A DNA stretch of 64,000 bases from Muricea muricata (Eukaryota > Cnidaria > Anthozoa > Malacalcyonacea > Plexauridae). Every line of letters begins with the position of its first letter. Within the stretch, counting starts at the first letter, position 1. Under the pieces are notes generated by a model that did no database searches, had not been told where the DNA came from, and worked only from the letters and a program-made list of their open reading frames with translations. Position numbers and translations under genes: made by a program. Shown here piece after piece: positions 1 through 64,000 of this stretch. The DNA lies in NCBI GenBank assembly GCA_963855995.1, contig OY979718.1:1635501-1699500 (forward strand), written 5' to 3'.

Positions 1-57
1 TGCATGAGATTATATAATGTTAGTTTCTGCAAATAATATTTCAACTGATATACCAAC

Positions 58-3000
58 CTGCTCCTCGTCTTCAATAAAATAATACATTCCATTTGCTGCA
101 TCGCTGATAGCTTTCAACAAGTCAGGATCATGATCATTACCAAAACCAAATGTGTAGACAGAAATATAGCTCTTGTCCTATATAAAAATAACAAGTGGTT
201 GAAGTTAAATGAGTTACACAATCATGGTTCTCGTAAAGGCTATTTTCCATTACGGTGACTTCGCCCGCCCAATAATTAGGGGTTAGGGTTAGAGTTAGGG
301 TTAGGGTTAGGGTTAGGGTTATTACTGCTTATATTACTGCAGACCGTAAAGACAATCGATTTCGAAGGTAATTAACCATGCAGAACATGAATATATGAAA
401 AAGCTCTTGCACGCCATTTATTAAGCTTGCTACGTCACAGACTCTTCGTAGTCTTGGATTTAAAGTGTATATGCAACGAAAAATGAAAAAAAATTGGCCT
501 TGATTAAGAAAATATATTATTTGTGAATAAAAGCGCTCTAAACTATTGAAAATGGCCTGCAATGCGCTAAATACACCTATTTTGAGTCTTGACCTGATCA
601 TTGACTTGACCAGCCTTGTGACGTATGCAGTGTGACAAAATCTACAATGATTTTCAATAACAAGTATGCAAAAGTTAAATTGACTGCACAAAGCAATACA
701 TTTATCAACATCTTATCCGTACTCTACCTTCTCCTCTGTTAGTGTTTCATCTTCCTGCTCAGATTGCGTCACCTGGGCAGGTGGTTCTTGCACAGCTTCG
801 TCCGGCTTTACTTCCTGTTCTGGAGCTTGTACAGGTACTGCCCGTTCTTCTGGGGACTGGTGCAAAGCTTCTTGGGAATCTAGACGTCCCTCAGTTTTTG
901 CAGGCTGTTCGACATTTTTTATAGGTTGTGGTGCAATTTGTTGTGCTTGTATGTTTTGAACAGGTACAATGTTTTGTTGCACATCTATTGAATTTTGTTG
1001 TTCCTCTTCTTCGTTCAGAGACACATTTTGCGTATGAGCTTTTTGTCCGGTTGAAGGTGTAAAAAAGTTCTTAAATGTTCGCAGACTTTGAGAGAAAAAT
1101 GATTTTTTAGATGATGGTGTTACACTAGTACCCGAGGCTCCAGCAGTGGAAGAACGCTGATATCGCATGAACACATCAGGATCAAACATCTCGCGATCAG
1201 ACGTTTTCAAATATTTCTTTGGATCTTTCATGGCTTCTATAATCTTTGCTTTCTTAGAGATTCCTTTGAAATAATGAAACAAATTATGTGTAAATGTACT
1301 TCTCAATAGTTTTTGCAAGTAAGAGATACGATTTCATTCAAACGTGGCAAACAACGGGCAACATTGTTAGTCTAAAATAGTTGATAAAAATTTATGCAAA
1401 CCTCGTCGACAAAGCTGACTTCCACGAGGGGCGTGTGAAGTACACAATTTAACAAACAGATTTCATTTTTGCGTGCGTCTGTACTGTTATAGATCACAGA
1501 TGACGTCATAGCGTGTGAAGAACAAAAAAGTACGCACGAGACGCAGTCGAGTGCGTGACTTTTTGTTCTTCACACGCTATGGCGTCATCTGTGATTATTA
1601 CAGTACAGAAGCACAAAAAATAAAATCTATTTGTTTTATATTATAATAAAGTTGACAAAAATCATGCGAAGACCCGCGAAATAAATTAGCTGAATTAGAT
1701 CACGCCATCAGTTGACGTCATCCGTGCGTGTGTACTTTAATAACACACAGCTCACGACCAATGAAAATGCAGAATGAACACGTATTATTATATAATTAAC
1801 AAATAGATTTCATTTTTGCGTGCGTCTGTACTGTAATAGATCACAGATGACGTCATAGCGTGTGAAGAACAAAAAAGTACGCACGAGACGCAGTCGAGTG
1901 CGTGACTTTTTGTTCTTCACACGCTATGGCGTCATCTGTGATCTATTACAGTGCAGAAGCACAAAAAAATGAAATCTATTTGTTTTATATTATAATAAAG
2001 TTGACAAAAATCATGCGAAGACCCGCGAAATAAATTAGCTAAATTGGATCACGCCATCAGCTGACGTCATCCGTGCGTGTGTACTTTAATAACACACAGC
2101 TCGCGACCAATGAAAATGCAGAATGAACACGTATTATTATATAAAAATAAATAACAAAAATATTTAAAAGCTATTTAGGCTACAAAATGTACGATATATA
2201 GTGCGGTATGCGAGGCAATAATGTATTTACAGATGCATGTATTAATTATCAAAACAAGCAGCAATCAAGTGTACCTGAAATGCTTCAGAGTCATCTCATC
2301 TTTTTAAGTGAATAACAACTTATAGATCATTTTTTCCAGGGCTTTCTTCCTTTCTACTTTAAGTGTCTTCCAGCACAATGGTTTCAATGCTACAGAATGA
2401 TCTGTATATCACTGCTCAAACTCATGAATATGCAAGCGGGTCTATTTTGGATTTTTTGAAGTCGTTTAGGTTGTGCTTCACCGAACACATCCCATACTTC
2501 GCAACAGTAATCGGAAAATGTGGGAAGACAATAGCATTATAAACAGAAAGATTAACAAAATCCTTTAGACGTCTAAGAGCAGAAATTACCGATGTTATTT
2601 TTCGGCAAGTGCTTCAGGGTTACTTTTCGACGACAAATACTGGTCGAAAAATCCTGGCTGTCACTCCAAGAGTTTTGTACCCATGCACTTGTAGCTATGC
2701 TCGACTGAGGCAGAGTTGTAAAATATTAAAAAAAAAACAATTACCGTGATTAGCAAGACCATCAGTAAGCAACAAGACGGAGGCCACATCATTCTTGGTT
2801 TCACCTCGATCAAGAATTGTACACAGGCCTTGTAGTAAACCACCGCAGAGATTTGTGCTTGATCCAGATTTAACTGACTCGATTTTAGCTATTGCATATT
2901 CCTTGTTTTCTTTGTTCATTAGCAGAAGTTCAAAATCAACCGTGACAGAAGTATCGTACGTAATTAAACTTAACCGGTCTTTTTCCAGTACTGCGTTGAA

Positions 3001-6000
3001 ATATACAAAATAAATAAATATACAAAACACAATATAAAAGGTATTCTAGTAAACAGTGTATATCCATTCCTCGCTGTATACATCTACAACTGAACTACAT
3101 AACATCAATACAATACATGTAGATAGAATTCAATAACACTTGCTGGCTCTATCAGTCACTGTGGAAACGACAGGAAAAACTCTTTTTCAACTTAAAATTA
3201 ATAACAATGAACACGCAAGCTGGACGTTTTCGTGTTGTGAAAGCTAGGTTGCATGGGGGGGGGGGGGGGGGGGCGGGGTATTAACAAAATTTTGGGACCC
3301 TTAACAATATGGTTACAACACGCATAGGCCTACGTACAAAGCACATCTTGTTTTGGGAGTTCGGCAGATTTGTTATTTTAATTTGTTATTCGTTGTTGTA
3401 AAAGCCTCCAGATTGTCCTTAACAGGCTTTTCTTGCGTTAATCTATTCCTGTTTTATCCACATTCTATCGCCTTTTAAAAAAGCAGTCATAAGCCATCCG
3501 AATATACAGTCCCAATAACACTCGACAGGTAACAGTTAAGGGACACCCCGGCCCGTACGTTTATGAATTGTAAAAACAGGTACCAATAACTTAATTCATG
3601 CTTTAAATAACATACAGTGAACTCTAAGTATACTGGAACGATGACTCCTATGATTACTGCTTATGATTGCGTGAAGCCGGCGCGAGACAGAACAACATTC
3701 AAAAGGACTCGGGAGAGTTTCCAAGGAGCGAGGAATTGACAAGAAGTTTGTTTTCGAGCTAAAATTTGCAAATAATTGCATTGCATTCTTTAACTCTGGC
3801 GTAACGTAAGAACTTCTAACGTCTATTACTTTGTTGCTATACAACAAATGAACAAACCTAATTAAACTTGGCACATGCTGTCACCGGGATGCGTGAGGTC
3901 TACTGGTATGAACAGGGAGCTCATAATATAGATATGATATTTAAGAAATCTAAAACATTTTCCGTGTTCATATATTGAAAAATATATTGACACTCGTAAG
4001 GAGAACTTGCCTCGATTTCAAAACACCTCGAAGTTCGTTAACAATACTCGGCTTCGTCTTGTATTTTCAACTCCTCTCTCTCGGTGTTTGGAGGAATTCC
4101 TCTAACTGGAGTTCCAACTATTACTTCAATAGATTAGATATTGTATAAACCAGAGAAAATCAAGGCAAACGTTTTGTGAAAATCTAGTTGTCTTTTATTT
4201 GATAAGAAGACTCCTTCACAGTTATGATTTTCGTCGTGTTTTGCTCGTGAATGGTTAAGTACTATTTAAAACACGAGCAGGAGCGTTTTATTAGGTTATA
4301 AGAGCGCGAAGTGCGAGTGGCTTTGTATCTAATAAAACACGTCATGCGAGTGTTTTTAATGGCTTCAAAAACATTTGCATGATAAAGCCAAATCTTTATA
4401 TAAACATCTTTGTATAAAAATCTTTATATAAAAATCTTTTTATAAAATCTTAATATAAAATTCTTTATATAATTTGCATGACAATCATCTTTTGTATTAT
4501 TGCATAATGAAGTGTTCTCTATCAGGTATAAAGAGGCATGTATGTGACTTATCTAGCACTGGATATTGGATAATTAGTTCATGAATAATTAGCATTAATT
4601 AGAATGAGTTTTAGAATGATCTTTAAAAGTGAGCAGCCTGCATGAACAGTGACTCACGCATGTAACGTTTAAAAACTTAAAATCATTAAGAATACAGGGA
4701 CAATTGTCTAAAAATGTTTTAAACAATTGAAGAACGTCTTTTGTTTCATCACTCTAGGTTGGCTCAAACTTCTGACATTTTGGACTAATGAAACAAAATC
4801 TCTTCAACTTTAACCATAAAACATAAATTTAAACATTTAGGATTATTGGATGTTCACTTACAGTGTTGAACTAAGAATTTCAATGATTTCTTTACTAAAA
4901 ACAATTTCTCTCCTTGCATTGATCCACTCTTGTCAATCACAGCAACAATATCCAATGCTGGCCTTTTTGATTCTTCAGGTTCGTAATCCAAAGCCTTTAG
5001 TGTGACCAAACCCCAACATTTTGACACATTTTCAGGTTTATAAGCAGGATATTCAGTTGTGCAGGACACAGTGATCTGTGCTGCATCTAAAATGTTAAAA
5101 TAACTTTCAGCATTACCGGTACTCAAACAAAAAATAGTTAACAATATTGTCACCTGTCTTACAGGCAGTGGCATAGTTAGGGGGAGGCGAGAGGGGCGAC
5201 CGCCCCCCAATTGTGTTCAAGACCATTCCAAAAGTCTAAGTCCGTGTAGAAGTTGGGGGCGGACCCCCTAGAATGCCTTTGCCACTCGCCCCCCCCAAAA
5301 ACAATGACCCTGGCTATGCCACTGCTTACAGGGTTAAAACGACATAAGAGTATCTATACAATTTATTACTAAAAATATTCTGCAGATTCACATTGGTGTG
5401 GACCAACCTCAATTGCATTATGTTAAATGTGCTGCACTGATAGAGTGACAAATGACATAAAATTGCATGTCTAATTCACTCTGATGACTTAGTCTCGACG
5501 ACCCCTATACTGAAACCTAAGAATACATTAGTGCTGTGCAAACTCCGGTTTTGTCACCTCCGGCTCCGGCTCTGGCAAAAAAAAAAACCCCGGCTCCGAA
5601 AAAAAACTCTGGCTCTGGCAGAAAATTTTAGGCTCGTGCAAATTTGTCAAAATTGGAAATTTTTACAGTTTAAATTGGAAACGCCATCTTTGTTTTTTAT
5701 TTAACACTTCGCATTCTTCGCATTAACATTTTGTAATATGCATGATCACCATGATGCATGGTATTGTATTTGCAAAAACAAGACGCAAGGTCAATGTGGT
5801 TAAAACTTTTTATTATTAAACTTAATGAAAGCAAGTTTACCAATGTTTCCTGTTACAATGTTACCCGCCAAAGGAAAGACTCCGCTCTCAGACCTTACTG
5901 ATGATGGTAATGTTTCAGTTATTCTTTAAAACACATATTCGACCTTTCGTGTTGACAATAATGTCAATATTGTAAGCATAGCGTTGCAGCGTTTGATGAA

Positions 6001-6570
6001 ATTTTTAGGTAAAATTTTCACATGCTTTACCGTCTTGCGGACGTCACAGTTATACAAAAATAACATAAAATACCATAATTATAATTTGTATGTTTGCGTC
6101 AAGCTGTATTGGGCTGTATTTACTTTTTCTTCCATGGAGTTAGTTTTTCGTTGATCTATGATAGAAGTTTGCAGCACAAATAAGTGCTGCTGGAGTTTTG
6201 CCGAAGGTGAACAAACTCCAGCTCCAGCTCCGGCTCCGGCAAAATAGGGCAAAACTCCGGCTCCGGCCCTCCGGCTCTGGTGCACAGCACTGTAGAATAC
6301 ATGAAAAACTTTGCTTTTCTAACACCAGGGCAACTGTATGTAACAATTCAATAGTTTGGTGTAAAAATCAAAATATGTGCCAAGCAACAAAACAAACAGT
6401 TTTCTGTAGTGAATTGTTATGTCAATGAGGTGTTATCATTTTTCTCAAACGTGAATTGTGTTATGTTTATTATCAAGTAATGATTCTTTCAATTACACCT
6501 ATATGTACATGTTCTAAACAAAGTATTTTAAGTTTTACATGGTATATGTACCTTCCATACTTGAAGCCAT
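58..6570 (-). CDS. VWA-domain protein with a long internal insertion (3' end beyond the window)
   Basis: Five exons on the minus strand join in phase: 6570-6552, 5086-4862, 2990-2745, 1263-728 and 177-58. The last donor is at 57, so the gene continues off the left edge. The ATG at 6568-6570 opens a 6-residue exon (MASSME). Residues 58-62 are DKSGS, the metal-binding DxSxS motif of a von Willebrand A domain. It is followed by LSLITYD, a TDG motif and the late strand VYTFGFGNDHDP. VWA domains bind ligands through a divalent metal and often sit in adhesion or ubiquitin-related proteins; the role here is unknown. Exon 4 adds about 178 residues between TDG and VYTFGFG, first basic and Ser/Thr-rich, then Gln/Glu/Pro-rich and probably disordered. 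Skipping exon 4 would break the frame (phase 1 to phase 0), so it belongs to the mRNA unless an exon was missed. No signal peptide is visible. Exon edges are inferred from GT-AG sites and family continuity. Confidence 0.75.
275..321 (+). repeat. Interstitial telomere-like repeat
   Basis: About seven copies of GGTTAG-type hexamers, one of them imperfect (AGAGTT). It lies in the intron between exons 4 and 5 of the VWA gene. No tRNA-like head is visible upstream, unlike the tracts at 29.4, 56.5 and 59.4 kb. Confidence 0.9.
1451..2145. repeat. Two tandem copies of a 347-bp palindromic unit
   Basis: The sequence from 1451 repeats from 1798 with very few differences, a period of 347 bp. Each unit begins with two arms of about 80 bp in inverted orientation (about 1457-1545 against 1552-1632 in unit 1) that could form a long hairpin. 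The arms contain TGACGTCA, a CRE-like palindrome, and AACAAAAA-rich ends. The remainder of each unit is a non-palindromic AT-rich tail. It lies in a VWA-gene intron. It looks like a foldback/MITE element duplicated in tandem. No target duplication was identified. Confidence 0.85.
3255..3278. repeat. Poly-G tract
   Basis: A run of 19 or more G residues, then C and four more G. Similar long G or C runs occur near 18528, 23126, 32210, 39889, 43457, 47986 and 61839. They may be length-variable and error-prone in assembly. Confidence 0.9.
4255..4595. repeat. Dispersed repeat, copy A (second copy at 40574-40870)
   Basis: Both copies start with GTACTATTTAAAACACGAGC and contain an internal inverted pair around GTTTTATTAGGTTATA and ATCTAATAAAAC. 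They then run through TTTATATAAAAATCT-type tandem units and TTGCATGACAATCATC, and end near GTTCATGAATAATTA. Copy A sits in intron 2 of the VWA gene and copy B in an intron of the ERC-like gene, so it is an interspersed non-coding element of roughly 300-340 bp. Confidence 0.85.
5166..5324. mobile_element. 159-bp hAT-type MITE with 8-bp target duplication
   Basis: Terminal inverted repeats CAGTGGCATAG and CTATGCCACTG are flanked on both sides by the perfect direct repeat CTTACAGG (5158-5165 and 5325-5332). An 8-bp duplication and CAGTGGC ends are typical of the hAT superfamily. It has no coding capacity. It is inserted in intron 1 of the VWA gene. Confidence 0.9.
5529..6292. mobile_element. Non-autonomous hAT-like element with CTCCGG subterminal repeats
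   Basis: Ends AGTGCTGTGCA (5530-5540) and TGCACAGCACT (6281-6291) are inverted repeats matching the CAGTGCTG-type hAT consensus. Many CTCCGG and GGCTCTGG units lie just inside both ends and may be transposase-binding sites. The flanks share AGAATAC (5520-5526 and 6294-6300), consistent with a slightly decayed 8-bp duplication. The interior carries no recognisable transposase. Confidence 0.75.
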
Positions 6571-6861
6571 TCCTATAAACAAGAAAATGTTAAGAATTTT
6601 AATGAAGGGATTGGCTAACCAAATGGGTCAAATACAAATATTTGACTGGCTAATCAGACCTGTGGGTTTACTTAACAGATTTGATTAATTAATCAGGTGA
6701 TCTAAATGCATTTGACTGGTTATTGCAGAGACTGTGTTAAACACATTTACTTGTAATGAATTTAACCAGATAAGTTAAATACACTTGCTTAGTTAGCCAG
6801 GCAGATTAAACAAATTTGATTAGTTATTTTTCAAACATCAATTTGGCAGAGTTGGTGTGTT

Positions 6862-6912
6862 CTTTATCAGTTAGACCCTAGAAAGGCATGTGGTCCTGAA
6901 GGAATCCAAAGA
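6862..6912 (+). pseudogene. Short LINE reverse-transcriptase relic
   Basis: The plus-strand frame reads LDPRKACGPEGI, close to the conserved DPxKAxGPDGI motif in the N-terminal part of non-LTR reverse transcriptases. Stops and loss of similarity follow at once, so this is a short decayed fragment just upstream of the VWA gene. Confidence 0.45.
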
Positions 6913-8489
6913 AGACTGAGCAGTGATTGTACTTGCAGATGTGATTACATAGCACACTGGGTTAAAAGGTCAATCAAATGCTCGGATTCAAACTCCTTCA
7001 CTCTACTCTCAATGATATCCAAAGGTTCTGAACATAGCATCCACAATCACTCTGACTTGTTATCAATTCATGAGTTTCATTTCCAATGTGTAACAGGGTT
7101 TTGTTAGGGGATCCATGACTATACATGAGCAATGCTGCTATACGTCAGTACCAGTGACACTATTACGGAATGAATAAATTTAGTTGTACTAATTAAAAAC
7201 AAATGAGCAGTAGCAACAATATCCTTCTGTCACGGCTGGTATATATATAATGATGTAATATAATGATGTGGTTGGTATACCAGTAACATCATCTTCCATA
7301 TCATAGCAAGTGACCAAAACACAATTGTGACAGGTGATTCTATATTGAATGCCAGCAGAAATCCTAAATCCTTTATGCTATTAATATGTTAAGGGTTGTC
7401 AACAAATTCACCCCACATTATGGACATGTTCTTAATGGGGGCCAAGGGGTGTATGTAGTAGGGAATATAAGAAAAATATACTTAAAGAATGTAGTTATGT
7501 AAGGGTATACTGACATAATTTTGCAAACATTAGTGAGCAAGCGATGATTATGTCAACATGACAACATTGACAATATAAACGTCACTTGCTTTATTAAGCA
7601 CTTTATTATAATTGATGGGAATAGTACTACTTGCCTAAGTTAGCTCAGTAATATGGACTTCAGGGCTTGCACTCTTCAAATTTTTGACATATTTTTGAAA
7701 ACATGCATAAAGTCATGTCATTGTATAATAGTAATATCCATATATATTAAATATTTTGCTGCGTTTTCGAAAGCATGTTTTTTATTATGGCATTTATATC
7801 GTGCCACGTATTGCTGCTAACTTATAACATAAAGACCATGAATTAGTTGCAAGGCCTTGTAGGAAAATAAAGAAATATACTTTACTGTTTTGCAGTTTGT
7901 ACTTGTTTATATTTCATTTTAACATAAAAATTTCGGATCATTTTCTCTGCGACTTTTGTATCAGACTTTAAGTTATTCTTAGAAATAAAAAATTTGAAAA
8001 CTACATAACTTACTGCAAAATTTCTCTTCAAATTTAAGTGTATTTGAGCTCTTCGATCTTATTCACACTTGACACTTGACACTTGACGGCTCCTCAAATG
8101 AAAATGTAAGATGAAAATGAAAATAATAATATCATATTTTGCGTGGGAAGTTTGTTGTTTCGTGTTTACATGAAGTACTTCCTTTCTACGCCATCTTTGT
8201 TTTCATTTGTTTTATTTTCCTTGGAAACGAATCACATCACAGAGTTGCAAAATTTGCAAAGCATACCCTAAAAAAAAGTTTATAATTCATTATTAGAAAA
8301 GAAAAAACTCCACCATGCATGGTCGTCTATAAGTATGTGAGTTTTACCAATTTTCTAACACATTTGATGGTAAACAACGAATTTTTACGTGTATATTAAA
8401 TATGACGCAAATGATCGTCATTTCCAGCAAAACTGGGCATTTTTAACATTGTATTATAAATTTTCAGTTTGATTATATTTTAATTGTCT

Positions 8490-11400
8490 ATGTTAAATTA
8501 TTCTAGGTTAAATGTTACGGAGAGCGTAAACGGGAAGTTAAATATCGTGCTTTCCGATGGTAAGTGTTTTCTTTGCTGCGTAAGTGCGTCAGAAAATAAA
8601 ATAATCAACTTCAATATTGAGGTCATGGTTGAACAACTGCAAGCAGCCCTCCTGCTGTCCCGTTTCCTTATAAAAACGATGTCGAAATGCATGTATGAGT
8701 TGTGCGAAAGTATTTTGTGTCGTCGATGTGGCCATGTTATTGCTGTTGAGGTTATAAAATGGTGTACTGTACTTGTGTGTGTGAAGGACATTCAGAAACA
8801 ATGTGCTTCAATTAATGAATTAAATATTTAACAATGAAGTCAAATAAAAAGCAATTATCCTTACAAGTTGTTGGTAAGAATGCAGCCTATGTTTTGTGAT
8901 TTTGTTTCTTCAGAAACTTGATTATATTTACTCTTGACTGACAGCATTAGTTACATTACTCTTATTTGTTCGGGAATTAAAACTTGCTTGCATTAAGGGG
9001 GTAATTGCATTAATTAAGGCCTGTGTTAAACCACTAATTACACTTTTTTATGCGATTCCTAGAGCAATTTCTGTGAATTTGTCATCTAGTTAGAAGTGGA
9101 TCACAATAGTCCACACTAATTGGTGTAATTACAAATTGTATCCTATTGTTTCCATGTTATCAGTATAATTATTTGTGGGAAAGATTAATAAATGAATCAA
9201 TAAAATATTCAGATGAAGAATCATATACATACACCTTTGAAAGTGAAATTTGAGCCGGCACAACAAAAATTGCAGAGGCTAGTTGCATATAAGTTGGATA
9301 GCACTATCTATGGCCTACATGATAAATTTTAAATCATAGAGGGGCATAAAAAGCAATGTACAAAAGTCACTATCAATATTCATCTTTCATGCAACCAACC
9401 CACAGTGTGTAATATGTATATAGCCTTACAAGTACTGGTGCATGTACAGATGCAGCTTTGTTAAAGTTACTACAATACCCAATGCATGTCACTCTGCACT
9501 ATTGTAATGGATGTTTAATGCTTATGCTAGATTCTAAACTATGTTTAGGCAGTAACATTTTCTGGAATAAAAATAATAAAAGTAAAAGTATGGTCAAGTC
9601 TGTCCTGCCATTCTTTATAAATCAGTAACCAAACATGCGTGCACTGGGCAGTATGGAATTTTATTTGATTAAAGATAACCTTACACTGTAGATAATTAAA
9701 TTTTAAATTGACCTTGTGATAGTGTCAAAAAATGTTGAGCAAATTTGAAATGAGTTTTGATTTGATTTAATCTTTTTTTAGGATATCGAAGTCAGTTGCA
9801 TGACAGAGGAAAGGTATATTATTTTCTGATCAATGAGTTCCTGCATATAATTACACAAAATTTTATATAGCTTAATATATTTATCCTGAGTTACACATTC
9901 ATTTGTATGTAAAATAATTATCCAAACAGATAGAAGCATAACTTGAGCCCCCTCTTCCCATATAAGCCCCCTCTATATTAAACCCCCTCTCTATTAAGTA
10001 TCTCAATTAAGGTCTCTCAAAGTTTTCTGTCTACTAAGCACCCCGCCTAGTACAACAGCTAGAAATATTCATGCAAGCCCTGCTCTCCTTCCAGTTGCAG
10101 TATTGATAGTTGTATGATTGCATTTTAGGTGAAAACTAAAAATGATTTAGTCGCAAATGAGCAAGTTGGTAAAAAACAACAAGTGAGCCAAGAAAAGCTA
10201 AAAAAAAATAAAGAATGTTCAAATTATGCTAAAGGAGCAAAGCCTTCCAGAGTGGCTGCAAAATTTAATGGCAAATTACCAGGCAACAAAAAAGGGCAAA
10301 CTGGAAGCAACAAACTCAGGAATACACTGCAAAAATCTACCAACAATGCTGCAGCTAGTGAAACTGCAGCATTTGTTACAAAAAATGAGCTGACAAAATT
10401 GCTAGAAACTTTGAATGAATCTGGTAATATGGAGAATAATTCATTGACTCAACAAGGTAGGCACTTAAAAAAATTTTCTTTTAATTTAGATTTTTTAAAT
10501 GTAATTTTTATGCTTTAATTTTTTCTTGTTTCTCTTCATTATTACTTGGTACTGTATTTATACTACTTGATACAACCATAAAAGTTAGATGTAAATGTAA
10601 TCCTAAAAGTTTGGCTATGACTACCATTATCAACAGATTTTCATCTTTCTTCCTGGGGTGGTGTTATAAAGTTTTAGGGTGGTAAGCTGGTGCTTTGTTT
10701 TCTACTCCCTAGACACCGTGTAGTGGGTCCTCCTCTAGAATACCAGTATAGGAGTTGAGCTTATTCTAGGCAAGTCTTACTTCTAAAGTTTCAAAAGTTC
10801 CTTGTGCCCAAAGGGGGTATAATATGCGCAAAGCTCTGTGGGTAGATTGACAGATGGATACTTAATGGACTCTATTTTTGATGCTGAAAATTAAGGGGGT
10901 TAAGAATATTTTGAATGGGTGAACATGTTGCTTCGGGGAGTTCAGCTAATATAATACCCCCCTTCCCCTGAAAATCTTTCAATGTAGTGACTACAGTACC
11001 TACAAAATTCTCAGGTAGCGTGTATCAGTGACACACTATGGATTATAGTGATGTCAGCCCAATAAAAAATTCCAATTTCGTAGTATAGAAATGCCTTCTG
11101 TGCCACGGACATGGTTTTTTTTTTGATACAAAAATATTTATTTCACAAGCTGTCACTGGCAGACGTTGTCTTCGAATTAGTCAGATAGAACTCGCGTTTT
11201 GTACGTAGGTTCCAGTCGTGAGATTTCACAACTATTGGAGGAAAACACAGAAGAAGATGAATCAATGAAGGAAATAAAAACTAATAAGATTCTTCAGGTG
11301 ATACGAAATTCACATGTCATGATTGAGGAAATTGCTAACATATGATTATTTTTATATCAAATGTCTAGGAATTAATATTCGTATCAATTACAAGGTTTCT

Positions 11401-14400
11401 GAAGCGTTTTTTTATGACAAGGAGGATGGAAGTACCGGAGAAAACAATGGCGAAGAAAACGTTTTATCTGATAAGACAGAAATTGTAAAGTCAATTGCTA
11501 TGAGAAGTTCTTTTGCAATTGGGGTATGTGAATAATCATTTTGGATCTTGGTCTCTATACAGAAAACATTGTTTGAAAAGAAAATAAATTTTGGGCGTTT
11601 CAAGCGAATACCTTTCGTCTACATGCATTCAAGTTCTAGTAAACCTGCTAGTCTTCAGCAAGCTTTAGCATATGCTGCATATCATTGACACATATTTACA
11701 CATCTGCACGTGGATTATCAATAAATCGTTCAAATACTCAAACAAACGTAACAGTCACAAAGTGAATGCCGCACTGTTTTGAGGGTCGAATTTTCGCCAC
11801 CCAAAATTTTACTATTCGATTAACACGTAGCATGACGCCACTTGCAAGAGCTTAATACTAGCGTGTCTCGAACTTAATACTATGCTTTTGTTTATTATCT
11901 TTGCCCTGATCTATGCCTATATACAGCATTAAATGCACTTAATGTGAAAATACTGTTTCTTGTCTCAGGCACCAGGATTAGTAATCAATAACCCTCATGA
12001 CGACAAGGCTGCGAAACACAGACAGTGGGTTAAAGAACTAGGTAGGTGGAAAAATTAATCTGATATATGTGTGCAATAAAATGTCTTTAACTAGCAATTT
12101 AGTGGCAGCCTTCATTTGACTCGTTCAACATTCCTGGATGTATTCTACTTGGTCACGTTTAGCATTTGTCCAAAATATTTTGCAGTGTTGAGTAGAATGT
12201 GGATTAATTAAATTTACAGAACAACAAATACAAGAAAAGAAAATGAGAGAAAAGAAAATGAAAGAAAATCAATCTGTTGGAACTGCGGTGTATCAACCGG
12301 TTAGTGCTCTAAATAATCCTAATTATCAAAAAATCTGTTACCTATCTTCTACGCGCCTCGTGCCCATAAGGCTTCCACGGAAGTCCTCCACTTTTCCCTG
12401 TTGGTTGCTACAGCTCTTGCCTCCTCCTCCCATGATCGCCAACCTGCATCTTTTCTTTCTTTTTCCACCGTCCGTCTGCAGGTCGTTTTCGGTCTTCCCC
12501 TTTTTCTCTTCCCTTCCGGTGCCCACGTCATTGCAATGTTGCAATCATCCTTCTGGTCTTTTCTCAGAATGTGGCCGATCATCTTCCATCTGCGCCGCTG
12601 TACCTCCTTACTCAAAGGCTTCATGCCTGCCTTTTTTAGTAACTCTTGAGTGGTAACATGATCCTTCCAGTCGATTCGTAGAATTAATTAAACAAAGTTG
12701 AAATTAAATAGAAATTTATATAATAGCTTAAGAATGTGGAAATTACAACGTATAAATGAAACTATATTCATTGGTACAGTTACATGCTTTTAATTAGACT
12801 ATTTACAGATACGTTGTTAAAAATAGACATAAATTTCTCAAAAAATAATGAAACTAGTAATGCGCTTTGTAGTTAAGAATTAGAGAACGCATACTGCCGA
12901 AAAGCCACCTTGCTTTTGAGCTTGTGGACATGTTCACTTGTTGCTCATATATGTCTGCAGCAATTTTATTTTGAAAGGTAGAAAGCGATTGAAGGCGCGT
13001 TCACACGATACGACAGGCCCCCATATGATTGTCATTCTGGCGTATGACAACGATTGCTCACGCCAGTATTTCTGTTGATCAGTTCAGGAAAAAATTAAAA
13101 TGTGAAATCTTTACACACATTCACTCAATTGCATACGCCAAAGTCAGAATAGCACGCGACATGTCCCGCCGTGTAAAACGGTCTTTCCCTAATGTCTTTT
13201 GACATTTGAAGAAAACCACTTGATATTCCCGAGATAATTTGTTTGCTGACTTTGTATCGGTAATTTAATTATTGATTTAGGACCCGTTTTATTTAATTTG
13301 TTTGTTAAGCGTATTGCTTGTTTAATTATCAGCTCGAAACCCAACGAGAGGGATTTTTTTCGAACACACAAAACAAGGAAAGTTTTAGAACTACAGCCAC
13401 GGTCACCGCTGAACTTCACCAAGAAACTGACAGGTATTTCAAATACAGATGTGTGTACTGTGCTTGGCAGATACTATATATAAGTTATTCAACTGGACAA
13501 TGTAATTGGATTTGTAACCGTCGAATAATCCCACTTGCGTATTCACGTGAATGCATGTACGTGCTGTGTAAAGTCAGAAAATTGCAGACAAAGAGGAAAT
13601 ATGCATTGGTGCAAAAAAGAATAATTGTATTTGTGATAAGAATAAGAGCAAATTGCCTTCTAGCGCAACCACAATCTATGCATGCAGGTTTTAGCAAAGT
13701 TATATGTAACCCAAGATGAAGTTCAGTATCGTACAAAAAGTACAAAATAACCACGGTTATGTCACCCACTACCATGCAACATACACGACAGCATAATGGT
13801 CATCTACTGCATAATTATAATGAATACCCTCGGAACGTGACAGAAATGTTAGGTATTCGTTTACATTTTCATCCAGATCTTCCTGTATTGTTTCAGGTCT
13901 ACTACTGGGCATGCGCGAGGTTGTGGTTTAATGAGTATGCTTTCTGAAAGCGAGGCTGATAAACAAAGAAAAAAAATAATTGAACATCAGGTGAGTCCAT
14001 TATTTGACATTCAACCACTGAATATAAAGCAATTATTGTAGGAGCCTGGTAGGTGGTCGTAACTCGTAATACAACATAGAGTTTCTTATTTCACAAAGAA
14101 AGCATTTCAAAGTTGCAATGTCTTTATGATTACTTCACATGTCAGAGGATTAGATAAATACAAAGTAACTCGTTTAAATATGGCCTTGGTTTTACCTCGA
14201 CATAACGATGTTATATTAATGAAATGCGAGCCTATAAGCGAAGTAGTTCTATATTTCTTGTGAGTGTGGAAGAGGGGGGACGACGCAAATTTTTTTACGG
14301 TTTTTCCACAAATACATGCATGCACATATGTTATATGCATACATCCTTACAACTACACACCTGGGCGCCTTGTTTAATCAACTGACGTGCCGCTACAGAG

Positions 14401-17400
14401 TGTGTTCTTGTCGGTTATAGAAAGCGATCCAGCTTCAAGTTGAGGATCGAAGACGACGAAAGATGGAAGAGCGAGAGCGTCGTCTTCAAGAGGAAGCCAT
14501 CGAGGAAGAACGACTTACAAAGGAAAGAGAAAAATTGCAAAAACAATTTCAAGAAGAAATGATAAAAATGGAACAAAAAGAGGTTCAGTTAATGTTTCGT
14601 TGTGTTTTAATAAGTAAGGACTCTATAGAGGAATCAGACGACTAGTTAAATCTAGGGCGTGTGTTTTAATAAGTAAGGACTCTATAGACAATGCTGGAAT
14701 CAGACGACTAGTTAAATCTGGGGCGTGTGTAAAAGTAGAAGAGTTGAAGTTTAGGAATACGGCTAATTTAATGAAGTTTGTCACTGAAAATCAATTCTCA
14801 GGGGATAAAACCGTGGATTATGGCTCTATCTGGTAATCGATAGAACTGTGTTATACATGTATGTCAGTAACGCAGTTGTTTTGTTTTGTTAATTAGATCT
14901 AAGCTGTACTCGTAGTAATAATTTGAATTTAATCCCCAGTAGTGTTCATTATGTCTTGCAAGAAGTCTTACAGAGTTGTTATCGAACGAATTGTGGTTTA
15001 ATTTTGATTTAGTGTATACTACTTAGTTTTTCACTCCGTCCTAAGGTCTAAATTGCTAAACATAAATTTTAGGAGCGAGCAAAACATCGAGCTCAAGTGT
15101 TACAAGAAGGAATCTCCAAAGCATTTGAGTCGGCGCAACAGGTGCGTTAGGCATGTAATGAAACTGATGTTTGAATATAATCTTGCCAACAACACACCTT
15201 CATTTCACACATACATTCTTACTGGCAGTTACTGCTTTTGCATCTGTAAGGTTTTTCATCTCTCACTAAATTTTCTCATTGTTGGTTTAGTTCAAACGCG
15301 ATAGGAGAAAAAATCGCCTGCAAGGATCAACTACAGAAGGCAAGTGGACACTTTTTGTATTAGTAATAAGCAACTAATGAAACTAATAAAAGTAAAAAAA
15401 GTATGGTTGCATCTCGTGAATGATTTCATTCAACTTTCAATGCTGAATATGCACAGCTTATCAAAATTGTACACTACTTACAAATCTTATCAAAGATGAA
15501 AATGCTCCGAATGCGGAAAGGTTCAACACGTGACCATGAGCCTGACGTGTGCACTGATCTCTATATTTGAATGCTAAAGATGTGTGACGTAATTTTAATA
15601 TCATGTTTTTATAAGTATTAAAATGGCTTTGAGGTTGATTAGTGATTAAATGTACCCGAACGCCGATTGAGGTTTAGTAATATTATTGTCACTGAGACAA
15701 CAGGAACGCTTTTAGGGGATTTAACCGTAGGTGAAATAAAAGTTAATTGAAGTGTGTTTATTTCTATCTCGCATAAATAACAAGTGCAGATGTTTGGCAG
15801 AAATGTAAGGTGTACGATTAGTTACTAATCCTACCTAATGTATATACATCGTGTTATTTAGTTGTTAATCGTCGTTTCGAGGTGACTATGACATTACTTA
15901 CTGTTTTCATAGTATCCGTTAAGGATGAGAACTTTGGTAACCAACGTGGACAACAAACTATATCACCTCACGATAATTCCAAAAGTCAAGCTGAAAATAC
16001 CAGGAATGTGGTTCCTCCTCTTAACTTAAGATCTTCAATCTCTCCCATCAACAAGTCAAACGAGAAATTGTCGTCAAGAATCTCCGAGTCCGCAATAAAC
16101 GTGAAACGGAACTCCTTAATATCTGCTCGTGATGTCAAAACATCGTACTCAGAAACAGACAAAGATCAGTCCGAAACTTTAATTGATAAATGGGTACATG
16201 AAGATTTTAGTACAAACAGAGAACAGAGTTACAATCAAACTTCTACTGAGGTAGTAGTGCCATTTCATAGAACTTCTAGTGCAACATTATTCCGAGAATC
16301 TTTAGCCTCGCAAGATAATCACGAGGATGTTAATGGACCTGCAAGTAAGCTTACTGGAAATGAACGTAAAGGTATTAAAAATGGTCGCACAGTTCCAGAA
16401 GTTCATTCTACTAGAACGTCATTATTACGACAAAAAGGGACCAATAATAAAAACACATCACTTGCAAGTCGCCGTAAAAACCATGGAGTGGACAGAGGAC
16501 AACAAAGTCTTCAAAAATCTAAACCAACTTCACAAAAAGACCATGATGATCGAATTGTAAACAAATATAAAGACATATCCTCCATTCCCGGAGAAACTCA
16601 AACGACGACTATCCCCAGTGTAAGTGTATTCTAATGCCACGTGATGTAAAGAGTGCCGTGCATTGGATGAAATAATGCACGCTATAATTTATTATTATTA
16701 TTATAACTTCATTTACACACCTGCTCTTCCATAGAGCTTTGTATACGTGGTGATAGGCTGGCAGCGAAATTATTCGCGAGAGTTTTTCGTTTGAGAAATA
16801 CGTTTGGCACATATACATGCAAAGTACATGACCGTATAGTACGCTGATTTCTCCAATTTGTTCCTGCTTGTTTAGTGCTAGAACTGGTTTTACAATTACA
16901 CATCAATTATTTGGCACACTCATCAAGGCAATCAATAAAACGATAAGATAAAATTATGTGAATCTGTTAACTTACGCTACAAGTGTTTATAATGTTTTAT
17001 AATTTAAAAAAAACAAAAATAGACGTGGCCTCATTAATATTCTTGATCTGAAGATTACCAGTTACGAGAAGCTTACTAATTGAGCTGAGACACAGCACGT
17101 GACATATTATATTTGACATGATTTGTCAATACACCTATGAATTATAAACGACTGTTTTGTGAGCGTCTGATCATTAATACGGCCATATTGCTGTTGCTTA
17201 TCAATAGTTAAACCTTTCTTTTCCAGCATCTTTTAGCGACCTTCACTCCAACTGCCCACCAGGAGAAGATTTTGGAGCAACTTGCAACTTTACGAAAGGT
17301 ACATGCAGCCAGCTAATTAGTGTTATCGATAATCGGTGCAACTCGTTTTATCTAAAGAATTTTCTTATGATCAAAATATCTATTACATTATATATATAAT

Positions 17401-17770
17401 CTTACTTGCATTTCCTCTTGGAAAAAGGATACACGGGCGTCCAAAAGACCGATTTTCCTTTATCACCATCGCGTGTTTGCCTTCAATGTATTTTTACAAT
17501 AATAGCGACACTTACTTCATGCAATGTAAATTACCCATTTCGATACTTGTTTAAAATTTTAAGATAATATTGTCTCATGCTGCATGTAATGGCTTTAGAA
17601 GGTTGATATATCCAGTGCAAGCGATGCTTATAAGATCAAGCTTGATTCTTTCCACCCCTCCTTGCCTGCTGTAAAGTTTCATACTCTCTTATGCACAGGG
17701 ACTTCTGTTGAAAGATGAAGAAATTAAAACTCGGGTATTCCACATCAATGAATATGAGGTCCACGCATAA
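8490..17770 (+). CDS. CCDC66: CCDC66-like coiled-coil protein
   Basis: Fifteen exons join in phase into 708 codons: 8490-8559, 9782-9813, 10129-10456, 11209-11297, 11395-11523, 11969-12041, 12220-12299, 13333-13433, 13897-13990, 14421-14582, 15073-15141, 15291-15339, 15913-16619, 17227-17298, 17699-17770. Family marks as I remember them from vertebrate CCDC66: an N-terminal GKLNIVLSDG, then TKNELTKLLETLNESG, and a charged helix in residues 333-386 with LQEEAIEEERLTKERE. The C-terminal HQEKILEQLATLRKGLL (about 672-688) matches the tail helix. CCDC66 proteins bind microtubules at centrosomes, centriolar satellites and cilia. The total is shorter than the human protein (about 950 residues). Exon 13 (235 codons) is a polar, probably disordered linker. 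Intron 12 has a GC donor (GCAAGT at 15340). The first ATG is at 8490. Stop TAA is at 17768-17770, with ATTAAA near 17792 as a possible poly(A) signal. Confidence 0.85.
12349..12660 (-). pseudogene. LINE C-terminal fragment in a CCDC66 intron
   Basis: The minus-strand frame reads RRRWKMIGHILRKD, then PEGKRKRGRPKTTCRRTVE and REKWRTSVEAL. This is the signature C-terminal tail of non-LTR reverse-transcriptase proteins. There is no catalytic domain, so it is 5'-truncated and dead. It sits antisense in intron 7 of the CCDC66-like gene. The base composition is richer in GC than the surrounding intron. Confidence 0.85.
14602..14728. repeat. Tandem duplication in CCDC66 intron 10
   Basis: The segment 14602-14660 recurs at 14661-14728 with one short insertion (ACAATGCT). 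Both copies share GTGTTTTAATAAGTAAGGAC and CAGACGACTAGTTAAATCT. The duplication begins 20 bp after the splice donor of exon 10. Confidence 0.85.
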
Positions 17771-20700
17771 TAGAAACTTGTGATGTATTGTGAATTAAAA
17801 TGAGTAGATATTGTGTATAAATAGGTATATGTAATCATGAAAGTAAAAATTTATATATATATAGATCACTTCATTTTCTGTCTTGTAGTTGTAGCGAGAA
17901 TGAAAACATTTTTAAAACAGATCGAAGTATATAAATAAGATGGCTTTATTTAAGTGCCCAGATAAGTGTCATTGTGATGGAGTTTCCGGATATGATGTCA
18001 TATCGACAATTTTTGTAGCCAAAATTTTAACACGAAGACAGTTTGTTATGTCCGCCATCTTTGAAATCCGCGAAGATGACGTTTTTGTCAAATGTGACTG
18101 CTTAGACATTGGAAATTCTATTCCAACTTGCAACATTAAAATTTTAAGGACAGTTTAACATTCAAATACAGCGTGACAATTTTTCCTTCAAGTGTATAAT
18201 TGTAATTCCAATTTACTTTGAAGAAACATTTGTCGTGCATGTGGATGAATATATTTTCCCTTACGAAACACAGACTACACAAGTGACTAACGCGTTTTCT
18301 CTCACCATATAATGAAAGGGGAGTCTTGATTGATTGATCTCTCCTCTGCTTCAAGGATTTCTCTTTGGGTACTAATATGGCTTTTCTTCCTCCTAAGGAG
18401 CTTTGGCTGTAGTACTACAACTTTAGCAGCAGTACTGCATGTGAAATGGTACCTTTGTAACTCAAAAATTAAAAAACACAAGATGTTGGCATAGGCGTAC
18501 CGAGGGGAGGTTTTTTGGGCCTGCGACCCCCCCCCCCAGTTTTGACAGATTTGGTCGGTAATTTAAGTTAAAATGATTGCAAAATTGACCAACAAAATTT
18601 AATTCGTTGATAAAATGTGGAAACTCCTTCCCTCTCCCGAAGTAATGGCCTCGGTGTAATGTAATGTAACGCTGGCTTGTAGTACAGATACGCAATCTTG
18701 AAAATGTGGTGTTAGTATTTGGCGACCATACATATGATTGCACATTTAGAAAATAAAATTATGTGCATAAAATTATGTTGATATAAAATGTATGACGGAC
18801 GTATTGTCACTGTTGTGTTGCATGTGTTTCGCGATTTTGAACCGAGCGAACCATTGCGTTCGGTTGCATTGAAATTGTCGTTATAGATTAAATTCTGTGG
18901 TGTATAATCGTCAGAGCGAGGCTTTTTTACTGAAATTGTGGCGTGGATTCGATAATCTCCTTGGACGCTTGTCAGTTATTTTGTAAACAGTTTGTCAACG
19001 ATCTACCAGAGGAGTATACTTTCTCCCACATGCAGAGAATGTTGAGATTGATTGTAGAAAACGACATTCTGGTTACAAACCTGTCAAGGTTTCCGAGTAT
19101 CTCAGAAAGGAATCATGCAGACTAAATTGTATTAGCCAATTAAGTAGCAAACACCAATTCTGGTCATAGTCACAGATCATATGGTGGGCACCAGGAAGCG
19201 AAACTCGTGTGAGGTCGACTAAGGTACAAACTCTGCAGGCTTGATGCAAGTTTGAAAAACAGACTTGGCGATGCAAATTGATATTTGCAGACTTGCTGTA
19301 AGCTGAAAATGACTTCCAGTTTGTGGATGAAAAGCCTGACAATCAACTTGCCTCAATCTTGATGAGAACTTTTTGTCATGATCAAATGGAGCAAGCTATG
19401 CGAAGGTATCCTGACTTCATGCCGACTGGGTTAAATTGTGCGGCTCTTCTGACTACTAACCAACCATAAATTAGCAATTTCCAATTACATGCTATACGCC
19501 AGAAATGTCGATTTTTTTGCCAAAAAAGTTTCAGTATAGTGTAGATCTATCCCCTATACTACTTTTCCCCGTCTATTTCAACACCAAGGGCTTGATAGTA
19601 TATAATAACTGCTGCATGTTTAGTACGGCTAAAATGGTTTGTGTTGCTATCATGAGGCCCGTAATAGTTATAAAGACAGCCGAGTCAAACCAGTCAAAGA
19701 ATATAGAAAATGGATTTATTTTATTTTGTCATCTACGGCTAAGGCTTTCTTTCTAGCTGCTTAAAACGTTACTTTAGCCTGTGGCCTGATATATAATTAG
19801 AGAACTTATACTCTACAATGCGTATGACGAGGTGGACCGGACGTTACTCAAGTCTAGTTTCCGAGTACTAGTCAGAGTGATCAGAGTCTATATCAGCGAG
19901 ATTTTTGACACTGTTATTACAACATCAGTTCATGACCATGTAGAATATTGGAAACATGGCTTAATAGACTATTGCTACTTATATAACGCACATTTTCCCA
20001 ACCAAACCCCCCCTCGACGCAATATTTGAAAAATTCGTTGCCTCGGAAGTAGTAAAAAGTCATCCGGGTAAAAGATATTTTCCCGATTGCTGGCCAGTAT
20101 ATTGTGAATTTTTGCTGTTTTTATCGTTTTTTTAGAAATGAACTTTACAAATTTGCGTTGTAGATCACAAGCTCTCTATTTCTAATGCTGCCATACACAC
20201 ACACCAGTTACAAATTACAGTCCCAAGATGTTCAATTTTAGCAATTGTAAAACTGCCCCAGCCACTGCCGTGTGTGGTCTGGAACACAGGCTATACTTAT
20301 TACAGCACTCCTCAGAAGCATTGAACATGCTGCCCGACTCGGTAGAACTCAATTCCTAGTTCAAAAACTGTGATATATCGCAAGTGCCGATAGAAAGTAA
20401 GAAACTGGTGGGCTGGTCGTGGAGTGTTTTTTATTTCTATTTTCAAAAATCTTCCGCTTAACATATTTTCTCTTAAAATGCCGCAAAGTTTATTAATTGA
20501 TTCATCGTTTTGGAATCAAACGAGTGGTTCTGAACATTTAACCGCAGTCTACTTGCTTGGCCCATCTGACAAGCCTGGTCAACGGCAAGACGCGACTTCA
20601 TACTCGTATGAAATAGTAGTTATTTATGCGCAGCTCCATGCACGGCCGCACTGGCACGCTACAATATATATCTAGCTTGCGCTTTTCAATTAGTCAGATA

Positions 20701-21731
20701 AAACCACGGTGTTTGTCTAAACCACACTATCGCTTTGCGGATTGCATTACTGACCAGTAGTTTAAATAAACTATAAACTACGTATTTCGTTCGACTAGTA
20801 GGTGGTAGGTCTGATCATCGTCATTCAGTAATTTCGGTTGAATTCAGTCATATCTTGACTCGACTTTTTAGCTGTGTCGACCACTTTGCGCACAGCGCTA
20901 AACGCCAATTCTCTATCTGGAAAATTTGCTTAGAGGCGAGATCAGTTGTTTCGCAATAATACTTGAGCTTTAAATGCGCATATTAGCCTCCGTATTAGCA
21001 TTGAAACATCAGCAGTGTGTAGACAGAAACCATTTGCTACAGGAAATAAATCATCACTCGGACTGTTTCGAACATATCTTTCATGAGCGTCATCTGGAGG
21101 TGCGGAAGTGAACCATCGTGACTTTGAGCTATTTTAACTTCCTTGTATTAGGACGCACCCGATATCCTCAGTGACACTGTAGTATTTTATATATGCCTAG
21201 CTTTATTACAGCGAAAACAAAAAAAATAATAGACTCCTACTAAATCATCGTGGGGAGAAACAGTGTCCCCGCATTCGAAGCATTCATACACTTCCCAGTT
21301 CCCAACCACAGGTCCAACATAAACTGTACGTATGTGGTTGCGTTGCTATTATTTACATGGTTAAAACTTTTATATTTTACCCTTCTCAAACATCCGATGT
21401 TTTGCGATTTGTAAATTTACATTGCTGTCAGTATTTTCAAGAACAATTTCGCAATTATTTGCAAAACCAAGAAAGTGAATGTAAAAGCCTGATAGAGAAA
21501 ATAAACAGTATTTATTGCGTTCTGTTACTATTCAAGTAAGCCACGTTTTGCAATATTGTTGCTGTGCAAAGTCTTGTGGGTAGAAATATGCAAATTTATT
21601 GCTCGTTGAAGCGTAGCTAGAAGTGCAGTCTTTCTACGCGGTGGCTGTGTTAAACACTACATTATATTTTGATTTTACGTACAGCTCTTCTGCCGCGTTT
21701 TTCGAAAATACTAAAGCAGAACTTCGCTAAA
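17771..21731. other. Intergenic region between the CCDC66-like gene and the cysteine-module gene
   Basis: About 4 kb with no gene I can assemble. It holds a C-rich tract at 18528-18538 and a decayed coding-like stretch at 18943-19469. The 1-kb block upstream of 21732 has a slightly higher CpG density than elsewhere and may include the next promoter, but no TATA box or initiator can be defended. Confidence 0.6.
18943..19469 (+). pseudogene. Possible decayed coding relic of unknown family
   Basis: Two protein-like stretches lie in different frames, separated by stops. The first is KVSEYLRKESCRLN near 19085. The second, 19318-19469, contains DEKPDNQLASILMRTF and ends in a stop. Amino-acid composition and lack of low complexity look coding-like, but I do not recognise the family and no splice-compatible model joins the parts. 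Confidence 0.25.
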
Positions 21732-24700
21732 ATGACTACAGACACTGAGCAAAAACGGTAGGTTTATATAAAGTGGAAACAACGACTTTGAAATGTGTAT
21801 TCAAAGCGAACTCAACACGACCGCGCCGCTCGCTTGACCAACACAGGCATTTCTTTCTTATGTTTTAGGTTTCATCTTGAACGTATCATTAAGCACATCA
21901 GCGAAGAAACTACCTCAGCATGTGCTGTTTCGTCAGGAATATCTTTGGTAAGCTAGAAATGATTTCGCAAGTGAAAATATTATGCATTCAGTGTCGCTTT
22001 AGCACGGAGTCTGGCGCAGCCGCTATTAAAATAATGTTAAAATATCCTTGAAAATTTATCCAAGCGATATGCGTTTGCTCTCGCACGAAGCGTGAGCGTC
22101 GCTCTTTCTAGACGTAATATGATATTTGAGATAATTTTACAGTATTCGTGTAATATTTCAAACCGCGCGAAAAATATTGTGTTTAAGACGTGACTTGAAG
22201 TTCATTTGGTTCATGGCTCTCAGCTTAGTTGTATAGCGTGGCCATCGTTGTGGCGCAGTTCAAGATTATACTGTCTATAGCAGGATTTCTAGTTAGGTAC
22301 TGCGTTTTAACTTTCTTAAGTTGTTTTTATCACTTTTCATATGGTTTAGGAGAATAGAAATAGTTGTAAATTACTTTGTACGACTTTGTATGTGGTGAAA
22401 TTTTCACGAGGGAAGCGAAAAGTGGCGTTGGTTATGATTACAATTACAATTTATTCAAATATTCTGTTAGCGTATGCAAACTAACATTGGCAAGAAATTA
22501 TAATCACCTCTTGAGTATGTAAATTTGATTTCAGAGGCGAGACGACACGCGTTTTAGACCTATGTCAGCACAAGTATTAAATAGCGTTTACACGAAGCTT
22601 TAACGGCATGGAAAATTTTTATATTCGAAATATTCGCATGGATTCATTGTGATAAAAGTTGCTGTTTTGCCAGTATGGATCAGTGCGTGTAAAATTCATT
22701 CGTACATTGTTCTACAGCAGTGGCACTGACACGCATATATGTGGGAAATTGCGTGATACTGTAATTGCTGTGCGCAAGAATTGAAACTTTTATTTACCGT
22801 CCAGTTTCAATGAATTCTACGTATTTAAAATTCTGCAAACTAATAACTAGGTATATGCCTTTGCATCATTATAGCGGGTAATGTGAAAGCTTTGCACAAA
22901 TTTGTTAAAAGTCATAGGGGGAACTTGTAATGGTTATGCAAAGACTTTCCTTGTTCCTTATTGGTTCCTAAAAAGTAAAAAACAATGTTTACTTGATTTG
23001 ATGGTTTTGATCATGAGAGATTGAGAGTTCAGTAGGATGTTAAAGTATTTTTTCATGGTACAGCACTACAGCACTGTACTATATATTTTTTCCAAACAGC
23101 CCTATTTTTTGTATTATTCTAAATTGCCCCCCCCCCCCCTTGCTCTTATTGTCATTAGATCAATAATGATAATTATTGTTTTCAAATTATGTATAGTATG
23201 ATCAGATGTGTGTATAATCTTTGCCCAGAAACTTTTTGGACTTTTTGCACTTGCCACATTAGGCTTCATTTATTTGGCTATTGTAATATTTTGCACCTGA
23301 AAAATTATTAAATACAATTGTACTGAATTCAGTTCAATCACTTCATATCATTTGATTAATTAAGTAAAAGCTTGCACTACTTCATAATTATGTTCCAAAA
23401 AGTTAATCATATTTAATGGTATGGGGTAAAAACTATTGTGTGTCTAGTATGTAAACACTAGTACCATGTGACATACAGTACCATTGTATGAATCATTAGC
23501 CTATGTGATCATACGTCAACTTTCAAATGTTTGTTTGAGGGGTGAACAAACTATCTGGTTGATTGTTATTGCTTTTTTGGAGGAGGGGGAGGCTTGTGAC
23601 AAAATTAGCAAGTTGAGCAAAATTGTGCTTGAAATTCAGAAGTGTCAAGATTTATTGTAAATATAATATTGGGGATAGTGGTGTACATCTCTTAGAACTG
23701 GCAAATGGAAAAAAAAGAATAAAAATATGCACTAGGTAGAGTGTCCTCTGATTTTTATTTCCTTTTTGTTTTCAAATTCAAGTATTTTCATTAGTTTTGT
23801 GTGACCTGGCCCTCGAACGTGCTCTTGAAAGCCCTTGTATTTATATACTGATGCTTCAAAATCTTTACTTTTCTATTAATAAGCAGTAGCCTGAAGGACA
23901 GATATGATTTTTAACACGTGTGTAGGGTAGGGTACAATAGTCAACCTCTTAACCAAACCAGGTGTTCCATTGTTTCATTAAGATCAGTTCGCAGCACTGG
24001 CAAAGCCATCCTGACAATGTGATGATGCCATGCATTACTGCCACTTTTAAACAAGGAAATTTTTCATATCCTTCGGGCTTTTGACATTGCTATATTATAA
24101 AAAAATTATAAAACACTCCATACAATTTTGAGTTTTTCAAATTTCCACTCGTGTTGATGTAAGTCCACAGTCTGTTTCATCCAAAAGGACCACCTGAAGA
24201 TTATATATATATATGGAGGTAGGGGCTGTGAGGGTTGCAGATTTTACTGCAGATAAATGCTACTAAAACAATGCCTAAGTCTCAGTTTTGAGGTTCAGGT
24301 TTTGTGTTCTCTAGTCTAACATGTTGTCAACTTCCAATTTATGATAAATATTTACAGAGTGACCCAAGTGACACACAACGTTGCACGTTTTTTTATTGTA
24401 GGTGACAAGTGTTGAAGTACTTGAGTCAGAACAAGAAGAGAAAAGGTAATTCATTAATCAATGTTGATTAGTCCAGTAAAAAATTGCAGAGTGTAGCAGT
24501 TTTATAAACCCATAGTTTTAATTAACGAGCAGGGCCCAATGCTATGAGATCCACCCTATTATCTTGATAGACTTAGTTTCTACCTCTCTGTGATTCTAAT
24601 TAACTTTCTTGTCATGGACGTTTTTTGTTATTTCTGATACAACTGATTTTTCTCATAAATGCCTGGCCACATATTTTTTGCAATTTGTGACATTGTATGG

Positions 24701-27700
24701 TAAATTATATTAGTTTATAAACAATATATAGTCAGTGATACTGAATTCAACTGATTTTGTTGCAGATCTGAGCTTCCACCGTCTTTGATTCTAATGATAG
24801 CCTGGAAGTTTGATTCTAATGATAGCCTGGAGTTGAACAGACTGGAAGTTCAGACTTGCAATAAAATCAATTTAATTTAACATGGTGTTTCCACAAATTG
24901 TTAATGAATTAAGACATGTTATTTACCACTGTCAATTACTAATATTTGAATATAACTCGTGTATTGCTACTTAACAGTGGATTAGCAAGATGTTTCTAAG
25001 GTATAACCAACCACGTGCTTGTAGCTTATCCAGATGTATTTTTGTTGCAAATGGCTAGACCCCTTTTCAAACATTTTATTTACAACTACATGTATAAATT
25101 CATGTGCAGGGATTCTGAAGAAGATTCAGACGAAAGTAAATCAGTTGAATCTGAAAGTGAAGAAGACAGTGGGAATGACAAGGACAGTGGTGCAGGTAAA
25201 GCGTAAACTGTCACTGATATAAAAAAAAGCTAAGATAAGCGTCGTTTGTTCGCATTTGGAATTGTACAGTATTGCTTATCAAATCAAATCATCTTATGTT
25301 CATACAAATAGTTTCAAACATATAGGATTTTATAGAAACGACTTTGAGCAAACTCGAATTCCTTTTTCTTAAAGTCAAATAACTAAGTTCGCAGTAAACG
25401 TGCTTTTAACCACAATTAGTTATGGATTGTTTGACTGAGTATTTTTACACGTTGTTGGGAGGGTGACAGGGAAGTGGTAAGTATAAGCCCAATATGTTGT
25501 CTTGTTGATATACAAGAACAAACTCCAAATATAGTAATTACTGGTACAACTTAGTGGAAAATATTTTGGCTGCACATGGTGATTGTTCCAAAACTCTTAC
25601 CTGCATGAGTACAAATGTTCGTTGCATATGTATTGAGACATTGACTCGATATCATGCCTCAAAACAGCACTGAAGGCATTAAGACTTAGATAGAATGGCT
25701 TTCGAGTCTTGATTGATCTAATTTTAACATCATATGCGATAGGTTTATTCAATTTGTTGTATAGTGCGCATCAGTAATATGTTAACTATAGCCGCTTGCG
25801 AAACAGTCGTTTTATTTATCGTCTTGTAAACTTGTTTTTGGAACAGTCATTAAAAAGTTTCTCATGCAATTTTTGAAGTTATTGAGTGGTCAGTGTTTTT
25901 TATAGATAGTGAAATTGTGGTCCCTGTGAAAATATCGCCTAGATGTGATGTTTGTGGTCTACTGCATTTCAAGAGTTATCGTTGTGTAACGAAGATTTCA
26001 GCGCCAGCTTATATACGGCAAGCATTCGATGATAACTATCAGAAACTGCGCGTGTGTCGGAAGTGTCTCACATCAAAAGAAAATTGCGTCGAGAATGTAG
26101 CCATATCGAACCTTGCTCGCTACTCGGATAGAATACGTCAAATGAAAATACCTCTCGGGATGACCAGTGATCGAAGAACAAAGCCTTTTGAATTCGTCGT
26201 CCGTGATTTGCGACAGTTGAAAGACGCTGGAAGACGTTCTGAAATCTCTGCCACTTCTTGGCTAGATCTGCAAACCTGTTCACCTCATTTGGACAGCACA
26301 TGTTCACCTCATTTGGACAGCACATCTCAAATACCGCGCAAAACGTTGCTGCAAAGATTTCAAGTAGACGATCCCGTACAAAAAAAATTATTCCTGAAAG
26401 AACTGAATCTTTATTCAACGGATATTCTCAAGAATATCGCAGGGAATGGCGAAGTTCAACCAGCCGGTGATGCAATGAATGTGCTGGGAAATAAACAAAA
26501 CAAAGGCGATAACGTCCAGGTGAATGTGAGCCAAGCAGAAATGAATGAGAAGTCTTTGTACCACGTCGCAGCCAAAAATGTGATGGGAACAAATGTCCCG
26601 GAGAAGAAGATTGGAGAGAGTTTTGGCGCACGTAAAGGAATGAGTCATGATCTCGTGATGAATACAAAACGTGCATGGAAACCTAATAAGAAGTATGAGG
26701 ATCTGAGAAAAGTTGGTAATCCCAGTATAAAGAAAGGAATGAAACAGCGTGGACCAAAGCCTGCCCGTAAGTTTATTAACTGACGTCATTGCTTCACTTC
26801 GCTCATTGCTCCCTTAAAGGCTACACTTCGCTTAGAACCGTCAGAAAGCTTGATTTGTCTGTGAAGATAGTAAATTTAATAACAAAAAATTAATAATTAG
26901 AACAAATTACGTCAAACTATAATCAGTTGATAACAGTTGTAACGTATTGTAGAGTGCGAACATATACGGACAGTCCATGCTAATTATTCTTGGGTTTCAT
27001 ATGACGTCATATAGATTCCAGTAGGGAGTAACTCTATTTGAGCGTAGAAAACATTCATATTGTGTGTTTGCCCTGTGTTTGGTGGCAAAAATGTGCAATG
27101 TTATTCTCTCACTTCAGTGCAGCAGAGTCCCAGTGCTCTCTCCACATTTCGACCTTTACGGTGTACTATTAAGCCACAACTCATAACTATTAATGCAGTT
27201 GTGATTGAGGCCGCCCTGATTCACTGCACAATAGCGTAGTGAAACCCAAAAACAGCGAATTATGTGTGAGCAGATACAATCGTTAGTGAAGGTTTTTCAG
27301 CTCCAAGATCATTGCGTCCTATGACTGGAGTAGTCACAAGGAGCCTGTCAGATCCGCCCACTCAAGCTGTAGAACAGTTTAACCCAACCTACGACTTCAG
27401 CTTTTAACTAACTGACCTTAACTACCTGGCATCTTACACTGTCATGAACATATTTTATCTTTCATTTTCAGCTAAGAAAGAAACTTCAGCTGGCGATAAA
27501 ACAGGTGAGACGCCCGAGAAGATTCGAACATGTGGTATAAATTGCGCGGTGTGTGATAATCATGTGCAGAAATCGTACAGCTGTTGTACCCCAGAAACTG
27601 CGCCAGAAAAGTTTAAGCATCTGTTCATTGGAGGTATTGTCCGCTTGAAGATATGTCGCAAGTGCATCCCGTATAAGAAAGTGATCAAACTTGATGAACC

Positions 27701-27974
27701 GGCTGTCGTTAAGAAGAAAATCAAAATTAAACAGAAACGAGGTCGTAAACCAACAAAGGTCGTCAAACCTACCACCGTTGTCAAGGCGATATCGCGTGAT
27801 GTGAGCATGGTAACTGTCATGAAGGATGATGTAAAGATTCATGTAAAGAATGAAATAGATGATGCAATAGTACATGCACCGTTTACCGCCATTTTGAATC
27901 CAGAACATACAACTGCTTACAATGGCGCTCATTCACAGGTTGTCAACGATCTGGAAAAGATGGATTATATGTGA
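21732..27974 (+). CDS. Uncharacterised acidic protein with two cysteine (zinc-like) modules and AT-hook-like motifs
   Basis: Six exons join in phase into 532 residues: 21732-21757, 21869-21947, 24402-24445, 25110-25195, 25906-26766 and 27472-27974. The start MTTDTEQKR is followed by a helical stretch, then a Ser/Glu/Asp-rich segment (about residues 50-77). Module 1 has cysteines at 92, 95, 105, 129 and 132; module 2 has them at 390, 393, 403, 427 and 430. Both show C-x2-C-x5-KSY-x-C-x23-CRKC, so they are duplicates with identical spacing. C-x2-C pairs suggest zinc binding (inference). RGPKP (about 360) and RGRKP (455-459) resemble AT-hooks, which grip AT-rich minor grooves, and lysine-rich flanks fit a nuclear DNA-binding protein. 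A 24-bp tandem duplication at about 26276-26325 repeats CSPHLDST. I do not recognise the family. AATAAA occurs at about 28824. Confidence 0.75.
24766..24880 (+). other. Possible alternative terminal exon of the cysteine-module gene
   Basis: After a good acceptor (TTTTGTTGCAG) the frame set by exon 3 stays open for 38 codons (RSELPPSLILM...) to a TAA at 24878-24880, with AATAAA at 24860-24865. Splicing here would yield a short isoform lacking both cysteine modules and the AT-hook-like motifs. The stretch contains a 25-bp tandem duplication (24784 and 24809). The main model skips it. It may be a poison or pseudo-exon. Confidence 0.35.
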
Positions 27975-29213
27975 ATTCTTGCAAATATTGTGGAACTAGA
28001 ATGTTTAAGGAGGCATAGAAACGAATATATTATCACAATGTGTAATTATTGTACTGAGCATCAAATGCATTGGAAAAGAGCGTAATATATAACGCAGATT
28101 CCATAGGATCTGTTTGAACGATTGAACATAGTTGCATGTTACCTGAGTACCTATGACATGTTAGAAAGCTTTATAAGAAAATATTTTAGATTTTATATAT
28201 AAACAGACACCCCTTATTCAATATATAGTCGTGTTTCGAAATTATGTCTGGGCGTGCACGCATAGAATTTCTGTGCAACATTTTACGATTAACGAGTTAC
28301 TTGTCGAATTTGCTATATGACCATGAAAAATACTATTAAAATTTTAGTGGAATGATTTTCATGTTTTTATTTTAAACCATTGTTTTGTGTACACTGAAGA
28401 AAATTTGAAAGTGTTGATTGCCCAGTACATAATAACAGGTGCATCCTAATGTACTACATGCAATGATGAGTAACCGCTTTTAACAGTTTTTGGGTTGATT
28501 TGATATTTTAAATTATTTGAACTGGATCTGGCGATGATTATATAGGGTTTTAAGGTTATATAGGGTAAAGGTAGAAAAAAAGCACATTAAAGATATGAAA
28601 ACATTTTGTGATTATAAATCTCATCTGTGTTCTGACCTGCTAGTCTAGAATGAGGATACAGACGTGGTAAGAATAAAAATTGGTTGTAGCTATAGGGAAA
28701 AGACAAGTATTCATGACTGATCGGCACCCTTGTATATAAAGTTAAATATTATCACTTGGTTTTATATAATGATAAATATATGGGTTATTAATGTGAAGTT
28801 ATTTGGTGTAATATTTATCCACAAAATAAACAAATTTATATGAACTGTATGCGGAAATATTCAGTTCTAATATGTCACTGCTTTTCTTTTTAGTTTAATA
28901 CGTAGCTTGAAATTGTGGTGCGTCTTGGTTGATTTTTCAAAACATGTATACCAACAATTATTTGTATCGTTGCTAATGAAGGTACACAACATCGAGTGTG
29001 AATTCGAGTTGCAATTCGACGCCATCTTGAATTTTTAAAGTGAGCATGCTGTAATTAGGGATTTGATATATTAGTACATTTTAAGACGAAATGCAATTTA
29101 TTGCTTCAAGAGAATAACTTCATCTTCATGATGTTTTGGCTTCTCAAGTTAGGGAAAGAACGTCATTTCGAAGCACGAAACAACAGGAAACTCATTAGCA
29201 TTAACGTAGATGA
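27975..29213. other. 3' flank of the cysteine-module gene
   Basis: AT-rich sequence without a defensible gene. It probably contains the 3' untranslated region up to the AATAAA near 28824. Nothing else is recognisable before the transposon at 29223. Confidence 0.6.
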
Positions 29214-29222
29214 CGTCGGGTA

Positions 29223-29662
29223 GCAGAAATTTTTTTTGGGATCACTTTGGTTGGGAGCTTTGTAACCGCGCCTACTATAACGCAATAGGAAAACTTCGCC
29301 TAATGTTAACCCTGATTCTAACCCCAACCCAACCGCCTAAACGCCTAACCGTAATTTTATTTTTACCCTAACCCTAACCCTAACCCTAACCCTAACCCTA
29401 ACCTTAATCCTATTCGGGAAAAAAATTGAAAAAAAAGGCAAACCAACAAACGAGACAAAACCAAAAACAGCGCGCACGGGATCGAACCCTAGCCCACAAG
29501 AGCACGGGCAGCGCCTTAGCCGATTGAGCTAACGAAGCTCTACGGATTTTAGCGTTCAAAAATTGTTTTTAACTTACTCCTACCGGCGAAGTTTTCCTAT
29601 TGCGTAATAGTAGGCGCGGTTACAAAGCTCCCAACCAAAGTGATCCCAAAAAAAATATTAGC
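29223..29662. mobile_element. 440-bp MULE-like element carrying a tRNA-like sequence and a telomere-like tract
   Basis: Terminal inverted repeats of about 70 bp start ATTTTTTTTGGGATCACTTT on the left; the right end, 29584-29662, is the complement. A perfect 9-bp direct repeat, CGTCGGGTA, flanks the element (29214-29222 and 29663-29671), as expected for Mutator-like elements. The interior has (CCCTAA)n at 29366-29410 and a tRNA-like sequence at 29471-29540 on the minus strand. There is no transposase, so it is non-autonomous. Confidence 0.85.
29471..29540 (-). repeat. tRNA-like sequence (A and B boxes)
   Basis: Read on the minus strand: A-box-like TTAGCTCAATCGG and a perfect B box GGTTCGATCCC, about the right distance apart for a tRNA gene. 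The D and anticodon stems do not fold cleanly, so this is a degenerate tRNA-derived sequence, not a working tRNA. Downstream on the same strand come T8 and T7 runs and then the GGTTAG tract. Confidence 0.75.
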
Positions 29663-30529
29663 CGTCGGGTAACTTCAAGCGACAAAAGGACCATTTTCCT
29701 TTAGGAATAAAACTTACATTTCCTAAAATGTCCTAAATATCACAAATATGTCAAGTCCCCAAAGGCCATGTGTGGGCTTTAATAGTAGGGATATGAGAAG
29801 TGGTCTACGTGCCGCACTTAGAGTATAACTCGAATTCGAATCCAAACTCGATGTTTCATGATTCCTAATTTTAACACAGTTGTTAACATAAAACTACCTG
29901 CAAAAAAGCAGTCACAAAATAAAAAAGGAAAAGTTAAACAGTTCCTTTAGTAGCAAAAATGATAAGCTTCATAGTTTCAACCAAGATGGCCTGGCGTCAT
30001 GTGAACAAAGAGGTCATGATCTGATTAATAGTGCTGATCGAAAACAGGAGTATTGGCGAGGTTTAGATTTGACTATCATTTAGATTCGACTATCGTTTAC
30101 TATGTGAAGAAGCCGGGTAATAATTCCGTGTTCTCAGTATGGCGAATATAAATCTTAATCCAAGCCCTAATCCTAACCAACGTCTCATTTGTCATGTTTT
30201 AACTTTGATGGATTGATGATTTAAAGATTTGATGATTAATGATTAGATCTAAGGCTTGAATTAATATTTAATAACATCTGTTGTCTCTTGCATGGTAAGG
30301 TAAAAATAATAAAATTTATGTGCTTTAATCAAGCTGAATCTACAAGAAATTCGTAAAATAGCGAGAAAATAAAGAAATAAAATATGCGTGAAATGTGACC
30401 TGCTCCTTTAATGTGAATTTAAAAAATTTAAAACGTTTTTAAATTAAAAACGTAAAACGAGTTTTAATTTTGTTTACTAAACATAAATTTTGGGATCCCT
30501 AATATTAGCTCATTCTTTTTTCTAGATGT

Positions 30530-31430
30530 CAGAACCGGGAACCCGTCGTTGTAGGATCGGAATTGACCGGCGAATCTTTCCTTCAGCGTCTTTTCCGCAA
30601 ATTATATTTCCGCCCAATGTGTTCCTGGACATCATCTGTACAATCTTCACTATTCTTCGTTATTGCCACTATTCTGCTGGCTATCAGGATCATCGTTGTC
30701 TACGTTGGCAATATCATCAGCACGATTATTGCCAGGGCCCTCCTCTCGCAGCATCGACAGCGTCTGCAACCAACCTACGGCGTGCTCTGTGAGTCATGTC
30801 CTGAACTTGCAACGACATGATGGGAGTTTTGTCAAAAGACGTGACAAAACTCCCAACATCCGTGTACAAGGACAGGGCAGCTCTGTTGTTAAAACCGCCA
30901 GCAAGTTGAAGCCACATCATCGCATTGACATCAGAGAAGATGTCAGAAAAGTGTGATAACAGTCCGACCAACGCGAAACAGCCAACACCCACTCTACCGT
31001 GATGTTGTCTGTCTCGGACCAGGTACTCCAAGCACCACTGCTCCCTCATTTGCCAGTATGTGTTGGTCTTCGGCCAGTTCAGCTCCATTGGTCTTCTGAC
31101 ATCTTCTCTGTATGCTTTTTGGTTGGCAAGAGCGGCTCCAACTGGGACGCATCATCCTTCAGCACGACTGCACACCTCATATGTAAATCATCGCGCCAGT
31201 CAACAGAAATTTCCGCAACGTACTCCCGATAAGACAGCACGTCCAGACTGCTTGCCACGGCGTCCCTTTCATCTAAAAGCCGTTTTAGATGGTTTAAATG
31301 AGCCCTCACATATTCTATGTTTATGATTAGGATGGTATAGCGAGACCGATCCTTTATAATATGTTGAAACTCGTTCATGTCGCTCTCGTTAAATCGCCAG
31401 CGGCCAGCGCAAATGAAAATGGTCAATTAA
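30530..31430 (-). pseudogene. GC-richer coding-like block, probably a broken gene of unknown family
   Basis: This 900-bp block is clearly richer in G and C than its AT-rich surroundings. On the minus strand two long frames follow each other: 31426-31079 (115 residues, with LNHLKRLLDERDAV and HMRCAVVLKDDASQLEPL) and 31088-30726 (120 residues). A third frame ends in an acidic, Asn-rich tail near 30640. Overlapping frames also exist on the plus strand. The pattern suggests one gene broken by frameshifts. I do not recognise it. A 12-bp hairpin (GGGAGTTTTGTC/GACAAAACTCCC) lies at about 30825-30857. Confidence 0.35.
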
Positions 31431-33482
31431 CAGCCTTCCGTCAGTTCATTAGGGTCAAGCAATTTTTAAATTCAAAAACAAACTCATTTTGAAAATGTTT
31501 TAAAAAAATATAGCCTATATTAATGAATTTGAACAAGTGTTCGTTTTTAAACTGTTGGAAAAGAGTAGGATGTTGTTGTTGTTGAGAAACTTTTGTCCAT
31601 ATAAGGTTTTGTAATTGTTATGTTTATTTTAGGTTTTTGTAATTGTTGTGTTTATTTGATAATATAGGACAATAAATACATACAATAAACTACTTGTTGG
31701 GATCAGCGATTTTTCCTGTTTTCATACATTGAGTTATGCTAAATAAAAATTTGGAGATCCCTAGACATATTCTTCAGGGTTTTTTTCGTATTTCAGAAAA
31801 ATTATATTCAGCATATTGTCGTGGTATGATCGGAATATCTTCCAAGTGTTTTGGCTTTTTTTACTGGCATAAATGTTCGTTTTTAAGGAAAGTGTTCTCT
31901 AGTATTAACAAGCTGTTAATTGGTAAGTTGTTTATACATGTAGGCATGCAATTAACTCAAACACAGACACATAAAGCAATGCTGATTTGAGCAAAGAATG
32001 CATTCACCTAGTAGCATTGTTGACATTTTACAGTATTTACCTGCCCAATTGTGTTGACAGAATTGAAGCAGAAACAATAAAGCAATTATATAATATCAGC
32101 AACACACAGCTAAATGGTGCAAGCACATGAATGGATAAAATTCTTTTGTTATATTCCTGAAACATAGCAGCTACAACACTATATGAAAATGGTCAAGGCT
32201 AATTTAGCCGCCCCCCCCCCCCTCTCAATGTTAGAGACGTTCCGATGCCTCTGCAGTGCACAATACAATGTTGGTAAAGATTTTTTGTCCTTCTAGTAGA
32301 TCTGGAAACACAGAAAAGTACTGGCACTAGTTGTCAAATGGAAATCCATTTTCGATCTGAATTATCAAATTTCGAAAATGTTTCAAATTACTTTGTTTGT
32401 AAATTTCTGGTAGACTTTTATAATTTTCTCTTTATTAAAGACAGTTGTTAAGCTTGAATAAGTTTGACAAGGGAATACTAAAGATATAAGTGATTAACAA
32501 CAGCAAAATGGATTTGTATATGGTAACCAGTTCCAGGCCTTTTACTCACAGCCAGATCAGTTAGTTATTATCATGATACCAGGCCAATATTACTACTTGG
32601 CATATGTGTATCTTCCAAATTTTAAAGTGTGTGGTAGTCAACCAGAAAAGTAAAGAAATCTGGCATTACGAACATTAGCGAGGTTCAAATTTTACGTTCA
32701 CTACTACCACCCATACCTTTAACAAATAAAAGCTTGCTCATAATTAGATACATTGCAAAAACAAAATAAGAAAAAAATATTGTGTAAATTATAACTGCTT
32801 ACAATTTGATGTAATACATTACATACCGGTTCATTTAAATAGATCGCAGTCAAGTCAATAAATAGTACATCCAGCATAAAAATAAGTTAAAACGCAGATA
32901 TGTTGTTACCTCTATTAGTTCCAAGTGGATTTGCTAATAAAATTGGCATGGTAGAAAAGACGGGTACCGGATACCGGATGGACGGATACCGGATAGACGG
33001 ATACCGGATAGACGGATACCGGATAGACGGATACCATTATACTAGAAACTTAGAATTAATTCGTAAAACAGCTATATTTTCAACTTGTTTAGGTGCATGA
33101 CAATAAAATCATGTACCAATTTATGATAGACGTTTAGAAACATTGTCTCAAACAGGTTTTGAAACAGGTTTTAGTAACTCGATTTATTTAAGGCATGAAT
33201 TTTTTTCTCATTCCTACGGAGCCCCATAAGGGCCATTATCACTGTTATTTTATTTTTTTTCATAAATTCCAACATTTTCAAACATTCCGACTTTATTTTT
33301 TAAAATTCCGACTTTATTTTTAAAATTCCGACTTTTTTCTAAAATTCCGACTTTTTTCTAAAATTCCGACTTTTTCCTAAAATTCCGACTTTTTCTCAAA
33401 CTTTAAAGTACATTAATTTTATAATGTTAGCCAGCCACAATGACTCAATATTTTTGCCTCGTTTGCTTCGTTTGTCTTTCTA

Positions 33483-34288
33483 CAGGGTGTATCAAAAAAA
33501 CGGAGTCCATGTTTTGTGTCTCATTATTTCTAAATTACTGAAGCTTATAGAACAATTTTGGACTTGTTTTAAACCACGTTCTTTTCTCTTTCGAACAAGC
33601 CGTAATTCGTATTTTTACTCCGCGTAACGTACGTGCTATAGCAAATTTAGTAAAAGCTTTCGATTTGAGATGCCCTCCAATTATGCAAATTCACTATGTC
33701 TTTCATGGTCGCCAGTTAAATTTTTAATTTTTTCGCTTATTACATAAATGGTATTTCTGTTAAACTTAATAAAACTTGTTATAAAGCTTTACAGAAGATA
33801 AAGGACCGTTTACATCAACAAAAACCTTAGATTTGTGCCAAAATAATGATCGAAATTAGCGTTTTGTTTATCCGCGCGTGCACAATGTTGTCGAAATTGC
33901 ATAATGTTAATATTTATGAAGTCGATACAAGCTTGAACTATCCGTTCGTAGTGCACGTTAACGGTCCGTTATCTTCTGTAAAGCTTTATAACAAGTTTTA
34001 TTAAGCTTAACAGAAATACCATTTATGTAATAAGCGAAAAAATTAAAAATTTAACTGGCGACCATGAAAGACATAGTGAATTTGCATAATTGGAGGGCAT
34101 CTCAAATCGATAGCTTTTACTAAATTTGCCATAGCACGTACGTTACGCGGAGTAAAAATACAAATTACGGCTTGTTCGAAAGAGAAAAGAGCGTGGTTTA
34201 AAACAAATTCAAAATTGTTCTATAAGCTTCAGTAATTTAGAAATAATTAGACACAAAACATGGACTCCGTTTTTTTTTATACGCCCTG
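33483..34288. mobile_element. 806-bp mariner-like non-autonomous element with ~325-bp inverted repeats
   Basis: It starts CAGGGTGTATCAAAAAAACG and ends in the near-complement, flanked by TA on both sides (33481-33482 and 34289-34290). The two inverted arms of roughly 325 bp (33483-33812 and 33960-34288) enclose a unique core of about 150 bp. The other arm of the host element reads TTTCTATGTATTC without the insert, which shows the empty site and confirms a TA duplication. TA targets and CAGGGTGT ends fit the Tc1/mariner superfamily. Confidence 0.85.
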
Positions 34289-34314
34289 TATACATCCATT
34301 TTGTTGCCATGCTG

Positions 34315-34760
34315 TTATACCACATGAATATATACCAGCGATGGAAGGAGAAATACGACAGACAGAGGGCTGGATCTTCTTTCTACGCCTTCAGGGTGGA
34401 CAATTTTTAAAATCTGACGGACAGTTTCTCTGCTAGTAACAAGCCCATGCTTTATTTGCAACCGTTGATGCATGGCTCTATATCCAAGGGAAGACGCACT
34501 ACCTTTCAATTCCATCTCAATTGCTTGAGTTACCTCTGGTACTGAGTTGCCCTCTGTCCATCGACACAGTCTCATGGCTCTAAGTAAACGTTTTAATTAA
34601 CGAAGCTTAGCATAATTCCGTGGAATTTGGACAAGAAGAGCAGAATCTCCATATAGGAAAAACCTAAGTTAAAATATTTCCGTAGCAAAATTTCTCTTGT
34701 TTGTATTTCTCCTTGACCTTCCATAGCTGGTATATATTCATGTGGTGTAACAGCACGGCA
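34315..34760 (-). pseudogene. Truncated DDE-integrase-like gene
   Basis: The minus strand, in two frames, reads REILLRKYFNLGFSYMEILL, then KRLLRAMRLCRW, then GYRAMHQRLQIKHGLVTS, RETVRQIL and HPEGVERR. This order (helix-turn-helix-like N-terminus, GYRxMH, ETVRxxL, DPEGVxxR) matches the start of the integrase-core proteins common in cnidarian and fish genomes. The catalytic core that should follow is absent: after VERR the frame runs into the inverted left arm. A stop and frameshift near 34595 confirm decay. Confidence 0.65.
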
Positions 34761-36799
34761 ACAAAATGAATACATAGAAAGACAAACGAAGCAAACGAGG
34801 CATAAATATTGAGTCATTGTGGCTGGCTAACTAGCTGTTCTCGCAATGAATCAGATTATAAAATTAATGTACTTTAAAGTTTGAGAAAAAGTGGAAATTT
34901 TAGAAAAAAGTGGGAATTTTAGAAAAAAGTGGGAATTTTAGAAAAAGTCGAAATTTTAGAAATAAAGTCGGAATTTTAGAAATAAAGTCGGAATTTTAAA
35001 AATGAAGTCGGAATTTTAGAAAAAAGTCGGAATTTTAAAAAATAAAGTCGGAATTTAAAAAAAAGTCGGAATTTTTTTTAAAGTTGGAATTTATGAAAAA
35101 TATAAAATAACGGCATAATGGCCCTTATGGGATTCCGTACATTTCTCACATCATAAGATACAAATATACAACGTTGGATGTTTCTAACATAAACGTTGAT
35201 AAAACAGCTTGAACGAAACAATAGGTTTAAACAAAGTGTTTGATAGATATTGCTAAAATACAGAAAAATTCCCTTTTTCTTTTAATGTCTATCTACATAC
35301 TCTCACATGTGACAATCACAACCCCCACCCGCCCCAGTCCTCGGCCTCCTCTCTCCTCAGCGCCGGCCGCCCATGAGCTGAATGTCAACAATCATAATGG
35401 TAATAGATTAATGTCATGTCTGCTAAACACAAAGCAATAACACCTTGGTCAGCCGATTCGCCGTTGAGTTTTTCGTAACAATAATTTTTTTGTTGTATTG
35501 CCCCTTCCACACTGTCCCATATGCTCCATTTCCAATATGTTCCTTTAGCTCCACTTCTTGATATTCGAAAGAAGGCAAATTGATATAGCTTTTTTTAAGC
35601 TAGGTATCTTAAAAGACATCCTGTTTCTTCAGAATATGAATTCTACAATGTTATCCGCTTGAGTTGAGTATGTACAGCGAATAGCAATTTTACAGCGCAG
35701 GGAAAAGTTGTTACATTATGGCATTTTACTTCACTTAATTATCACGTGGAAATGCATGCGGCATGTATCACATTTCAAGAAAAACACAATTTAAAACAGC
35801 ATTAACCTTTATCGTAACTAAAATGTAACTTGTTGAGTTCGAATACTAGTTTATGCTAAATATATCTTTGCGGCAAAATGTTTGCAATCCCTATATTTGC
35901 ATGTCCTATATTCCTCAAAAATATCACAGAATGAATCGCTATCGTTTTCTCAACGTATCTACCGCTTCGAGAGACTTTAAATACGAGAAACTTTGATCAT
36001 GATACCCTCAACGAAGATAGTAGAGTAATTAAAGTATGCAGTATGTATAAGTTTCTTTTACTTTTATAACGATCCGTTCAATGATAAATATATAGAAACG
36101 TAAGAAGTATATAGAAATTGAATATATGCATTCAACACTTTGTTGACAGCGAAGGCCTGTTTCGCTATAAAGCGCCAATATGCCATAACCAGAACTTAAG
36201 ACATTTAATTAGCCTAAATTTAATCGCAAGTTATATCAAAAAGCAAAGCATGTTAGTGATATGAGTACAACATCGCACTATAAGTAGCCTGGTAACAGAC
36301 ACATGATTAGGTCAAGAGGCATTTTCGTAAATAAATTATGTACATGAATGTCCACAAGACAGGTTTTTCGGCTGTATTTCACAAATCAGTCATGATCTTC
36401 AAATTGGCCCATTTGATACATTTAGACCTAGATCACCAAAACGTCTTTCGACAATTTCATGTACTTTTTTATCAAAACCAGATTAATTCGTCTATCCGTT
36501 TATCCGGTATCCGTCTATCCGGTATCCGTCTATCCGGTATCCGTCTATCCGGTACCCGTCTTTTCTACCATGCCAATAAAATTGCCCTTCCTCTCAGTAC
36601 TACCAGCCAGAAATATGAAATACCAGGTGACCTGGTTCCAGAAGTTTCAAAATCAAGTCGAATCTTCTATAGTCTGAGTTAGCGGAATTCCTGGTCCTTA
36701 GTTTATACTTGGTGTAACTACATACCTTAGCATACTTTATAGACCTGTCAAGGTTTAGGATTTAACAAAATTGCGTAAAAGCATAGCAGCCCTTTGGCA

Positions 36800-36884
36800 G
36801 CCCAGGAACGCGGTGTTTTGTTTTATTTTTATCGATGTGACGTATGCATGATTAAAAAGAAAACGAAACACCGCGTTCCTGGGC
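36800..36884. repeat. Hairpin with 24-bp arms
   Basis: GCCCAGGAACGCGGTGTTTT on the left (36800) is complementary to the right arm ending at 36884, with a loop of about 37 bp. It lies between the 32.9-36.6 kb element and the tRNA-like array. Function unknown; probably a small foldback element. Confidence 0.8.
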
Positions 36885-36989
36885 TACACAAGTAAGCATG
36901 AAGCAAGAGCTTAAACGCTTTTTTTACTCGAGTCATCATGAAAGCCAAAATATATATTGTGGTCAATAATGACTGCAGACGAATTCTGT

Positions 36990-37560
36990 TCCATTTGACA
37001 TGGCACTTATGAAAAAAAATTGGAGAAACTACAGCGAGATTCAAATCAGACTAACTGACAAATTCACACCATTGCGTTTATACCACTAGCTCGTTCATGC
37101 CTAAAATATTGATTAAATCATTATATAAATTATTGCGGAATTTAACCAATTTTGCAAAAGTTTTCAGCGAGATTTGAACCAGACAAACGGGTAATTCGCA
37201 CAAATACTTTCACCACTAGACCATTCGTCGATCCATTTTGAGCATGCGATATAAATTATTGACTTTAGCCAATTTTATGTCTTTATTTTAAGCCAAAATT
37301 TTTCCAACAGACTTCAACAAGATTTGAACCAGACTAACTAGTAACTCTTTTACCACTAGACCACTTGTTATTGACTAGACCACTTGCTACCACTAAACCA
37401 CTTGCAAGAGACTTCAGGGAGATTTGAACGGTAATTCACACCAATGCTTTTACCACCAGACTAAATCACTCACTCATGCAGGAGCATACTTAAGCCAAAA
37501 ATTTTGCAAAAGATTTGAAGCAGACTAACCAGTAATTCACCTCAAGTTTCCCAAGCCCAT
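36990..37560 (-). repeat. Tandem array A of degenerate tRNA-like units
   Basis: Three to four units share GAGATTTGAACCAGAC, GGTAATTCACACCAATGC, TTTTACCACTAGACC and TTCATGC in order, spaced about 110-170 bp. On the minus strand the pieces correspond to an A-box-like GGTCTAGTGGTAAAA and a B-box-like GGTTCAAATC. Between tRNA-like parts the units share ATTATTGACTTTAACCAATT and CATTTTAAGCCAAAAT. The same family forms array B at 55.5-56.3 kb. Confidence 0.75.
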
Positions 37561-37783
37561 TAATACTTACAAGAATAAAATAATCTGCAAACAAACTATG
37601 TATTTTTCTTTTCTTTTCAAATATATAATAAACTATAACATCTCTAGGAATCTATTTATACAAAAAATAGTGAATGCAATATTTCAAAAAGGACGTCTGC
37701 CATCCAACAAATACCACGACTTTGCTGTTGCACTTCTTGCGACGATCGTGCGTCTTCTTATGTAGTTATAAAACTAATCTGTA

Positions 37784-40700
37784 TTAACTATGAATGGTTT
37801 CAAGATCACTGTCGTGTTCAAGTTCTGTGTCTTCTAAACTTTCAAGCATTATTTCAACATAACTCTGCACTGACTGCATTAATGACACCTGGTATTCAAC
37901 TTCTTTTACAAGCTAAAAAATAAGTTGTAAGTTTGTGAAAACACCACGTAGCTAAGTTTTATATTGCAATAATAATTTTTTGCGCTGTTTCCACAAAACT
38001 AAATTTATGAATATTGTTGTTCACCATGAAAAGCTACAAAGAACTAAAGGGAAATAACAACAAAAATTTTTACCGTCTTATTTAAAAGACACTTCAAAAC
38101 AATATACAGTCTATACGCCTTTTAATTTTAGATTTTAAGAATTAACAGGTTTAATTTTAAGATTACAACAGCGTGGTGCAAACACAAAAGAAAGCAAAGA
38201 TACGGTTTTAGAGTCAGATGACTTCCCGCTTCGTCGGTCTCCCTTGTTGTTTGACAAACTGAATTTGTGATAACGCGTGTTTACCTACCCCTGCTAAGTA
38301 CGAATGTCAAGCACCCTAAATTTGGGTGTCACGTGACCAGCCTGTGTCAGGGTCTTCGCCGTAGCGCGGGTAGCGAAGGTGAAGACCTTGAGAATCAGGT
38401 TGGCTACTGTTAAAAAAGCAGCCAAGAGACTTTATTTCCTTGTACAATTGAAACGCGCTAAAGTTCCAAGTCATGAGTTGGTCCAATTTTATGTAGCATA
38501 TATTCAATCAATATTAACTTATGCGTGTCAGATCTACCATAACGCCTTGCCAGAGTATCTTAGTCTGTCACTTGAAAGAATTCAAAAAAGGGCTATGGGT
38601 ATAATATATGGATATATGATCTCTCGTATAAAGAAGCCCTGGCTAAATCTGGACTTTCCAATCCCTACCAATGCAGATCAGAACCTTGTCAGACCTTTTT
38701 TAATAAAATTTTTGTAAATAGTGAAGACAAGTTGCATGCTCTTTTACCATTTAATAATGCAAGTAAACCATCGGTAACATTGCGCAAGAACAGAACATTT
38801 ACTATTCCGCCTTGCAAAACAATTAGATTCCGCGATTCCTTTACAAATAGTAACCCACGCCTTTATAATTCAATGAATTGACTTTTTGTATAATATTGTA
38901 ATATCATATTTTAGCAAGCGCTTTCTCTAACTTGTATATCCAGTTGTAAAACTTCTGCAATTCAGTGTATACTGCTGCCATTGAAGTTCAAATAAACCAT
39001 CTATCTATCTATCCTTAATGAAAAAAATATTTTTGAAATTACATGTTTGGGAGTGTGGCTGTACTATACCTCTGAATGAGTAGCGTCATCACTGGTTAAT
39101 AACTTGTTTTCTCTCGCTGAAGGTGCTTGTGGTAATTCTTTATATATATCTTTATAATGTTCTTTCATTACTTCGGATAAACTATTCATGTAAAACAACA
39201 ATTTCTCTGTGTTGGAGTCCAACAGTAGTAAGGACTCGCTTATCTAAATAGAAAGACAAACAAATAACGTTACAGACCATACTGTTTCCTAATATCCAAC
39301 ATCACATCTAGTAAGAATTATACAAAGCATAATTGTATCATTCACCAAAAGCGCGTCATTTTTCGTACTCAGTTAACCAATTGGCACGCCAAGGGGCTTT
39401 TGGCACAATATGCATCTTGGGATAAATTATGGCCACTGATCTTGAAAGCGTGTTTAAAATTAGCTTATATATACTCACGGACCTGGTTTTTAGCGACATA
39501 TCATGTATGAGCCTTAAGGATAAAACCTAGTCTTTTGCAGCAAGAAATTCAAATAGGAGAACCACGTATTTTTTGGCTGTATCTGCATGCTATTATTTGG
39601 ATGAGACTGAGTTTACACAAACACTGCTCCAACCTGAGCGGCGACAACATTGGGTGACAATCACCTTTAACTCATACTACAAATACTTGGTCCTGATAGC
39701 TGGATATAGGAAATGTTGAACCAGTGACAATATAAAGAAAAATTAATACAGAGGAAAATATTCACCGTTTCTTTTGTTCCTTGTGACAATTCAGTCGACA
39801 CAGTCAAATTATCATCATCACTCAAGATAACAACACGTTTTTGATTCTGAAAGTATATATGATATTAGTGAATAACATCACTCCCATTCCCCCCCCCCCC
39901 GCCCCTACACACACACGCACACACAAATCCTTAAACGTACAGCCCTTGATTTACAACCAGCAACCTAGCTAGCCCGACAACTTAGTCCTGGTATGTAAAA
40001 ATTGGTGTTTATTGATTGTGAGAAGAATGAATAATAATTTGAAATGTGCATAGCAGGACTGAAGTGACGAGCTGGCCACGCTACTGTGTGCAAACATGCA
40101 TTGATCATAAGCGCTTTAAAAGATTCAAAGAAGGTTCATTCATAACCAAGTAGTTTGCACAAGAGTTCTAGATTTGAATAAACTACAAAAGCAATTTTTA
40201 CCAGTTGTTTAAGTTGATCGACCAAATGATCTTTTTCCCCTTTCAACTTTCGAACTTCTTGTTCTCCTTGTATTGTTGGGTTTTGTTCCAAAATGGCGAT
40301 GTTCGTGTCTCTTTCCGATATTGTCGCAAGAAGAGCGTTTTGTCTGCAAAAAAATCACTGATTTTAATATACTGAGTTAATAATGAGATAACCCAATCCA
40401 AAGTCTGCACTAGTGCCGTGCAAGCACGAGATTTATTTCCGAATAAAGAATAGCATTCAATCTAGAAATTCTTGTTTTTCTTGCGTAATTTTAAAGAACT
40501 GCTGACGCCATCTAAGTGCTCAATTGACTTCTAGTGTGCGTGTGTGCTGTCAAAAATGCCCTTTTTAGTTCTCTACGTACTATTTAAAACACGAGCAGGA
40601 GCGTTTTATTAGGTTATAAAGACACGAGCGCGAGGCTTTGTACCTAATAAAACACGTCATGCGAGTGTTTTAAATGACTTCAAAAACATTTGCATAACAA

Positions 40701-43700
40701 AGCCAAATCTTGATATAAAAATCTTTATATAAAAATCTTTATGTAATTTGCATGACAATCATCTTTTGTATTATTGCATAATGAAGTGTTCTCTAACCGA
40801 TATAAAGAGGGATGCATTTGACTTATTTAGCACTGGATAATGGATATCTAGTTCATGAATAATTAATGAGTTTTTGAATTAGTTTCAAATAACTTACTTC
40901 ATTTCCAAAACTTCAGCCTTCATTTTTTTCCTGTCATTACGATAATACGACAAAGCAATATCTCTCTCGCTCAATGATAATATTAACGAAGCATTCTTTG
41001 TATTCGTCACTGTATTTTCAATTTTCATATTCGCAAGTTCAACTTCCAATTCATAACTCTTGCTAGTTTGTTCTTGAAGTAATCTCCCACTTTCTGAAAA
41101 ATTGTTTACAGTTTCTTGAAGAGCCTCTTCTAAAACTGCCACACGGTCTGTTTTCGCATCAAGATCACTCTAGTCAATGGTAACAAAACAATTTGTTTCT
41201 AACCAGTTTAGTAAAAAATCTCAACGTCTATGATGTACAGCTAGTAGACCCGGATTGTCATTTGGATGGAATGACTTTAGTGCGCAGTATTTTGTAGTAT
41301 TTTTACCTAACTGTAACCAAATAACAGTAATCGACGCGTTTTAATGAACCAGAAAAGAACTGTGGTTTTAAATACTGGAAACTATTTACAGTACTCAGAG
41401 GTAGATCTGTCAGGATGTGATCGGGAAATTGCTGTTAGAACTTCCGCTAAAGACTGTCTGTTCTCCAACATCATTAGAACTAGTAAAAATCCGGAATCCA
41501 CCAGTGAAAATCCTGAATACAACAGTTACATACAGAAATCGGGAACCCACAATTAAAAATCCGGGAATCCACCATTATCAGTCTGGAGGGGTTGTTCGAA
41601 GCAGAGTCAAGCAGAAAATATTTGATCAATTCATTCGTTCAAGTTTAGCAGTTCCTCTAATACATTCCTTAAAATTTTGAAGAAGTCCCTTAAAAGATTA
41701 ACAACTTCCTGTTAACTGACCAATCAAAATGCTATATCTTATTCGTTAGCATTCTGATTGGTCAATACGGTCAATAAACAGCAAGTTGTGAACATTTTAA
41801 CGAACTTTTAAAAAATTTGAGGAATCACGGGAGGAATTGATCAGAGAAAGTCTTAAACTTGTGCAAATGAATTGGTCATATATTTTTGGAACGCTTCTAT
41901 TGCCGCGACTGTAAACATGGATTAAAGTTTAATCTCCTGTTTTAGTTTCTCTATTTCTACACAACTGTTCGTTTTAAGTCTTCAGAAACCAAAACTACTA
42001 CTAACTTAGGCAAGATTTCTGAAGAAATATTTCCAAGCTTATAAACAAGTTGCTTTAAAATTTATTTTGAATTTCACATTAAGCCAGGGTTAAGATAACC
42101 GGCTTTAAACAACTTGCCCCTGGAATACCCACAGCAAGTAATCCCGAATACACTAGCGAAAATCCGGAATCCATTGGTATAGCAATTTGGAATCCACTAT
42201 TGAGAATCCGCAATCCACTAGAAGGAATCCGATATCCACTTGGTTTCCTTGCCAAAGAGTAAAATTTACCTTCAACTCAGTATGTTTCCCATCAGAATCA
42301 TCCAACTGTTGCTTCATCTTGCTCAGCTCTCCGGCATGACGTTCTCGTTCAATTTGTTGATTGCGTTTTGTATTCGCCAGTTTTTTTGCTTGTTCTCGTA
42401 ATTGTCTAAGTAAAAAATTTACGAACTAATGAACAAGGGTCGGGTACACGAAAGGTGAATAACGCTATCCACCGGACAATATTTTTCCAAATTTCTACAC
42501 ACGTTCAGTAACGGGTACATTAACGTTCAGCATTTTAGAGTTGATGTCATTCTCTAGCGAGCTCAATACATCTGGTGGTACTTCTTTTTGTCTTTCTGCG
42601 GCTGTTCAAAAAATCACTTCCCACCTTCCATGTAACCGAGCCCAGCAATTCAAATAATTTATCACGTGAACACAACAGCTTACGTTTTGCTCCAAGCATC
42701 ACTTTCCAAATAAACGAACAAATAAACAAGCAACAAACAAACAAAAAAAACAAACAAACAAGCAAACAAACAGACAGATTAAGATTATGCTATGAGAACA
42801 TAAACAAACATTTCACTTGCGTTGTTTTGTTATTTACTAAGGCTTCTTCTCTCACTAAATATTTCCATTATTGTCTTGTTAAGACATATAATGGTTGATT
42901 CACTCGTGTGTAACAAGGAGCACAGCGTTAAAAACCTGAGCCAAAGTAAGTGAGTACTCACTTGTCTATCTCTTCAAATCTGTCGTTCTTTTCCTTAATT
43001 TCATTAAGTAGGCTTTCATTTTTATTATTTTGCTCTTTTGATAAACGTTCAAATTTCTCTCTTGAATTTTCTAAATCTGCTTCAAGCCGAGATACCTCCG
43101 AAGTAAGTTTTGTTATTTCTTCATTTTTCTAAAATGATTATAAAAAATAATACAAATCGAAGACGAGAAATTCCAGTGAAACATCTCAAATCTCACGTAT
43201 AATTTAGCATTCATCTATTCCACTTGCATAAAGCAGGGCAAATAAAGTACAAAACATAACATACAATCAGTGACATTGAAATTTGGGACACTTAGATCAA
43301 TAAGATATTTTTTTAAGCATTTGTAAAAATTCACATGTAAACCCCCCTTCCCCCCGTTTCAATGTTGCTATATTGGCCATAAAAATTATTGGCGCTATTA
43401 TACAAGACCATAGCCGTTACTGCTGGAATTGGTCACCACATAAGCAACATTGAAAGGGGGGGGGGGGGGGAGAGTGGGTCAGTTGTATGTTTTGAGCAAT
43501 CGGTCCAATAATTATGTCACTGATTGTAGATATGGATTCTGATTTTTGGACAAAAAGCAGTGAGTTTCGTGAATAGGAGAAAAAAGTAGGAAAGTGGAAG
43601 TGTATAGTATTAACATAAAAATCTACACTGAAGCTATATAAGAATCTACGTTATACTCTATCACATTCATCAGTCTAGGAAATGTACTATAGCCCAGAAC

Positions 43701-46700
43701 TCTCTTGGTTATGACAGTGGACAGAAGGTTTTAATTGTGGACCTTACGACGGCAACTTACTCTCTTAACATCAATCTTCAGATCATCCAAATCGCTCTCT
43801 CTATCTCGTATTGATTTCTGTAAAGAACTTGCTCGGTTTTCTTCTTGCACATTTTGACTTCGTTGTTTCACTAATTCGTCAATTTTATCTTGCAGTTCAA
43901 CCTAACAAAACAAAAAGCTCAACGTATTAACACTGTTTTATAGAACATATGTTGAGAAAAGTAACCCTAATTCTTTTACATCTTACAGGGTGTCCCAAAA
44001 AACCAACTTCTAAGATTGATTGCTGAATGAAAACTTGATCATGTAGAACGAATATTTTTAGTTTTATGGCTTGTTCATTTGCCTTTCGAACAAGGTATTC
44101 CTTGTCTACTTGAAGCAAGTAATCAAACCACAGGAACAATTTTAGCGCAATTGTTCAATGTGAGATGCTCCAAAAAAGCACATAATTTGGTGTCACATGG
44201 GTAGTTTGAGACTGACTAATGTTCACTTAATGTTCTACAGGAAAAGTAATTCTCCTTGTTGAAAATTATTTTATACTAATTAACAGAATTACACAAAATA
44301 TCTTTAACGAATATGAAGTTTTTTTTAATTGAGATTGCCTTGATCGAAACTAAATGGATCTGATTGAAATTAAATGCATTCACCACATTTTATGACTTAA
44401 TGCATAAGACAGTGATTAGTACTTTCTTTTGAGCTGTCTTAAGACAAAATTTACTGCACGATGCCCCACGCAAACACACTTTTATTACAGAAGATCAACA
44501 AATCACGAAAAATAATAAAAAAGGGATGAATGTTCAGCTTCCAGATATGAAATCCAGATAGCCACTCTGAATACAGATTGTGAACATGTGATGTAATTAA
44601 AGCGCTATGTCAATTTTAAAAACTTCCAATCGCGATCGATTAATGTACCACAACTGTGACTCATTCGCTCAAATTTTATAGACAACATATCTAAAGAAAG
44701 CTGATTAAATACACTTTTAAACGAGAACAAACACTAGTTTCACTGCTTAGGAATCTTTTCAAAATATAAACTTGAATGCAGAACTCCGCTTTTTTTGAGA
44801 CACCTGTGTACCTACATACATGACATAATAGGTATAAAAAGTGCTATGGATAATTTGTAAAAAATAAAAAAAAAACTACATGTTATACCTCTTTTTCTAG
44901 AACTTTGCTTTGTAGCGATTTCATTTGCTGCTGCATATTACGCATTTCAGCCTCGTGGTCTTCCAACAAACTTTCATTTTTCTGTTCCAAATTGGCAATT
45001 TTGCCTTCTTTATCTTTTATAGTTTTCTGTAATGTTTTCACTGTTGATGATATTTCACTGTGTTCTGCTTCGACATTCGCAGCGTGATTTTTACTGTGTG
45101 ATAATAAGTTATCTTTCTCTGAAACTTCACTTTCTAGAGCAGAACACTAAAAAGATTGATGACAGCTGCTATACAAAATTCCAGCATATCATGACACTTT
45201 CAGATATCGTTATGGTACTTTCATATATTACTTGATATTAACCAATACTGTGTTGCTGTGGTACAATAGACTCACACAACTCTACGGAACAGACCGGTAC
45301 GCTTTCGATTTCCCTCGTACGATATGGAAGGAGGCGTGGAAGAGCGGGCGCTCAACCGTGCTCTCAAAATATTGTACTAATATTCAAAGCACCGTGGCAT
45401 ATTTCAGGTACTGAGATCTATGAAGTGCATTGCGCAGTCCCAAATGTTTCTTATAGATGTTATGGTCACGAGTGTGATTTTTCAGTAACATCGCGAGTGT
45501 TACATCCGAGCGCAAGTAATCACAGAAATGATGTAACATTTAATAAACCGTAAATGTATTCACTTTCTTCAACTACATATGACGATCTTGAAACCCCGCT
45601 TTACCACATTACCACGATCCTTTGCGAACAACAATTACTTAAGGAAAATTCATACATTGCGGTAATAGAACCTACCTTTTCTTTTAAAGATGCAATTTGT
45701 TTCTCTTTTGACTGAATCAAAGTATTCAGAACATCAACTTCACCATTGTTTTGACTTTGTAATGATGTCAGAGATACTACTTCTTTTTCTTTTATATCCA
45801 ACATTTTCTCTTTTTCTTCTAAACGTTCTCTTACGGTACGCAGCTAACAGGACAAGAACACAATATTTTACTACCTTGCTTTTACAACGAATTTTAGAAA
45901 TACATTGTGCGAAGTCGCACTATAATCATATTGATCATCACAGTAATTCTTGCTAAAAAGTTATTTCTAAAGCAGTGATGTAACAAATGCAATAAGCATT
46001 TACCAACAGATCAATGGACAATTTACATTATAAACTTAATTTTCACCTAAGCAAGAAAAACACATTTTATCAGTAGAACGAGAAAGAGCATCTTAAATTA
46101 GGAAAAGTACAAAAGTGTGTTGTGAATAGACATGGAAAGTTTGCAAAATTTGTATATATTTGTATTGCACGGCTGCACGCAGAAAAGCCCAGCAATTCCC
46201 GCTAATTTCGGCTCAATTCGTTCTACAATTCGTTCTTCTTGTTTCGGCCAAATTTTAGCCTATAATGGGAATTGTCCATTTTAGAACTTACTTCTTGCTG
46301 TAAGTTTTGAATATGAGTTTCTTTAGATTTATTTGAACTATGCAAGACAGTGATATGTTCTTGTAGATCCGACTGATGTTTCTCAAACGTTTCAAGTTTT
46401 GTTCTAACAGCCGCCAACTCAGTGTCTTTCTTGGCCAATTCTCCTTTACTTGAATCCAGCTTTAGTTAAAAACAAAGAAGGCAAAAAATAACAAGAAGCT
46501 TGAGGGGAAACATTGTAGGAATTTCTGTTCACCGTGTCTCAACTTACGTCAACCTCCCTCAATTATACACAAAAAAAACATTGAGTGAAAGAGTATAATT
46601 CGCAACATTTAGAGAATCAGTCTACACACAACATACATAGTTATTTCACAAATATATTCTGCATATTTATTTTACCTTTGACTTCATAAACTTTGAATGA

Positions 46701-49700
46701 CTTTCAAATACTTCTTCTTTTTTTTGCAACTCTTCTTTATATTTTTTCTCTTCATTTGTAGCATTTTGATCAGACACCATCCTAGCTTCTCTTAACTCTT
46801 CTTCTAGCATTTTACAGTTCTCAGAAACCTTTTGCAACTCTTCATCTTTCATAGAAAGAATATCTTGAAGTTCATTACTAAGTATTGCTTGTGATTTGTT
46901 TAATTCTAACTCATTTTGTAAATCTTGAATTGTTTGATCGCGCCGAGCTATATGCTCTTCTAAATGAGTAACTTTTGACAGAGCATCAAGAAGACTCTGC
47001 ATCTGTGATGTTTCCTTCTCAGCCTCCATGCTCTGAACAGAATCCTGTAGTTTATCGATAACAACTTCTTTAGAATCCACGAGCTGCTGTAGCACCATTG
47101 CTTCATTTTCTAGTTCTTTGACTCTTTCTAATAAAATATTTACAGTTTCTTTATTATTTACAGTCGCTGGTTCAGATTCAGTGTTCTTGGCATCTTCAAG
47201 ATCCTTCACTTTTACTTTCTCCACATCAAGTGCTTTTTGCAGTTCCTAATAAAAATGTGAAAAACAATTAGCATGCTATACATTTTATACTCCACAGTGA
47301 ATAAGTTTTGTAGGAATATTTTATGGCTATAGATTTATACTACAAGAAATAACCTTAGGTCTCATTTGAACGACAACGAAATGCGCGATTACTTTGCTAA
47401 CAAGAATAACTTAACATGTCACCGCGGAATCTTAGAGTCACTGGACGTTTGACGAGCTTTAAAAAAAAGCTGCAGGTAGTATCCGAGCCCCTGCTTGCTT
47501 TATTGGAAATCGCACGCCTAGACGACTGAGCTAACGAGCTTGTTGAAACCATCAAAACAATTTCTATTTACAATAAAACTTCATGTAATCGAGACCAGAG
47601 CAGTCAGGGAACGAGATCAATAATGCTACCGACCATTACAGTCAAATCAGATGTTCTGTTCCCCGTAATATTGCAACATTGCCGTCAATATTGCAATGTT
47701 CATGCGGTAATTGCTCCGAGCAAGTTGCTCCGGAAGTTGCAACGGGGTCAATTTCAAGCAAATTTGTTGATTTGAATATTTTTATTGCATATTTTCTGTG
47801 ATAAAAATACTGCTAAGCAATTAAATATACTGTAAATTTGAGAGATGCAGATATACAAAACCCATAAGAAGTATTTGCTTCATGACTTTAATGTTTTAAG
47901 GATATAATTGCAAGTTCCGGTGCAACTTGCTCGGAGCAATTAGCGCATGAACAATATTGACGGCAATGTTGCAATATTGGAAAAAAGGGGGGGGGGGACA
48001 GAACACCTGATTTGACTATAAAGATGTTACCGACCGTTTACGGTTCCTAAGTAAGCTTCGGCGACTAATCGTCAAAATATGTCAAAATTCTGTGCAAGCA
48101 TGTCATTACTAGTAACTGAATTGGTACTCTTATGACACACACGTAGAACTGGTTCAGTTCTTCAAATACGAAATTCCGCAACTTTGCATGACCCCAAATC
48201 TTTATGCTATCCTATACAAAAAGTGTGGCTACAAAAATGAACTGAATTAAACAAATTAATATGTTTCATGAACGCACAGCAGCAATTAATTTACTTTTTT
48301 CAAATTCTCTACGTATCATGTGATTGTACGAAGCAGTTCGCTAATGGAAACAGACGGTAGTAAATGGGAATGAAAGTGACTGAAATATTCTTCCGTAATT
48401 AATATTACTGTATTCAAAGCACTGATTCGTGATGGAAAATGAGGAATGATCTTACTGCTAACTATACATAGTCGTTCAACAGTTGGCCGATTATTTGAGA
48501 TTAAACTTAAGAAAATTTGTGAGTACACACGATAATCCACAGTATTAGACCTGATGAGATTATCAGCCACAGATATGCTATAAGATTACCTTTATTATCA
48601 TTGACATTGTTTTTATTACTGTTGTTTCACGACTCTAATCAAAGTTATATTTTGTAAGTTGATCTTCCGAATAAATATTTTTACTGTAACTTGTACGCAG
48701 TGCGGGCACTGAGCTACGTCACATTAGCACATTTGCAAGAATTTTTTAAGTAGTTAACTAATCCAATCTGTGAATAAGTCAGTCCCACAAATAAATCCCT
48801 GCTAAACGTACAAAGATTGAGTTCAGGACAAAGGGAATTCCACATATTTGATAGTAATTACCGTTTAAATTAATTGATGGATATTTAACGACTTAGAAGG
48901 GACTGTACGAGTTTTGTGAGAGATTCAATCGTCGTCTTTTCCACCGAAGCAAAATGATTGTTAAAATTCATCCTATAGGATCTTTAGTAAATTGCAGAGT
49001 TTTTGCGGGCCCTCGAGACCACGTAGGAATGAGGTTTTGGATAACTTTCGACACAGTTCTCCAGATTTGGCAATGAATTTCTATGTCTGTCTTCCCAAGG
49101 ATAGGGCATTGGTCAAAAACAGCGCCAATTCCTGCACAAAACACACTAACTGGGTATCGCCGGGCGGTACGCAACATGCACATACTAATTAACTTGAGCG
49201 GTTTGGCATGTTGGATCTTGACCCACAACTCAGAGGTGAAGTCTGCTTTCACGTATTTAGAGAGGGATTTTAGAACCTCAGCCATTAAATTTATACCCAG
49301 ATTGAGACACCCACGGCTGCGCTCTTCTTGTGCCGACAATCCACTCTCCAGTTTATATCCAGCGAAACTGATGAGTTCAACCAAGTTTCGGAACAGTAAA
49401 AATTTCAATGTTATTCTTTTTTAAAAAAATCTCCAACCTCAATAGAATTAGTTCGAGTTTTCAGGCATCAAACATAAAATTGAGCAGGTTTAATACTTTT
49501 TAAAGAAGAGTCATTGTTGGGGGTAGCGAGTGTGTACGTACACTGGTAAGTGGTACAGTGTTCCTTCCACAATGCTTTCTACGCTTCCTAAACATGAAAT
49601 TTAAACAGTTGCATGGAACATTTTTCTCGTAACTTAGTTTACGCATCTTTAGTTCAATTAAAAAATAAAGTTTCAAAAACAAAGCTCAACAATGCAAATA

Positions 49701-52460
49701 CTCAAAAATGTTTGATTTTCGTTTAAACTAAAATGTATAAACACACCAGTCACTACATATAATGACAGCTCTTAGAGTGGCAACAAATACGAAAAATTCT
49801 GGAATTTCCATTAAAGAGTGGTTTTGTATTTACTCTGTTCTCAAAACATATTGCTCACAAACGTTGTGCTAATACCACAGCGTGTTTCTACTTGACCTGG
49901 ACAGCTTCAATTACAGCAGGGCAGGTAGGACATGTTTGATAAACCATACTCTTTTCTCACAACACATTCTCAATGTTAACCTGAATGAATGAATCTGACT
50001 CACTATTTAACCCACCCACCAGACTGCAAATAATGTGAGAAATGCAAGCTTGTCTTTATTAATATTGCAAAGCAACAGAAACAATTCAGTAGTAATTGTT
50101 AACATAAGCTAGCCATCTCCACTGTTTGCTCACAGAAGTTAAGTTTATATCTTGATCATGCCCCATTCTTTCTCATATAATAAAAAGATTGCAGTTTCTC
50201 CTCAATATTATGGATTTATTTATTCATTTATTTAACTTTAGCCGTTAACACAAACATAAACACAATAATTATACAAAGAAGAAAACGACTCAGGAACACA
50301 ACCATGGCGTGAGCCAATTACGTTAGTGATTTGTTACAGAACAAATATAGAATGTCATGTAAAGTACAATAACAAGAAATAAGGTTGCAGCATAATAAAT
50401 TTTACACCCAACAGAGAGGACACTACAGAGACACACTATACACACTATACACACAACACCAAATGCTAATATTATAGTTAGGCTGCAATGAACAATTATT
50501 AAAAACAACATTTCTTTCTTCCTGCAAGCTGTCCTGCTTTATGACACTTCACACAAACTAATAGTGTGAAGTCTAATAGTGTGAAGTCTAATAGTGTGAA
50601 CTTACCCTACAAATTTCTCAATGATGCTTTAAAAATAATGCATGATGTTTCTCATGATGTATGCATCTTTTTTGAGCAGAGACTGGCCTTCATGTTTGTA
50701 TGGTATATAATATAAAATTTAACATGTTTGTTTGTAAGGGCTGCTGTAATTGGCTAAGGCTGTAGCATATACCCTGCCTTGTCTGATACTGTATGTGGTA
50801 TATTCGTGAGTATATTGTTGTATCTGTTATTTGTGTTTATCATGTAAAATTGGCAAAGCATAGTAAATAAATAAGTACATAAATATTATTTCATTATCAA
50901 ACATAGGTCACATAAGCCAGTATCAACATAGTTGCCAGAAATAATAGATTGACTAAGTTCATTCAATGACCTTAATCATCAACATAACAGTTTAATTCAG
51001 TCATATTAATTGTAGGAAATAAACTTTAACGAACCAGTGTATTGAGTGAACCAACCAGGCAGCAAATTAACCTTGTTACACCCAACCTTCTTGTGATCAT
51101 TGCAATACAAGATTGTCATTTCAAACAATCTTTGCCAAGAAAAAACAGAAATATATTGCACTACAATGTCAAACCATCTCATATTTTAAGAGCCACACTT
51201 TAGAAGCACTAGTGTGGTGCTACCCAGACACCAACTGGGCTCAGTTAGTAAAAGTGAAATACATGTATAAAAACTGCTACATTATATAAAACTAAAAGAT
51301 TATCATAATAGAATAGGGTTTTTGAAGGAAATAAGTGAAATTAGTTTTTATAACTTTAATGTTGATTATCTGACTTAAGTTACATTTTGATTTAAATAGT
51401 TAATCCTACTTTCCTGGAAGTGCAGTTGCCTGCATAGCAGTTAAGGAAATCCTGCCTGCCCAAATTTGTCATATTCTGTCAGAGTTCCTTGGCAGCTGCA
51501 TGACAGATTAATTAATACCTTAGTGCTAGTTTTGGAAGGTTGACACACATTGTCGATGGTATGCTACATTAAATCATTTCATTTTCGTGTTACATTATTT
51601 TCCCAACTTAATATCATTAGTATGTAATAATGTTTTCATTCTTAGAGAGTTGTACTGGATGGTATGAAAGTTTTATCAACAAAAAAAACCCAAAAGAATT
51701 ACCAATAACGTTACGTGGGAGAAAATGATGGCAAATGGTAATTTAATTAGGTAACATGCCCAAAGCAAGACAACTCCAGTCAAGCATGTCACCTATAAAT
51801 TGCATGTAGCTGGGTCCTTATTAAAATACATAAAAATTAGTTGACAGGTTATGGCATGAAAACTTGAGTATTTGTTATGGTGTTTAGCCATTGGAGCCAT
51901 ATACATCAAGTAACAAGAATTTAAATGGCATGAACATATTCAAATAACTGCTTGTAGATGCTGTAGTTAGTTAAACTAACCATGTTATCATATTTGAATT
52001 GAAATTTTGCATTCCAAGGCCAGTTAGCATGTGTGATGGTAAATAATTAAAACTGAAAAGAGATGAAATAATTCTTCTAAAATAGGTAATATGTTTAATA
52101 ATAACTGACATAAACATCTGAGATATACTCTTTTAAGAAAAATTAAAATCCTTTAAATACCTGCATTTCTTTTGACAATGTTGTATACTGTTCATGAAGG
52201 GCAAGGAATTTATCTTCTTGTTCAATTTTAGCAGCTTTTTCTTTCTTTAATTCAGGACTCCAAAATGTTTTGATACTTTTCATGTTTGACTTTAGTCTAC
52301 TTTCCATTGCTTGCATTTCTTTTTTGAGTTCTGCATTTTCTTGACGTAATTTGACAATATCAGCAGAATTAAGGCTGGCTGCTTCATCTAGCACATCTAT
52401 GTTGATTCTATCTTGATCGATTTTATGCGCATTGTTTGGAAAATTGTCAAAATTTTCCAT
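37784..52460 (-). CDS. ERC: ELKS/CAST (ERC) family coiled-coil scaffold
   Basis: Thirteen coding exons on the minus strand join in phase into 901 residues: 52460-52161, 47245-46676, 46459-46292, 45843-45676, 45146-44889, 43901-43761, 43128-42962, 42405-42270, 41169-40898, 40343-40202, 39846-39766, 39243-39070, 37912-37784. The N-terminal SIKTFWSPELKKEKA and the late block RKKMKAEVLEMKQNALLA, TISERDTNIAILEQ, EKDHLVDQLKQ match the ELKS/CAST/ERC family as I recall it. These proteins organise presynaptic active zones, Rab6 vesicle docking and cortical microtubule capture. Almost the whole length is heptad coiled coil (residues about 40-774). After residue 774 the sequence diverges, with an acidic ILSDDDN segment and no vertebrate-type RIM-binding end. 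The start is the first ATG in frame (52458-52460). The stop TAA is at 37786-37784. Introns hold several transposon relics. Confidence 0.88.
38379..39014 (+). pseudogene. LINE 3' end (RT C-terminal region, untranslated tail)
   Basis: The plus-strand frame carries VKKAAKRLYFLVQLKRAKVP, then SILTYACQIYHNALP and LERIQKRAMGIIYGYM, the C-terminal region typical of CR1/L2-type LINEs. After a frameshift near 38700 it continues to PRLYNSMN and a stop at about 38880. The element ends in a short (ATCT)n tail at about 39000-39014, as many of these LINEs do. It lies in the last intron of the ERC-like gene in opposite orientation. Confidence 0.85.
40574..40870. repeat. Dispersed repeat, copy B
   Basis: Second copy of the element at 4255-4595, same orientation, starting GTACTATTTAAAACACGAGC and ending near GTTCATGAATAATTAATG. 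It ends about 30 bp from the splice donor of the ERC exon 41169-40898. Confidence 0.85.
41480..42240. repeat. Split minisatellite of AATCCGGAATCCAC-type units, with an inverted repeat between
   Basis: Degenerate units of about 20 bp (AAAAATCCGGAATCCACCAG-like) occur at about 41485-41575 and again at 42135-42240 in the same orientation. Between them, about 41705-41800, AACTTCCTGTTAACTGACC and ATGCT pair with an inverted copy containing ATTGGTCAATACGGTCAATA. Both lie in the ERC intron between exons 42405-42270 and 41169-40898. Confidence 0.6.
42720..42778. repeat. (AAAC)n simple repeat
   Basis: A run of AAAC/AAAG-type tetranucleotides in an ERC intron. It opens long but meaningless frames on both strands. 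Confidence 0.9.
43986..44808. mobile_element. Mariner-like non-autonomous element
   Basis: Left end CAGGGTGTCCCAAAAAA follows TA; the right end, AAAGCGGAGT-type sequence then TTTTTTTGAGACACCTGTG, precedes TA. The ends match those of the element at 33483-34288. The interior has no long conserved frame. It is in an ERC intron. Confidence 0.7.
47475..47542 (-). repeat. tRNA-like element, second copy of the 59.2-kb family
   Basis: On the minus strand: GCTCGTTAGCTCAGTCGTC (A-box region), a variable middle, then a weak B-box-like GGGGCTCGGAT. Upstream on the minus strand, GGTCGGTAGCATTATTGATC and GAAGTTTTATTGTAAATA, and downstream AAAGCTCGTCAAACG, correspond to 59.19-59.40 kb. It lacks the telomere-like tail. 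Confidence 0.65.
47639..48018. mobile_element. MITE with ~95-bp inverted repeats and TA flanks
   Basis: Left end CAGTCAAATCAGATGTTCTG and right end CAGAACACCTGATTTGACT are inverted repeats. Similarity continues inward through ATATTGCAACATTGCCGTCA and GCTCCGAGCAAGTTGC. TA lies at both sides. It interrupts or abuts the tRNA-like element above: GGTCGGT-A/G-CAT occurs on both sides. Confidence 0.75.
48968..49420 (-). pseudogene. LINE AP-endonuclease-like fragment
   Basis: A minus-strand frame of about 146 codons contains INLMAEVLKSLS, SELWVKIQHAKPLKLIS and YPVSVF, resembling the (E)xLWxxI...K...VxxxYRPP...PVSxF segment of LINE AP-type endonucleases. The usual catalytic motifs (GDFN and the terminal SDH) are not visible. 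It is in the first coding intron of the ERC-like gene and appears dead. Confidence 0.5.
49421..52160. other. Large first coding intron of the ERC-like gene, remaining part
   Basis: About 2.7 kb with no additional gene. A short 17-bp tandem repeat (TCTAATAGTGTGAAG units) lies at about 50560-50600. The rest is AT-rich and I see no structure in it. Confidence 0.6.
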
Positions 52461-53977
52461 TTTGATAAGTCGGTTCTTCCTACTTCTTGTACCTTTATTC
52501 AATGCACGTCCGCGTCCGTTAAAACTAGCATATAAATCGTTTTTCTCCTCTCAATGTGATCAACAGAATCTCGTCTTTAGGGATGTGCGGTGTAAGAAAC
52601 GTCAATGAAACACGATACTTTGCAGCTTTCAAATAGATTTTTCCTCAATTTAAAAACTGCTGAACAAACACACGTTTTAATAGGGAGACGCAAGGAATAG
52701 ATCTCCATCATGACACCACGGGCAGTCAGAGCATTTGTATTCCATTTTAAACTATTTCAGCACACAGATATGCTCCTCACTGCATATGGTATAAGTTTTT
52801 GACATAAAATTCAAGTTCACCCTCTGGTAATATGAAACCACTTCAATCAATGTCCAATGACTGTTCAGGAAGTCATATATATCCGTCACTGATAACAAAG
52901 TAACAAACTCATATATATAAATTTCCAGGTCATATCAGTTTGGCATTAAAAACATTCAACTTCACATGGTTGAACCAACGACAGCGCAACTTTTAAATAC
53001 AAACCAAATACAGCAGATTTTGAAATTTTTTTATAACACACGATTTGTTTACAACTGATAAAAGAACAAAACAATGGCGCCGAATTGCAAATGAGCATGC
53101 GAGCATGTAGAATTCCAGTCAGCACACTACTACGCGAAATACGTTATGTTACATTTTGTTATCACAGATATTGTTAACCGCTGACTGGGCGCATCACTGG
53201 AACACTGGCGTCAAAGCCGGCGCTTCACTGGCCAAAAGAGTATAGAATTGTTTTCGGTCGATAATTTTTTGTCATAAAAACAGCGATTTTAACCGGACCA
53301 TGAAGGGGATTTGCCCTTTTCTTTCAATATCCAGAAAGACTAGATTGCTCTAGACATTTTTAACAAGAATTGAGCCAATAAATATTATCTCAACGCTGCG
53401 AAAAGGCCCCGGGAATCGAAAACTATACTCGAAGGAATCAACTTCAAAAAGAATCTAGCTTGTGTCGACAAAGTCAAAAACAGATCAAAAAGTTTTCCTG
53501 CAGGGCTTTCTATACTGCAAAGTTTGGTTTCTGTGAAAAAAGTGTGTTCTAAAATTGACAATCCGGTATATTTGGTGTCGTAATACCGCGGTAGGTGAGT
53601 AAGTAAGTTCACTTAAAATTCACTTTTCTTTTACACAGAAATGGCGAAGAATATAGTCTTTGCCGAAGACAATGAACAATTCTCAGGACCGTATGTGGTC
53701 TGTATTTTAGATTTTAATAAGCATGTTTTTCTATAATGAGGTAAATTGTCGTCGGTAGAAATATCAATTACTTATGTAGGGGAGTGTAAAACAGAAATTA
53801 ACAGTAACAGCATTAAACAAAAAAATCCCATAATTTGCTTCGTTGTAGATATGCTTATAGCAATGCAAGATGCTTGTATAGTTAAAAGATTCCACCACGC
53901 CCCCCCCTCCCCCTCCTACTTGAAATTCATTTAAAATGGCTTGTTCCAAAAAAATCTATGTACTCAATGGACCTTTA

Positions 53978-54425
53978 ACCTTTTAGACAAAATTTTGAAA
54001 AAAATCGAAAGAGGAAAGAATATTACCACAGCTTGAAAGAGCATCCTAAACTCAGTAAAATTGCAAAGCTTGGTTGTAAAATGTTGTAAACTTTACAACA
54101 TTTTACAACCAAACTTTGCAATTTTACTGAGTTTAGGATGCTCTTTTAACACTATAGGAAATATAGCCTTGCGAAGTTGGCAAATTTTCTGTAGTTTTGT
54201 ATTATTCATGAGAAATGAATACCCAGGGTATCAACTGGGTATTATTTTCCACCCATGATACAAATGTATACAAAATTTGCCGAATTCACAAGGCTATATT
54301 TTCCATAGTTTACAACATTTTAAAACCAAACATTGCAATTTTACGAAGTTTAGGATGCTCTTTCAAGCTGTTATAATATTTTTTCCTATTTCAATTTTTT
54401 TTAAAATTTTGTCTAAAAGGCTTAA
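53978..54425. repeat. Multi-hairpin foldback element
   Basis: Outer inverted arms begin TTTAGACAAAATTTT (left) and AAAATTTTGTCTAAAAGG (right). Inside the left arm a near-perfect palindrome with 50-bp half-arms sits at about 54040-54145, around GGTTGTAAAATGTTGTAAA. The centre is a second hairpin (about 54155-54310) with ATAGCCTTGCGAAGTT and its complement. The arm GAGCATCCTAAACT thus occurs three times, once forward and twice reversed. Confidence 0.8.
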
Positions 54426-55539
54426 CTGTTATTGAGAAATTTAGTCTGATCGTATTTTAGTTCCACATTTTTTTCTGGGTTTGGAGTGACACCCCTTCTG
54501 ATTCTTTTACATGTTTGTGTCTTTGAAATGCCATTCGATCTTCACATTTTATGAGAGCAATATTGAGCAAATATAACAGTATTCAATGCAGCAATTTCAA
54601 AATATTTAGGCCAATGCATTACTACTAATTAGGCATTGTACAAAATATCATGATCAGATGTGTGTAGAATATTGAATATATAGACTAGTATTGTTTGATT
54701 CACTCCTTTGAAAGAAAGGAGTGTGACACCAGATTTAATTGAATTTTTGTAAGACAACTGTTTTGCCTGACTTAAATTTGGAAATTGTAGCTGCTCAGTA
54801 ATTGGGAAAACCACATTTAATGCAGTATTTTTTTTATGTTAAACCTCCCACCTCTCCATGGACATTTCCAAAATCACTGTTTTGGTGACTGAGACCACCT
54901 CATAAAAGAATGTATAACAATAATAATAATAATAATTGCGAACATTTTGTTTAATGAATTTCTCCAAACATCAAACAACAATAGCTTTTTACAAAGCGTA
55001 ACCTCTTGCACAATTGCATCTACTTGCCTGTCCTTTCCCTTTTAGATATCTTAAGAAATTTCTCTTTCCCTACTCCCTGGATGGCCAACGGCGTAGCCAG
55101 CTTGATGATTTGGTTCCCCTATGCAAATACTTTCATGCTCATTGACTGCGAAAACAATGGATCTCTACAGAAATGAATAATGATAATAACTTGGAAATAA
55201 CTTGAAATTTGCATAGCGGCAATGAATAGTCAGGCTGGCTATTCCACTGTAGATGGCAGAAATGTCCTACTTGGGTATAGAGGTATGGATCGCCTCTAGA
55301 ACGTCTCCAATTTGACTTTTCACATTCCCCGCCCCAGCTGCGCAAAAAAATAGGTTCAAATACCCCACAGTAACAATATAATAAGCCTTCAAATACATGG
55401 CTTTTTAATCTCCTAAAATTATTACAAAATATTAAAAGGGAAAAATATACAGTTATGCTGGTTAATAAATACTTCTAGTTTCCCATCCATGTTAAATTCC
55501 TAACTATTAACTAAAATTAATAATTCACACCCAGGTGTG

Positions 55540-56260
55540 TACCAACTAGACCACTCGTTCATGCTTGTGAAGTGAGAGGTAAATTATTGACTTTAACCAA
55601 TTTTTCACTTCATTTTAAGCCAAAATATTTTTTACAGTCTGCAGCAAGATTTGAGCCAATTAATCTAACTGCATGGTAACATACACTAAAGCACTTACCA
55701 CAAGATTACTCGTTCATGCTTGTGTACTGGGAGGTAAATTATTGACTTTAACCAATTTTTCACTTCATTTTAAGCCAAAACATTTGCAACTGTCTGCAGC
55801 GAGATTTGAGCCAATTAATTTAACTGCATGATAAGATGCACTACAGCACTTACCACCAGATCACTCGTTCATGCTTGTGTCTAAAAGGTAAATTATTGAC
55901 TTTAACCAATTTCTTACTTCATTTTAAGCCAAAATATTTGCGACGGTCTGCAGCGAGATTTGAACTGATCCTTTAACTGTTAATTCACACCAAAGACTGT
56001 ACCACTAGACCACCTGTTCATGCGTGTGCAGTCAGACGTAAAATTCACTTTAACATATTTTTTTGCTTCATTTTACCTGTACCACTACACCACTAATTCA
56101 TGCTTGTGGAATGAATTGTAAACTATTCACTTTAACGGTTTAACCATTTAATTTTTTTCTTCATTTTAAGCCAAAATATTTGCAACTGTTTCCCGCGAGA
56201 TTCGAGCCAATCTAACTGGTAGTTCGCATTAAAGCCTTTACCACTAAACGTTCGGTAAAT
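55540..56260 (-). repeat. Tandem array B of tRNA-like units (~160 bp period)
   Basis: Four to five units share, in order, CACTCGTTCATGCTTGTG, GTAAATTATTGACTTTAACC, CACTTCATTTTAAGCCAAAA, GTCTGCAGCGAGATTTGAGC and ACTTACCACCAGATCACTC. On the minus strand each unit has an A-box-like GATCTGGTGGTAAG and a B-box-like GGCTCAAATCTC. Units are diverged but unmistakable. The family is shared with array A at 37 kb. Confidence 0.85.
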
Positions 56261-56345
56261 ACTACATCCCGGGCGTAGAGAAAGGTTTCAAATATAGTAG
56301 GTTACATATGCAGTATAATTTTAGTTTCTTACGATTTTCGATTCG

Positions 56346-56561
56346 CCGCATTAGCTCAGTGGTCCAGGTCGTGCGCTTTTGACATATATGTTTCGGGTTG
56401 AAGCCCGGTTGCGCTCCTTTCTTTCATACTTTTTTTTAAATTTTTTTCCGTATCTTTTCTTCTTAATATTTTAAAATTGAGTTAGGGTTGAGGTTAGGGT
56501 TAGGATTAGAATTAGGGTTAGGGTTGGGGTTAGGGCTAGGGTTAGGGTTAGGGTTAGGGTC
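56346..56561 (+). repeat. tRNA-like head + T-rich stretch + telomere-like tract
   Basis: tRNA-like part 56346-56418 has the A box TTAGCTCAGTGG and a B-box variant GGGTTGAAGCCC. Then comes T8AAAT7CC (about 56430-56448), and a degenerate GGTTAG array at 56481-56561 with about 12 units. The T-rich piece closely matches that of the element at 29.4 kb read on its minus strand. The middle of the tRNA-like part does not fold as a real tRNA. Confidence 0.75.
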
Positions 56562-56795
56562 ACACATTTTTAAAATTCTGTTTAACGTCATACATTAAAC
56601 ACTTTACAGTCAAGTGTCTTTTTTCGCAACACAACCTAGACATTTAACACAGTCATACTATAATGCCTTTACTATGGCGATAGAACTGCCGGGCGGAAAT
56701 CGAATTCGCAGAATAAATATCAAAGCCCAACATAGTGCTTTTAGTAGAGCCATAAATAGACCAATTTCATGAGGTTATATATGTTTATTAAAAGT

Positions 56796-56826
56796 GACGT
56801 TTCGTCTTAACATAAGACATCTTCAG
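56796..56826 (-). ncRNA. Hammerhead-like ribozyme motif, left end of Penelope-like element
   Basis: On the minus strand: CTGAAGA (CUGANGA core), one extra T, GTCTT-ATGTT-AAGAC (a perfect 5-bp stem II), then GAAA-CGTC. The self-complementary ACGU after GAA would give stem III only between two copies, as in dimeric hammerheads. Stem I shows just AGT/ACT next to the core. Hammerheads in Penelope-like elements are published knowledge; activity here is not shown. Confidence 0.6.
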
Positions 56827-56881
56827 ACTAAATACAAGATACATTAGCATGCAATATTTGAATATATTACAAGGGACAATT

Positions 56882-57378
56882 CAACCTCGTCCCCAGGGTC
56901 ATCTTTGTGAGTGCGGTGAGGAAATAGATGACCCTGGTAAAGGCTGTAAAAATCTCCAAGATTCTTGGAGATTTTCGAGCATGCGCCGTCAGTGAATAAT
57001 GTGGCGCTGAGTCAAGTTACCACTGGCACAGAGCATTGACGTGCAAATTTTCACAATGTATACAGAAATTTACGCTCACATGAAAACAATATTTAAAAGA
57101 ATGTTTTTTAATAATGAAAATGGAATACTTTAGAATATCCGATATACCAACCACAACTCAAACCAACCACAAGTTGTATATAAAACCCCCAACCTAATAA
57201 ATGTGCAGAAAACAGGAAGTAATATTATGTTGTCATTTCGTTAAACCAATCACATTTATTGTCACAAACCCTGACTGGTCGTATGTGTTATCCAATGAAC
57301 ACGGAGATCGGGACAGCCTTTGCCAGGGTCATCTATTTCCTCACCGCGCCCACAAAGATGACCCTGGGGACGAGGTTG
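56882..57378. mobile_element. 497-bp MULE-like MITE nested in the Penelope-like element
   Basis: Ends CAACCTCGTCCCCAGGGTCA and its complement, with about 65 bp of inverted repeat at each side (CATCTTTGTGxG, GAGGAAATAGATGACCCTGG). The 9-bp direct repeat GGGACAATT lies at 56873-56881 and 57379-57387. The intact right arm of the host element has a single AATTGTCCC at 58779-58787, which is the empty site. A 9-bp duplication fits Mutator-like elements. Confidence 0.92.
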
Positions 57379-57463
57379 GGGACAATTAGATTTGACTAGG
57401 ACAACATAGGACAGTGTGATACAATTAGGACAACAAGGACATTAACACACAAAGACAGTCGAA

Positions 57464-58508
57464 CTAGAAAAGGTTAAGAGGAATCGAGCTGCCTTGGACA
57501 TTAAGAGTAGGTTTGTATTTATTTATGAGGAGGCTCTCGTGTATCATTAACTCATACGAATCAGAACAACAAGAAAGGATTTTGAAATCGTCAAATCCCA
57601 CTTTGTGACCAAAGGCACACGAGTGGGAAAGCACACTGGACTTAGTGGGGTTAGAGGTATGTTTTCCCGTAATAGGAGAGATACCCAAGTGCTCTGATAT
57701 TCTAGTGTGTAAATGGCGTGTGGTTTGACCCACATACGACGCGGAACAGCATCGACACTTAGAAAGGTAAACAACACTAGATCTCAGGTACTTGGGAACT
57801 TTATCCTTAAAAGGGTAAAAAGAAGCGATTCGTCTGGAGGAGCGGAAAACAAATCTAGCACCGACATGAGGGAAAGCGGCATTACAAAGGCGATTGATTT
57901 GGGTGCGGATATGGAGAGAATGTATTCCTGTGAATGGAAGGCAGAAATAGATTATTTTCTTGGGAACCGTCTGGACTGAAGGTTTAGGATCGAAGGTATT
58001 GTCCAAAAATCTACGAGTAATGCGTTCAAACATGTAAGAAGGGAAACCATTGAGTTTGAATAGATTTCTAGCAACTTCAAGTTGGATGTGGAAGTTTTCA
58101 TAGCTCGAGCAGAGATTGAATATGCGATGAATAAGGCAAGATACTGAACATCGTTTGTACGTGAGTGGGATAAAGCTATGGAAGTTGGTGAAAAGACCGG
58201 TAAACGTGGGTTTGCGGTACACAGATGTATTGAATTTACCCTGGGAACGAGATATGTCTATGTCAAGGAACGGCAGTTTCCCGTCACGCTCAACTTCAGA
58301 AGTGAACGCTATATTGGGGTGCTGTTGGTTGAGATATTTAAGGAAAAGAGGTACGTGGTTCAGGGATCGGAAAAGAAGAAAGCAGTCATCAACATATCGT
58401 CGGTAGAGTACAGGCTTGAAAGAAGAAAGACAGTTCTGGAGCCAGATTTGTTCATGGAAGGACATGAATACATTGGCAAAGAGTGGACCTACCACGTTTA
58501 CCAGTTTA
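57464..58508 (-). pseudogene. Penelope-like reverse transcriptase / GIY-YIG protein, 5'-truncated
   Basis: The open minus-strand frame begins, as PLE sequence, near 58508 with NVVGPLFANVFMSFHEQ, the segment just before the catalytic motif. YRRYVDDCFLLF follows, carrying the YxDD catalytic box of reverse transcriptases, then LPFLDIDISR and VYRKPTFTGL, which are Penelope-type landmarks. The C-terminal part has YLSKCRCCSASYVGQTTR, LHTRISEHL and the downstream ESLLINKYKPTLN. These form a GIY-YIG-type endonuclease with the C-rich CxC linker seen in Penelope-like proteins. The N-terminal RT fingers are missing: upstream of 58508 the frame is antisense of the inverted right arm, so the ATG at 58561 is spurious. 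The frame has no internal stop over about 348 codons, so the insertion may be young. Confidence 0.88.
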
Positions 58509-58702
58509 CCTCTAACCCCACTAAGTCCAGTGTGCTTTCCCACTCGTGTGCCTTTGGTCACAAAGTGGACTTTGACGATTTCAAAATCCTTTCTTGTTGT
58601 TCTGATTCGTATGAGTTAATGATACTTGAGAGCCTCCTCATAAATAAATACAAACCTACTCTTAATGTCCAAGGCAGCTCGATTCCTCTTAACCTTTTCT
58701 AG
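58509..58702 (+). pseudogene. Inverted second copy of the Penelope endonuclease end
   Basis: The plus-strand frame reads NPTKSSVLSHSCAFGHKVDF, then ESLLINKYKPTLN to the same stop, differing from the minus-strand copy by a few residues (for example HKVDF against HKVGF, ILES against IHES). It is a fragment, not a gene. Confidence 0.9.
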
Positions 58703-58865
58703 TTCGACTGTCTTTGTGAGTAAATGTCCTTGTTGTCCTAATTGTATCACACTGTCCTATGTTGTCCTAGTCAAATCTAATTGTCCCTTGTAATTTGACA
58801 CTCTGTAACGTAACACTTAAACTTATATATTCAAATATTGCATGCTAATGTATCTTGTATTTAGT

Positions 58866-58896
58866 CTGAAGATGTCTTATGTTAAGACGAAACGTC
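58866..58896 (+). ncRNA. Hammerhead-like ribozyme motif, right end of Penelope-like element
   Basis: Identical core to the left end in inverted orientation: CTGAAGA, T, GTCTT-ATGTT-AAGAC, GAAACGTC. After the GTC it continues GCC, where the left copy has ACT, so stem I is poorer here. Confidence 0.6.
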
Positions 58897-59184
58897 GCCT
58901 TTACTGTATTAATATGAGCAATAAAATACAATTGTCATCAATTTCTGATGAATGTGTATGTAGCAACGTGTCGTTGGCGAGGCTATCGACGAAGACGCTG
59001 ATTACATCTGTTATTTCGACCAATGGGAAAAGTGATAGCAGCCCGTAGACCAGCAACACCCTTATCCAGCTTTACATCAATGTATCACCAAAATTTTGGC
59101 ACACTAGAGCCAAGTATTTCCCTTTCAAACCAACATTTCACGCTCTGGAGTCAAAAGTGTCTGCAGTTCCAACAGACGACGTCG

Positions 59185-59545
59185 AGTCTTTAAAAACCGT
59201 AGACGGTCGGTGGCATCATTGATCTTGTTTCCAGACTGCTTTGGTCTAAATGAGTTTTATTGTAAATACACACTGTTTTGACGGTCTTCTGCAAGCGCGT
59301 TGCTAGCTCAGTCGTTTTGGCGTGTTATTTCTAGCACAACAGACAGGAGTTCAAATCCCCGTTGAGGCTTGGTTACTTTTAAAGCTCGTCAAACTTTTTT
59401 CTGAACATATTTCACTTTTTTATGGTTAGGTTTAGGTTTAGGGTTAGGGTCAGGGATTCGATTATTTAAAATTTTAAAACGCAAAATCTAAGTTTAGTCA
59501 GAGTGAGATCAATGATGTTACCGACCATTAACAATGAACTGCACA
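59185..59545 (+). mobile_element. tRNA-like element with GGTCGGT inverted ends and a telomere-like tract
   Basis: Left end ACGGTCGGTGGCATCATTGA and right end TCAATGATGTTACCGACCAT are inverted repeats of about 24 bp. The tRNA-like part 59293-59370 has GCTAGCTCAGTCG (A box) and GAGTTCAAATCCCC (B box). It is followed by T-rich sequence and a degenerate GGTTAG tract at 59424-59455. The same family, without the tract, is at 47.4-47.65 kb. No target duplication was found. Confidence 0.7.
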
Positions 59546-60595
59546 AACCACTAGAAAACTTACCATTTGCACTTGGGCATTGCATATTATTCCATATAAC
59601 TAAATTTTCCCTTTAAGAACCAAGCAAAGAAACGGAAAAATATCAGGTCTACATTTGAACCCCAAGAAGCCGCATCGCAATTACGCAATTAGCTACACGT
59701 ACCACTACACTATTAGCTCATTAGCTGTCAGTCTAGGTATATTATAAATTACAAATTCGCCTTTTGAAAACATGGGCGCTGACTAGTGGAAAGCTCTAAA
59801 AACCATGTTTCTATATAACTCTATAGAATCACAAGGCATTTCTAAACGAATTTTTGAAGACAAAAATACAAAATGTTTTCTATTTCTTCAGTATAACATA
59901 CATTTCTCTCCTTAAGAACCAGAGCAACAGCGCAAGATTGGTCCAAGACTTGAATGCCGAAAAACGTCTACGAAATGAGCAGCACGTACCACTAGTCAAC
60001 TTGTCCATTTGTGCTCAGGTAAAACACATTATTCGATTTTAATTATTTTAAGTGTTTAACAAGTAGTAAAACAGTAGGCTGAGGTATACCGATAAATATC
60101 AGGAGTTGAGATGGGCCAGCCACGTACGTTCTGAATTCATATTAGCCGTCAGTCGAATCAGCGACTTCGTCCTTGTCCGCCACCTGAAGCACACATTGGA
60201 TCAGCAGACAATTGCTGCCATCACAAACGAATATGCATTGCAAGCACATGTTAGTATGGAGAAGCTTATAAGATTTCTGTATACTCTCTTATTTCGGAAT
60301 AACAAGGACGCAAATTTTGATGTGCCGTTTTCTTAAGGAAAACACTAAGTAATTAATCGACCACAAACGACTTATAAGTATCTCTTACAAAAGAACGTTT
60401 GTTCCAATCTACTTTTTTCGCATTCTCACATTTGACACTCCAGAGACAGGCGCCTTTTTTTCCTTTCGCAGACTTTTCGCAATCCAACCATTTGATACTT
60501 TAGAATCAAATATCTTCTTTTCCTTTCCAACATTTGACCCTTCACACAGTCAAGTGTCAGCTATCATTCGCAACATCATACTTATGTTACTCAGA

Positions 60596-60662
60596 GGGGA
60601 TTCGAACTCGCGTGCTTGTCTTTCGAAATCGCCGCTCTGACCACTGCACTAACGAGCCAATG
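60596..60662 (-). repeat. tRNA-like sequence
   Basis: On the minus strand: GGCTCGTTAGTGCAGTGGTC with A-box-like TTAGTGCAGTGG, and a perfect B box GAGTTCGAATCCCC. The anticodon region does not give a clean stem. No T-rich/telomere tail follows. Confidence 0.65.
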
Positions 60663-61049
60663 GCGCGGAACAGCTGAATCTAATTCGTTTTAAGAGTACA
60701 ATATCGTGGATAAACTGATTCCGCGAGAAATCCATGCATGATTTTCGTAATAAACTAAGCAAAGTTAAAGACAATTCGTGTTGCTAATGTAGACGTATTA
60801 AGAACAGCTTGTTCCAAACTTGTTGACAAATTGTAACACAAGAATTAAGTGCGAACACAATTTGTTGATCACTTGTTTACAGACTTGTTACAACTTGTGA
60901 GGTTTTTATGTTTGCAGTTGAACACCAGGTTGCCCCAGCACATTCTTGCATCCTGTTTCCAACAATCTGTAACAACTCATAATTTTTGGTCGTATAGACA
61001 GTGCCTACAAAGCAAAAAGTGAACAACATGTTCTGAGCTTATAATGTCA

Positions 61050-61380
61050 AACAAACTGTACCGACTAAGGAGGATCTTTTATTAATAAGAAGAAAAACAA
61101 GATCCATCCTGAGACCAATGTTTTCGTTCCGGAGGATGTTTCTAGTGTGGAGGAAGTTACTTTTGTTTAGCCCATTATGAATATAACGTCTGATCTTGTG
61201 TGCCTCCGTTGTGGCGATCAAACTGTAATGAGTAAGGAGGATGTTTTATTAGTAAGAAGAAAAACAAGGTCCATCCTGAATCCATGATTTGTCGGTTCAG
61301 GAGGAAAATTGACTCGATTCAGTCCATATAGAACGCAACGAACAACACGGAGGATGTTCATCAATAGTAAAAAAAAAACG
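61050..61380. repeat. Tandem duplication (~180 bp) with GGAGGAT motifs
   Basis: 61062-61150 and 61234-61320 share AAGGAGGATNTTTTATTA, GTAAGAAGAAAAACAAG and TCCATCCTGA. A third partial unit begins GGAGGATGTTCATC at about 61350. Not coding. Confidence 0.7.
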
Positions 61381-62054
61381 AAATTAAAAGAAACAAATGA
61401 TAGAAAAAAGGACGGAAGGAAACGGACCTTTATGAAAGCAGGTAAAAGTTGAAAGAAGAGGATTAGGAGGCCTCCCAAGTAATAGGGCGTGATTAAAGTG
61501 TAGGGCAGTGAATGAGAACCCACGTTGATAGATGGATGTGACGCACACGACGCTTTATGACTGGTGGTGTGGGATGATTCTTCAGGCTATTTACTCACGA
61601 ACATTCGTCTGTAAAGAAATGACTCACACAAAGTCTAACAAGTTGTATAACTTTGTTCAATGATTCGTAAATACACAAGTTTGTTGCATGGTTATTTATA
61701 TTATATGCAAGCATATGATTATTTAAATTGATTACGTTAACATCATATGTTAACATGCAATCTCATATGATACTTCTCAATATTTCTAATATATATAAGT
61801 GGTATGACGTATATTTTTCAATTTTTTTATGGAAGGGGGGGGGGGGGGGTTCGTACGAAAAACAATGGTTTTCACCGTTTGGGCAAGGTGTTTTCTTAAA
61901 TTTTTTTCAAAGACTTTTGAGAACCGTTATTTTCTCCGTTTACCAAAAATTTTCCATTGTGGTTAACAAGAAAATAAAAAGTTTTCTGTATCAGACTGTA
62001 TGATACAAAGAACTGTCAATTTTTGACGAATTTTTCCAAAGAAATCAGAAAAAT

Positions 62055-62273
62055 AGACCAGATCAAAAGATCAATCACGAGACCTTCTTAAAGTATAAGA
62101 ATGATAAATTAGTATTAGAGAAACCTAAATATAAGAAGAAGACATTTTTAGCTCGAGCATTTAGAGTCAGGGGAATAGAAATCTGGAACAATCTTGATCT
62201 TGAAATTAGGAGTATAGCTTGCAGATCTCGGTTTAAAGCTACCATTCGTAAGAAACTCGAATGGTTTATTTAA
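62055..62273 (+). pseudogene. LINE C-terminal fragment
   Basis: A frame of 72 codons ending TAA reads TFLARAFRVRGIEIWNNLD, EIRSIACRSRFKATIRKKL. This is the TFxxRxFRxRGxxxWNxL...FKxxLxxxL tail of CR1/L2-like LINE proteins. The region 3' of the stop is AT-rich untranslated sequence. Confidence 0.75.
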
Positions 62274-62499
62274 TTTTAGCTAATTTAATGATTTTAATTA
62301 AGTTGGAAAATTTCAAAAAATATAAAATAGTTTTGTATATTATTATATATTTACGTATTTACATTTAGTGTAATATTTATATGAGACCTCGTGTAAACTA
62401 GCTTAGGCTAACTGAGGATCTTTTTAAATACAATAAATACAAGACCAAAAGATACTTTGGAAGAAGTTATAAATCTTACATTAGACGCAACGTATTCAA

Positions 62500-63060
62500 C
62501 GCAAGGACATTGATCCTAACCTCTTTGAATGAGACATTTTGCCTTGACCACTAGACCATGTTGGTTATGACGCTCAGGCAAGGGGTTTTAAGTTGTCTAA
62601 TCGTTCTAGCCTATACTTAATTCTTAAAAGTGACCAAAACCAATACGACTCTTGGCAAAGGCAGGTATTGATCGTACACTCACTGATTGATAAGCATTGA
62701 TGCATATTGTCTTGACCACTGGACTATGTTACTACCACATCCTTCCAACGTTTTTGAAATCGTTTTATCATTTTTTGTAGCTGATTTGGTTTAAAAGGGT
62801 AAATAAATTATTATTAAACCACAGCGGACGGGTGTAAGAGCCAACATAGTCTGGTGGTGAAGGCAAAGTGGTGTAAGTCTGAGTTTTTTTTTGTTTTGGT
62901 CATGTTTAAGAATTAATTATAGGCTAGAAAAAACCCGCTTGGAGAATTTAAACTAATTTGCAACGGCGTGTTAGCAAACCTATAATAGTCTAGTGGGCAA
63001 TGCAAAATCTCCCAAACCAACGAGCTTTGGTCAATTCCTGCCCTAGTCACAAATCTAAAA
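62500..63060. repeat. Degenerate tRNA-like repeats in inverted arrangement
   Basis: TTGACCACTAGACCATGTTG (62537) and TTGACCACTGGACTATGTTA (about 62713) are minus-strand tRNA-like heads. AACATAGTCTGGTGGTGAAG (about 62845) and TATAATAGTCTAGTGGGCAA are plus-strand ones. TTCTAGCCTATACTTAATTC (about 62604) has its complement near 62905-62930. They resemble a decayed tRNA-derived SINE family with an ACATGGTCTAGTGG head. Confidence 0.55.
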
Positions 63061-64000
63061 TAGGTTTTTATTATGGGTAGGAAATATTATAAATATATAG
63101 GCTAGACTATAAATCAAAGTTATTATAACCCATTCGCGAGCTTTTGTTTAGATTTCATCGAATAATATTTAATCATACTCTGTCGAGCAGGATCTTGAAG
63201 TTGCTTTTGAGTCTAATTAGATTTTTAAATGTAGATACAAATTTATTTTTTAATAAATCCAATTACGTTGTTTACAATAATATGACCGTTAACAAAAAAA
63301 GGTAAGATCACAACTTGAGCATACGGTAGCTAGGTTTCTGGTGCTACGAATTTTTAACTTCCATATTTTTGTGAGTAAAATATTTCAAAAATAAGTGTGT
63401 GCTAAAATCGGCCTTCTCTTATACTCGGACCACAGCGGACCAGAACTTGTAAATTCTGATCAAACATATATTTCCGAATTTGATGAACCAGATAGGCGTT
63501 CTAGTTATATATATCATTGAACAAAACAGGTAACTATTTAAACCCAATGTCGCATGACACCATTATTGCTGAGGCACTATAGAGACGATAAGTAATAATG
63601 GAAATGTTGTTCGCTGATTGCGTAAATGTCAGGCAAATTATAATCTGTCTTCAAGACAAAACTTATACAGCACGTTAATAACAGCAGCGTATATGTAGAT
63701 GCGTGTGCGCATCGCAATAGTGCCTAACTGGTCGTAATTCAACCACAATTAGTGCAACAGAGCATGGCGTATATGTATGTAAATCGGTGATACTGTTGTT
63801 ACGAGATCTTTATTCAAGATTAATTTATATGCTGCGCAAGGGCTTCGCAACCAAACAGGATCTTTTTATACTAATTGCCAACGCAACGTTAAGACACAAA
63901 CACACGTTTCTTTATAGTTTATCACACTTTATTCAATCATAACAGTACATTGCACGCACAAGCAGTTGAGTGAGTTGGGACAGGGAAGTTGGTTTGCCTG
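63061..64000. other. Right edge, no supported gene
   Basis: AT-rich sequence. No coding frame, transposon end or tRNA-like sequence that I can defend. Confidence 0.5.

Follow-up and report, generated by a model that had tools for sequence, protein, structure and literature searches.

MULEs have long TIRs, make duplications of 8–11 bp and have, in plants, captured fragments of host genes, according to the account in PMC6446971, which also describes Rehavkus as having 9-bp duplications and a minisatellite ahead of its 3′ TIR. MER6/MER6A is described in PMC6887750 as a Tc1/Mariner MITE with a V-SINE domain; in the main text of that paper no word starts with 'telomer'. Interstitial telomeric sequences of one class may, according to PMC6410037, owe their origin to transposition by mobile elements.

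The elements described here resemble non-autonomous MULEs and Pack-MULEs in their TIRs, their 9-bp target duplications and the presence of non-autonomous copies with cargo, but what they carry is a telomere-type tract joined to a tRNA-like unit of pol III type, not fragments of protein genes. As in the published description of MER6, a SINE-type sequence is spread by a DNA transposon; MER6, however, is described as holding a SINE body and tail and no tRNA head (PMC6887750). Internal A and B boxes (with no intact tRNA here) and a simple-repeat stretch downstream are shared with tRNA-derived SINEs, from which our elements differ in having TIRs, a conserved upstream flank and T runs before the repeat. 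Internal TTAGGG tracts are likewise a feature of interstitial telomeric sequences, but in the present case the carrier elements have been identified, and several of them contain the tract as a standard component. One group of elements (end type B, see below) was compared in structure alone with Rehavkus: the combination of 9-bp duplications and a minisatellite given for Rehavkus in PMC6446971 is similar, whereas in type B the arrays are found close to each end and the duplications measure about 8 bp. Among open-licence papers, we found no description of tRNA-like plus TTAGGG cargo in MITEs.

Three copies of the module in the window

The window is the whole stretch of 64,000 nucleotides that was analysed (C3:1635501–1699500), and the genome searched comprises 453 Mb in 74 contigs; L-numbers denote stretches fetched from this genome, and C2 and C3 are contigs. 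At all three loci of the window an A/B-box-like head is followed by a T-rich linker and a GGTTAG tract on one strand (Table 1), and the modules are present at the positions and in the orientation given by the initial annotation. Tracts were searched in the window with a degenerate (TTAGGG)3 pattern allowing up to 4 substitutions. A loose A-box/B-box pattern returned 23 rows in the window, the top two being copy 1 (29478–29531, 1 substitution) and copy 3 (59304–59358, 2 substitutions) and the others having 3–4 substitutions; the head of copy 2 was identified by eye because its B box is mutated. That the heads are intact tRNA genes was ruled out by ARAGORN, which found none within the window, and by Rfam, which gave no tRNA match in the three module heads or in 8 relatives. 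At a relaxed threshold, ARAGORN returned poor cloverleaves in three of the four stretches tried (two families). Rfam matches to microRNA and other models scored under the gathering thresholds. A long hairpin at 54036–54146 has weak matches to several microRNA models below cut-offs and is probably a small inverted-repeat element.

Heads and tracts are also found separately. The window contains a TTAGGG array (280–321) with no tRNA-like head upstream, and tRNA-like heads lacking a tract at 60598–60659 (-) and 47447–47634 (-), the former being 3 substitutions from the A/B pattern with no GGTTAG tract nearby. In a random sample of the genome (20 × 10 kb = 200 kb) there were 2 weak tracts, and the 170 bases preceding them showed no evident head. 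Two further features of the window are a 349-bp unit in two tandem copies (1449–2144, 97% matches) and a broken frame (57464–58615, -) with a GIY-YIG domain (PF01541, 24 bits), part of which recurs inverted near 58500–58700 and which we read as Penelope-like.

Table 1. Positions of the modules, their parts and their carrier elements (window coordinates, or stretches fetched from the genome).
Feature	Position	Strand	Description or basis
c1 element, TIR transposon, carries copy 1	29223–29662	-	440 bp; genome matches, ends, 9-bp duplication
Target-site duplication of c1, left	29214–29222	.	CGTCGGGTA, 9 bp, exact
Target-site duplication of c1, right	29663–29671	.	CGTCGGGTA, 9 bp, exact
TIR arm of c1	29229–29300	+	72 nt, 99% complementary to 29585–29656
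TIR arm of c1, partner	29585–29656	-	partner of 29229–29300
tRNA-like head, copy 1	29478–29540	-	A box TTAGCTCAATCGG, B box GGGTTCGATCCC
T-rich linker, copy 1	29414–29440	-	T8-CAA-T7-CCC, pol III terminator-like
GGTTAG tract, copy 1	29360–29413	-	degenerate (TTAGGG)3 match; internal to c1 element
c2 copy 2 (left TIR, core, head, T-rich linker, tract)	56254–56561	+	87% to c2A consensus over 188 bp
tRNA-like head, copy 2	56346–56416	+	sequence and family comparison
GGTTAG tract, copy 2	56481–56561	+	degenerate (TTAGGG)3 match at 56482–56565
c2 B-type elements	L052–L054, L056–L058, L060–L062, L064, L067, L068		minisatellite arrays and duplications
c3 element carrying copy 3	59184–59531	+	ends approximate; right TIR without outer part
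TIR of window c3 element	59205–59225 / 59506–59526		
tRNA-like head, copy 3	59296–59369	+	sequence, A/B-box pattern
Degenerate GGTTAG tract, copy 3	59420–59455	+	degenerate (TTAGGG)3 match
Second c3-family copy, no GGTTAG tract	47447–48056	-	split by other inverted-repeat element (about 47636–48021)

Ends and target duplications of the c1, c3 and c2 families

When the head of copy 1 was searched in the genome, the best 40 of 42 candidates were scored and had identities of 93–100%. The 20 copies fetched have the same two ends as the window copy, with conserved flanks to either side of head and tract, and in all 21 the tract is internal and followed by a conserved 3′ flank and a TIR. Exact 9-bp target duplications border 19 of these copies (the exceptions are L040 and L047). 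The elements are 434–476 bp long, and their mean pairwise identity of 98.7% marks c1 as a young family; the longest perfect TTAGGG run ranges from 1 to 12 units. For c3, the best 40 of 328 candidates were scored and 20 were fetched. The consensus of this family is 432 bp long, and its tract is a degenerate seed only (GGTTAGGTTTAGGGTTTGGGTCAGGGATT). Both ends were present in 18 copies when the window copy was included; 11 of the 18 have exact 9-bp duplications, and two of the remaining 7 are off by one base. Among the best 40 of 328 candidates, 15 c3-type matches lie about 4.8 kb apart at C3:4549552–4616952, which looks like a tandem array.

The c2 family, to which copy 2 belongs, combines one core with several kinds of ends. 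The best 40 of 295 candidates were scored, 41 matches were listed and 20 stretches were fetched. All 20 contain the head, while a GGTTAG-like stretch was present only in the window copy and in its closest relatives, L049 and L050, where it is short and stands at the position of the tract. The initial annotation had named independent occurrence of head and tract as evidence against its proposal, and such independence is found in part, 18 of the 21 c2 copies having the head without the tract. The likeness between the linkers of copies 1 and 2 (T8-CAA-T7-CC and T8-AAA-T7-CC), previously taken as a sign of shared descent, is real (21 bp, 95%) but is in itself no proof of descent, since L049 and L050 lack T8-AAA-T7-CC.

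The end type designated A is a TIR, and a pattern search located both ends of 6 copies, of which L055, L059, L065 and L066 have exact 9-bp duplications, L049 one of 8 bp and L063 none; the right TIR of the window copy was not found. Type B consists of inverted arrays of a 21-bp minisatellite near both ends. In a test of 12 B-type copies (L067 without right end) that permitted small end shifts, target duplications of at least 8 bp (about 8 bp) were present in 9 of 11, and we therefore regard B as a different carrier. In L063, A-type ends are situated between B-type minisatellites, which suggests nesting, although the complete lack of a target duplication weakens this copy as proof. The core was also encountered twice in the 200-kb random sample, within two further TIR pairs, C (L014) and D (L010), each with an exact 9-bp duplication (ends picked by eye). 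The c2 core is thus common to four end types (A, minisatellite B, C and D), and type C resembles the ends of the F4 family described below.

Genome-wide association of head and tract

A genome-wide search with an A-box pattern (TAGCTCA, 95–125 bases, (TTAGGG)2) gave 68 matches, which were reduced by hand to 57 loci (36 c1, 16 F4, 3 c3-type and 2 other); 55 of the 57 are tRNA-like by eye. With the tract flipped, the same search yielded 12 matches, or 6 loci, one or two of which are also tRNA-like (C2:20018879, C2:55958643), and the patterns read backwards had no match genome-wide in either tract orientation. The earlier claim of recurrence is borne out, and strand and spacing are non-random (57 loci against 6). 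A B-box pattern (GTTCGA, 60–90 bases, GGGTTAGGGTTAG) had 136 matches genome-wide and none backwards, the flipped-tract control being part of the A-box search only. The 100 of the 136 matches that were listed correspond, counted by hand, to at least 69 loci (30 c1, 15 F5, 9 F4, 8 c3-type, 5 F6 and 2 other), which added two families, F5 and F6. Families with the module number three in the A-box search, five in the B-box search and six when c2 is counted, and the independent count by family is small because most c1 loci trace back to a single event.

From the new families, five F4, three F5 and two F6 loci were sampled. TIR pairs and exact 9-bp duplications were present in two copies of each (6 of 6, hand-picked, with ends chosen by eye), and inverted matches of 34–77 nt were found in L094, L095, L096 and L098. 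L089 and L093 contain the F4-type left end only, L092 has neither end, and the right end of L097 is cut. L092, an F4-type module inside contig C3, comprises at least 56 perfect TTAGGG units and runs past the fetched stretch. GGTTAG stands at or near the start of the F5 and F6 element ends, and it opens the left ends of L096, L097, L098 and L099, which in this are like the internal tract.

The carriers are MITE-sized (about 320–475 bp) and mostly have 9-bp target duplications. Across the six families (c1, c2, c3, F4, F5 and F6) the ends differ and the internal order is identical, the tract being present in a minority of c2 only. The earlier statement that copies sit inside different transposons holds for these TIR-bounded families with their different ends, and the notion that the modules might be segmental duplicates of one chance fusion proved too simple. 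In addition, the initial annotation had proposed a SINE with telomeric DNA as its priming site or its fusion partner. The occurrence of a tRNA-like head together with a telomere repeat in the window prompted this proposal and speaks for it, but a SINE ends at its 3′ tail and is directly flanked by duplications, whereas here the tract is internal and, wherever both ends of a c1, c3, F4, F5 or F6 copy are present, the target duplication flanks the TIRs and not the module. These flanks contradict a SINE with a telomeric tail, which was rejected and which we consider highly improbable.

Anatomy and origin of the cassette

T runs of at least five separate the B box from the tract in all 49 tract-bearing copies counted (21 c1, 20 c3, 5 F4 and 3 c2; 18 of 21 c2 and 2 of 22 c3 copies, which have no tract-like stretch, and F5 and F6 are excluded), so that transcription by pol III would be likely to terminate ahead of the tract. 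We infer that the tract is amplified as DNA only, the first T run past the B box being predicted to end any pol III transcript. In five of the six sequences tested, a TATA-like match (5–7 of 7 letters) precedes the B box by 81–86 bp; it is absent from this place in the F5 copy L096, and by eye TATAAATA occupies the place in L095 and L097. The summed score of 35 against a shuffle mean of 28.4 was reached by none of 1000 shuffles, for a motif that was chosen after looking.

These features bear on the idea of an ancient insertion, into one or more TIR elements, of a SINE with telomere repeats as its tail, which has hitch-hiked ever since, the DNA transposon being the live mobile unit and the module having been born as a SINE. 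A precedent for a SINE domain in a MITE is published in the V-SINE domain of MER6 (PMC6887750). The order of head, linker and simple repeat is SINE-like too, but the common c2 core begins well upstream of the head and includes the TATA-like stretch. The transcript of a pol III SINE must reach the tract and does not include an upstream TATA sequence, and both the position of the core and the T runs in 49 of 49 copies are at odds with this. We regard such an origin as unlikely.

Comparisons between families gave different results for the parts of the cassette. The heads of four families are identical at 42–49 of 68–71 aligned positions across families and beat shuffles in every family pair (at most 1 of 300 as good), which is expected of any tRNA-derived stretches. 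In the upstream 60 bp no alignment between families went beyond shuffles. Over the 150 bp downstream, all three pairings of c1, c2L and c3 scored above every one of 300 shuffles, while no excess similarity was observed against the tract-less c2A (shuffles as good: 37 of 300 for c1, 55 of 300 for c3); this loss indicates that the GGTTAG seed drives the downstream match. Such a pattern would also be expected from convergence, with unrelated tRNA-like stretches in several MITE families and GGTTAG tracts that arose independently downstream of them from seeds that expand easily in this genome. The extent of head identity, the GGTTAG at or near the ends of F5 and F6, the c2 copies that have no tract and the tracts that have no head all fit this explanation, but order, strand and spacing are identical in six families, the flipped orientation is rare, and the heads exceed shuffles in all pairs, as far as this last point can count given what any tRNA-derived stretches would do. 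We consider convergence a rather unlikely explanation.

The reading that we favour, with a probability of roughly 0.8, is that non-autonomous TIR DNA transposons, Mutator-like MITEs that share an exchanged pol III-type cassette, carry the module as internal cargo; our confidence is lowered by the failure of the downstream similarity against c2A. Target duplications of exactly 9 bp in c1, c3, c2 A-type and F4–F6 fall within the 8–11 bp of MULEs, and TIRs, which in MULEs are often long, have arms of 72 nt around copy 1 and the 34–77 nt noted for four of the fetched stretches. The designation Mutator-like is made by structure, from the TIRs and the length of the duplications. MULE domain matches (PF10551) in the genome number at least 103 at an E-value of 1e-3 or better among the 150 of 269 candidates that were scored, which attests to domain presence only. 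Under this cargo reading, an ancestral element would have acquired a tRNA-like gene that was preceded by a TATA-like stretch and followed by a GGTTAG seed, and the cassette may have moved between elements by nested insertion followed by loss of the inner ends. Copies would be mobilised in trans by a MULE-type transposase, and replication slippage would have lengthened the tract in c1, in part of F4 and in copy 2, while in c3 it would have remained a degenerate seed.

The putative pol III-type cassette (TATA, A/B boxes and T-run terminator) and the telomere-type DNA might moreover be a selected working part of these transposons, for example by opening chromatin or by recruiting pol III or telomere-binding factors and thereby aiding mobility or targeting. 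A function of this kind would account for the retention of the cassette in six families with different ends and for its passage between them, but we think it quite improbable. Conservation of the A and B boxes does not clearly exceed that of the sequence around them (18 of 275 shifts did as well in c3, 64 of 267 in c2 and 111 of 165 in c1), and this within-family test accordingly lends no support to selection on the boxes or on transcription.

If the module is cargo of Mutator-like elements, DNA transposons would provide a route for seeding telomere-type repeats and pol III promoter-like sequences inside chromosomes, a route that is neither telomerase repair nor SINE retroposition. Because one core occurs with several unrelated end sets, the exchange of cargo between elements can be traced, and transcription of the cassette by pol III, if real, would mean that a DNA transposon carries a promoter of an unusual kind.
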